A stretch of DNA of 44,564 nt from Syntrophomonadaceae bacterium. Lineage in GTDB: Bacteria; Bacillota; Syntrophomonadia; Syntrophomonadales; Syntrophomonadaceae. The translations under genes were made by a program, and so were the position numbers. Each line of letters starts with the position of its first letter. Within the stretch, counting starts at the first letter, position 1. Shown one piece after another: positions 1 to 44,564 of this stretch. A model generated the notes under the pieces. The model did not search any database. It saw nothing but the letters and a program-made list of their open reading frames with translations, and had not been told where the DNA came from. The stretch is from contig JAAYBS010000028.1 in NCBI GenBank assembly GCA_012718855.1, forward strand, positions 1-44,564, written 5' to 3'.

Positions 1-929
1 TCGTCACCACCATAGCGACCTAAACTATCGTGGGGACGAATACTAAGTTGTACTATTTTTGAAACCTGCTGTAAAATGCGATCGCCGGCTAAATGACCTT
101 CAGTATCGTTAATATTTTTGAAATTATCAACATCAAATAATAAAATAGTAAAATTATTTATACTTCCATCTCGTATTAATTCACACATGAGGTTGGTTAT
201 AGCTGCTTTATTTAGGGCACCAGTTAATGAATCGATACGACTGCTTTCCTCCAATTGATATTTTTCAGACTTTATCTCATAAATTCTTTTATTAACTTCT
301 TGCTGAACGGTCCTATCCCATTGAGCATTAATTTGTTCCGCTTCAGCAATTCTTATAGTTAAATAATCATAAGTATTTTTACGAAAATACAGTACTAATA
401 GACTATATACCAGAAAAACAGCGACTGTTATCATTACCTGACTGTGAACAAACAGGGATAATTGGATAAATAAGCTCATAAAAAGTGCCAACTGCAGTAA
501 TAATGAATAATCCGGGGTCCGGGAATACTTAATGAAAGCAATTACAATGATTACAGAAGTAATTGTTAACAGGTAATTGGTAGCAGAAGCCAACAGGGGA
601 TAGTATTCGGGGGAGAATAAAAGCCAGATTGATAATGCAGCAATAAATACTAAAACGATTATATTTATCTTAATATCCGGATTTACAATTAAAAAAAGCG
701 CAAAAAATAAAAATGGCAGGGTGTTCATAAGTAAAAAGGCTGCGCTTGCCAGGGGACCGTTAGGAAGAAAGAAGAGTAAAAGAGCAAATAAAAATGAAAG
801 AGTAAATGGCAGTATTAGCTTATACATAGCTTTGTTATCCCAAAAAAGTATAGGGAAAGTTAGAATTATCAATGCTAAAGCAAATGTAGATATTACTACC
901 AGATTGTCCAACCAGGTATAAGCTAACAT
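1..929 (-). CDS. Membrane GGDEF-domain protein (putative diguanylate cyclase), partial
   Basis: The gene runs off the window's left edge, so 309 residues are visible. About six hydrophobic membrane segments fill residues 5-180, followed by a charged helical linker (about 185-228) and a GGDEF domain. The domain opens with DSLTGALNK near residue 233, continues with FDVDNFKNIND near 262, and reaches GRYGGD exactly where the window ends; the next two bases fit E or D. This is the layout of a membrane-sensing diguanylate cyclase making cyclic di-GMP. The ATG at 929 has GGAG about 11 bases upstream and begins 22 bases after the rod-binding gene, so it is probably the last gene of a flagellar rod operon. 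The substrate side of the active site and any I-site lie mostly beyond what can be read, so activity is inferred. Confidence 0.85.
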   Translation of the reverse strand, partial: MLAYTWLDNLVVISTFALALIILTFPILFWDNKAMYKLILPFTLSFLFALLLFFLPNGPLASAAFLLMNTLPFLFFALFLIVNPDIKINIIVLVFIAALSIWLLFSPEYYPLLASATNYLLTITSVIIVIAFIKYSRTPDYSLLLQLALFMSLFIQLSLFVHSQVMITVAVFLVYSLLVLYFRKNTYDYLTIRIAEAEQINAQWDRTVQQEVNKRIYEIKSEKYQLEESSRIDSLTGALNKAAITNLMCELIRDGSINNFTILLFDVDNFKNINDTEGHLAGDRILQQVSKIVQLSIRPHDSLGRYGGD

Positions 930-951
930 AATTTACAGTTCTCCACAGGAG

Positions 952-1293
952 CTATTTTTGGCTTAATTGTTTATACATCATTTCGGCAATACCAATTGAG
1001 CCGTTTTTACTAATTTCACGAGCATATTCATCGTAAAGCATGGATTCAAAAGTTTCTTCGGCAAAACTTCGGGTAATGAATTCACTACGGGGAATTGAAG
1101 CACGCATGGTTTCCATTACCTTGCTTAAGAAAACACTTTCCAGCTCTCGACAGGCTTGCATAAGTTTCTCTTCGTCTTTGGTTTTTAAAGCATTATTTAA
1201 AACTTGATTGAAATCCTTATTTGATTTTGCCTGTATATTAGCCTGGGCTGCATATTCAGTTATGTTGCCGGGGATGGAAGGGTCGATTTTCAA
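952..1293 (-). CDS. flgJ: Flagellar rod-binding protein, FlgJ N-terminal type
   Basis: A 113-residue protein matching the rod-binding domain found at the N-terminus of FlgJ. Recognisable stretches are ACRELESVFLSKVMETMR in the middle and the C-terminal SMLYDEYAREISKNGSIGIA. It lacks the muramidase domain of proteobacterial FlgJ, as is usual in Gram-positive bacteria, so it should act as a rod-assembly chaperone or cap outside the membrane and not as a peptidoglycan hydrolase. The start is a TTG with AGAGGG eight bases upstream. It follows flgG by 19 bases and precedes the GGDEF gene, so all three are probably co-transcribed. Confidence 0.85.
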   Translation of the reverse strand: MKIDPSIPGNITEYAAQANIQAKSNKDFNQVLNNALKTKDEEKLMQACRELESVFLSKVMETMRASIPRSEFITRSFAEETFESMLYDEYAREISKNGSIGIAEMMYKQLSQK

Positions 1294-1312
1294 AGGTTAT
1301 ACCCTCTTTCTT

Positions 1313-2098
1313 TTATCGGCGAAGATTAGTTGCTGTCTGCAACATTTCATCGGATGATTGAACAACTTTTGAATTAATTTCATAAGCTCGTTGAGCTGTT
1401 ATTAAGTTTACCATTTCTTCAACAATTTGAACATTAGACATCTCCAGATAACCTGCTTCCAGGGTAACGGTGCTGTCTTCTTCAGGGTCCCAATCGACTG
1501 GCTCTCCTGAATTTACGGTATCTCTGTAAAGGTTTCCCCCCAGTTTTAATAATCCGGCCGGATTAATAAATTTTGCCAACTCCAATTGTCCGGCTTCCTG
1601 AATGTCATCTTCACCTGGTAAGAGGTAGGTGACTCTGCCATCTTTCTCAATAGTTATTTCGTAGGCTTCCGGCTCAATAGAATCTACCCCGATATAGTAG
1701 TATCCATCAGAAGTAACCAGACGTCCTTCAGCATCAATTTTAATGGCACCGTCACGGGTATAAAGAGGTGCATCTTCTCCGGGTACTTCAATTTTAAAAA
1801 AAGCTTGCCCGTTTATGGCTACATCAAGAGGATTTTGTGTGTCCTGAAGGTTACCCTGGGAGAAGATAGTGTAAGTAACAGCCGGTTTGACCCCCAGCCC
1901 AATGTCCAAACCAGTGGGTTGATTAATTTCTTCATTAACGATTGGACGACGAATTGCCTGATAAATAAGATCCTGGAATTCCACCCGCTGTCTTTTATAA
2001 CCAACGGTGTTTACATTGGACATATTGTGGGCTAGAGAATCAACATTTAACTGTTGAGCGAGCATACCAGTACTGGCAGTATAGAGAGACCGCATCAT
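1313..2098 (-). CDS. flgG: Flagellar distal rod protein FlgG
   Basis: A 261-residue rod/hook family protein of normal FlgG length. The N-terminal flagellar rod motif (LYTASTGMLAQQLNVDSLAHN, from about residue 5) and the C-terminal helix motif (VNLITAQRAYEINSKVVQ, near residues 232-250) are both present; these helices form the coiled-coil core of the rod. The middle segment with GNLQDTQNPLDVAINGQAFF is typical of FlgF/FlgG. Bacillus has two such genes (flhO, flhP); only one is seen here, so an FlgF-like role cannot be excluded. The protein starts MM; the first ATG lies nine bases after AGGAGG and the second twelve, so the first is preferred. It heads a three-gene minus-strand operon. Confidence 0.88.
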   Translation of the reverse strand: MMRSLYTASTGMLAQQLNVDSLAHNMSNVNTVGYKRQRVEFQDLIYQAIRRPIVNEEINQPTGLDIGLGVKPAVTYTIFSQGNLQDTQNPLDVAINGQAFFKIEVPGEDAPLYTRDGAIKIDAEGRLVTSDGYYYIGVDSIEPEAYEITIEKDGRVTYLLPGEDDIQEAGQLELAKFINPAGLLKLGGNLYRDTVNSGEPVDWDPEEDSTVTLEAGYLEMSNVQIVEEMVNLITAQRAYEINSKVVQSSDEMLQTATNLRR

Positions 2099-2128
2099 GA
2101 TAGTTGTCCTCCTTTAACAGCTTTTAAA

Positions 2129-2181
2129 ATGGTATATCAGTCAGTCAATACCATACGGGCCTCTCGTGTGAGTCCAGCCCG
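2129..2181 (-). other. Two stem-loops in the flgG leader
   Basis: Between the candidate promoter and the flgG ribosome site the minus-strand RNA can form two hairpins. One pairs 2177-2181 with 2156-2160 (CGGGC/GCCCG), with an inner CTC-ACAC-GAG hairpin. The other pairs 2148-2154 with 2129-2135 (ATGGTAT/ATACCAT). No known riboswitch class was recognised. Confidence 0.4.
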
Positions 2182-2201
2182 ATACTATTATCATCACTAT
2201 A

Positions 2202-2229
2202 CTATCGAGATATTTAAGGAAGATACTTA
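2202..2229 (-). promoter_or_regulatory. Candidate sigma-28 (flagellar) promoter for flgG
   Basis: On the minus strand TAAG (2226-2229) is followed after 16 bases by CTCGATAG (2202-2209). The flagellar sigma factor consensus is TAAA, 15-16 bases, then GCCGATAA/T. The match is partial: three of four and about five of eight. Its place 104 bases upstream of flgG supports it; the sequence alone does not prove it. Confidence 0.3.
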
Positions 2230-2314
2230 AACCCCCGAATCCTGAATGTAAGGGAATATTTAAGAATAACTTTAAATAGCTCTATAAAACGCATTATTTG
2301 TAATGTTATTGACT

Positions 2315-2342
2315 AAAATTTTTATTAGATTTTTCATATATT
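2315..2342 (+). promoter_or_regulatory. Candidate sporulation (sigma-E-like) promoter for ylmC
   Basis: AAAATT (2315-2320) and CATATATT (2335-2342) are separated by 14 bases, resembling a mother-cell sigma-E promoter (ATATT-like -35, CATACA-T -10). A vegetative reading is poorer: TTGACT at 2309 has no TATAAT-like box 16-18 bases downstream. AT-rich sequence makes chance matches likely. Confidence 0.25.
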
Positions 2343-2381
2343 TTTACTTCAATCATATTCTGATTATAGGAGGTGACAGTA

Positions 2382-2669
2382 GTGATTAAAATCTCCGATT
2401 TACGTAACCGGGATGTAGTAAATTTGTTGGATGGTAAAAGACTGGGCAATATTATTGACATTGATCTTGATTTGGAAAATGGTAAAGTTGTAGCCTTGGT
2501 GTTGCCAGGCAGGACACGAGGATTCCTGTTTTCCAAGCGGGAAGACATTGTAGTACCCTGGAATAAAATTGTCAGAATTGGACGGGATGTAATCCTGGTG
2601 GAAGTACCCATGGTTAAAGAAATGGATGATTATCGCAGAGATTATCTGCTTGATGAGGAGAACTATTAG
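2382..2669 (+). CDS. ylmC: YlmC/YmxH family PRC-barrel protein
   Basis: A 95-residue single PRC-barrel domain protein (KISDLRNRDVVNLLDGKRLG, then PGRTRGFLFSKREDIVVPW), the size and pattern of the YlmC/YmxH family linked to sporulation. Its biochemical role is unknown. The start is chosen as the GTG at 2382: AGGAGG at 2368-2373 sits eight bases before it. The in-frame GTG at 2373 overlaps that ribosome site and cannot be the start. In Bacillus ylmC lies just upstream of ylmD-ylmE-sepF, and the same genes follow here, so it marks the head of the conserved cell-division neighbourhood. Confidence 0.85.
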   Translation: MIKISDLRNRDVVNLLDGKRLGNIIDIDLDLENGKVVALVLPGRTRGFLFSKREDIVVPWNKIVRIGRDVILVEVPMVKEMDDYRRDYLLDEENY

Positions 2670-2750
2670 AAGCAGCTTAAGGTTGCATTGTTTGTCGGCT
2701 TTATAGATAATAAGGGCAAGTAACGTATTATGGCAGGTTATGAGGTGATA

Positions 2751-3206
2751 ATGTTGAGATGCCCATATTGTCAGGAAATGGAAAGCCGGGTTCTGGATTC
2801 AAGATCCTGTGAGGAGGGTACATCTATACGCCGACGGCGTGAGTGTAATGCTTGCAAAAGAAGATTTACTACTTATGAACGTTTAGAGGAACGCCCGTTG
2901 TTAGTTATTAAAAAGGGTGGAAATCGAGAGCCGTTTAGTCGTCAGAAATTAATGAGCGGTATTACCCGAGCCTGTGAAAAAAGACCAGTGAGTATGGAAG
3001 CAATAGAAAAAACTGTGGCTGAAATAGAAGGTAAATTACGTGATAATTATGATCGTGAGGTTAGCAGCATAATTATTGGTGAGATGGTAATGGCTCATCT
3101 AAAAGAGATGGACGAGGTTGCTTATGTTCGTTTTGCATCTGTTTATCGTCAATTTACTGATTTAAACAGTTTCATAAAGACTATAGAACAGCTTAAAGAA
3201 GATTAA
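2751..3206 (+). CDS. nrdR: Transcriptional repressor NrdR
   Basis: NrdR represses ribonucleotide reductase genes when its ATP-cone binds dATP. The N-terminal zinc ribbon has CPYC and, about 27 residues on, CNAC; the ATP-cone begins at [16 protein letters not shown]. Length (151 residues) is typical. GAGG at 2742-2745 lies five bases before ATG 2751 and eight before TTG 2754; the TTG would give the canonical MRCPYC start, so either is possible. An upstream in-frame ATG at 2730 lacks a good ribosome site. No ribonucleotide reductase gene is in the window, so its targets lie elsewhere. Confidence 0.93.
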
Positions 3207-3233
3207 ATATATTATTTCGCCCGTCATTATTTT

Positions 3234-3536
3234 CTAAAGATCTTCTTCGATTTCCAGTTGAGTTTCCATCAATTGCCGGGCTTCATGCAGACGCTCGGCT
3301 GGAACCAGTAGTTTTGACTCAGCCAGAGGGCCAATAGTTATAGGAAATTGAGGCACTTCAGCCCGTTCAATTATTACCGGTATACCACAACCACGCAGCA
3401 TACTTTCCAGTACCGTATCATTTGGAGGAAAAACCGTAACTAACTTTACCCAATTGAATTTGGTTAATTGAGCCTGACAATGTGGACAAATAGTTACATC
3501 TCTTGATATGGTTTGTTTACAATAGGGACAAGTCAT
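3234..3536 (-). CDS. Zinc-ribbon protein with DUF2007 domain
   Basis: A 100-residue protein with an N-terminal zinc ribbon (CPYC at residues 3-6, CPHC at about 17-20) followed by a DUF2007-like domain, seen in VFPPNDTVLESMLRGCGIPV and the closing LVPAERLHEARQLM. DUF2007 is called a putative signal-transducing domain, but no activity is established. AAAAGGAGG precedes the ATG by seven bases. It is convergent with nrdR (27-base gap) and divergent from pgeF (49-base gap), so it is a single-gene unit. Confidence 0.7.
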   Translation of the reverse strand: MTCPYCKQTISRDVTICPHCQAQLTKFNWVKLVTVFPPNDTVLESMLRGCGIPVIIERAEVPQFPITIGPLAESKLLVPAERLHEARQLMETQLEIEEDL

Positions 3537-3585
3537 TTTATCGCCTCCTTTTGATTATTTTATTTTATACAGGAGAAGAAAACAA

Positions 3586-4407
3586 ATGCAAGATTGGCAT
3601 TGGCAGCAAAAATGGGGGATATCGTACATCACTATTCCTGAATGGGCGGATATGGGGGCATTAGCGGCTTTTTCAGCCCGGTCGGGCGGTATTAGTTATA
3701 TGCCCTTTGATTCGCTGAATATGGGGCTTCATGTTGGCGATAACCCCCATCATGTAATTGAAAACCGAAAACGGTTTATGCTGGCAACAGGGGGGCAATT
3801 GGAACAGATGGTTTGTTGTCAGCAGGTTCATGGTGATAGAATCAAACTAATAAACCATAGCCATGCCGGACTTGGCGCAAAAGAAATGAAGACTGCAATA
3901 GGTGATTCGGATGCTATGATTACCAATGTTCCGGGAATATTTTTAACTACTTTTTATGCTGACTGTATTCCGGTATATTTCTTTGATCCGGTTAAGAGAG
4001 TTGTTGCTTTGGCTCACAGTGGCTGGAAGGGGACCATGCTGAGAATTGCTGAGAAAACTTTACAGAGTATGACTGAGGAGTATAAATGCAAGCCCAAAGA
4101 TATCCGCAGTTTTATTGGGCCTGGTATAGGAAGTTGTTGTTTTGCCATTGACGGTAGCTTAGCAGATAAAGCCATCCGGGAATTTGATTCTTTAAGTGAT
4201 ATAATCAGGTACAATAATGGTAAACAATATTGGGATTTACCGGCAACAATTTATCAGTGTCTGATTAAGGCGGGAATTGAGAATAACCATTTAAACATAT
4301 GCCCATTATGCACCTGTTGCAATGCAGATTATTTTTATTCATTTCGCCGGGATAAAGGGAATACAGGTCGCATGGGGGCAGTAATTACTTTATTGGAAAG
4401 GAATTAG
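3586..4407 (+). CDS. pgeF: PgeF/YfiH family (DUF152) purine nucleoside enzyme, YlmD
   Basis: A 273-residue protein of the multicopper-laccase-like DUF152 family. Family members act as purine nucleoside phosphorylase/adenosine deaminase in vitro and, in E. coli, as a peptidoglycan editing factor; older 'polyphenol oxidase' labels are doubtful. The metal and active-site motifs are intact: QQVHGD, ADCIPV, AHSGWKGT and GPGIGSCCF. A late CPLCTCC cluster near the C-terminus is also usual in this family. AGGAG sits about nine bases before the ATG. It is the counterpart of Bacillus ylmD, and the response regulator follows after three bases. Confidence 0.85.
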   Translation: MQDWHWQQKWGISYITIPEWADMGALAAFSARSGGISYMPFDSLNMGLHVGDNPHHVIENRKRFMLATGGQLEQMVCCQQVHGDRIKLINHSHAGLGAKEMKTAIGDSDAMITNVPGIFLTTFYADCIPVYFFDPVKRVVALAHSGWKGTMLRIAEKTLQSMTEEYKCKPKDIRSFIGPGIGSCCFAIDGSLADKAIREFDSLSDIIRYNNGKQYWDLPATIYQCLIKAGIENNHLNICPLCTCCNADYFYSFRRDKGNTGRMGAVITLLERN

Positions 4408-4410
4408 CAG

Positions 4411-5127
4411 ATGAAACCGTATAAAATTCTGGTTGTAGACGATGAAGACTATATTGTTGAACTGGTGAGATTTAATTTGGAAAAGGAAGGTTATCTGGTA
4501 GTTTCAGCCAGCAACGGAGAAGAAGCGCTTAATTCAGTAGCAAATGAAAAGCCTGATCTTATTCTACTGGATATAATGCTGCCTAATATTGACGGTCTGG
4601 AAGTATGTCGTACTTTAAAACAGAATCCGGAATTTAATACTATTCCTATTATTATGCTAACTGCCAAGGGCGATGAAATTGATACGGTGCTGGGTTTGGA
4701 AATGGGTGCCGATGACTATATTAAAAAACCATTTAGTCCTAGGGAAGTAATTGCTCGCGTAAAAGCAAGATTAAGGGCGTTGAAGGTTCTGGAAGCTGAA
4801 AAAGTTGTAGGAGAAAAGGCTTATGTTATTAAGGAACTTATTGTAGTGCCGGAAAAATATGAGGCTTTTATGGGTGAAACCAAATTGGAATTGACACCTA
4901 AAGAGTTTGAACTATTAAGTCTTATGGTAGCTAATCAGGGCAAGGTATTTACCAGAGAGGCTTTATTGGAAAAGGTTTGGGGATATGAATATTCAGGTGA
5001 TACTCGTACAGTAGACGTTCATATAAGACATTTACGTCAAAAATTAAACGATGATTCCAATTTCCCCGATTATATTGAAACCGTTCGGGGAGTAGGATAT
5101 AGATTTGTTGAAAGTCGTCTTAAATAG
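4411..5127 (+). CDS. OmpR/PhoB-family response regulator
   Basis: A 238-residue two-domain regulator. The receiver has the acidic pair D10-D11, phospho-acceptor D54 (LLDIMLP), T84 and K106 (KKP). The C-terminal winged helix starts near residue 140 (LTPKEFELL) and ends GVGYRF. It resembles PhoB/PhoP closely, but no phosphate genes are nearby, so the regulon is unknown. It lies three bases after pgeF and 14 bases before the kinase gene, so this two-component system sits inside the ylm cell-division cluster, between the counterparts of ylmD and ylmE. Confidence 0.93.
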   Translation: MKPYKILVVDDEDYIVELVRFNLEKEGYLVVSASNGEEALNSVANEKPDLILLDIMLPNIDGLEVCRTLKQNPEFNTIPIIMLTAKGDEIDTVLGLEMGADDYIKKPFSPREVIARVKARLRALKVLEAEKVVGEKAYVIKELIVVPEKYEAFMGETKLELTPKEFELLSLMVANQGKVFTREALLEKVWGYEYSGDTRTVDVHIRHLRQKLNDDSNFPDYIETVRGVGYRFVESRLK

Positions 5128-5141
5128 CCGGGGGGAATATC

Positions 5142-6185
5142 ATGCTGACCTTAAATGAGGAAAAAAGAAAAATGGAGGCCATACTAACCAGTATGGTTGA
5201 TGCAGTAATAGTGTTTGATCTCGATGCTCGTATGATAATAACCAATAAAGCTGCTGAGAATCTATTTATGGCCAGAGAAGGGGATCTCATTGGCAAAAAA
5301 TTAGAGAGAATAGATTATTCAGGTCAAATAGGGGCTATGATATTTGAAGTGCTTCGCAAAGGTAACGAAGTTTTTACTGAAACTACTATAAGTCCGGGAA
5401 GACAAATATTCAGGGTACATGTAGTACCGATAAAAGATGAGGCTGGTCTTATTGAGGGAGCAGTTGCTGTATTTCATGATGTTACTGATGCCCGTAATTT
5501 TGATCAAATGCGTTCTGAGTTTGCGGGTAATGTTTCCCATGAACTTCGTACCCCGCTGACTTCAATTAAGGGTTTTGTAGAAACTTTACTTGATGGTGCT
5601 ATGGAAAACAGTGATACCTGTCGACGTTTTTTATCGATTATTGAAGCTGAAAGTGATCGCTTGACGCGAATGATAGATGATTTATTGTGTTTGTCATCAA
5701 TTGAATCCAAGGAACGTATGATCAATCCCCAACCAGTTTGTTTGAATCGTTCCATACGCAGTATATTAAATATCCTTGGACCACAAATTAGCGAAAAAAA
5801 TTTACATGTGGAGTATGTTTATCCTCCTGATTTACCCAGAATTAATGCAGATGAAGATTTGCTGGGGCAAGTAATGATTAATTTATTGGATAATGCTATT
5901 AAATATACACCTCCTGAAGGACGTATTCTAATAAGATGTTATAGAAGGGACAGCCGTATTATTACTACTTTCACTGACACCGGTGTGGGTATTCCCCGTG
6001 AGAGTATACCACGTGTATTTGAACGCTTTTACCGCGTAGATAAAGCTCGTTCCCGCCACCAGGGAGGAACTGGTCTGGGTTTGGCTATAGTCAAACATAT
6101 TGTTGAATCCCATGGTGGGGAGGTATTTGTGGAAAGTGAAGTTGGGCAAGGTTCAACTTTTAGTGTCAGTTTTTTAATTGCCTGA
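5142..6185 (+). CDS. PhoR-like sensor histidine kinase without membrane segments
   Basis: A 347-residue kinase with a PAS domain (about 8-115), HisKA domain with phospho-acceptor H133 in NVSHELRTP, and an ATPase domain: N box 247-258 (NLLDNAIKYTP), G1 at 279-284 (DTGVGI), F box 293-298 and G2 at 308-316 (GGTGLGLAI). All catalytic boxes are intact. PhoR relatives usually carry transmembrane helices before the PAS domain; here the PAS begins almost at the first residue and the regulator gene ends only 14 bases upstream, so there is no room for them. The ATG has a run of six G about six bases before it. It should be cytoplasmic and sense an internal signal. Partner: the regulator just upstream. 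Confidence 0.92.
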   Translation: MLTLNEEKRKMEAILTSMVDAVIVFDLDARMIITNKAAENLFMAREGDLIGKKLERIDYSGQIGAMIFEVLRKGNEVFTETTISPGRQIFRVHVVPIKDEAGLIEGAVAVFHDVTDARNFDQMRSEFAGNVSHELRTPLTSIKGFVETLLDGAMENSDTCRRFLSIIEAESDRLTRMIDDLLCLSSIESKERMINPQPVCLNRSIRSILNILGPQISEKNLHVEYVYPPDLPRINADEDLLGQVMINLLDNAIKYTPPEGRILIRCYRRDSRIITTFTDTGVGIPRESIPRVFERFYRVDKARSRHQGGTGLGLAIVKHIVESHGGEVFVESEVGQGSTFSVSFLIA

Positions 6186-6319
6186 TTTATAATTTTAGTT
6201 AATTTCAGTGGAACTATAATTATATTACGCAAAGAAGGAATTTACCGATACTACAACGAATTTAATATGATTGGGGCAGACTATATTATGATTAATAAAA
6301 GGCTGGACAGGTGAATTAG

Positions 6320-7000
6320 GTGATAAATATTCCTGCTAATATTGATAACATCAAAGTCAGAATAGAGCGGGCTGCCAGGAAAAGAAACGTTGATCCCCAT
6401 TCAGTTACCTTGATAGCAGTCAGTAAAATGGTTGATATACCTTTGGTAGAGCAAGTTTATAGTTTGGGAGTCAAAGATTTTGGAGAGAATCGGGTGGCAG
6501 AATTAAACCGTAAACGACAGATGTTGCCCGAAGCTAACTGGCATATGATTGGTAGATTGCAAACTAATAAAGTAAAAGATGTGGTGGGTAATACCTGTTT
6601 AATTCACTCTCTGGATCGATGGAATTTGGCTGAAGCTCTTAATCAGCGGGCAGAATATAAAAAGGTACTTGTATCAACTTTATTGGAAGTCAATATTTCC
6701 GGTGAAGAACAAAAAGCTGGTATTGCACCTCATTTGGTAAAATCTTTTTTGTCCGAGATCGGTCAGTTAAAAAATTTAAAAGTTTTAGGATTAATGACTT
6801 TAGCCCCACTTAACGATAATCAAGAAGAGAGCCGTCCGATTTTCCGGGAACTATATGCATTGCGAGATCAGTTAATTAAAAGTTCATTTAGAGGGGTAGA
6901 TTTGACTTACTTATCTATGGGAATGTCTCAGGATTTTGAGGTTGCTGTTGAGGAGGGCTCAAATATGGTCAGGATTGGAACCTCAATATTCAGGGGATGA
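6320..7000 (+). CDS. ylmE: PLP-homeostasis protein YggS/YlmE
   Basis: A 226-residue single-domain PLP-binding protein (COG0325). The PLP lysine is K36 in LIAVSKMV; FGENRVAE, WHMIGRLQTNK and the C-terminal SMGMSQDFEVAV are family hallmarks. It buffers pyridoxal phosphate and affects amino-acid pools but has no known catalytic turnover. The start is GTG 6320, with AGG seven bases upstream; an upstream GTG at 6311 reads directly into a stop. It follows the kinase gene after 134 bases in which no clear terminator or promoter was seen, and is followed by sepF as in Bacillus. Confidence 0.92.
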   Translation: MINIPANIDNIKVRIERAARKRNVDPHSVTLIAVSKMVDIPLVEQVYSLGVKDFGENRVAELNRKRQMLPEANWHMIGRLQTNKVKDVVGNTCLIHSLDRWNLAEALNQRAEYKKVLVSTLLEVNISGEEQKAGIAPHLVKSFLSEIGQLKNLKVLGLMTLAPLNDNQEESRPIFRELYALRDQLIKSSFRGVDLTYLSMGMSQDFEVAVEEGSNMVRIGTSIFRG

Positions 7001-7037
7001 GCGAGACTATATTATTCTGAAAAAAGGAGGAATAGCT

Positions 7038-7481
7038 ATGGGAATGGCAGACAAATTTTGGTCCTGGTTGGGTATTGAAAAGGAAGAGATTAGCGAAGAG
7101 ATTTATGAATTACCGCAAAATCAGCCGCATAGCTTTGAGAATGTTCGTGCCAATGCCAATACTAATGTAGTGTCTATTCACAGTAATAAAACCATGAAAG
7201 TTGTAGTATGTGAACCAATCAGTTTTGAGGAGGTACAGCCTCTGGCAGACCATTTAAAAAACCGTAAACAAGTCATTTTGAATCTGGAAATAACTCCGCC
7301 GGAAATATCACAGCGAATTATTGATTTCATTAGCGGTACTACATATTCATTGGAAGGTCATAGCCAGCAGCTAGGTAAAAACATTTTTATTTTTACCCCC
7401 AGTAATGTAGAAATATCTAAGGATAATAGAGCTATGACACGCAAGCCTAACTGGTATAATCCATTAGGAGGAGATAAATAA
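7038..7481 (+). CDS. sepF: Cell division protein SepF
   Basis: A 147-residue SepF. The N-terminal amphipathic membrane-binding helix (MADKFWSWLGI), a variable acidic linker and the conserved core (VVVCEPISFEEVQPLADHL, then DFISGTTYSLEG) are all present. SepF bundles FtsZ filaments and anchors them to the membrane at the division site. The start is ATG 7038, with AAAGGAGG seven bases upstream; the frame is open further upstream but has no ribosome site there. It follows ylmE by 37 bases and abuts proC. Confidence 0.93.
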   Translation: MGMADKFWSWLGIEKEEISEEIYELPQNQPHSFENVRANANTNVVSIHSNKTMKVVVCEPISFEEVQPLADHLKNRKQVILNLEITPPEISQRIIDFISGTTYSLEGHSQQLGKNIFIFTPSNVEISKDNRAMTRKPNWYNPLGGDK

Positions 7482-8288
7482 GTGCCGGTCTTGGGAGTTA
7501 TCGGATGCGGAAAAATGGCCATGGCTTTGTTGGGAGGACTCACGGGCAGCGACTTGGCCTTTGATAAAATATTAGTAAATGATATTGACCAGAGCCGGGT
7601 TAATTTATTTATGGATAAATATAATGCTCACAGCGCAGATGCAAATTTGCTGGTAGAATCCTGTGATGTAATAATATTAGCGGTAAAACCTGCTCAGGTA
7701 AATGAAATTATTACGCTTACTTCTTCAAACTGGAATTCATCTAAAATATTGATATCTATTGCTGCCGGTATAAGTACTGTAACCATAGAGGCAGGATTAC
7801 CTGCTGCTGTACCGGTTATTAGAGTTATGCCAAATTTACCTGCAGTTATTGGTCAAGGTGTTTCTGCTATTTGCCCGGGAGAACATGTTAAAGAAAATCA
7901 TCTTACCCTGGCAAAGAATATTTTAAATGCCATAGGGGTTTGTGTAGAAGTATCCGAAAAACAGATGGATGCTGTTACAGCTATTTCTGGTTCCGGACCT
8001 GCTTATATTTTTCTCGTGGCAGAAGCGATGATAAATGCTGGAATACATATAGGTCTTGATTCAAAAATCAGTAGGGAATTAGTGGTCAATACCATTAAAG
8101 GCAGTATTGCTATGTTAGATGAACAGGATATTCACCCGGCCATACTGCGTGATCAAGTATCTTCCCCCGCTGGAACAACTATTGCAGCCATACGTCAGAT
8201 GGAGGAAGATGGTATAAGAAAAGCTTTCTTTAATGGAATAGAAAAAGCCTACCTGCGTTCCATTGCGCTGGGTAAACCTCAAAAATAA
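7482..8288 (+). CDS. proC: Pyrroline-5-carboxylate reductase
   Basis: A 268-residue ProC, the last step of proline synthesis (reduces pyrroline-5-carboxylate with NAD(P)H). The Rossmann motif GVIGCGKMAMALLGG is at residues 5-19. The family signature region (AISGSGPAYIFLVAEA, then SPAGTTIAAIRQME) is intact. It starts with GTG immediately after the sepF stop codon, with AGGAGG about nine bases upstream inside sepF, so translation is probably coupled. ProC near sepF and yggT occurs in many bacteria. Confidence 0.93.
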   Translation: MPVLGVIGCGKMAMALLGGLTGSDLAFDKILVNDIDQSRVNLFMDKYNAHSADANLLVESCDVIILAVKPAQVNEIITLTSSNWNSSKILISIAAGISTVTIEAGLPAAVPVIRVMPNLPAVIGQGVSAICPGEHVKENHLTLAKNILNAIGVCVEVSEKQMDAVTAISGSGPAYIFLVAEAMINAGIHIGLDSKISRELVVNTIKGSIAMLDEQDIHPAILRDQVSSPAGTTIAAIRQMEEDGIRKAFFNGIEKAYLRSIALGKPQK

Positions 8289-8301
8289 AGGAGTATTAAT
8301 T

Positions 8302-8571
8302 GTGGTTGAAACCAATATTATATTATTCGTAAATCTTGCCTTTCAATTGCTAATTTATCTGGTAATCGGCAGATGTATATTATCTTTTATTAAGCATAAT
8401 CCTTATCAACCAATAATTAAATTTATCTATGATATAACTGAACCAGTAATGGCACCCTTTAGGAAAATAATACCTAATGCTGGTGGAATAGACTTTTCCC
8501 CTATATTAGTTATTTTGGCACTTTCGCTGGCTCAAAAACTTATTAATGATTTATTACTTATGATTTTATAA
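8302..8571 (+). CDS. ylmG: YggT family membrane protein (YlmG)
   Basis: An 89-residue membrane protein with two hydrophobic helices (about 5-27 and 65-87) around the conserved loop NPYQPIIKFIYDITEP...PFRKIIP. YlmG/YggT proteins are linked to envelope growth, division and, in plastids, nucleoid arrangement; the molecular role is unsettled. The GTG at 8302 has AAAGGAG eight bases upstream and is preferred over an ATG at 8263 inside proC that lacks a ribosome site. Position after sepF and before divIVA matches Bacillus. Confidence 0.85.
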   Translation: MVETNIILFVNLAFQLLIYLVIGRCILSFIKHNPYQPIIKFIYDITEPVMAPFRKIIPNAGGIDFSPILVILALSLAQKLINDLLLMIL

Positions 8572-8584
8572 AGGGGACAGCACT

Positions 8585-10492
8585 ATGAGTACCAGCAATA
8601 TTGAACTTTTAGCCCCGGCCGGTAACTGGGAATCCATGCAGACAGTTATTAAAGCTGGTGCTGATGCGGTTTATGCCGGCGGTAAACGCTTTAATATGCG
8701 TTTACTTCGTAAAGACTATAACTTCAGCGATGAAGAATTGATAAATGCAGTAGATTATCTGCATGAACAGGGGAAAAAATTATATATAACCCTCAACAAT
8801 CTATATTATGATTATGAGTTGGCTGAACTGGCTGATTACTTAAGTTTTTTACAGGGCATAGAGGTAGATGCCTTAATTATTCAGGACTTGGGGTTACTGG
8901 ATATATATAATGATATGGGCCTGTCAGTGCCTTTACATGCCAGCGTACAGATGGATATAGGCAGTTTGCAGGCAGTACAGAAATTAGAAGAATTAGGATT
9001 TAAGAGAGTAATATTATCGAAGAATCTATCATTGGATGAGATCGCCTATATTAATAAACACAGCAATCTGGGAATTGAATATTTTGCTCATGGAGACCTG
9101 TGTATTTCTCATACCGGGCAGTGCTATTTCAGTAGTTTATTGGTCGGAGAAAGTGGTAATCGTGGCCGCTGTATAAAACCTTGCCGTTGGGAATATATGT
9201 TATCCGGAGATGATGACTGCTTAGCTGATTTTCAATACCATCTCGCCCACAAGGACCTTATGTTATATCCCCATGTTGCTGATATGGTACGTGCTGGTAT
9301 CAGTTCATTTAAAATTGAAGGACGTATGCGTCCGGCTGAATACTTATATCCACTGGTATCCGTTTATCGTCGGGCTTTGGATGCAGTTATTGAAGAACCG
9401 GAATTATTTCAATTGGATAGCAATGATTACGACGGTTTAATGGAAAATCGCATACGGGATTTTACCAGCGGCAGCTTATATTACAGGATTGATAGTGACT
9501 CCATTGGATTTGACGGAGCTAGGGAACCTAAGTTTCCAACCTCCCCTAAAGAACTTTTAACTTTAAAAGCAAGTGATTATCAGAATTTTACCGGTTCGAA
9601 TAATTTTAAAGTTGATTTAACTGTAAAAGTAGGGAATCTTGACTCATTAAAATCAATTTTAAAAGAAAAAATTGATAGGGTTATTTTGGGGTTGGATAAT
9701 TTCCGGCAGGTTACAGATACCTGGAATCAGGACAAGCTGGCTGTTGCCATTAGCTTATGCAAGGATAATGATATAAAGGCTATAATAGAAACTCCCAGAA
9801 TAGTTACGCAAAATGATATACAGAACCTTATTAATACACTGGATGCTCTGCCAATGGAATGGATTGAAGGAGTAATGGTAAATGATCTGGGAAGCTGGCA
9901 TCATTGTAATAACAATGGCTACCCGGTTTTAGGAGGCCCAGGATTAAACATTACCAACTCGCGGGCTGGCGTCTTGCTTAATCAAAATGGTGTAAACCTG
10001 ATTTCTATATCATTGGAGAATAACTTTAGTGATACGATGAATATTTTGAGTGAAAATTATCCAACTGAAATGTTGGTACATGGTCCATTATGCCTATTAA
10101 TTACAGATTATTGTGCTGCCTGTGGAGCTCGGGGGGAGGACTTTAATACTTGCGGACATTATTGTCTGCAAGAATATGGTTTAACTGATGAATTAAATAA
10201 CCAGTATCGAATCCGCAGCGACATTAATTGCCGTAACTATATTTATCATCCTTATGACTTGTGTTTATTTCATTATACACCGCTTTTAGCCAGAGCCGGG
10301 GTTAGCAGTATGAGAATCGAGGGACAATTTTATACCCCGGAACTATTAAGCCAGGTAGTCAGTATTTATGCTGCCGGGTTACAGAGTTTGAAAAGTAATG
10401 AATGGAATCAATTCAGTAATTTTTATAAATTATTAGATCTATTTCCCCAGGGACTTACCACTGCCAATTTTACCGGTCACTACCGGGAATAA
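8585..10492 (+). CDS. U32-family protein, two-module (RlhA-like RNA hydroxylation candidate)
   Basis: A 635-residue protein annotated as peptidase family U32. The U32 signature occurs near residues 164-190 (YFAHGDLCISHTGQC, then GRCIKPC). A second, diverged copy lies near residues 495-515 (EMLVHGPLCLLITDYCAACG), and SFKIEGRMR in the first half is echoed by SMRIEGQFYTPE in the second, so the protein looks like an internal duplication. Length and Cys pattern recall E. coli RlhA, which hydroxylates 23S rRNA, more than a secreted protease, and no signal peptide is seen. Which reaction it performs is inference. It sits between ylmG and divIVA where Bacillus has ylmH. Confidence 0.8.
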   Translation: MSTSNIELLAPAGNWESMQTVIKAGADAVYAGGKRFNMRLLRKDYNFSDEELINAVDYLHEQGKKLYITLNNLYYDYELAELADYLSFLQGIEVDALIIQDLGLLDIYNDMGLSVPLHASVQMDIGSLQAVQKLEELGFKRVILSKNLSLDEIAYINKHSNLGIEYFAHGDLCISHTGQCYFSSLLVGESGNRGRCIKPCRWEYMLSGDDDCLADFQYHLAHKDLMLYPHVADMVRAGISSFKIEGRMRPAEYLYPLVSVYRRALDAVIEEPELFQLDSNDYDGLMENRIRDFTSGSLYYRIDSDSIGFDGAREPKFPTSPKELLTLKASDYQNFTGSNNFKVDLTVKVGNLDSLKSILKEKIDRVILGLDNFRQVTDTWNQDKLAVAISLCKDNDIKAIIETPRIVTQNDIQNLINTLDALPMEWIEGVMVNDLGSWHHCNNNGYPVLGGPGLNITNSRAGVLLNQNGVNLISISLENNFSDTMNILSENYPTEMLVHGPLCLLITDYCAACGARGEDFNTCGHYCLQEYGLTDELNNQYRIRSDINCRNYIYHPYDLCLFHYTPLLARAGVSSMRIEGQFYTPELLSQVVSIYAAGLQSLKSNEWNQFSNFYKLLDLFPQGLTTANFTGHYRE

Positions 10493-10509
10493 TTTATAGG
10501 AGGTTGGCT

Positions 10510-11007
10510 ATGATTACTGGAATGGAAATACGTAATCAACAGTTTCGCAAAAGTATACGGGGATTAAATGAGGAAGAGGTAAAAAACTTTATTGAACGTA
10601 TTGCTTTGGATTATGAGAGTCTTTATGGTGAGAATGCTCAATTAAAAGAAACTGTGCAACGTTTGGAACATGAAATTACCCGCTACCGCCGTATAGAGGA
10701 AACTATGAACAATACTCTGATTCTGGCACAACAAACGGCTGAAAATCATAAAATTAATGCTCGTAAAGAAGCAGATCTTATACTCGAAGAAGCTAAACAA
10801 AAAATATTTGAAGTTTTGATGTCATATCAGGATGTGGTAAAGCGGGTTAATACTTTTAATGCTGAAATGAAAGGTCAAATGACAGGGCAATTGGAACTTT
10901 TAGAAAAAAATCAGCAAAAGATGGCAGAACTATCCGAAGTATTTAAGGGTAATGATTTAAAAGCCATGTTAGGTAACCTGGAAGTAGCTTCTAATTTGGA
11001 TGAGTAA
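10510..11007 (+). CDS. divIVA: DivIVA-domain protein
   Basis: A 165-residue coiled-coil protein with the DivIVA N-terminal membrane-binding motif (GMEIRNQQFRKSIRGLNEEE) and a long coiled coil from about residue 30 to 145. DivIVA binds curved membrane at poles and septa and recruits division or sporulation proteins. The start is ATG 10510, six bases after AGGAGG (10498-10503); the TTG at 10504 directly abuts that site and is unlikely. It follows the U32 gene by 17 bases and precedes the DUF167 gene by three. Confidence 0.9.
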   Translation: MITGMEIRNQQFRKSIRGLNEEEVKNFIERIALDYESLYGENAQLKETVQRLEHEITRYRRIEETMNNTLILAQQTAENHKINARKEADLILEEAKQKIFEVLMSYQDVVKRVNTFNAEMKGQMTGQLELLEKNQQKMAELSEVFKGNDLKAMLGNLEVASNLDE

Positions 11008-11010
11008 ATA

Positions 11011-11304
11011 ATGCTTAATATAAATAATACCTCAGAAGGTGTGCGGTTGAATATTCGGGTCCAACCCCGATCTTCTCAAAATAAAATTTGTGGTGAGACC
11101 AATGGGGCATTAAAAATAAAAATTACTGCTCCGCCAGTTGAAGGAGAGGCTAATCAGGCCATAATAAAACTTCTGGCTCAATGGTTAGAAATCCCCCGTG
11201 CTAATATCAGTATTGCCAAAGGTGAAACCTCCAAAAATAAACTGGTAGATATTATCGGGGTAGATGCCCAGTGGTTGGAAAACAAAATAAATGAGTTTTT
11301 ATAA
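11011..11304 (+). CDS. yggU: DUF167 family protein (YggU)
   Basis: A 97-residue protein of the DUF167/UPF0235 family, seen in RVQPRSSQNKI near the start and APPVEGEANQAII in the middle. The function is unknown; it is often found next to yggT and division genes. It begins three bases after divIVA, and its stop codon lies inside the left arm of the terminator that ends this operon. Confidence 0.88.
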   Translation: MLNINNTSEGVRLNIRVQPRSSQNKICGETNGALKIKITAPPVEGEANQAIIKLLAQWLEIPRANISIAKGETSKNKLVDIIGVDAQWLENKINEFL

Positions 11305-11341
11305 GAGCAGGTAATATTAATGTACTTGCTCTTTTTTATAT
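11303..11341. terminator. Terminator of the ylm operon, possibly bidirectional
   Basis: An 11-pair stem (AAGAGCAGGTA at 11303-11313 with TACTTGCTCTT at 11323-11333, one G-U pair), nine-base loop and a T-rich tail. It closes the plus-strand ylm operon and could also serve the convergent EamA gene ending at 11348. Confidence 0.85.
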
Positions 11342-11347
11342 TTTTGC

Positions 11348-12217
11348 TTAGGCAAGGCGACGAGATAATATTGATATTATCATGGAACCAAGAATTAATG
11401 ATGCTCCGATCAAAGCTTTAGTTGAAAACATTTCTCCAGCGCACCAATAACCGGCCAGAGCTGCAAATACCGGTTCAGCTGTCAGAACAATAGCAAAGCG
11501 AGTGGGGGTACTGTACTTTTGCAAGGCGTTTTGGATTAGAAAAGCTAAAGCAGTAGCGAATACGGCAGTGACGATAATAGCCACAATTAATGAAAATGAA
11601 AATTTTGCCGGCCAGGGTTCAATCAGCAGACCAATACCCAGACAGACCAGGCCAACAAATAATATTTGTATTCCGGTTATGGCAATCGCATTATATAAAT
11701 GAGAATATAAGTCAACCAGCACAATATGGATGGCAAAACATAAAGCACAGACTAAAATCAGTAAATCTCCGTATGCCATGCTTGATAATCCATTGGGTAC
11801 TGAAAGCAAATATAAACCGATGGTAACTGAAACCACAGCAAAAATAGTGCCGGTCGGAGGAAGACGACGACGCAGGGAATAATAAATAATTGGTACCAGT
11901 ACAACACTAACACCAGTAATAAATCCGGCATTGGAAGAAGTGGTATACTGCAGACCTACGGTTTGAAATGCATAACCAAATAACAGAACCAGGCCCATTA
12001 TCATTCCGGTTGTCAAACTATGACGATTAACCTTGCCAATATTTTGTGGAGATAATAAGGCCAAGACAGCAAAAGCGAGCAAAAAGCGTAGCCCCAGATA
12101 CAGGAAGGGACCAATTTCCAGCAGCGCATTTTTTACTATTACAAAAGTTGTTCCCCAAATAAAAGCAACAAAAAGCATAGATAAATCCGCTTTTAGACGC
12201 GGACTAAGACCATTCAT
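11348..12217 (-). CDS. EamA/DMT-family membrane exporter
   Basis: A 289-residue protein with about ten hydrophobic segments in two EamA repeats; FIWGTTFVIVKNAL in the first and TAEPVFAALAGYW in the second are typical of drug/metabolite transporters. Substrate cannot be assigned; relatives export amino acids or other small metabolites. The ATG at 12217 has GGGAGG seven bases upstream, so a longer version starting at 12232 is not needed. It is a single gene, divergent from the amino-acid ABC operon. Confidence 0.85.
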   Translation of the reverse strand: MNGLSPRLKADLSMLFVAFIWGTTFVIVKNALLEIGPFLYLGLRFLLAFAVLALLSPQNIGKVNRHSLTTGMIMGLVLLFGYAFQTVGLQYTTSSNAGFITGVSVVLVPIIYYSLRRRLPPTGTIFAVVSVTIGLYLLSVPNGLSSMAYGDLLILVCALCFAIHIVLVDLYSHLYNAIAITGIQILFVGLVCLGIGLLIEPWPAKFSFSLIVAIIVTAVFATALAFLIQNALQKYSTPTRFAIVLTAEPVFAALAGYWCAGEMFSTKALIGASLILGSMIISILSRRLA

Positions 12218-12290
12218 AACGATACCTCCCAATGGCAGCCAATTTTTATAATAACATAAATAATGGAATAGAAGTGCGATAAACTAATCG

Positions 12291-12319
12291 TTGTCGATTA
12301 TAGTACGAACTTGTATAAT
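12291..12319 (+). promoter_or_regulatory. Vegetative promoter of the amino-acid ABC operon
   Basis: TTGTCG (12291-12296), 17-base spacer, TATAAT (12314-12319). The -35 matches four of six and the -10 six of six. It lies 50 bases before the binding-protein ATG. Confidence 0.7.
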
Positions 12320-12368
12320 TGTGTTTAGATGTTTGCGGACAAGAAAAGACAAAAGGAGTGAAAACTGG

Positions 12369-13133
12369 ATGAAAAAATTTGGACTATTATTACTAACCAC
12401 CTTGCTAACAGTTGCACTGGTTTTCTCAGTGGCAGGTTGTACAGGACAAAAACAGGAACAGAAAGTATTAAAAGTTGGAACCAATGCTACATTTCCTCCA
12501 TTCGAAATGCAGGAAAATAATGAATTTACCGGTTTTGATATGGATTTAATCAGGGCTATTGGTGAGGAACAAGGTTACAAGGTTGAAATTAACCATATGG
12601 ATTTCAAAGCGCTCATTCCTGCTTTGGGAAATAAAAAAATTGACGCTGCTATTGCCGGAATGTCAATTACTGAGGAAAGATTAAAGTCAGTAGATTTCAC
12701 AAAAGCCTACTTTAATGCCGGACTTATTATTGCAGTAGCCAATAATAATGAGACTATTAAAACGACTGAAGATTTAAAAGGGAAAAAACTAGCCGCTCAA
12801 AATGGCACCATTGGAGCAGCTTATTGTGATGAAGTAAAAAAACTGGATGCTAAAACGGAAGTAAGAATCTTTGATGATATTGGCGCAGCATTTATGGAAT
12901 TGGAAAAAGGCGGAGTTGACGCAGTAGTTAATGACCATCCGGTAACCGCCTATTATCTGAAAACCACTGGCACCAGCAAAGCCAAAATGGTTGGCGATAT
13001 CTTTTCTGCTGATGATCAGTATGGTATTGCCATAAAGAAAGGTAATACTGAAACGCTGAACATGCTTAATGAAGGTTTGGATAAAATTAAGGCCAATGGC
13101 AAGTACGATGAAATCTATAAGAAGTGGTTTTAA
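12369..13133 (+). CDS. Amino-acid ABC transporter, substrate-binding lipoprotein
   Basis: A 254-residue family-3 solute-binding protein. A lipoprotein signal peptide ends in SVAGC with lipidated Cys24, so it is tethered to the outer membrane face. The binding core shows GTNATFPPFEM near residue 38, AGMSITEERLKSVDFT with the carboxylate-binding Arg, and VVNDHPVTAYYL. This type binds polar amino acids such as glutamine, arginine or cystine; the ligand cannot be fixed from sequence. The ATG at 12369 follows AAAGGAG by about ten bases; an upstream in-frame TTG lies inside the promoter. Confidence 0.92.
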   Translation: MKKFGLLLLTTLLTVALVFSVAGCTGQKQEQKVLKVGTNATFPPFEMQENNEFTGFDMDLIRAIGEEQGYKVEINHMDFKALIPALGNKKIDAAIAGMSITEERLKSVDFTKAYFNAGLIIAVANNNETIKTTEDLKGKKLAAQNGTIGAAYCDEVKKLDAKTEVRIFDDIGAAFMELEKGGVDAVVNDHPVTAYYLKTTGTSKAKMVGDIFSADDQYGIAIKKGNTETLNMLNEGLDKIKANGKYDEIYKKWF

Positions 13134-13151
13134 TTTGGTTTAAAATTTAAA

Positions 13152-13189
13152 AAAGTGTGGCGCGACGGGTAACCTCGCGCTTTCACTTT
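13152..13189 (+). other. Intercistronic hairpin between binding protein and permease
   Basis: AAAGTG (13152-13157) pairs with CACTTT (13184-13189), and GCGCGA (13160-13165) with TCGCGC (13175-13180), leaving a small internal loop and a nine-base loop. The U-run after it is poor, so it is more likely an mRNA-stabilising hairpin that raises binding-protein yield over permease than a full terminator. Confidence 0.5.
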
Positions 13190-13214
13190 GTTTAATCAGG
13201 AGGAGTATACTTTT

Positions 13215-13916
13215 ATGCCCTGGGTAGAAGTTTTTGGTATGGGAATATTAGATAATATTATCTCTCAAAATGGATATCAGGTGGTTCTGAGAAATCTGGG
13301 CTATTTCCTTGGAGGTGCCGGTTATACTATATTTATTACGGCATTATCTCTAGCTATCGGAATGGTTTTAGGATTATTTGCCGGATTAGGGAAATTATCT
13401 GCCAATAAAATTATTTATATGTTGTCGACAGCTTACATTGATTTTTTTCGCGGAACTCCATTATTTGTTCAGATATTTCTCCTCTATTTTGGTATATTGC
13501 CGGTTTTATACGATAATGACCCGGTTTCATCAGCTATTATTGTATTAGGTTTAAATAGTGGTGCTTATATTGGTGAGATTGTAAGGGCGGGAATACAGGC
13601 AGTTGATAACGGGCAAATGGAAGCTGCCAGGTCTCTGGGAATGAATCAGCGCCAGGCCATGACTTATGTAATATTGCCGCAGGCTTTTAAAATTGTCATC
13701 CCCCCAATGATTAATGAATTTATTGCTTTATTAAAAGACTCATCGTTAGTTTCCGCCATCACTGTACCGGAACTTATGCATCGCGGTGATCTGGTATTTG
13801 CCAATACCTATGAAGCAACCTGGGTATTTGGTGCCATAGCTGTTATTTATTTTGTAATAACGAAAACTATTTCCGTTATAGGTGATAATGTGGAAAGGAG
13901 GCTGGCAACCGATTGA
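13215..13916 (+). CDS. Amino-acid ABC transporter permease
   Basis: A 233-residue HisM/GlnP-type permease with about five membrane segments. The EAA loop that contacts the ATPase is [35 protein letters not shown] is also characteristic. The ATG at 13215 lies about ten bases after AGGAGGAG; an in-frame TTG at 13188 lies upstream of that site. It overlaps the ATPase start by four bases. Confidence 0.9.
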
Positions 13917-14635
13917 TTCAGGTAGTAGATGTCTATAAATCGTTTGGACAGCTTCAGGTTTTAAAGGGAGTTAATTTTCAGGTTGCTCCCCGTGAGGTAG
14001 TCTGTGTAATCGGTCCCAGCGGCTCAGGGAAAAGTACTTTGCTGCGATGTATTAATCAGTTGGAAAAGACAAATTCAGGGCAAGTATATATTGATGGTGA
14101 AGAGCTTACCCACCCTAAAACTGATATTAATAAAATTCGTCAACAGGTGGGAATGGTATTTCAGTTGTTTAATCTCTTTCCGCATAAGACGGTTTTAGAG
14201 AATATTACCATGGCACCAATAAAAATTAAGGGTATTGCCAAAACCGATGCAGATAAAATAGCTATGGAGTTATTGAAAAAAGTAGGTTTAACTGATAAGG
14301 CTCATGTGTTTCCGGGAAAACTTTCCGGGGGACAAAAGCAAAGAGTAGCCATAGCCCGGGCTTTGGCTATGCAGCCCAAAGTAATGTTATTTGATGAACC
14401 AACCTCGGCATTGGATCCGGAGATGGTTGGCGAGGTACTGGCAGTAATGAAGAATCTGGCTCTTGAAGGCATGACAATGGTGGTTGTGACTCATGAGATG
14501 GGATTTGCCCGCGAAGTGGGGGATCGGGTAGTATTTATGGACGAAGGTATAATAGTTGAAGAGGGATCGCCGCAAGATATTTTTGATAATCCACAAAATC
14601 CACGCACGCAGGCCTTTTTAAGTAAAGTGTTGTAG
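13913..14635 (+). CDS. Amino-acid ABC transporter ATP-binding protein
   Basis: A 240-residue GlnQ/HisP-type ATPase. Walker A is GPSGSGKST at residues 34-42, the signature is LSGGQKQR, Walker B VMLFDEP and the H-loop VVTHEM; all are intact. The TTG start overlaps the permease stop (TTGA), with AAAGGAGG eleven bases upstream, so translation is coupled. It completes a binding protein-permease-ATPase importer. Confidence 0.93.
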
Positions 14636-14657
14636 AAATAATCAGACAGGACGATAA

Positions 14658-14700
14658 GGCGAAACGCCAGAGTTAAGGAGGCTTACAGCCTCCTGTTGCT
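14658..14700 (+). terminator. Hairpins after the ABC operon, weak terminator
   Basis: A perfect eight-pair hairpin AGGAGGCT-TAC-AGCCTCCT (14676-14694) is followed by a mixed GTTGCTTTG, a poor U-run. A small GGCG-AAA-CGCC hairpin (14658-14668) precedes it. The place, 40 bases after the ATPase stop, suggests termination, possibly incomplete. Confidence 0.5.
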
Positions 14701-14779
14701 TTGATACCGGAACTGTATTTATCAATATCAGGTTTAAAATTAGATGATACGATAATGTTATTGGAATGGAGTTGCGGGT

Positions 14780-15415
14780 ATGACCAGGAGGAAAACCAAT
14801 ACCATCTTACAGATACTTGCCGCCACTTATCCAGATGCATCAACCCGTCTGCATTATGATAACTTATATCAGTTAATGGTGGCAGTTGTTCTCTCGGCGC
14901 AATGTACTGATGAACAGGTTAACAAAGTAACCCCGGCTTTATTTAAGCATTACCCTGACATTAACAGTCTGGCGAATGCAGATTTGAACGAACTGGAGAA
15001 ATTAATTAACAGGGTAGGCCTATTTCGTGCCAAGGCTAAAAATTTAAAAGCGGCTGCAATTATTATACAGGAAAGATTTAATGGCCAGATACCTGACCAG
15101 TTTGAAGATTTATTAACTCTACCCGGTATAGGCCGCAAAACTGCCAATGTAATAATTTCAGTAGGGTTTGGAAAACCGGGTCTGGCAGTAGATACCCATG
15201 TTCAACGGGTAGCAAACCGTACTGGTATGGCTCGTGCCAAAACGCCCCATCAGACTGAAGTGCAGTTAAAACAGAATATTGACCCCAAAGACTGGAACCA
15301 GACTCATCATTTACTGATATTTCATGGCCGACAGATTTGTAAAGCCCGTAATCCTTTATGTGACGTTTGCCCAATAGAAAAATACTGTGAAAAAAACTTG
15401 GAAATGAATAAGTGA
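14780..15415 (+). CDS. nth: Endonuclease III
   Basis: A 211-residue base-excision repair glycosylase/AP lyase that removes oxidised pyrimidines. The helix-hairpin-helix LTLPGIGRKTANVI carries the catalytic Lys, and VDTHVQR the catalytic Asp. The C-terminal [4Fe-4S] motif C-x6-C-x2-C-x5-C (ICKARNPLCDVCPIEKYC) is complete. The ATG at 14780 has no strong ribosome site, but the length and N-terminus agree with the family. Monocistronic; the T-box promoter lies after it. Confidence 0.95.
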   Translation: MTRRKTNTILQILAATYPDASTRLHYDNLYQLMVAVVLSAQCTDEQVNKVTPALFKHYPDINSLANADLNELEKLINRVGLFRAKAKNLKAAAIIIQERFNGQIPDQFEDLLTLPGIGRKTANVIISVGFGKPGLAVDTHVQRVANRTGMARAKTPHQTEVQLKQNIDPKDWNQTHHLLIFHGRQICKARNPLCDVCPIEKYCEKNLEMNK

Positions 15416-15470
15416 ATATTAACTTGATAATGATTAATAATAACGTTCGTTTGAATGTCTTGCAGCTTGG

Positions 15471-15499
15471 TTGTGTTGATTACATGTATATGCTAAAAT
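15471..15499 (+). promoter_or_regulatory. Extended -10 promoter of ileS
   Basis: TTGTGT (15471-15476), 17-base spacer ending in TGC, then TAAAAT (15494-15499). The TGn just before the -10 compensates for the weak -35. Transcription from about 15506 would give a leader of roughly 300 bases. Confidence 0.6.
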
Positions 15500-15505
15500 A
15501 ATAGC

Positions 15506-15771
15506 GATTCTTGATAAATCGTTTAATTACATAGTTTTATTACGATGAATGGAAGAGTAAGGAGAACTGCTTGACTGAAGAGAACCTGGGAGGGTGTGAA
15601 CCAGGTGCGGCAGACTTCTGAAAATCACCCAGGAGTATTTGAACCGACTGAAAAATAGGTTTAAACGTTACCCGCGTTAAGGGTTTAGAGTGGCATAGTA
15701 ATAAAATGCTATTAGGGTGGTACCGCGGAAGAATACCTTTCGTCCCTGGGGATGAGAGGTATTTTGTAATT
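15506..15771 (+). promoter_or_regulatory. T-box leader (isoleucine, ATC specifier) of ileS
   Basis: This fills the 389-base gap between nth and ileS. The T-box core AGGGTGGTACCGCGG is at 15714-15728, with TGGT (15718-15721) to pair with the uncharged tRNA acceptor end. A stem I region with GGGAGGGTG-like distal loops lies at about 15550-15660, and the specifier is read as ATC at 15624-15626 followed by A, matching tRNA-Ile. A terminator stem AATACCT/AGGTATT (15732-15763) ends in TTTTG. Uncharged tRNA-Ile would stabilise the antiterminator and allow ileS transcription. The T-box assignment is firm; the exact specifier is read by eye. Confidence 0.93.
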
Positions 15772-15804
15772 TAATGTTTCATTAATTAATGAGGTGATTT
15801 TTCA

Positions 15805-18597
15805 ATGGCAAAAAGTAAATATGACAGTACTTTAAATCTGCCCCGAACAGAATTTCCGATGCGTGCTAATCTTCCTACCAGGGAACCGGAAATCTTGTCT
15901 TTCTGGAAGCAGACAGATATGTATCATCAGGTTCAACAGAAGAATGCTGGAAAACCAAAGTTTATTCTTCATGATGGCCCTCCATATGCCAATGGAGATA
16001 TTCATCTGGGACATACACTGAATAAAGTATTAAAAGACATAATAGTTAAGTATAAGAGTATGAATGGATTTGACAGTCCTTATGTGCCGGGTTGGGATAC
16101 TCACGGTTTGCCTATTGAGCAGCAGGCTATTAAGAACATGGGAATTGATCGGCATCGTACTGATGTGGTTGAATTTCGCCGTCATTGCCGGGATTATGCT
16201 TTGAAATATGTAGATCTGCAGCGCGAGCAGTTTAAACGCTTAGGGGTAAGAGGGGATTGGGATAATCCTTATCTGACCTTAAAGCCGGAATTTGAGTCTA
16301 TTCAAATCAAAGTTTTCGGTGAAATGGCTAAACGGGATTATATTTATAAAGGATTAAAACCGGTTTACTGGTGCTCAGATTGTGAAACTGCATTGGCTGA
16401 AGCGGAAGTGGAATACAACGAAAAGTCATCTCCATCTATATATGTAGCCTTTCCAGTTATTGATGGCAAAGGAGTACTGCCGGAAGATTCATTTATCGTT
16501 ATCTGGACCACCACTCCATGGACTTTACCTGCTAATACTGGTATCTCAGTTCATCCTGAATTCGATTATGTAGTGGTTAAGGTAGCAAATCAGCTTTATA
16601 CAGTTGCCAAGGGATTATTACCTCAAGTAGCGGAAAATCTTGGCTGGGAAAAGGTTGAGATTATTAAGGAGTTCAAGGGGGCTGAAATTGAGCGTGCCCA
16701 ATGTAAACATCCCTTTTTTGAACGTAATTCATTAGTAGTATTAGGAGAACATGTTACTCTTGAGGCAGGGACTGGTTGTGTGCATACTGCTCCAGGTCAT
16801 GGTGAAGATGACTTTTATGTGGGTCGTGAATATGCCCTGGAAGTTCTGTCTCCAGTTGACGACAAAGGTAGATTTACTGATGAAGCCAAACAGTTCAAGG
16901 GTTTATATGTTCATGATGCCAACCAGGCCATAATACAGGAACTGGAGGCTAAGGGAAGGCTGCTTAAAGCTTCCAAACTGGAACATCAGTATCCATATTG
17001 CTGGCGTTGCAAACACCCGATTATTTATAGAGCAACTGAGCAATGGTTTGCTTCAATTGATGGTTTTAGAAATGAAACGCTCAAGGCTATTGATGAGGTC
17101 AAATGGATTCCTGCCTGGGGAAGGGACCGGATTTACAATATGGTTCGTGATCGCGGTGACTGGTGTATTTCCCGCCAGCGTACCTGGGGTGTTCCTATTC
17201 CAATCTTTTATTGTGACAGTTGCGGTGAAACCGTTATTAATGACGATACTATCAATCGAATCAGTTCGCTTTTTGCTGAACATGGTTCAGATATATGGTT
17301 TATGAAAACAGCTCAGGAATTGTTGCCACCGGGATACAAATGTGAGAAATGTGGCGGTGAAAGCTTTACTAAAGAAACTGATATCATGGATGTATGGTTT
17401 GATTCCGGATCCAGCCACATGGCAGTATTGGAGACTTATGAAGATCTAAGATGGCCGGCTGATATGTATCTGGAAGGCAGCGACCAGCATCGGGGATGGT
17501 TTAATTCATCGATTTCCACAGCAGTTGCGGTTAGAGGTACAGCCCCATATAAGCAAGTTCTAACTCATGGTTTCGTAGTAGATGAACAGGGACGCAAGAT
17601 GTCCAAGTCATTGGGAAATGTAGTTGATCCATTAAAATTAACTGAAGAATTGGGAGCGGATATATTAAGACTATGGGTTTCCTCAGCAGATTACCGTAAT
17701 GATGTTTCCGTATCAAATAACATCATTCGTCAAAGTGCCGAAGCTTATAGAAAGATTCGCAATACCTGCCGGTTTATCATAGGAAATCTGGCTGATTTTG
17801 ATCCTAATTCAGATAGGGTGAAATACGATGATCTGTCTGAGCTTGATAAATGGGCATTGTTGCGTTTGGAGAAATTAATTCGCCGTGTTACTAAAGCTTA
17901 TGATCAATATGAATTTCATGTGGTATTTCACTCCATGCATAATTTCTGTACGGTTGATATGAGCAATATTTATTTTGATGTTTTAAAGGATACGCTATAT
18001 TGTTCACCAGCAGGGGCCCAGGATCGCAGAGCCGCTCAAACCGTTCTTTATGAGATAATTAATGCTTTGGTAGTAATGTTGACGCCCATTCTGGCTTACA
18101 CCAGTGAAGAAATATGGCAATTTCTGCGTAAGCCCGAAGATCCGGTAAGTGTTCAACTATTGAATTGGCCTGAATTCAGGGATGAATACCTTAATGTTGA
18201 AATTGGCGGTCGTATGGATAAAATTTTACAGGTAAGAGAAGTAGTTACCAAAGCCCTGGAAGAGGCTCGGGCAGCTAAAACCATCGGTCATTCCCTGGCA
18301 GCGAGCGTAACTATTTATGCCAATGAAGAATGGCTGTCCATGTTAAACGCAACGACTAATCTGGAGAAAATATTTATAGTTTCCAAACTGGAATTGAGTT
18401 CAATAGAAAATAAACCTTCGCAATCGGTAAGTCTGGAGAATGTTGAAGGAATTTATGTGCAGGTTGGCCCGGCAGAAGGCGAAAAATGTGAACGCTGTTG
18501 GACCATCGACTTATCGGTGGGAACAGATAGTGATTATCCGGTATTATGTAACAGATGCAAGTCGGTCATAATGGAACAGGATAAACAGGAGGGATAA
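15805..18597 (+). CDS. ileS: Isoleucyl-tRNA synthetase
   Basis: A 930-residue class I synthetase charging tRNA-Ile. The HIGH motif is HLGH at residues 67-70, KMSKS is at about 598-602, and ETDIMDVWFDSGSS is intact. The editing domain lies in between, and the C-terminal zinc site uses C895, C898, C915 and C918. Full bacterial length. GAGGTG precedes the ATG by about nine bases. It is controlled by the T-box leader upstream and is followed after two bases by the ACT-domain gene. Confidence 0.97.
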   Translation: MAKSKYDSTLNLPRTEFPMRANLPTREPEILSFWKQTDMYHQVQQKNAGKPKFILHDGPPYANGDIHLGHTLNKVLKDIIVKYKSMNGFDSPYVPGWDTHGLPIEQQAIKNMGIDRHRTDVVEFRRHCRDYALKYVDLQREQFKRLGVRGDWDNPYLTLKPEFESIQIKVFGEMAKRDYIYKGLKPVYWCSDCETALAEAEVEYNEKSSPSIYVAFPVIDGKGVLPEDSFIVIWTTTPWTLPANTGISVHPEFDYVVVKVANQLYTVAKGLLPQVAENLGWEKVEIIKEFKGAEIERAQCKHPFFERNSLVVLGEHVTLEAGTGCVHTAPGHGEDDFYVGREYALEVLSPVDDKGRFTDEAKQFKGLYVHDANQAIIQELEAKGRLLKASKLEHQYPYCWRCKHPIIYRATEQWFASIDGFRNETLKAIDEVKWIPAWGRDRIYNMVRDRGDWCISRQRTWGVPIPIFYCDSCGETVINDDTINRISSLFAEHGSDIWFMKTAQELLPPGYKCEKCGGESFTKETDIMDVWFDSGSSHMAVLETYEDLRWPADMYLEGSDQHRGWFNSSISTAVAVRGTAPYKQVLTHGFVVDEQGRKMSKSLGNVVDPLKLTEELGADILRLWVSSADYRNDVSVSNNIIRQSAEAYRKIRNTCRFIIGNLADFDPNSDRVKYDDLSELDKWALLRLEKLIRRVTKAYDQYEFHVVFHSMHNFCTVDMSNIYFDVLKDTLYCSPAGAQDRRAAQTVLYEIINALVVMLTPILAYTSEEIWQFLRKPEDPVSVQLLNWPEFRDEYLNVEIGGRMDKILQVREVVTKALEEARAAKTIGHSLAASVTIYANEEWLSMLNATTNLEKIFIVSKLELSSIENKPSQSVSLENVEGIYVQVGPAEGEKCERCWTIDLSVGTDSDYPVLCNRCKSVIMEQDKQEG

Positions 18598-18599
18598 CC

Positions 18600-18881
18600 G
18601 TGGAAGAAGGTAAGAAATTAATTATCACGGTTTTAGGATATGACCGGGTGGGAATAATTGCTACTATTTCCGCAATATTAGCTGAAAACCAGGTAAATAT
18701 CCTGGATATTAGTCAAACCATTCTGCAGGGGTTTTTTACCATGGTGATGGTAGTCGATATGAGCAACAGTAAATGTGAGATTGGCCAGTTAAGAGAACTT
18801 TTAGTGGAGGCAGGCAGAAATCTGGGACTGGAAGTTACTGTGCAACATGAAGATATTTTTAAGTTTATGCATCGAATTTAA
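18600..18881 (+). CDS. ACT-domain protein, UPF0237 family
   Basis: A 93-residue protein that is essentially one ACT domain: LIITVLGYDRVGIIATISAI opens it, and NILDISQTILQGFFTMVMVV forms the next strands. ACT domains bind amino acids or other small ligands. This family (UPF0237) has no settled role but is regularly encoded next to UPF0210, as here. It starts with GTG two bases after ileS, whose end carries AGGAGGG, so it is probably co-expressed with ileS and under the T-box. Confidence 0.88.
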   Translation: MEEGKKLIITVLGYDRVGIIATISAILAENQVNILDISQTILQGFFTMVMVVDMSNSKCEIGQLRELLVEAGRNLGLEVTVQHEDIFKFMHRI

Positions 18882-18923
18882 TTAATGATTTATTTTAATT
18901 AATCCGGGGACAGGAGGCTGACA

Positions 18924-20291
18924 ATGCCTTTTCATATCAGTAAAGATGAGATTATGGAAACAGTCAGGATGGTTCAGAGTGAGAATCTGGATATTCGTAC
19001 AATTACCATGGGTATAAATATCCAGGACTGTCGTCATCGTGATGGAAATGCAACCGGTAAAAGCATTTACGATAAAATAGTTAAATATGCCGGTAATCTT
19101 GTTAAAACCGGGGATGAAATTGAAAAAGAATATGGCATACCTATTATAAACAAACGAATTTCTGTTACTCCGGTAGCAAATGTTGCCGATGGTCTTAACC
19201 GTGATGATATGATTACCATAGGCAAATATATGGATGAAGCAGCTCGTGAAGTAGGAGTAAACTTTATTGGCGGTTTTTCTGCTCTGGTACATAAAGGTTT
19301 TACGCATGGAGATAAAGATTTAATTGCTGCTATACCGTATGTTCTATCAAATACCGAGCGGGTATGCTCTTCTGTAAATGTAGCGACTACAAAAGCTGGT
19401 ATTAACATGGACGCTGTGTATTTAATGGGAAATACCATTAAACAAACCGCAGAATTAACAGCGGACAATGATGGAATTGGATGTGCCAAGCTGGTAGTAT
19501 TCTGTAATGCCGCCGAAGATAACCCGTTTATGGCCGGGGCTTTTCATGGAATAGGTGAACCGGAGTCAACCATCAATATCGGGGTTAGCGGGCCGGGAGT
19601 GGTATTAAATGCAGTTCGTAAATATCCAGAAATGGATTTAGGAGAGCTGGCCAATGTCATAAAAAAGACAGCTTTTAAAGTTACCCGAACTGGTGAATTA
19701 GTAGGGCGGGTGGCTTCAAAGAGATTGGGAGTACCTTTTGGCATTGTTGATTTGTCTCTGGCGCCAACTCCGGCGATTGGTGACAGTGTAGCCGACATTT
19801 TGCAGTCAATGGGTCTGGAAAGAGTAGGAGCTCATGGAAGTACTGCAGCTCTGGCCATGTTAAATGATGCAGTAAAAAAAGGCGGGGCGATGGCTTCATC
19901 TTATGTAGGCGGACTGTCAGGTGCCTTTATTCCGGTAAGTGAGGATGCAGGCATGATTGATGCAGTCCTGGCAGGAGCTTTAAATATTGACAAGCTGGAA
20001 GCTATGACCTGTGTATGTTCAGTAGGATTGGACATGATTGCGATACCAGGCGATACTAGTAGTGAAATAATTTCGGCCATCATTGCTGATGAAGCTGCTA
20101 TTGGTATGATTAATCGCAAAACTACAGCAGTTAGATTGATACCTGCACCGGGTAAAAAGGTTGGTGACTGGGTTGAATTTGGAGGCTTGTTGGGAAGAGC
20201 GCCGGTTATGAAGGTTAATCAGTTCTCTCCAGCAGGTTTTATAAATCGCCGGGGCAGAATTCCTGCTCCTATTCATTCCCTTAACAACTAA
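18924..20291 (+). CDS. UPF0210 (PFL/DUF711) family protein
   Basis: A 455-residue protein of the UPF0210 family, which is structurally related to glycyl radical enzymes (PFL superfold) but lacks a proven activity. Visible hallmarks are [16 protein letters not shown] near residue 27 and the glycine-rich FNAG-like stretches such as [25 protein letters not shown] sits before the ATG with about five bases between. The pairing with the UPF0237 ACT protein 42 bases upstream is widespread and suggests that ACT senses a ligand for this enzyme; that is inference. Confidence 0.9.
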
Positions 20292-20400
20292 GGGGTATTG
20301 AATAACCGGGATAAGGAATAATATGTGTAACCCGGCTTCTTATGGGGAGATGAGCAGCGGATGTTGATGGGGGAATCTTTTAAAAAAAGAGGTGTTGATT

Positions 20401-20838
20401 ATGGACCCCAAACAGAAGCTAATCAATAAAAAACAGGAATTGGAACATATTATTAAATCCCGCCAGGAAAATTTTATGACACCCTTACATGAATTAACCG
20501 GTGATTTATCAACTTATGACCAGCATCCGGCTGATTCTGCCACAGAATTATATGAAAGGGAAAAAGATCTGGCGGTTATGGAGTTATATGAACTGGAATT
20601 GGAAAAAGTTCATGATGCACTTAACCAATATGAACAGGGTAGATATGGTTTATGTGAAATATGCGGTAATCAAATTGAATCCCGGAGATTAAATCGCCTC
20701 GTTAATACTAAACATTGTGCAAAATGTGCCCATCAGTTACAAAATGATAATAATAACGTAAGCGAACAGGAATCTTTGACCATGATTTATAGAGGTGAAG
20801 AACCTGAAGTAGCAGGTTATCAATTTGATGATAATTAA
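20401..20838 (+). CDS. DksA/TraR-type zinc-finger protein
   Basis: A 145-residue protein with an N-terminal coiled coil (about 1-80) and a C-terminal C4 zinc finger (CEIC, then about 18 residues on, CAKC), the build of the YteA/YocK branch of the DksA/TraR family. Relatives bind RNA polymerase in proteobacteria; in Firmicutes the role is less clear and some are stress or sporulation proteins. The acidic DQHPADSATELYERE segment is typical. AGAGGTG lies six bases before ATG 20401. Confidence 0.85.
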   Translation: MDPKQKLINKKQELEHIIKSRQENFMTPLHELTGDLSTYDQHPADSATELYEREKDLAVMELYELELEKVHDALNQYEQGRYGLCEICGNQIESRRLNRLVNTKHCAKCAHQLQNDNNNVSEQESLTMIYRGEEPEVAGYQFDDN

Positions 20839-20871
20839 TGTTTTTGGTATTCACCCGGAGGAGGATCTTTT

Positions 20872-22074
20872 TTGAGAATTGGTGTTTTTTCAGATAGTTA
20901 CACTCCTTATACCAGTGGAGTAGTAACCTCAATAAAAACTTTTAAATATGAACTTGAAAAACGGGGGCATGAAGTATTTATATTTGCTCCCAGTTATCCC
21001 CATTATCATGTAGAGGAAAAAGGGATATACCGCTTTTATTCATTACCTTCCCCTACAAATCCGGATTTTACTCTGGCCATACCGGTGCTGCCCGGATTGA
21101 ATATGCTGGTACGCAGATTGAACCTGGATATTATTCATGTGCATTCTCCAGTATTAATGGGCAGAGTAGGACTGCGTTATGCCAAAAAATATCGCATTCC
21201 AATTGTGTTTACTTACCATACCATGTATGACCAATATGTTCACTATATTCCGCTGGCACAGGAATTAGCCAAGGATATAACCATAAAATACAGTAATAGT
21301 TTCTGTAATAGCTGTGACCATGTTATTGTTCCTACTCCTGAAGTTGCAGAAATATTAAAAAATTATCATATAAAAACGCCAGTAACCGTATTACCTACTG
21401 GAGTACCACTGCAGAAGTTTGATGGGGGAGTAAACGAAAAAGATTGGTTAAGAAGAAATTATTCTATCCCGGAAAACAATAAGATATTGCTGTTTGTAGG
21501 ACGGTTAGCCAAAGAAAAAAATCTGGAGTTTCTTATAAAGGCTTTTAAAAAGTTGAAGGATAGTCGTCCCGATACAACTTTGGTATTAACTGCCCAGGGG
21601 CCTATAGAAGCTGACTTAAAAAAGCTGGTTAAAAAATTAAACATGTCATTGGAAGATGATGTAGTATTTACCGGAGCATTACCTTTTGACACTCTGGTTA
21701 AAGCCTATTATTCAGCTGATCTGTTTGTATTTTCTTCCCTGACTGAAACGCAGGGGCTGGTATTAATAGAAGCTATGGCGGCAGGGCTTCCGGTGGTGGC
21801 GGTAAAAGCTAGTGGTGTACAGGATATGGTTGACCATAATATTAATGGAATATTAACTGCAGAAGATATAGATGAATTTAGTCAGGCTGTATTGACCGTA
21901 CTGCAGGATGATGAATTATATGCCAGACTGAAAGAAAACGCTTTTAAAAAAGCATATTTGATGTCTTCAGAAGCAATGACTACGCGGTTGGAGAATATAT
22001 ATAATGAATTATGTGAGAATTATGTAGGTAAACGCAGTCGGCGCCTGGATTTTTACAGATGGTTTGGTGCATAA
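20872..22074 (+). CDS. GT4-family glycosyltransferase
   Basis: A 400-residue retaining glycosyltransferase of the GT-B fold. The N-terminus RIGVFSDSYTPYTSGVVTSI is typical of diacylglycerol or phosphatidylinositol glycosyltransferases. The donor-binding E-x7-E motif is ETQGLVLIE near residue 290, within a conserved MAAGLPVVA context. Likely a membrane-associated glycolipid glucosyltransferase, but acceptor and sugar are not determined. It starts with TTG after GGAGGAGG (spacing about 8) and is followed by a terminator. Confidence 0.85.
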   Translation: MRIGVFSDSYTPYTSGVVTSIKTFKYELEKRGHEVFIFAPSYPHYHVEEKGIYRFYSLPSPTNPDFTLAIPVLPGLNMLVRRLNLDIIHVHSPVLMGRVGLRYAKKYRIPIVFTYHTMYDQYVHYIPLAQELAKDITIKYSNSFCNSCDHVIVPTPEVAEILKNYHIKTPVTVLPTGVPLQKFDGGVNEKDWLRRNYSIPENNKILLFVGRLAKEKNLEFLIKAFKKLKDSRPDTTLVLTAQGPIEADLKKLVKKLNMSLEDDVVFTGALPFDTLVKAYYSADLFVFSSLTETQGLVLIEAMAAGLPVVAVKASGVQDMVDHNINGILTAEDIDEFSQAVLTVLQDDELYARLKENAFKKAYLMSSEAMTTRLENIYNELCENYVGKRSRRLDFYRWFGA

Positions 22075-22091
22075 ATTAATCTGATTATTTT

Positions 22092-22121
22092 GACCTGTAG
22101 CAATACAGGTCATTTTTATTT
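22092..22121 (+). terminator. Terminator after the glycosyltransferase gene
   Basis: GACCTGTA (22092-22099), loop GCAA, TACAGGTC (22104-22111), then ATTTTTATTT: a perfect eight-pair stem with a U-rich tail, 18 bases after the stop codon. Confidence 0.85.
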
Positions 22122-22198
22122 ACATACGGCTTTTATTTTTTCTTTCGCATGTGGTAAATTAACTGTGATTGGCAACAATTTTAAAAGGAGTCTGTGAA

Positions 22199-23605
22199 TT
22201 GAAAAAAATTGCTCTGATTATTGCTATTATGGCCGGGAAATTTGCTTCCTGTCTGAGCAGAATACTTGGTACCGGAGGTACATCCATACCTGGAAAAATA
22301 GCACTACGATTATATCCGCATATTCTTAGTGATCTGGCGGCCAATATTAGTGAAGAAATATTTATCGTTACCGGAACTAACGGTAAGACAACTACTACTA
22401 ACATGCTGGCGGAGATATTAAAGGAAAAAGGTTATAAGTTTGTGCATAATAGTGCCGGTGCTAATATGATAACCGGAATTACAACGGCTTTTATTAAAGA
22501 AACTGATTGGACGGGTAAACGCAAAATTGACTATGCTTTGCTGGAAACTGATGAGGCCAATGTTCCTTTGTTACTTCAACAGTTACATCCCCGTGTAGTA
22601 TTAATAACCAACTTTTTTAGCGACCAACTGGATCGGTATGGTGAATTGAATAATACCATTAATCTAATAAAAGATGCTGTACGCGATACGGATATAGAAT
22701 TAGTTCTAAATGCAGATGATCCGCTGGTAACCCATTTTAAAAATGAAACCGGGCTACATTGCTGGTATTACGGATTTGAGGCTACTAATTATGACAAATT
22801 ACAGGGTGAGGCGAGCCGAGAGGGGAGATACTGCGTGTTTTGTGGTCAGGAATTACTTTATCAAAGATTTCACTATGCGCAACTGGGGAAATTCTGCTGT
22901 TCGGAATGTGGCAACCAAAATCCCGAAAGCAACTTTACCGCTCATTCACTTATTCTGACTCCTAAAATTGAAATGAAGATTAATGATATTGAAATAAGAA
23001 GCCCCTATCAGGGTTTCTATAATGCTTATAATATACTGGCAGCAGTATCACTGGCCAAATTAGTGGGTATAGAAGATGAAATAATTCAAAAAGCTATTGC
23101 CAATTATGAACCCCGGGCAGGTCGTATGGAGCAATTTGAAATTGATAAACGTAAAGTAACTCTAATATTGGTTAAAAACCCTACCGGATTAAACCAGGCG
23201 CTGGCAACAATAAATACGGAACCTACCCCAAAGGCGATATTTTTTGCTTTAAATGATAATGTTGCCGATGGTCGTGATATTTCCTGGATATGGGATGCTG
23301 ATATTGAACAGATTACAGCTTTGGATTCAAATATAGAAGCTATAGTATGTTCGGGACTTAGAAGCGGGGATATAGCCTTACGCTTTAAATATGCTGATGC
23401 TCAGGTAGACCGTATATATATTGAGGATGAACTGCAATCGGGAATTAATAAAGCTTTATCGGTTGCAGCAGATGCAACTTATATCCTGTCAACTTATACA
23501 GCGTTATTCGTCTGTAGGGATATTTTACTAAAATTACAACAGGAAAGCATTACCTCTGCTGACCTGATTGATCAAAAACAAAAAAGCTCAGAAAGTCAGG
23601 GATAA
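22199..23605 (+). CDS. murT: Lipid II isoglutaminyl synthase, MurT subunit
   Basis: A 468-residue Mur-ligase-like protein that, with GatD, amidates the D-glutamate of lipid II to isoglutamine. The P-loop is GTNGKTTTTNML near residue 58. The central domain carries the MurT-specific zinc ribbon (CVFC, then CSEC) near residues 215-242. A DUF1727 domain follows. The N-terminus (GGTSIPGKIALRLYP) fits MurT. The start is the TTG at 22199, eight bases after AAAAGGAG; an in-frame TTG at 22169 lies before that site. gatD follows after three bases. Confidence 0.93.
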   Translation: MKKIALIIAIMAGKFASCLSRILGTGGTSIPGKIALRLYPHILSDLAANISEEIFIVTGTNGKTTTTNMLAEILKEKGYKFVHNSAGANMITGITTAFIKETDWTGKRKIDYALLETDEANVPLLLQQLHPRVVLITNFFSDQLDRYGELNNTINLIKDAVRDTDIELVLNADDPLVTHFKNETGLHCWYYGFEATNYDKLQGEASREGRYCVFCGQELLYQRFHYAQLGKFCCSECGNQNPESNFTAHSLILTPKIEMKINDIEIRSPYQGFYNAYNILAAVSLAKLVGIEDEIIQKAIANYEPRAGRMEQFEIDKRKVTLILVKNPTGLNQALATINTEPTPKAIFFALNDNVADGRDISWIWDADIEQITALDSNIEAIVCSGLRSGDIALRFKYADAQVDRIYIEDELQSGINKALSVAADATYILSTYTALFVCRDILLKLQQESITSADLIDQKQKSSESQG

Positions 23606-23608
23606 GTT

Positions 23609-24340
23609 ATGGCTGATTTTATCATTGCACATCTGTATCCGGAATTAATGAATCTTTATGGGGATCGGGGTAACATCATTTGTTTGCAAAAGAGATTGGA
23701 GTGGTACGGACATGATTGTTATATAGAAGCCATTCCTCGCGGTAGCAAGATACAATTTAATCAATATGACCTGATTTTCATGGGCGGGGGAGCCGATCGC
23801 GAACAAAAATTGGTTGTCAATGAATTAATTCATCAATCAAGTGAACTGAAACTGGAAATTGAACAGGGATTACCGGCCTTATTTATATGTGGTGCATATC
23901 AATTGCTGGGTAAATACTATGAATCTTCAGATGGGATGCAAATACCCGGATTAAATGTATTTGATTTTTATACCCGGAAAGAGAAAAATCGTCTGATTGG
24001 AAATATCGTTATCGCAGCATCTTTACGTGGGCAACCTTTTACAGTGGCAGGTTTTGAAAATCACTCCGGACGAACTTACTTTGAAAATGAAGAACTAAGA
24101 GCTCTGGGCAAAGTTATAAGTGGCTTCGGGAATAATGGTCAGGATGGACAGGAAGGTTTATGGTATAAAAATTTAATTGCTACTTATATGCACGGTCCTC
24201 TTTTGCCTAAAAATCCAATTCTGGCTGACTTTTTAATTGAAACCATGATGAACAGGAAGGGCCTTATATTTAAAGGCGGTTTGGATGATCACATTGAAAA
24301 TTACTCCCATGAACAAACCAAAAAGAGAATATTAGGCTGA
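23609..24340 (+). CDS. gatD: Lipid II isoglutaminyl synthase, GatD glutaminase subunit
   Basis: A 243-residue class I glutamine amidotransferase (CobB/CobQ-like) that feeds ammonia to MurT. Catalytic Cys94 (FICGAYQLLG) and His195 (YMHGPLLPKNP) are intact, and GFENHSGRTY is characteristic. It is a useful contrast: this glutaminase keeps its nucleophile, unlike CarA in the same window. It starts three bases after murT; the two subunits form one complex in the cytoplasm. Confidence 0.94.
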   Translation: MADFIIAHLYPELMNLYGDRGNIICLQKRLEWYGHDCYIEAIPRGSKIQFNQYDLIFMGGGADREQKLVVNELIHQSSELKLEIEQGLPALFICGAYQLLGKYYESSDGMQIPGLNVFDFYTRKEKNRLIGNIVIAASLRGQPFTVAGFENHSGRTYFENEELRALGKVISGFGNNGQDGQEGLWYKNLIATYMHGPLLPKNPILADFLIETMMNRKGLIFKGGLDDHIENYSHEQTKKRILG

Positions 24341-24432
24341 TTCCATAAGTATATACAGGCTATCTGCGGGAATAATAGCTTAAGACTGTGATTTGAAGGG
24401 ATTGAACGGTTATTATTAAAGAGCAGGCCTTA

Positions 24433-25434
24433 ATGCACTTCCCATTCCCGGCAGATAAAATTATAAACCGTCTAAAGGAAACTTTGCAGGATAGTCAGGA
24501 TATGAACGATTATATTGACTATCTGCTTAATAAACCAGGGAAAATGCTGCGCTCTCGTCTGGTTCATCTATCGGCCAACTTATATCCTTCCCAGGAGTCT
24601 CTCGTAATTGATGTCGCTGTTGCGATAGAACTTATACATCTGGCTTCCCTGGTCCATGACGACATAATTGACAATTCGAACTTAAGAAGAGGCCAGGAAA
24701 GCATCAATAGTAAATGGAATAATAAAGTTGCCGTACTACTGGGTGATTATTTATTTGCTGCCGCCTTTAATATTATTAATCGCCAGGGTTTGCCGGCAGT
24801 AATGGAAACCGTTACGGAGACAATTAAAATAATGTGTATAGGTGAAATTCAGCAACTTTATCTTACTAATCGTTTGGATATTACACGTACAGCCTATCTG
24901 GAAAAAATCTATCGCAAAACTGCCTGCCTGTTTGCTTCCAGCTGTCAGGTGGGTGGCCTGATTTCCTCAATGCCCCAACGGCAAATTGGAATAATTCAAA
25001 ACTATGGTTTGCACCTTGGTAATGCCTATCAAATAATTGATGATGTGCTTGATTTTGTGTCTCATCCTGGACTACTGGGAAAACCGGCAGGAAATGATTT
25101 GCTGGAAGGAAATATTAATTTACCGGTAATTATAGCATTGGAAGACCCCATATATGGTCCGGAACTGAAACCTTTACTGCAGGATCAGATTACTATCAGT
25201 ATGAATTTGAAAAAGATAATCCGGATATTAACGGAATCTTACGCCCTGGATATGGCAATTGGCGAAGCCCGGAAATATTTAAACCAGGCCCGTCAAATGC
25301 TGCAGCAACTGCCATCAGGTGAAGCCAGAGATGACCTGTTTACATTATCAGATTACTTATTAAATAATTATTTGCAAGCAGGCATAAGCAGCGATTACCA
25401 GAAAAATATACCGGAATGTAAAGTATGGATGTAA
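24433..25434 (+). CDS. Polyprenyl diphosphate synthase, HepT-like
   Basis: A 333-residue trans-isoprenyl diphosphate synthase. The first Asp-rich motif is DDIID (in LASLVHDDIIDN) and the second DDVLD (QIIDDVLDF), with LLGDYLFAAAF and KPAGNDLLEGNINLPV. Small residues (Ser, Ala) at the fourth and fifth positions before the first motif favour a long product (C30 or more), as in heptaprenyl synthase HepT. No HepS subunit is nearby. The ribosome site is weak (GAGCAGG). It lies seven bases before a DUF2600 terpene synthase gene, which in Bacillus uses heptaprenyl diphosphate, so it may supply that enzyme and/or a quinone tail. Confidence 0.85.
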   Translation: MHFPFPADKIINRLKETLQDSQDMNDYIDYLLNKPGKMLRSRLVHLSANLYPSQESLVIDVAVAIELIHLASLVHDDIIDNSNLRRGQESINSKWNNKVAVLLGDYLFAAAFNIINRQGLPAVMETVTETIKIMCIGEIQQLYLTNRLDITRTAYLEKIYRKTACLFASSCQVGGLISSMPQRQIGIIQNYGLHLGNAYQIIDDVLDFVSHPGLLGKPAGNDLLEGNINLPVIIALEDPIYGPELKPLLQDQITISMNLKKIIRILTESYALDMAIGEARKYLNQARQMLQQLPSGEARDDLFTLSDYLLNNYLQAGISSDYQKNIPECKVWM

Positions 25435-25440
25435 ACAAAT

Positions 25441-26493
25441 ATGGAAAATAGATACCGGGTATATCAGGCCAGGATATTAGGCCGTTATATAATAAACACT
25501 CTGCCAAAAGTTCAGCGGCTATTGGCTTATTGGAATCAGGAGGCCCAGGCTTGTACTGATATTATCCTGCGACAGCAAGCTTTAGCCAGTCTGCATGATA
25601 AAGCTTTTCATTGTCAGGGTGGTGCCGTTTATGCCGCCTTTCCACCCACCGATAACCTGTTGCAATTTATTGTTGCCTACCAGACTATTTGCGATTATCT
25701 GGATAACTTATGTGACCGGGCTGATAGCACTGATGGGGAATCTTTTTCCCAGGCGCATCAATCACTGACATGTGCTCTGACACCGGGGCAAAATACCGTC
25801 AATTACTACCGGGGCCATACTCAAACACCTGATGGAGACTATTTAAATAAACTGGTGCAGATTTGTCAGCAATGTCTGAATAAGGTTTCCAATTACAGTA
25901 TGGTTTATGATGCGGTCATACAACTGGCGGAATTATACAGCCATTTACAGGTAAAGAAACACTTGGATAGGAATATTCGCGAAGATGTCCTGAAAGAATG
26001 GATATTACAGGATATTTCAGGTTATGATGATGTCAGGTGGCAGGAAATTGCGGCAGCAACCGGTTCTACTTTAGCAATATTTGCACTGATTCGTGCCGCC
26101 AGTCAGCCTGATTGTAAACAAATTGAGATAGAACAGATAAAAACTGCCTATTTTCCATGGATATGTGGTTTGCATATTTTGCTGGACTATTTCGTTGACC
26201 GGGATGAAGATATTGAGGGGGGAGACTTGAATTTTACATTCTACTATAAAGATGAAAAAGAAATGGAAGAACGAATAAATCTGTTTGTTCGCAATTCTTA
26301 TTATCATGCAGGTCAAATCCCTGATCCGGGATTTCATTTAATGATAATTAATGGTCTGCTGGCCATGTATCTGAGTGATAAAAAAATTAACCAGCAAAAT
26401 TATCAAAGCATTCGTAGCTCAATTCTAAGGCAGGCCCCTGCCGGTGCGCATAGCACTTATCATTTATGTCGCTCCGTTCGTTTATTCCTGTAA
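25441..26493 (+). CDS. DUF2600 large terpene synthase (YtpB-like)
   Basis: A 350-residue all-helical protein of the DUF2600 family, whose Bacillus member YtpB makes tetraprenyl-beta-curcumene from heptaprenyl diphosphate. The Asp-rich DYLDNLCDR (near residue 86) and a second acidic stretch DYFVDRDEDIEGGD (near 250) are the likely Mg-diphosphate sites. It begins with ATG six bases after the prenyl synthase stop; no strong ribosome site is seen, so coupling is likely. Product chain length and skeleton are unknown. No squalene-hopene-type cyclase that could act next is in the window. Confidence 0.82.
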   Translation: MENRYRVYQARILGRYIINTLPKVQRLLAYWNQEAQACTDIILRQQALASLHDKAFHCQGGAVYAAFPPTDNLLQFIVAYQTICDYLDNLCDRADSTDGESFSQAHQSLTCALTPGQNTVNYYRGHTQTPDGDYLNKLVQICQQCLNKVSNYSMVYDAVIQLAELYSHLQVKKHLDRNIREDVLKEWILQDISGYDDVRWQEIAAATGSTLAIFALIRAASQPDCKQIEIEQIKTAYFPWICGLHILLDYFVDRDEDIEGGDLNFTFYYKDEKEMEERINLFVRNSYYHAGQIPDPGFHLMIINGLLAMYLSDKKINQQNYQSIRSSILRQAPAGAHSTYHLCRSVRLFL

Positions 26494-26574
26494 ATGCAAT
26501 AGGGTAGCTTTCTATTATCGTATTTATTATATAAAAACCAGCTGTAAATCTCTAAAAGGCAAACCTCCTTTATG

Positions 26575-27927
26575 CTATTGTTCTGGTAATGCTCGCTCTA
26601 TCCAGCCACGCCGACGATAAATAATTAAATAAATTACAGTTTTGAAGAACCAGTCAAGAATAAATACCAGCCATACCAATGTAATTCCCCAATGCAGTAC
26701 CCGTATAATTAAATAGATCAGCGGCAAGCGAAATATCCAGGTGAAAAACAGGCTGATGAGAAAAGGAGTTCGGGTATCACCGGAACCTTTGAGGGCACCG
26801 CCAATTACCATACTTATAGCCACAGTTATCTGTTCTAATGAAGCTAAACGAATCAACCAGGCGGATAGATTGATAACTTCCGCATCGTTTGAGAATATTG
26901 CTGCTACCTGATAAGGTATGAGGGCAAAAATCACCCCGAAAAAACCCATCAATAGAATAGCAAACTCCAGGCATCCTCTGGCTGCTTCAGATAAAGCTTT
27001 TTTATCTCTGGCCCCAACTGCCTGTCCCACTAAAGTAGTAGCAGCTATTGCCAGTCCAAAACCGGGCATATATGAAATAGATTCTACAGTTATGGCTACC
27101 TGATGACAGGCAAATACCAGTGTGCCCATATAAACCAGTAAATAAATTGATATTAAATGGCTTACAGTTTGAAATAATTGTTCCATCATGGTGGGAAAAC
27201 CCAGGCGAACAATTTTGGCAAACACCTTAGGTTTTAAGTCAAACAAAAAACTTAATTTCAGGCTTATGCCGCCTCTGCCGCTTAATAAAAACCACATGGC
27301 AATTACAAATCCTAAAATATGAGCTCCGGCAGTAGCCCAGGCAGCACCGGAGACTCCCAGTGAAGGAAATCCCCATTTACCGTAAACCAGGACATAATCA
27401 CCAACCACATTGAAGATATTAGTTATTACAGCTATAATCATGGGGATATCAGTACGCCCGTAACCACGAAACAGGGCATGGACCATATACAGGATTAATG
27501 CTAGCGGAGCAATTTTAAAGGTAATCATTAAATAGCTATAAGCCTGCTGATATACTGATGCTTCAACGGAAAACAGGTTTAACAATTGACTGGAATATCC
27601 CAGTCCCAGAAATGCAGCTGCTAAACCAAGAGTTAAAGCCATTATCATTGTATGGGCAATTATCTGATCAATACTGGCTTGCCGGTTGGCGCCTTTTCCC
27701 TGAGCAACCAGAATGGTTGAGCCAATTGCCAATGCTTCCAATAGCAGTATTATCGCAAAGAAGATTTCTGCTCCCAGGCTGACTGCTGCCAGCGCTTCAG
27801 GCCCCAGACGTCCAACAATAGCTATATCCACTACGCCGATGAGCATATACATGACCATTTCAACTATAGCTGGGCCGGCAATGGTTATTATTTGTTTACG
27901 TAAAAGTATATTTCTAAATATAATCAT
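26575..27927 (-). CDS. MATE-family efflux transporter
   Basis: A 450-residue protein with about twelve membrane segments in two related halves. GPAIVEMVMYMLIGVVDIAI at the N-terminus and GLAIAATTLVGQAVGARDKK after the midpoint are typical of the MATE (NorM/DinF) family, which exports drugs or metabolites using Na+ or H+ gradients. Substrate unknown. The ATG at 27927 follows AGGAA by about eight bases. It is a single gene, convergent with the terpene synthase gene. Confidence 0.9.
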   Translation of the reverse strand: MIIFRNILLRKQIITIAGPAIVEMVMYMLIGVVDIAIVGRLGPEALAAVSLGAEIFFAIILLLEALAIGSTILVAQGKGANRQASIDQIIAHTMIMALTLGLAAAFLGLGYSSQLLNLFSVEASVYQQAYSYLMITFKIAPLALILYMVHALFRGYGRTDIPMIIAVITNIFNVVGDYVLVYGKWGFPSLGVSGAAWATAGAHILGFVIAMWFLLSGRGGISLKLSFLFDLKPKVFAKIVRLGFPTMMEQLFQTVSHLISIYLLVYMGTLVFACHQVAITVESISYMPGFGLAIAATTLVGQAVGARDKKALSEAARGCLEFAILLMGFFGVIFALIPYQVAAIFSNDAEVINLSAWLIRLASLEQITVAISMVIGGALKGSGDTRTPFLISLFFTWIFRLPLIYLIIRVLHWGITLVWLVFILDWFFKTVIYLIIYRRRGWIERALPEQ

Positions 27928-28036
27928 TCAGAGTTCCTGTGAATAGATTTATTATTTTATGCTTGGTACTTATCCAGTGTACTGTTTATTTATAAATAAC
28001 GCCAATAGGTTAAAATTGATTAAAGTACAACATTGC

Positions 28037-28065
28037 TTGAGCAGTCGGGCAAGGTAACATAAAAT
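28037..28065 (+). promoter_or_regulatory. Promoter of lspA
   Basis: TTGAGC (28037-28042), 17-base spacer, TAAAAT (28060-28065), 35 bases before the lspA start. Four of six and five of six matches to the vegetative consensus. Confidence 0.6.
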
Positions 28066-28099
28066 AGAAATACAATAGTTAGTATTGATGGGGGTAAAT

Positions 28100-28540
28100 A
28101 TGTATTTTTGGCTTTGTCTCATTATAGTTCTGATTGCAGATCAAGTAAGTAAATGGTGGGTAATTCAAAACATGATGGTGGGCGATAGTTTCCCGCTTAT
28201 AGAAGGGGTATTGCACCTTACCTATGTACAAAACCGGGGAGCAGCTTTTGGAATATTGCAAGGATATTCCTGGATATTTTTAATCTGTGCCCTGTTGGTA
28301 GTTATTGCTTTAATCTACTATAATTTGCGCCATAAAATTTTAACCGGAGATCAAATTATTATGGGATTGATAGTGGGGGGAGCAGCTGGTAATTTAATAG
28401 ATCGCTGGCAATATAACTATGTGATAGATTTTTTTGATTTACGTTGGTGGCCGGTTTTTAATATTGCTGATATGGCTATTGTGTGTGCCGGAATAATACT
28501 GATAACGAAGCTTATTTTCCTGGAAAAGTGGGGTAAATAA
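28100..28540 (+). CDS. lspA: Lipoprotein signal peptidase
   Basis: A 146-residue membrane aspartyl protease that cleaves lipoprotein signal peptides. Four hydrophobic segments are visible. Catalytic Asp101 (GNLIDRW) and Asp124 (FNIAD) are intact, and ADQVSKWWV and QNRGAAFG are conserved. The ATG at 28100 is preferred, five bases after GGGGG; TTG 28085 and ATG 28088 lie upstream of or within that site. It overlaps the pseudouridine synthase start by one base. Confidence 0.93.
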   Translation: MYFWLCLIIVLIADQVSKWWVIQNMMVGDSFPLIEGVLHLTYVQNRGAAFGILQGYSWIFLICALLVVIALIYYNLRHKILTGDQIIMGLIVGGAAGNLIDRWQYNYVIDFFDLRWWPVFNIADMAIVCAGIILITKLIFLEKWGK

Positions 28541-29457
28541 TGTTAAGAAGTGAAATATTTCTGATTGCAGAAGAGGGAGAAGGAGAGCGGCTTGATATTT
28601 TCCTGGCTGATCAGATGGAAGATATGTCACGCTCAAGCATACAGAATTTAATTGATGAAGATATGGTAAAGGTTGATGGAATGAAGAAACGACCCAGTTA
28701 TCGTCTTAAAAGTGGTGAGGAGGTCCAGGTTTTAATACCTCAGGTGCGACAAATTGAATTGGAACCTCAGGATATACCACTGGATATTATTTATCAGGAT
28801 AGTCATATTGCTATTATTAATAAGCCGGTTGGTATGGTAGTACATCCTGCCCACGGTAATTGGGATAATACTATGGTTAATGCCTTGTTATATCATATTA
28901 AAGATCTATCCGGTATTAATGGTGAACTGCGACCCGGGATAGTACATCGTCTGGATAAGGATACTTCTGGGGTAATGGTAGTAGCGAAAACCGACCTGGC
29001 CTTAAGAAGTCTGACCGAGCAAATTAAAGAACATAGCATAAACCGGGAGTATACTGCTTTAGTACACGGGATTATTAAAGAAAATTTGGGCACTGTTGAT
29101 GCTCCGATTGGCCGAAGCAAGACTGATAGAAAGAAGATGGCAGTAGTAACTGATGGGCGACCGGCTATTAGTAATTATCAGGTTCTGGAACGATTTAACC
29201 AATATACTCTGATAAAGGTTAAACTGCTTACTGGAAGAACCCATCAGATCAGAGTGCATTTTGCCTACCTGCGTCATCCGGTAGTTGGAGATCCACTTTA
29301 TGGACCGGCGAAAAAACATCTGGGTATGCAATCACAGGCATTGCATGCCTCATTATTAGGTCTGGTTCATCCTCATACTGGAGAATATTTGGAATTTACC
29401 AGTCCATTACCAAAATATTTTTCAAGTATACTTGAAGATTTACGCAAAAATAATTGA
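28540..29457 (+). CDS. RluD-type 23S rRNA pseudouridine synthase
   Basis: A 305-residue RluA/RluD-family enzyme. An S4 RNA-binding domain (about 15-75) precedes the catalytic domain with Asp139 in HRLDKDTSG. KLLTGRTHQIRVHF and PVVGDPLYG are also intact. It isomerises uridines in large-subunit rRNA, and RluD is the closest guess for the site. Bacillus has the same lspA-ylyB-pyrR order. The stop codon TGA falls within the -35 box of the pyr promoter. Confidence 0.92.
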   Translation: MLRSEIFLIAEEGEGERLDIFLADQMEDMSRSSIQNLIDEDMVKVDGMKKRPSYRLKSGEEVQVLIPQVRQIELEPQDIPLDIIYQDSHIAIINKPVGMVVHPAHGNWDNTMVNALLYHIKDLSGINGELRPGIVHRLDKDTSGVMVVAKTDLALRSLTEQIKEHSINREYTALVHGIIKENLGTVDAPIGRSKTDRKKMAVVTDGRPAISNYQVLERFNQYTLIKVKLLTGRTHQIRVHFAYLRHPVVGDPLYGPAKKHLGMQSQALHASLLGLVHPHTGEYLEFTSPLPKYFSSILEDLRKNN

Positions 29458-29482
29458 CACTGATATTACAGTTTACTAAAAT
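29454..29482 (+). promoter_or_regulatory. Promoter of the pyr operon
   Basis: TTGACA (29454-29459), 17-base spacer, TAAAAT (29477-29482): consensus -35, five-of-six -10. The preceding gene's stop codon (29455-29457) is inside the -35 hexamer. Transcription should start near 29489. Confidence 0.88.
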
Positions 29483-29499
29483 CAGTTAAGAACCTTTAA

Positions 29500-30153
<654 letters not shown>

Positions 30154-30170
30154 AAAGCACCCTTTAATCT

Positions 30171-30246
30171 GGTCCGGAGAGGCTGGCAAGGGAAAGGATT
30201 TCAAAGAGGTTAGACCTTCCTTGCCGGTTAGGCAGGAAGGTTTTTT
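30171..30246 (+). promoter_or_regulatory. PyrR attenuator between pyrR and pyrB
   Basis: A near-consensus PyrR loop GGTCCGGAGAGGCTGGCAAGG is split here as GTCCGGAGAGGCT (30172-30184) and GGCAAGG (30185-30191). The terminator pairs ACCTTCCTTGCC (30214-30225) with GGCAGGAAGGT (30231-30241), one bulged T, followed by six T. The alternative antiterminator pairs GGCAAGG plus AAGG (30185-30197) with CCTTCCTTGCC (30215-30225). High UMP with PyrR favours termination before pyrB. Confidence 0.92.
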
Positions 30247-30268
30247 GTATATAAGAGGAGGCAGTTGG

Positions 30269-31201
30269 ATGAATCAGAAAGATCTATTAGGACTTAAAGA
30301 ACTTAGGCGGGAGGATATTGAAACCATACTGGATACGGCTGTTCCCATGAAGGACATTATTAAACGGGATATTAAGAAAGTACCTACCTTAAGAGGTAAA
30401 GCTATGGTTACGGTATTTTATGAAAACAGCACCCGTACCCGAACCTCCTTTGAAATTGCCGGGAAATACCTTAGTGCTGATACAGTGAATCTGGCAGTGT
30501 CTACCAGCAGCGTACAAAAAGGTGAGAGTCTGAAAGATACCATAAAAACTATTGAAGTTATGGGTTTTGACCTTATGGTTATCCGGCATTCCATGAGCGG
30601 TACGCCCCATTATGTTTCGCGTAATACCAATATGAGCGTTATTAATGCCGGGGATGGTACTAATGAACATCCTACCCAGGCTTTACTGGACTTATATAGC
30701 ATAAGGGAAAAGAAAGGTACCCTGGAAGGCTTAAAGGTGGCAATTGTGGGTGACATTTTACACAGTCGGGTAGCCAGATCCAACATATACGGTTTAAGCA
30801 AGTTCGGTTGTGAAGTACGGGTAGTTGGTCCGGCAACCCTTATGCCGCCGGGTTTGGAAAAAATGAATGTAAAAAGTTATCATAGTTTGGATGCTGCTTT
30901 AAAAGGTGTGGATGTAATAAATATTTTGCGTATTCAGAAGGAAAGACAGCAAACCGGATTATTCCCCTCACTGGATGAATATGCAAACCTATATATGCTA
31001 AGACCCGAACACTTGCAAGCCGCCAAGGAAGATGTGCTGGTTTTGCATCCGGGACCAATGAATCGTGGGATTGAAATATCCAGCCAGATAGCCGATGGAC
31101 TTAATTCAGTTATTAATGAACAGGTGACTAATGGTGTTGCAGTAAGAATGGCTTTATTATTCCTGATGATGGGAGGTTCAAAAAATGAAGTTGCTAATTA
31201 A
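30269..31201 (+). CDS. pyrB: Aspartate carbamoyltransferase catalytic subunit
   Basis: A 310-residue enzyme that joins carbamoyl phosphate and aspartate. The carbamoyl-phosphate loop is STRTRTSFE (near residue 53). VQKGES (active Lys), HPTQALLD and HPGPMNRG are intact. No pyrI regulatory subunit gene is present, as in Bacillus. The ATG at 30269 lies seven bases after AGAGGAGG. It overlaps pyrC by 17 bases. Confidence 0.97.
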   Translation: MNQKDLLGLKELRREDIETILDTAVPMKDIIKRDIKKVPTLRGKAMVTVFYENSTRTRTSFEIAGKYLSADTVNLAVSTSSVQKGESLKDTIKTIEVMGFDLMVIRHSMSGTPHYVSRNTNMSVINAGDGTNEHPTQALLDLYSIREKKGTLEGLKVAIVGDILHSRVARSNIYGLSKFGCEVRVVGPATLMPPGLEKMNVKSYHSLDAALKGVDVINILRIQKERQQTGLFPSLDEYANLYMLRPEHLQAAKEDVLVLHPGPMNRGIEISSQIADGLNSVINEQVTNGVAVRMALLFLMMGGSKNEVAN

Positions 31202-32471
31202 GGGAGGAAGAGTAATTAATCCCTCCTCCGGACTGGATGAAGTAATTGATATTTTGGTTGAGGATGGAATAATCAAGGCAATTTCCAAAGATATTCAAGT
31301 AGATAAAAATGTTAATATTGTACATGCTGACAATAAAATAGTATGTCCCGGGTTTATAGATTTACATGTACATCTTAGAGAACCTGGGTTTGAATATAAA
31401 GAGGACATAGCTTCAGGAACCAGAGCTGCTGCTGCAGGAGGATTTACCAGTATCTGTTGTATGCCCAATACTAATCCGGTAATTGATAACGCTGCAGTTG
31501 CCAGTTTTGTGAAAGAAAGAGCCGCCAAGTCGGGTGTAGTAAATGTATATCCTATTGGAGCAGTGACCAAGCAACAGGCCGGAAAAGAACTGGCTGAAAT
31601 AGCTGATCTGGTAACTGCCGGTTGCGTAGGTTTATCGGATGATGGCAAACCGGTATTGGGGTCAGATATTATGAGACATGCCATGGATTATGCCAATATG
31701 TTTAATCTGCCCATTTTATCTCATTGTGAAGATACTGGACTAAGCTCCGGAGGGCAAATGAACGAAGGTTATTTTTCTACCATATTTGGATTACAGGGCA
31801 TCCCGGATGAAGCTGAAGAAGTAATGGTAGCCAGAGATATCATGTTGACCGGCTTAACTGGGGCCAGGCTTCATTTGTGTCATTTATCTACGGCTGGCTC
31901 GATTAATTTGGTAAGACTGGCTAAAAAGAAGGGTTTGAACGTTACCTGCGAAGTTACACCTCATCATTTAACCTTAACTGATGAAGTTATAGAGGGCTAT
32001 GATACGGATGCCAAAGTTAATCCACCGCTCAGAACACCTGAAGATATTGAAGCCCTAATTGTGGGTATTAATGATGGGACTGTAGATTGTATTGCTACCG
32101 ACCATGCTCCACACCATCTTGAAAGCAAAGATTGTGAGTTTAATCTGGCTGCATTTGGTATTTCCGGTTTGGAAACAGCTATACCGGTGGTTATGAGTCT
32201 GGTTAATAGTGGCAAGATTGACTTAATGCGTATGGTGGAATTATTTACGGTCGGGCCGGCCGATATTATTAATCTTGACCGGGGTACTATTGAAGTTGGA
32301 GCCATAGCTGATATAACCATTATTGATCCTGATAAAATTCAGATGGTAAACCCCCAGAATTTCTATTCCAAAGGGAAGAATACACCATATAAAAATAGGG
32401 AATTTCGAGGTTGGCCTTATGCAACCATAGTAAAGGGTGAATTGGTAGCCAGTGAAGGAATTGTCAGATAA
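31185..32471 (+). CDS. pyrC: Dihydroorotase (type I)
   Basis: A 428-residue zinc amidohydrolase cyclising carbamoyl aspartate. Metal ligands appear in DLHVHLREPG (near residue 60), SHCED, HLCHLST and DHAPHH. The type I length and the DDGKPV motif fit Gram-positive PyrC. GGGAGG seven bases before the ATG lies within the end of pyrB. carA follows after 16 bases. Confidence 0.96.
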   Translation: MKLLIKGGRVINPSSGLDEVIDILVEDGIIKAISKDIQVDKNVNIVHADNKIVCPGFIDLHVHLREPGFEYKEDIASGTRAAAAGGFTSICCMPNTNPVIDNAAVASFVKERAAKSGVVNVYPIGAVTKQQAGKELAEIADLVTAGCVGLSDDGKPVLGSDIMRHAMDYANMFNLPILSHCEDTGLSSGGQMNEGYFSTIFGLQGIPDEAEEVMVARDIMLTGLTGARLHLCHLSTAGSINLVRLAKKKGLNVTCEVTPHHLTLTDEVIEGYDTDAKVNPPLRTPEDIEALIVGINDGTVDCIATDHAPHHLESKDCEFNLAAFGISGLETAIPVVMSLVNSGKIDLMRMVELFTVGPADIINLDRGTIEVGAIADITIIDPDKIQMVNPQNFYSKGKNTPYKNREFRGWPYATIVKGELVASEGIVR

Positions 32472-32487
32472 GGAGAGATTAAGCACG

Positions 32488-33555
32488 ATGAAAGGTTACT
32501 TAGTGTTGGAAAATGGCCGCATATTCGAAGGGAAATTGCTTAATGATTGTCTGCGGGCTGAGGGTGAGGTTGTATTTACGACTGCCATGATTAGCTACCA
32601 GGATATTATTACTGACCCCTCCTACTATGGGCAAATTGTGGTTATGACTTATCCTCTGGTAGGAAATGTAGGATTTAATGAGAAAAGTTTTGCTTCCCGG
32701 GGAGCTATGATTAGGGGATTAATTATGCGTGAAGCCACTGATTTCCCCAGTCATTATGAAATGGAAATTGATTTGATCAGTTTCCTCAATAAAAGTGAAA
32801 TAGCAGTATTAACTGAGATTGATACCCGTGCGTTAACCAGACAAATTAGAACCAGTGGTGTAATGGGGGGAATAATAACTGACCAGATTGATGACCTGGA
32901 AATGTTGATTGACAAGGCTAAACAGGCCGCCCGGGATTTACAGGGGGATATGGTCAGGTATGTTACGCGTCGAAATATAATGAAGTTTGGCAACGGTAAT
33001 AAACGGGTAGTCCTGCTGGATTTGGGTACGAAAAAAGGAGCCATAAGCTCATTGACCAGGCGTGGATGTGAAGTAATAGCTGTTCCGGCAACAACTGATA
33101 TTACTGAAATTATGAAACTGAATCCTTCAGGAGTAATTATATCTGATGGTCCGGGTGACCCTGAGGCTATTCCTTATGTTATGAAAACCTGTCGCCAAAT
33201 GGTGGGACAAAAACCTATGTTGGGTATAGGTCTGGGACATCAGGTGCTGGCATTATCCATGGGAGCAACGACCAACCGTTTAACTTTTGGTCACCGCGGG
33301 ACTAATCATCCGGTCAGAAACCTGGAAGATAATCGAATTTACATTACTACTCAAAATCATGGCTTTGTTATAAACGAGGACTCATTAAAACCAACTGATA
33401 TGGTAGTTACTATGCGTAGCCTTAATGATAATACCGTGGAAGGAATCAAACATAAAAAACTACCGGTATTTTCTTTACAATTTGATCCTGAAGGCTATCC
33501 CGGATACAGTGAAACCGGGTTTTTCTATGACCAGTTTTTAAATGAACTCCGCTAA
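32488..33555 (+). CDS. carA: Carbamoyl-phosphate synthase small subunit lacking glutaminase catalytic residues
   Basis: A 355-residue CarA of normal length and fold: N-terminal domain (about 1-150), then a class I amidotransferase domain. The nucleophile motif should read GICLGHQ; here it is GIGLGHQ, with Gly248 (codon GGT, 33229-33231). The catalytic His should be in HPEA; here it is DPEG, with Asp333 (codon GAT, 33484-33486), while Glu335 is kept. The usual SNGPGDP reads SDGPGDP (Asp220). LGHQ, QNHGF and [10 protein letters not shown] remain. In E. coli CarA, loss of the Cys abolishes glutamine use while ammonia-dependent synthesis persists, and vertebrate CPS I also lacks this Cys. So this subunit is predicted to be glutaminase-dead. 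The ATG at 32488 follows AAGGAGAG; an in-frame ATG at 32452 lies within pyrC. No frameshift is seen, so it is not a pseudogene by that test. Confidence 0.93.
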
Positions 33556-33584
33556 TAAACGAGACAGGTAAAAGGAGAGATATT

Positions 33585-36500
33585 ATGCCCCTTAAACAAG
33601 GTTTAAAAAAAGTACTGGTTATTGGTTCCGGTCCCATTATTATCGGGCAGGCAGCAGAATTTGATTATGCTGGTACCCAGGCATGTCGAACCTTAAAGGA
33701 AGAAGGTTTGGAAGTTGTATTGTTGAACAGTAATCCGGCTACTATAATGACTGATACCAATATAGCTGACCGGGTTTATATGGAACCAATTACAGTAGGT
33801 ACTGTAACCAAAATATTAAAACGGGAAAAGCCGGATGGTATAATTGCTAATTTGGGTGGTCAGGTTGGTTTAAATATGGCATTGGCGCTTGATACGGCAG
33901 GAATATTGGAAAAGACTGGTGTGCCGCTGCTGGGAATGCCCCTGGATGCAATTAAGCGAGCAGAGGATAGAGAATTATTCAAACAGACCATGCAGGATAT
34001 CGGTGAACCAATTCCGGAAAGTGCTATTGTTCATTCTACCGAGGAGGCAGTTGTTTTTGCCGAAACTATTGGATATCCGGTGATTGTTAGACCGGCCTAT
34101 ACACTGGGTGGTACTGGCGGTGGAAATGCCGGCAATCGGGATGAACTGCAGGTGATTGTTGAAAAGGGGCTAAAGAACAGTCCCATAAAACAAGTACTGA
34201 TAGAACGCAGTGTAGCAGGATATAAGGAAATTGAATTTGAGGTAATGCGTGACGACAATGATAACTGCATAACTATTTGCAGTATGGAAAATATCGATCC
34301 CGTTGGAATTCATACTGGTGACAGCATCGTAGTAGCTCCGGCACAAACTTTGACTGATGAAGAATATCAGATGCTAAGGTATTCGGCACTGAAAATTATC
34401 CGCTCTTTAAAAATAGCCGGGGGATGCAATGTTCAGTATGCATTGGACCCTTTCAGCAAAAAGTATTATGTCATTGAGGTGAATCCACGCGTAAGCCGTT
34501 CCAGTGCTCTGGCATCCAAAGCTACTGGTTACCCGATTGCCAAAGTTACTACTAAAATTGCGATTGGGTACTCCCTGGATGAGATACCCAATACTGTAAC
34601 CGGAGTGACCACGGCTTGTTTTGAACCGGCCATAGATTATGTAGTTTTAAAGGTACCTCGCTGGCCATTTGATAAATTTGTTTTTGGTGATCGACGTCTG
34701 GGTACGCAGATGAAAGCTACCGGAGAAGTTATGGCCATAGACAGAAGTTTTGAGGCAGCATTTTTAAAATCAATTCGTTCTCTGGAAATTGGCATAACTG
34801 GTTTGCGTTTAGCTGAGCTCAAAAATATCAGTGACCAAAATCTGCGTGAACGATTGAAGATTGCAGATGATGAACGCATGTTCATATTAGCTGAAGCGTT
34901 TAGTAGGGGAAGCTCCATTGATGATGTATGGGAAACGACCAGAATTGATAAATATTTTCTTAAGAAAATGAAAAATATTATTGATTTTGCCCAGCATATT
35001 AAATCTAATGAACTGGATAAAGAGATTTTACAGGAAGCTAAGAAGATGGGCTTTTCTGATGTTGAGATTGCCGAAATCAAAGGTATTACAGAAAACGCTG
35101 TTCGCCAATTAAGAAAAGAACATAACATATTACCTACTTACAAACTGGTTGATACCTGTGCTGCCGAATTTGATGCAGTTTCACCTTATTTCTATTCCTG
35201 TTATGAACTTGAAAATGAAGCCCTGCATGACACTCAGGTGCGCAAAGTGCTGGTAGTTGGATCCGGTCCAATTCGAATAGGACAGGGGGTTGAATTTGAC
35301 TATTGTTCGGTGCATTGCGTCTGGGCGTTAAGGGATGCGGGCATCAAAGCCATTATTGTAAATAATAATCCGGAAACAGTAAGCACGGACTTTGATATTT
35401 CTGATCGGCTTTATTTTGAACCGCTGATATTTGAAGATGTGATGAACATTATCGAAGAAGAACAACCGGAAGGGGTAGTAGTACAATTTGGCGGGCAGAC
35501 AGCTATAAATCTGGCTAATCCGCTAACCCGGGAAAATATTAAGTTATTAGGAACAACAAATGATAGCATTGACCGGGCCGAAGACCGTAACCGGTTTGAT
35601 ATGATGGTTGAAAAGTTGGGAATTCCGCGCCCACCGGGAATCAGTGTTTATACAGTTGAAGATGCTATCCTGGCTGCACAGAAAATTGGTTTTCCGGTAT
35701 TGGTAAGACCATCTTATGTGTTAGGCGGTCGGGCGATGGAAATAGTTTATAACAATGAAGAGCTTGAGCAGTATATGCAAACCGCTGCAAAAATAAACCG
35801 GGAGCACCCGGTATTGGTTGATAAATACCTGCTGGGTAAAGAAATTGAAGTTGATGCAGTTTGTGACGGCAAATCAGTACTTATCCCCGGAATTATGCAA
35901 CATATTGAGCGAGCGGGGGTTCATTCCGGTGACAGCATGGCAGTATTTCCAGCCTATAGTCTGAGCTCTGAAATAACTGACAAAGTAATTGATTATACAC
36001 GCAAATTGGCTTTGGAGCTTCCGGTAATTGGTTTAATCAACATTCAGTTTGTTGAATATGAGAATGAATTATATGTCCTGGAGGTTAATCCCCGTTCCAG
36101 CAGAACCATTCCCTTTATCAGTAAAGTAACTGGAATACCTATGGTTAAGCTGGCAGTTGAAATCATGCTGGGTAAAAGTCTGGCGGATATGGGATACAAA
36201 GATGGTCTTCAATCCCCACCTGAATTTTTTGCGGTAAAAGTACCGGTATTTTCTTTCAATAAATTGGAGCAGGTAGATATTACATTGGGACCGGAAATGA
36301 AATCAACCGGTGAAGTAATGGGAATAGACAGGTCATTAAAAATGGCTATTTATAAAGGATTAATAGCCGCCGGTCTAGAAATACCCAAGAAAGGAACTAT
36401 TGTAGCCACGATTGCAGACAAAGATAAAGAAGAAGCTCTTCCCTTGTTGCAAAAGTTTGCCCAAAACGGCTTTAAACTCGTCAGTACTCATGGTACTGCC

Positions 36501-36797
36501 AAAGCTTTGCAACAAATAGGAGTAGAGGCCGAGATAGTTAAAAAGATCAGTGAAGGCTCGCCAAATATTGTTGATTTAATTCGGGAAGGTAAAGTTGATT
36601 TTTGTGTTAATACCTTAAATCATGGTCGCCGGCCATTTTCAGACGGATTTCAAATACGCCGGGCGGCAGTAGAGCTTAATGTGCCCTGTCTAACTTCATT
36701 GGATACTTTGAAAGTAATCCAGGAAGTAATCCGGGAAGTTGATAATATGCAGGATTTGGAGATTTATTCACTGCAGGAGTATATAGCTCAGCAATAA
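33585..36797 (+). CDS. carB: Carbamoyl-phosphate synthase large subunit
   Basis: A 1070-residue synthetase with two ATP-grasp halves: one at about 1-400 ([47 protein letters not shown]), the other at about 553-935 ([39 protein letters not shown]). An oligomerisation region lies between them, and a C-terminal MGS-like allosteric domain carries [12 protein letters not shown] and [18 protein letters not shown]. All ATP-grasp landmarks look intact, so the synthetase can work if ammonia reaches it; the partner CarA appears unable to supply it from glutamine. AAGGAGAG precedes the ATG. Confidence 0.97.
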
Positions 36798-36811
36798 GGA
36801 GGGAATCCAGT

Positions 36812-37600
36812 ATGCCAGGGATGCAGCAAGGATTGGTAATCAGTCATAATCAAGTTAATCGAGATATGTTTGAGTTGGAGTTTATTGCACCTGAAATAGC
36901 AGAAGAATGTCAGCCAGGTCAGTTTATACACATAAAACCGGGACTGCGGGATCAACCCTTATTAAGAAGACCGCTAAGTATCTATGATGTTGATAAGCGT
37001 TTAGGCAGTGTAACTCTCTTGTATAAAGTAGTAGGAACAGGAACCAGATTGCTTACTTCAGTTCGTACCAAAGAATATGTTGATGTTATGGGTCCTCTGG
37101 GACGGGGATTTAAATTACCTGACCAACCGGAAAGAATCTTGCTGGTTGGCGGAGGTGTTGGTATTGCACCGCTGGTATATTTGGCCAGAGTTTTGGAAGA
37201 ACAGGGATGCGACATTACTGTATTACATGGAACGGAAAGCCGTCGGCAACTGGTTGCTTTTGAAAAATTACGTCAGATCGGTACAGATTTCTTCCCTGCC
37301 ACCATGGATGGTACAGCCGGATATAAAGGACTGGTAACAGAATTATTATTAAAAAAAATTGAACCAAAAAAGCTGGACAGAATATATACCTGTGGCCCCG
37401 AACCTATGATGGCGGTAGTAGCAGAATTTGCTGCCAATCATAATATCGAAGCTGAAGTATCATTGGAAGAATACATGGCTTGTGGAGTTGGAGCCTGTCT
37501 GGGATGTGCCCGTAAACTTAAAACCAATGACACCCAATATGTTAAAGTGTGCAAAGATGGACCGGTATTTAATATCAAAGAGGTCGAATTATATAAATAA
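36812..37600 (+). CDS. pyrK: Dihydroorotate dehydrogenase electron-transfer subunit
   Basis: A 262-residue FAD and [2Fe-2S] protein that passes electrons from PyrD to NAD+. The FAD-binding RRPLSIYDVD, the nucleotide-binding LLVGGGVGIAPLV and the cluster cysteines (YMACGVGACLGCARKL and a later VCKDGP) are present. It starts 14 bases after carB behind AAGGAGGG. Together with pyrD it defines a class 1B, NAD-linked enzyme, suited to an anaerobe. Confidence 0.95.
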   Translation: MPGMQQGLVISHNQVNRDMFELEFIAPEIAEECQPGQFIHIKPGLRDQPLLRRPLSIYDVDKRLGSVTLLYKVVGTGTRLLTSVRTKEYVDVMGPLGRGFKLPDQPERILLVGGGVGIAPLVYLARVLEEQGCDITVLHGTESRRQLVAFEKLRQIGTDFFPATMDGTAGYKGLVTELLLKKIEPKKLDRIYTCGPEPMMAVVAEFAANHNIEAEVSLEEYMACGVGACLGCARKLKTNDTQYVKVCKDGPVFNIKEVELYK

Positions 37601-37647
37601 GCATGAAATAAATACTGCAGGATGGCAAGAAAAAGGGGAGTATTAGT

Positions 37648-38589
37648 TTGAAAAAAGAAATGGAAATTTCACGGGAAATTGATATTTCCACAGATCTGGG
37701 AGGAATAAAACTTAATAACCCGGTTTGCGCAGCCTCGGGTACATTTGGTTATGGACGTGAGTATGAACCTTATGTAGATATATCTAAAATTGGGGCAGTA
37801 ATCGTAAAGGGGACCACTTTAGAGCCTAGAGCAGGTAATCCTCCACCCAGAATAATTGAAACTGCTTCGGGAATGTTAAATGCCATTGGTCTTGAAAATC
37901 CGGGAATTAATGAGTTTCTCAACACTCATCTGCCATATCTGAGAGAAAATAATGTTACGGTTATCGCTAATATTGCAGGAAATACGATTGAAGAATATGC
38001 AGCCATAGCAGAGATGATTGAAGGTAATCCCGGAGTAGCTGGAATTGAATTAAATATTTCCTGCCCTAATGTCAAACAGGGGGGTCTGCAATTTGGTACT
38101 GATCCGCAAATGGTTTACGAAGTAGTTAAAGCTGTAAAGGAAAAAACCACACTTCCGGTTATGCCGAAACTAAGTCCCAATGTAACCGATATAGTAGAAA
38201 TTGCCCGCGCTAGTGAAGCCGGAGGAGCAGATGCCTTATCAATGATTAATACTCTGATGGGAATGGCGGTTGATATTAATACCCGCAAGCCATTTCTGGC
38301 CAATATCTTTGGCGGATTATCCGGACCGGCTATTAAACCGGTAGCTTTACGCATGATTTATCAAGTTTACCGGGAAGTAAAACTGCCCATTCTCGGTGGC
38401 GGAGGAATAGTTAATTATCGTGATGCTTTGGAATTCTTGATGGTGGGTGCTACCGCTATCTCAGTTGGAACTGGAATATTTATTAATCCACAATTAACAG
38501 AAGAGATTGTCAGTAATCTGCTGCATTATATGCAGGAGAATAATGTTGCTTCATTAAGCGAGCTGGTTGGAGCAGCTCACCAGGCATAA
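37648..38589 (+). CDS. pyrD: Dihydroorotate dehydrogenase catalytic subunit (class 1B)
   Basis: A 313-residue FMN enzyme oxidising dihydroorotate to orotate. Catalytic Cys139 lies in [24 protein letters not shown], the FMN site [14 protein letters not shown] and AISVGTGIF are intact. It starts with TTG, seven bases after GGGGAG. The PyrK partner is directly upstream. Confidence 0.95.
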
Positions 38590-38620
38590 ACACTCAAATA
38601 TATTAAACCAATAACTATAG

Positions 38621-38651
38621 TTGACTCAAAGCGGCTAATAACGAATACTAT
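38621..38651 (+). promoter_or_regulatory. Possible internal promoter before pyrF
   Basis: In the 92-base gap between pyrD and pyrF, TTGACT (38621-38626) and TACTAT (38646-38651) are 19 bases apart. The spacing is long and the -10 weak. No terminator is seen in the gap, so read-through from pyrD is likely in any case. Confidence 0.25.
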
Positions 38652-38681
38652 AGATAGTTTGGCAATAAGGGGGAAAATGCA

Positions 38682-39401
38682 TTGCAGGCAAAAGACCGAA
38701 TAATTCTGGCACTGGATGTAGATACCGAAAAGCAGGCATTATCACTGGTGGAACAATTAAGCCCAACCATAGGTGTATTTAAGGTGGGCATGCAACTGTA
38801 TAACAGTTGCGGACCACAAATTGTTGAAAAGATTAACCAGACCGGAGGAAAGGTATTTGTAGATCTTAAATTTCATGATATACCTAATACGGTCGCAGCA
38901 GCAGGCAAGGTATTAACCCGTTTGGGTTGTTACATGTTTAATATTCATGCTGCCGGGGGCCGGGAGATGATGAACCAGCTGGTAAAAGGAGTTTATGAGG
39001 AAGCGAAACTGAATAATATCTCCCCACCATTAACCCTGGCAGTAACAGTGCTAACCAGCATATCCCAGAGTCAACTGGAAAATGATATGTTTATTAAGGA
39101 TAAATCAGTTGAGGAAACCGTAGTTGAATGGGCAAGAATGGCACAGGAATGTGGTATTAATGGTGTAGTATGCTCACCGCAGGAAATCACCGCTATCAGA
39201 AATGCCTGTGGCAGAGATTTTAAAATAGTAACCCCGGGAATAAGACCTTCCTGGTCAGCTGCCAACGACCAGAAGCGAATTACGACTCCTAAAGAAGCAG
39301 TAACGATGGGAGCAGATTACATGGTAATTGGTCGGCCAATTACTGTTGCTGATAATCCCCAAGCTGCTGCGTTAAGAATTATTGAAGAGTTGGAGGGATA
39401 A
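38682..39401 (+). CDS. pyrF: Orotidine 5'-phosphate decarboxylase
   Basis: A 239-residue TIM-barrel enzyme making UMP from OMP. The catalytic D-x-K-x-x-D array is in FVDLKFHDIPNT. LALDVDTEKQAL opens the protein and TPGIRP and VIGRPIT close the phosphate site. The start is TTG with AAGGGGG about eight bases before it; an ATG six bases upstream is in another frame. pyrE follows after three bases. Confidence 0.95.
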   Translation: MQAKDRIILALDVDTEKQALSLVEQLSPTIGVFKVGMQLYNSCGPQIVEKINQTGGKVFVDLKFHDIPNTVAAAGKVLTRLGCYMFNIHAAGGREMMNQLVKGVYEEAKLNNISPPLTLAVTVLTSISQSQLENDMFIKDKSVEETVVEWARMAQECGINGVVCSPQEITAIRNACGRDFKIVTPGIRPSWSAANDQKRITTPKEAVTMGADYMVIGRPITVADNPQAAALRIIEELEG

Positions 39402-39404
39402 ATA

Positions 39405-39986
39405 GTGTTAAACCAGGATGAAGCACGCCAGATATTTATTGATGCCCAGGCATTATTAAATGGACACTTTAAACTAACTTCCGGTCGGCATAGCAATCAA
39501 TATATGCAATGTGCTCAGGTTTTAAAATATCCGCATTATACCGAGAAATTAGCCCGACATTTGGCTGATGGTTTTCTTGACGATGGAGTTGAACTGGTAG
39601 TTGGACCTGCCATGGGAGGTATTATTGTAGCCTATGAAGTTGGTCGCCAATTAGGAGTTCCGGCAATTTTTACAGAACGTCAGGATGGTGAAATGGTTAT
39701 TCGCCGTGGTTTTAATATTGAACCGGGACAAAAAGTCCTGGTAGTCGAGGATGTAGTAACTACTGGCGGATCAGTTAAAGAGGTAATTGAACAGGTGAAA
39801 TCTGCCGGTGGTGAAGTTATTGGTGTAGGTGTTTTAGTTGACCGCAGCGCTGGTAAAGTTGACTTTGGAGTTAAGACAGTAGCGACGTTGACCATGGATA
39901 TTGAATCCTGGGAACCGGATAACTGCCCTTTGTGTCAGGAAGGAAAGATTGAGGTTATTAAACCAGGCAGTCGTACGGTTAAATAA
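39405..39986 (+). CDS. pyrE: Orotate phosphoribosyltransferase
   Basis: A 193-residue PRTase making OMP from orotate and PRPP. The PRPP motif is VLVVEDVVTTGGS, and FTERQDGEMVIRRGF the flexible loop region. A CPLC pair near the C-terminus is seen in some relatives of this longer type. GTG start seven bases after GGAGGG. Confidence 0.95.
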   Translation: MLNQDEARQIFIDAQALLNGHFKLTSGRHSNQYMQCAQVLKYPHYTEKLARHLADGFLDDGVELVVGPAMGGIIVAYEVGRQLGVPAIFTERQDGEMVIRRGFNIEPGQKVLVVEDVVTTGGSVKEVIEQVKSAGGEVIGVGVLVDRSAGKVDFGVKTVATLTMDIESWEPDNCPLCQEGKIEVIKPGSRTVK

Positions 39987-40001
39987 TTTGGAGGATCCGA
40001 C

Positions 40002-40310
40002 ATGCAGGTCTATTTAAATGGAAAGAAGATGAAGTTTATTGATGGTGGTTACGAATATGTATTTCTAAAACCTTATCAGCGTCATACTCAGGAGGAAATT
40101 CCTCGACCAGGGGGGAAGTTACTTATACAACTGTATGATAATGGTGTACAAATTCGTACCCTAAAAACAGAGAAAGAAGTTTCAACTTTAATAAATCGTG
40201 AAGTAGCAGTTGATGAAATCAACAGGAAGATCTACATTCTTGAGGAAGGCAGTCAAGTAATCCCGCAGAGTGATGGGAGCCTGAAGGTACACATGACTGC
40301 AACCGAATGA
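40002..40310 (+). CDS. Uncharacterised protein at the end of the pyr operon
   Basis: A 102-residue soluble protein that I do not recognise. It has no signal peptide, membrane segment or cysteines. The composition is mixed strand/helix, with a Lys-rich N-terminus (VYLNGKKMKFIDGGYEY), a central IPRPGGKLLIQLYDNGVQIR and a C-terminal VDEINRKIYILEEGSQV. It is preceded by GGAGG with seven bases of spacing, lies 15 bases after pyrE, and ends 12 bases before the operon terminator, so it is a genuine last gene of the pyr transcript. Candidate roles (pyrimidine regulation, a CarAB-linked function, or unrelated) are only guesses from position. Confidence 0.75.
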   Translation: MQVYLNGKKMKFIDGGYEYVFLKPYQRHTQEEIPRPGGKLLIQLYDNGVQIRTLKTEKEVSTLINREVAVDEINRKIYILEEGSQVIPQSDGSLKVHMTATE

Positions 40311-40321
40311 TATTGAACTCT

Positions 40322-40353
40322 AATAAGACCTGAATATCAGGTCTTATTTTTTA
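40322..40353. terminator. Terminator of the pyr operon, bidirectional
   Basis: A perfect 12-pair stem AATAAGACCTGA (40322-40333) / TCAGGTCTTATT (40337-40348) with loop ATA and a TTTT tail. The A-rich left side gives a U-run in the opposite direction, so it can also stop dapB, which ends at 40351 inside the element. Confidence 0.92.
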
Positions 40354-41151
40354 TAAAAAATTCTCCATTCCATAAATCAGGCCTTTTACGGAACCCATTT
40401 TTTTAATTACCATTACTACTCCAGGCATAAAACCAACCCGGTCAAAAGAGTCATGTCTAATGGTCAGACTTTGGCCAACTCCACCGAATATTACTTCCTG
40501 GTGGGCTACCAGACCTGGCAAGCGCACACTGTGTATACGGATCTGTTCCACATCTCCACCCCGGCAACCAGCAACTTTTTCATATTCACTCAGATTTGCA
40601 GGCGGGCGAGGGGGACGGTTCCGACTGATCATTTCGGCAGTTTTTATAGCCGTACCCGATGGTGAGTCAATTTTACGATCATGATGCAGCTCAATAATTT
40701 CAACATCGGGTAGATAGCGGGCTGCCTCTGAGGCAAATTTCATCATTAAAACTGCCCCGATGGCAAAGTTGGGTATTACTGCAATACCGGTATGATTCTC
40801 CAGAGCCAGAGCATCCAATTGTTTTAGTTCAATTTCATTTAATCCGGTTGTCCCTATTACACAGGAGATGTTATTTTTTAACCCCAGTCGGGCATTATTA
40901 AAGACTGCCTGAGGATTTGTAAAATCAAGCAATATATCAGGCTTAATCTTATATATTAACTGCTCAAGATCATTTTCTATTGGTAAGTCTATTTCATTTA
41001 AACCAGTCACACTGGCTACAGTTTCTCCTTTTGCCTTAATGTCTGCTGCCCCTGATAATTCGAGCTCATGATCAACTGCAATAGCCCGCATGGATTCTAT
41101 ACCCATCTTTCCGAGCGCACCAGCAACGATAACACTTATTTTTTCCTTCAT
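40351..41151 (-). CDS. dapB: 4-Hydroxy-tetrahydrodipicolinate reductase
   Basis: A 266-residue DapB of the lysine/diaminopimelate pathway. The NAD(P)-binding motif is VIVAGALGKMG, and the catalytic signature is ELHHDRKIDSPSGTA, with both His and the Lys present. The ATG at 41151 is seven bases after GGAGG and gives the normal N-terminus; a longer frame reaching 41256 is not needed. It stands alone on the minus strand. Its substrate is also that of dipicolinate synthase, whose A subunit gene begins 2.6 kb away. Confidence 0.95.
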   Translation of the reverse strand: MKEKISVIVAGALGKMGIESMRAIAVDHELELSGAADIKAKGETVASVTGLNEIDLPIENDLEQLIYKIKPDILLDFTNPQAVFNNARLGLKNNISCVIGTTGLNEIELKQLDALALENHTGIAVIPNFAIGAVLMMKFASEAARYLPDVEIIELHHDRKIDSPSGTAIKTAEMISRNRPPRPPANLSEYEKVAGCRGGDVEQIRIHSVRLPGLVAHQEVIFGGVGQSLTIRHDSFDRVGFMPGVVMVIKKMGSVKGLIYGMENFL

Positions 41152-41238
41152 GACTAAACCTCCATGGTTTTCCTGGATATAAGTTTCATATATTTTGTGG
41201 CAAGAGTCAATATTTGATATAATCATGACATTATTAAA

Positions 41239-41269
41239 TGCTAAGAAACTTAGCAAGTTGCCTTATAAT
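41239..41269 (+). promoter_or_regulatory. Inverted repeat and -10 box before the stress-protein gene
   Basis: TGCTAAG-AAA-CTTAGCA (41239-41255) is a perfect 7-base inverted repeat. A TATAAT at 41264-41269 would place its -35 inside the repeat (41241-41246), where no TTGACA-like sequence exists. The arrangement suggests a regulator site replacing the -35. Confidence 0.35.
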
Positions 41270-41307
41270 AAAGGCAGAAATAATATTTATTATAAGGGGG
41301 TTTTATT

Positions 41308-41739
41308 TTGAAAGTATTCAATAAAGCACTATTGCCGGTTGACGGTTCCGAACAGGCTGAAAGAGCAGTTAAAAAAGCTGCCGAACTTGCTGCTGCAGGG
41401 GTTATAGAAAATCTGGTATTATTTAATGTTTACGGCACTTCAGATGTTGATATTACCAAATTGCATAATCAGGATAAATTGGATATGTTACGGTCAGAGT
41501 CACAGGAGTTATTAAAAAGATATGAAGCTATAATACAGGCTGCCGGGGTTAGCTGCAAACTTAAAAGGGCTGGTGGTGATCCGGCAGCTCTCATACTGGA
41601 TCTGCTGGAAAGTGAGGACGACTATGATTTAATTATCATGGGCAGTCGTAAACTCAACAGATTTCAGGAATTGGTGTTAGGCAGTGTATCAGACAAGGTA
41701 ACCCGACTGGTTAGCATCCCGGTTTTGATTGTTAAATAA
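41308..41739 (+). CDS. Universal stress protein (UspA family)
   Basis: A 143-residue single Usp domain. It opens with ALLPVDGSEQAERAV and closes with VSIPVLIVK. The ATP-binding motif G-x2-G-x9-GS is altered: the second Gly is Lys (MGSRKLNRFQELVLGSVS), so nucleotide binding may be changed. The start is TTG behind AAGGGGG. It is divergent from dapB; 61 bases separate it from rqcH, with no clear terminator. Confidence 0.88.
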   Translation: MKVFNKALLPVDGSEQAERAVKKAAELAAAGVIENLVLFNVYGTSDVDITKLHNQDKLDMLRSESQELLKRYEAIIQAAGVSCKLKRAGGDPAALILDLLESEDDYDLIIMGSRKLNRFQELVLGSVSDKVTRLVSIPVLIVK

Positions 41740-41800
41740 CCCCGTACTAATAAAAGTAATATTGGTTATGGCTTTTTAGTAAGTGAAAGGGGTATACTTA

Positions 41801-43582
41801 ATGCCTTTTGATGGTTTTACCATTCGTGCTATTGCCAATGAACTTAATAGTACACTTTTTCAGGCCAGAATAGATAAAATTCACCAACCGGAAAAGGATG
41901 AAATAATACTATCAGTTCGGCAAGCGGGCGGCGGAACAGTTAAGCTATTGTTATCAGCTAATCCTCGCTGGTCCCGTATGCACATAAGTAATGAAAGAAA
42001 ATTAAACCCTGTCACCCCACCAGGTTTCTGCATGTTGTTAAGGAAATACCTGGAGGGTGGGAAAATTACCTCAGTTAAACAATATGGTTTTGACCGTATT
42101 GTTTATATTACTATTGAAGCATTAGATGAGCTACGCGATTGGAAACCCCGCCTATTAATCGGAGAATTCACCGGTCGTCATTCAAATATTATCCTGGTTA
42201 ATCCTGAAACGGGATTGATTATTGATGCCATAAAAAGATTTAATCTGGATTCCGGTTCAATTCGAGAGATAATGCCGGGCAAAGAATATATATCCCCGCC
42301 AGCACAAAACAAGATAGATTTACTTCAGGAAGAATATGAACAGTTTGCAGCCAGGATGTGGCAACAAAACGGGCAATCAGCATCCCAGGCTTTATTTAAT
42401 AGCCTGGCTGGAGTCAGTCCCTTTTCAGCTCGCTGTATTTGCCAGAATGCCTTTATTGAACCAAACATTCCAGTAGAAGAGTGCGGAGATTATGAATTGC
42501 ATGCCTTATACCAACAGGTTAAAACTCTATTACAAGATATATCAATTACAGGCAGCACCTCATGTATTTTATATCGACGCAATAAGATGGAAGAATACCT
42601 GGCGTTTGAATTGTATAATCCTTCTGCTGAATATAATTTAGCCACTTTTGACTCTATAAATGAGACTTGTGACCAATATTATTCAGCTAAAATGGAAAAG
42701 ATTCGCCTGGATTCCATGAAAACTAATTTGCTAAAAAACATTAATACGCAGGTGGAGAAGAGCCGTAAAAAAAAGTTTTATCAGGAGGGCGACCTTGCCA
42801 AAGCTCAGGAAAACGAAAAATATAAAACCTGGGGGGAATTAATAACTTCGTATGCACACCAGATAAATAAAGGAGACCGGCAGGCAGTACTGGAGGATTT
42901 CTATACAAACGAATCGGTCGTTATTGAACTTGATCCGCGCTGGACTCCCATAGAAAATGCTCAACGTTATTTTAAGATATATAATAAGAGTCGCAATGCT
43001 ATTAAACATCTTGAGTATTTGCTCAAACAGAGTACTAATGAGATTATTTATCTTGAATCAGTGATTGTAACCATTGAACAGGCAGACAGTATAGCTGAAC
43101 AGGATGAAATAATTGAAGAACTGGAAAAAGAGGGATATCTTAAAGCCAGGCCCTTAAAAGGTAAAAGCCGTAAGCTGCCTAAGAGTTTACCCCGTAAATA
43201 TATATCTACGGATGGGTTGGAAATATTAGTTGGAAGGAATAATCGTCAGAATGATTCATTAACGATTAAAGGTGCCGATCGACACGATTTATGGCTTCAT
43301 ACCAAGGATATTCCCGGGACTCATGTTATTATCAGACTGCCTAATTATTTTAATTCCGTTAATCAGTTACCGGATGCTACCCTTGAGGAGGCAGCTATGT
43401 TAGCGGCTTATTACAGTAAGGCCAGTGAAGATGAGAAGGTTCAGGTTGATTATACTTTTCGTAATAATGTTCGTAAACCGTCAGGCGCCAAACCGGGTAT
43501 GGTAGTTTATGATAATTACTGGACCATAATAGTTAATCCGCGGTCTGAGCGGATGTTGCAAATTATAGAAAAAGTTGAGTAA
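41801..43582 (+). CDS. rqcH: Ribosome quality-control factor RqcH (NFACT family)
   Basis: A 593-residue NFACT protein (formerly FbpA). It binds stalled 50S subunits and adds alanine tails to trapped nascent chains. The N-terminal NFACT-N domain has the tRNA-contact pair Asp98-Arg99 (YGFDRIVYI). A coiled-coil region (about 290-440) follows, then the NFACT-R domain with DLWLHTKDIPGTHVII. The ATG at 41801 lies about eight bases after AAAGGGG; an in-frame ATG at 41783 lies upstream of that site. Confidence 0.92.
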   Translation: MPFDGFTIRAIANELNSTLFQARIDKIHQPEKDEIILSVRQAGGGTVKLLLSANPRWSRMHISNERKLNPVTPPGFCMLLRKYLEGGKITSVKQYGFDRIVYITIEALDELRDWKPRLLIGEFTGRHSNIILVNPETGLIIDAIKRFNLDSGSIREIMPGKEYISPPAQNKIDLLQEEYEQFAARMWQQNGQSASQALFNSLAGVSPFSARCICQNAFIEPNIPVEECGDYELHALYQQVKTLLQDISITGSTSCILYRRNKMEEYLAFELYNPSAEYNLATFDSINETCDQYYSAKMEKIRLDSMKTNLLKNINTQVEKSRKKKFYQEGDLAKAQENEKYKTWGELITSYAHQINKGDRQAVLEDFYTNESVVIELDPRWTPIENAQRYFKIYNKSRNAIKHLEYLLKQSTNEIIYLESVIVTIEQADSIAEQDEIIEELEKEGYLKARPLKGKSRKLPKSLPRKYISTDGLEILVGRNNRQNDSLTIKGADRHDLWLHTKDIPGTHVIIRLPNYFNSVNQLPDATLEEAAMLAAYYSKASEDEKVQVDYTFRNNVRKPSGAKPGMVVYDNYWTIIVNPRSERMLQIIEKVE

Positions 43583-43610
43583 TAAAAATTGATGCCACTG
43601 CAAACAAGCG

Positions 43611-43697
43611 CATTATACCTTTTATAGTGAAACTAAATTAATACCTTATTAATTTGTAGGGAGCAATCTAAGGACTGGATAAATATCCGGTCTTTTT
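43611..43697 (+). terminator. Three successive hairpins, the last a terminator, after rqcH
   Basis: Hairpin 1: CATTATA/TATAGTG (43611-43629). Hairpin 2: AAATTAATA-CCT-TATTAATTT (43635-43655). Hairpin 3: AAGGACTGGAT (43670-43680) / ATCCGGTCTTT (43685-43695) with a six-T run, a good terminator. The first two loops share the letters TACCTT. The whole sits in the 212-base gap before dpaA. Confidence 0.8.
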
Positions 43698-43721
43698 TGT
43701 TTCTTATTATTAAAAGGATAA

Positions 43722-43750
43722 GCACCCCGTAACAATAGTGTTCATATAAT
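43722..43750 (+). promoter_or_regulatory. Candidate mother-cell (sigma-K-like) promoter of dpaA
   Basis: GCACC (43722-43726), 16 bases, then CATATAAT (43743-43750). The sigma-K consensus is an AC-type -35, about 16 bases, and CATAnnnTA. Bacillus transcribes the homologous spoVFA from sigma-K. An overlapping TATAAT could serve sigma-A, but no TTGACA-like -35 is present. Confidence 0.4.
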
Positions 43751-43794
43751 GCTATTAATTGTAGCAATGAGCAATACCCGAAAGGGGGCAAAAG

Positions 43795-44564
43795 ATGAGC
43801 TCAGTTTTATCAGGAGTTAAGATTGCAGTCCTGGGAGGGGATGATCGCGAACTTGTATTGATAACTGAACTGGTTAAAATGGGTGCGACCGTAGGAGTAG
43901 TCGGATTTCCTCGTGATAAAATTGCTCACGGTGCCTTTGTAATTAATACTGTAGAAGAAGCCTGTAAAGATGCTGAAGTAGTAATTCTTCCTATGCCAGG
44001 TACTAATTCAGAGGGTGTAATCCGGGCAGTATACGCCAATGACATTCTTTATCTAACTGAACAGACAATTCGCCAAATATCCTCTGAAGCAGTTATAATA
44101 ATTGGCTCAGCTCGCCCTTTTTTAAAGAAATGGTCAGAAGAATATAATTTCACTTTATTGGAAATAGCGGAAATGGATGAAGTCGCTATATTAAATTCTA
44201 TACCAACTGCGGAGGGAGCCATACAAATTACTATGGAGGAAAGCAGAATTACGATTCATGGTAGTAACAGCTGTGTAATTGGATTTGGCAGGGTTGGAAT
44301 TACCATGGCCCGAACCCTGAAAGCATTGGGTTCAAATGTTACCGTTGCCGCTAGAAGCCCTGGTCAGTTGGCCCGCGCCTTTGAAATGGGATGTAAACCG
44401 GGCCAATTGCATCAACTTCCCGAGTTATTAGCTCAAGCTGATTTTGTATATAATACCATTCCCAACATGATCCTCACCAAAGATGTACTTACTCATGCCA
44501 ATCCTGATATTCTAATTATTGACTTAGCCACGCAACCGGGAGGTACTGACTTTGAGGCAGCCAA
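43795..44564 (+). CDS. dpaA: Dipicolinate synthase subunit A, partial
   Basis: The gene leaves the window after 256 codons. The product matches SpoVFA/DpaA, which with DpaB makes dipicolinate from the lysine-pathway intermediate for spore cores. N-terminal VKIAVLGGDDRELVL and the second Rossmann motif VIGFGRVGITMARTLKALG (near residue 162) are intact, as is PMPGTNSEGVI. AAAGGGGG lies six bases before the ATG. dpaB is expected just outside the window. It is the clearest evidence that the organism makes endospores. Confidence 0.94.
   Translation, partial: MSSVLSGVKIAVLGGDDRELVLITELVKMGATVGVVGFPRDKIAHGAFVINTVEEACKDAEVVILPMPGTNSEGVIRAVYANDILYLTEQTIRQISSEAVIIIGSARPFLKKWSEEYNFTLLEIAEMDEVAILNSIPTAEGAIQITMEESRITIHGSNSCVIGFGRVGITMARTLKALGSNVTVAARSPGQLARAFEMGCKPGQLHQLPELLAQADFVYNTIPNMILTKDVLTHANPDILIIDLATQPGGTDFEAA

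What the first reader, a model, noticed from the sequence alone, without database searches (positions are those of the whole stretch)
32488..33555. CarA with both glutaminase catalytic residues replaced (Cys to Gly, His to Asp)
Seen directly: the nucleophile motif reads GIGLGHQ (Gly248, codon GGT) and the His motif reads DPEG (Asp333, codon GAT). Each is one base away from the canonical codon, yet the frame, length, ribosome site and operon place are normal and carB is intact. SNGPGDP is also changed to SDGPGDP. Established: Cys and His are required for glutamine hydrolysis by CarA; ammonia-dependent synthesis survives without them, and vertebrate CPS I lost the Cys. Inference: this pyrimidine operon encodes an ammonia-driven bacterial carbamoyl-phosphate synthetase, fitting an ammonia-rich anaerobic life, or an unidentified amidotransferase supplies ammonia. 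A structural or allosteric role would explain why the subunit is kept.
Basis: partly seen in the sequence, partly recalled or inferred. Interest (0 to 1): 0.88.

Follow-up and report, generated by a model that had tools for sequence, protein, structure and literature searches.

The report
Glutaminase-dead CarA conserved in Syntrophomonadaceae
A whole family of anaerobic bacteria keeps a carbamoyl-phosphate synthetase small subunit whose glutamine-splitting residues are gone, so the enzyme that starts pyrimidine (and probably arginine) synthesis should run on free ammonia, while some relatives carry a second, working subunit inside nitrogen-assimilation operons.

Summary
The window's CarA (32488-33555) has Gly248 for the Cys nucleophile and Asp333 for the catalytic His. 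All 28 closest homologues (26 genomes of the same family plus two named Syntrophomonadaceae records) have Gly248 and Asp220 (SDGPG); 27 have Asp333. They form one fully supported clade under purifying selection. CarB looks intact, as do the other amidotransferases that could be read. The subunit almost certainly cannot hydrolyse glutamine, so CarAB should use free ammonia.

Fifteen genomes, including the window's and two single-contig ones, have only this CarA; none has an ammonium transporter and 14 lack glutamate synthase. Eleven others also carry a canonical CarA, ten of them as an orphan without its own carB. Live carA lies mostly in operons with PII and Amt or with GOGAT. In two further genomes the dead carA is deleted or absent and the live one remains. 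All 13 live-CarA genomes have Amt.

I infer an ammonia-only CPS by default, with an optional glutaminase subunit tied to nitrogen scavenging that borrows the same CarB. The chemistry resembles vertebrate CPS I; I found no report of it in bacteria. Nothing biochemical was tested.

The parts
32488..33555 (+). carA, glutaminase-dead small subunit of carbamoyl-phosphate synthetase
33145..33147 (+). Asp220 codon GAT (E. coli N240; SDGPGDP)
33229..33231 (+). Gly248 codon GGT in place of the Cys nucleophile (E. coli C269)
33484..33486 (+). Asp333 codon GAT in place of the catalytic His (E. coli H353)
33505..33507 (+). Tyr340 codon TAC, clade-specific change of the otherwise invariant Pro (E. coli P360)
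33585..36797 (+). carB, large synthetase subunit with the tested catalytic, tunnel and UMP-site residues intact
29509..30153 (+). pyrR, regulator
30157..30248 (+). PyrR-binding leader RNA (51.3 bits, just under the Rfam cut-off of 54)
30221..31201 (+). pyrB, aspartate carbamoyltransferase
31185..32471 (+). pyrC, dihydroorotase
36812..39986 (+). pyrK, pyrD, pyrF, pyrE (36812-37600, 37648-38589, 38682-39401, 39405-39986)

Best explanation
This carA encodes a pseudo-glutaminase subunit. It keeps the CarA fold and its place next to CarB but cannot split glutamine, so CarAB in this organism makes carbamoyl phosphate for pyrimidines, and very probably arginine, from free ammonia, bicarbonate and 2 ATP. 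Shown by sequence: loss of Cys and His, fixation in the family, purifying selection, intact CarB, other amidotransferases intact where read, and absence of Amt and mostly of GOGAT in genomes that have only this CarA. Inferred: ammonia dependence; a remodelled pocket and pocket exit (N240D, P360Y, A356G, G38S in E. coli numbers) that admits or holds ammonia or ammonium; and, in relatives with both subunits, exchange of the dead CarA for a nitrogen-regulated live CarA on the same CarB.
For: (1) C269G, H353D, N240D, P360Y and G38S are fixed or nearly fixed in the clade against near-invariance in 98 canonical CarA; Cys-269 and His-353 are essential for glutamine hydrolysis in E. coli (PMC6245113). 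(2) One clade, SH-aLRT 100, inside live CarA of the same order. (3) dN/dS 0.045-0.09. (4) CarB keeps the sampled catalytic, tunnel and UMP-site residues. (5) GuaA, PyrG and TrpG/PabA of G000, G021 and G004, where read, keep their Cys, and HPE where seen: the loss is specific to CarA. (6) G021 and G004, single contigs 98-99% complete, have one CPSase_sm_chain domain only, the dead one, one CarB and an ornithine carbamoyltransferase. (7) 0 of 15 dead-only genomes have Amt, 13 of 13 live-CarA genomes with this CarB do (Fisher p 2.7e-8; six independent contrasts all concordant, sign test p 0.031); 14 of 15 dead-only genomes have no real GOGAT hit although all have glutamine synthetase. (8) Live orphan carA is followed by PII, then Amt where the contig continues (nine genomes), or preceded by GOGAT genes (G031, G032).
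Against: No biochemistry. E. coli CPS uses ammonia only at very high, probably unphysiological concentrations (PMC6245113), so a changed ammonia affinity or high internal ammonium has to be assumed. The window's own genome is 82.7% complete and could hide a second carA, although no Amt was found in it either. Residues that contact glutamine in E. coli (S47, Q273, N311) and the triad Glu (E355) are retained, which a purely structural role would not need. Amt and live carA are usually in one operon, so their co-loss can be a single event. That two CarA types share one CarB is inferred from gene counts and from G006 and G030.
Confidence: 0.82

Rival explanations
1. The dead CarA still binds glutamine without splitting it and acts as a sensor: glutamine (or another ligand) in the retained pocket tunes the ammonia-dependent CarB. 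This is compatible with ammonia use and adds a regulatory role.
For: S45, G221, G223, Q252, N290, H291 and E335 (E. coli S47, G241, G243, Q273, N311, H312, E355) are invariant in the clade although hydrolysis is gone; the GAT domain is under purifying selection.
Against: The same residues may be kept for folding or for the contact with CarB; a large part of CarA is conserved in both groups. N240D puts a charge next to the pocket.
Confidence: 0.25
2. The pocket uses another chemistry: Asp220, Asp333 and Glu335 activate water or bind a metal, so glutamine is still hydrolysed without Cys.
For: Two carboxylates are fixed around the old active site together with Glu335.
Against: No class I amidotransferase is known to me to work without the Cys; G026 has Ala at 333 with the rest conserved; relatives that have Amt and usually GOGAT keep or regain a Cys-type CarA, which would be pointless.
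Confidence: 0.04
3. A separate amidotransferase or glutaminase, not CarA, feeds ammonia to CarB in trans.
For: Other amidotransferases are present and intact.
Against: No candidate in the operon; those read are assigned to GuaA, PyrG and TrpG/PabA; with CarA still docked there is no known entry for a foreign subunit.
Confidence: 0.04
4. The dead CarA is only a structural leftover on the way out, with no adaptive meaning; CarB works equally well alone or with any CarA.
For: It is deleted in G006 and absent in G030, and orphan CarB without any CarA exists in the order.
Against: Low dN/dS and retention in 26 genomes of the family; clade-specific fixed changes; the two losses found are both in genomes that have a live CarA.
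Confidence: 0.12
5. Sequencing or assembly error, or a decaying pseudogene, in one draft genome.
For: Draft genome of 231 contigs.
Against: Same residues in 28 sequences from independent assemblies, all four Gly codons, two single-contig genomes, dN/dS 0.045.
Confidence: 0.005

Closest known systems
Vertebrate CPS I (ammonia-dependent, mitochondrial; human CPS1, PDB 5dot/5dou)
   Same: Glutaminase-like domain retained but without the catalytic Cys; ammonia as sole nitrogen source (PMC4655335). The AlphaFold model of the window's CarA matches it at TM-score 0.90.
   Different: CPS1 has Ser for Cys, is one fused chain, needs N-acetylglutamate and serves urea synthesis. Here Gly replaces Cys, Asp replaces His, the subunits are separate and the gene lies in a pyrimidine operon. 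The loss is independent: the clade lies inside bacterial CarA.
Bacterial CPS II, E. coli CarAB
   Same: Same subunits, fold (TM-score 0.94), operon partner and CarB chemistry; laboratory C269 and H353 mutants of E. coli CarA are the nearest equivalent.
   Different: E. coli CarA hydrolyses glutamine; Cys and His are present, and P360, N240 and G38 are unchanged.
Bullfrog CPS I and Alcolapia fish CPS III
   Same: Separate shifts of a CPS from glutamine towards ammonia (PMC7657897).
   Different: Both keep the catalytic triad and lose glutamine-binding residues; here two triad residues are lost and most pocket residues are kept.
Other Cys-less CarA of Bacillota found here (G040, G051 x2, G057, G079, G084, G202 x2, G283)
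   Same: CarA with GxGxGHQ-like or GISLGAQ motifs.
   Different: Scattered, mostly on separate branches of the best tree, often divergent, without the fixed D220/D333/Y340 set.

Membership tests
CarA, glutamine-hydrolysing CPS small subunit (TIGR01368; PF00988 + PF00117) | Full-length profile match above the curated cut-off | tested here: met
   402.9 bits against 307.35; both Pfam domains
CarA, glutamine-hydrolysing CPS small subunit (TIGR01368; PF00988 + PF00117) | Nucleophile Cys in GxCxGHQ | tested here: not met
   Gly in 28 of 28 of the clade
CarA, glutamine-hydrolysing CPS small subunit (TIGR01368; PF00988 + PF00117) | Catalytic His in HPE | tested here: not met
   Asp in 27, Ala in 1 of 28
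CarA, glutamine-hydrolysing CPS small subunit (TIGR01368; PF00988 + PF00117) | Third triad residue Glu and glutamine-contacting residues | tested here: met
   E355, Q273, N311 and S47 equivalents kept
CarA, glutamine-hydrolysing CPS small subunit (TIGR01368; PF00988 + PF00117) | Genetic partnership with CarB | tested here: met
   Directly before carB in the window and in the relatives mapped
CarA, glutamine-hydrolysing CPS small subunit (TIGR01368; PF00988 + PF00117) | Glutaminase activity | not testable with these tools
   Needs the purified complex
CPS I (ammonia-dependent, vertebrate) | Loss of the glutaminase Cys | tested here: met
CPS I (ammonia-dependent, vertebrate) | Ammonia-only activity | not testable with these tools
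   Inferred from residues and gene content
CPS I (ammonia-dependent, vertebrate) | Single fused chain | tested here: not met
   Separate carA and carB frames
CPS I (ammonia-dependent, vertebrate) | N-acetylglutamate as obligatory activator | not testable with these tools
   Needs kinetics; UMP-site residues of bacterial CarB are kept

The most novel reading that the evidence does not exclude
A subunit-exchange switch: Syntrophomonadaceae with both genes make one CarB that pairs with a pyrimidine-regulated, ammonia-only CarA when ammonium is plentiful and with a nitrogen-regulated, glutamine-splitting CarA (encoded with PII, Amt, GS or GOGAT) when it is scarce; lineages that lost high-affinity nitrogen assimilation, like the window's, have become obligate ammonia users.
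Probability: 0.55. Interest if true: 0.85.

Novelty: new variant of a known kind. Interest (0 to 1): 0.74.

Why it matters
Bacterial CPS is described as glutamine-dependent (CPS II), and the ammonia-only form with a dead glutaminase domain is credited to vertebrates (reviewed in PMC6022934). Here the same kind of loss is fixed across a bacterial family, occurs in scattered other Bacillota, and goes with absence of ammonium transport and mostly of GOGAT. It offers a natural, testable case of when an ammonia-channelling enzyme drops its glutaminase, and possibly of a swap of small subunits on one synthetase. It also shows that the name 'glutamine-hydrolyzing' given by TIGR01368 would be wrong for these proteins, which affects nitrogen budgets in models of syntrophic digester bacteria.

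Tried and rejected
Sequencing error or local mutation: rejected by 28 homologues with all four Gly codons. Pseudogene: rejected by dN/dS and intact frames. General loss of amidotransferases: rejected, the GuaA, PyrG and TrpG/PabA that could be read are intact; some further amidotransferase hits did not match my motif pattern and were not examined. Hidden second CarA in close complete relatives: none in G021 or G004. RNA element in front of live-carA operons: Rfam at gathering score found none in the seven loci searched. Motif census over 399 Bacillota genomes: of the 30 matches read, 4 were CarA, the rest Obg GTPases or unrelated frames; 73 matches were listed and not all were read, so the frequency outside the family is not estimated. 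I wanted a printed alignment of L243 with human CPS1 (remembered motif GISTGNL), but only E. coli chains were printed, so that comparison rests on memory. The E. coli ammonia-tunnel paper PMC2748306 is not held; that P360, A356 and G38 lie at the pocket exit rests on memory. Ten paper searches gave no report of a Cys-less bacterial CarA, but most subscription journals are not in that library.

Full report
Observation. The window's frame 32488-33555 is CarA of 355 residues between pyrC and carB. The nucleophile motif reads GIGLGHQ (Gly248, GGT at 33229), the His motif DPEG (Asp333, GAT at 33484) and the neighbouring pocket motif SDGPGDP (Asp220, GAT at 33145). Alignment with E. coli puts these on C269, H353 and N240.

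Operon. The surrounding genes are lspA, rluD-like, pyrR, pyrB, pyrC, carA, carB, pyrK, pyrD, pyrF, pyrE, with a PyrR-binding leader at 30157-30248 slightly below the Rfam cut-off and the same element above the cut-off in relative G021. By these signs the subunit is under pyrimidine control.

A family trait. A search of 60 relatives and a scan of named genomes found the same CarA in 26 genomes of the same family. The contigs of L072, L074 and L075 have the lengths of contigs of G025, G016 and G024 and carry the names Syntrophomonas or Syntrophomonadaceae, so I take the family to be Syntrophomonadaceae. G021 (one contig of 2,936,195 bases) has the size I remember for S. wolfei; that identification is from memory. 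All 28 sequences of the clade have Gly248, with all four Gly codons; 27 have Asp333 (L007 has Ala); 28 have Asp220. The other CarA of the named-genome scan keep Cys and His. In a tree of 82 CarA the dead sequences are one clade with SH-aLRT 100, next to live CarA of the same order: one loss, followed by long retention. dN/dS is 0.045 between this genome and its sister (GAT domain 0.053) and 0.05-0.09 in two other pairs.

What changed and what did not. Against 98 canonical CarA the clade has fixed or nearly fixed C269G, H353D, N240D, P360Y, G38S, E41D and A356G (E. coli numbers), while S47, G241, G243, Q273, Q310, N311, H312, E355 and G359 stay. Those 98 exclude the Cys-less CarAs described below. 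AlphaFold2 predicts the normal fold (pLDDT 90.6; TM-score 0.94 to E. coli CarA, 0.90 to human CPS1). CarB of the same operons keeps the positions tested, among them R129, R169, E215, Q285, E299, N301, R715, E761, E841, N843, the carbamate-tunnel glutamates, C232, S307, A309, A311 and the UMP-site residues K954, T974, T977, K993 and N1015 (the assignment of these residues to roles is from memory). In G000, G021 and G004 the GuaA, PyrG and TrpG/PabA that could be read keep their Cys, and HPE where seen. So the loss is confined to CarA and the synthetase looks active.

Gene content. Fifteen genomes have only the dead CarA (G000, G001, G004, G005, G007, G013, G014, G019, G021, G023, G024, G026, G027, G028, G034), nine of them at least 96% complete, two in one contig. 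All but G001 and G026 have a found ornithine carbamoyltransferase, so carbamoyl phosphate is needed for citrulline too; the window's genome has it. None of the fifteen has an Amt transporter. Only G026 has a real glutamate-synthase hit; the others show only weak matches, the best with E 5e-7. All have glutamine synthetase. Eleven genomes with the dead CarA also have a canonical CarA (ten as an orphan, G010 as part of a second carAB). Two more (G006, G030) have a canonical CarA and the dead one is gone: G006 shows a remnant in which about the first 30 codons, interrupted by a stop, run straight into the last codons; in G030 pyrC is followed directly by carB. All thirteen have Amt. Fisher p is 2.7e-8; taking relatedness into account on a CarB tree, six independent contrasts all go the same way, p 0.031. 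Because live carA and amt are usually neighbours, part of this is linkage; in G006 and G032 they are on different contigs.

Where the live CarA sits. Among twelve orphan live carA of the family, nine are followed by a PII gene and then, where the contig continues, by amt (G002, G003, G009 with contig end after PII, G012, G016, G022, G025, G030, G035); G012 and G030 continue with an ANTAR regulator and glutamine synthetase. In G031 carA ends an array ANTAR - glnA - asparagine synthase - PII - amt - split GOGAT - carA, all on one strand, and in G032 it follows gltB and a gltD-like gene. G006 has no such neighbour. G010 and G011, and by position G029, carry instead a complete carAB of another lineage followed by PII and amt. 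In the sister family, G038 has its only CarA at the end of an ANTAR - glnA - GOGAT array, and G040 has a pyrimidine operon with no carA.

Mechanism. Shown: a pocket without nucleophile and base, an intact CarB, and coupling of the live alternative to nitrogen-scavenging genes. Established: Cys-269 and His-353 are essential for glutamine hydrolysis (PMC6245113); CPS variants with a blocked or perforated tunnel still use external ammonia, which probably enters by another path (PMC4655335). Inferred: this complex uses free ammonia. Genomes with two CarA but only one CarB (G002, G003, G009, G012, G016, G025, G031) imply that the two subunits share it, and G006 and G030 suggest that the live CarA can serve this CarB. 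I therefore propose a default ammonia-only enzyme with an optional glutaminase subunit made together with the nitrogen-assimilation genes. Regulation by nitrogen is inferred from neighbourhood only. A caution: the E. coli enzyme uses ammonia only at very high concentrations (PMC6245113), so the affinity must have changed or internal ammonium must be high.

Recurrence. Cys-less CarA also occurs in G040, G051 (both copies), G057, G079, G084 (its only CarA), G202 (both copies) and G283. The best tree needs eight separate changes for this group, but well-supported branches force only two, and several are long branches. The trend is wider than this family; its frequency was not measured.

Novelty. 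The inferred chemistry is that of CPS I, known from vertebrates. The fixation in a bacterial family, the C269G/H353D/N240D/P360Y set and the two-CarA arrangement were not found in ten searches of open-access papers. I call it a new variant of a known kind.

Noticed in passing
L181-L185, L188, L190-L192, L194, L200 (e.g. G037:C54:21017-24223): A second CarB type (about 46% identical to the window's, tested catalytic residues kept) stands without a neighbouring carA; G037, G039 and G017 (98-100% complete) have only this CarB, no CPSase_sm_chain domain and no Amt, so it may be a CarA-free ammonia CPS.
   Followed up: partly
L278 (G010:C50), L279 (G011:C120), L063 (G029:C15): A complete carAB of another lineage followed by PII and amt; in G010 and G011 the carB reading frame is long (about 1358 codons against the usual 1070).
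   Followed up: partly
L069 (G006:C22) about 4400-4600: Remnant of the dead carA with a large internal deletion and a stop, between pyrC and carB, in a genome that has a live orphan carA.
   Followed up: yes
L238, L244 (G202) and L051, L060 (G051): Two other Bacillota genomes (96-99% complete) in which both CarA copies lack the catalytic Cys.
   Followed up: partly
L236 (G084:C16:36867-37937): The only CarA found in this 96% complete genome reads GIGIGHQ and HPQ: another probable ammonia-only CPS.
   Followed up: partly
L061/L243 (G057:C96): CarA motif GIGTGNL resembles the GISTGNL that I remember for human CPS1; not verified here.
   Followed up: no
window 15536-15750: T-box leader (116.5 bits) in front of the 930-residue ORF 15805-18597, probably an aminoacyl-tRNA synthetase.
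   Followed up: no
window 22169-24340: MurT-GatD-like pair (Mur ligase with CobB/CobQ-like amidotransferase); the amidotransferase has FICGAYQ, so a Cys is present there, another control for the CarA loss.
   Followed up: partly
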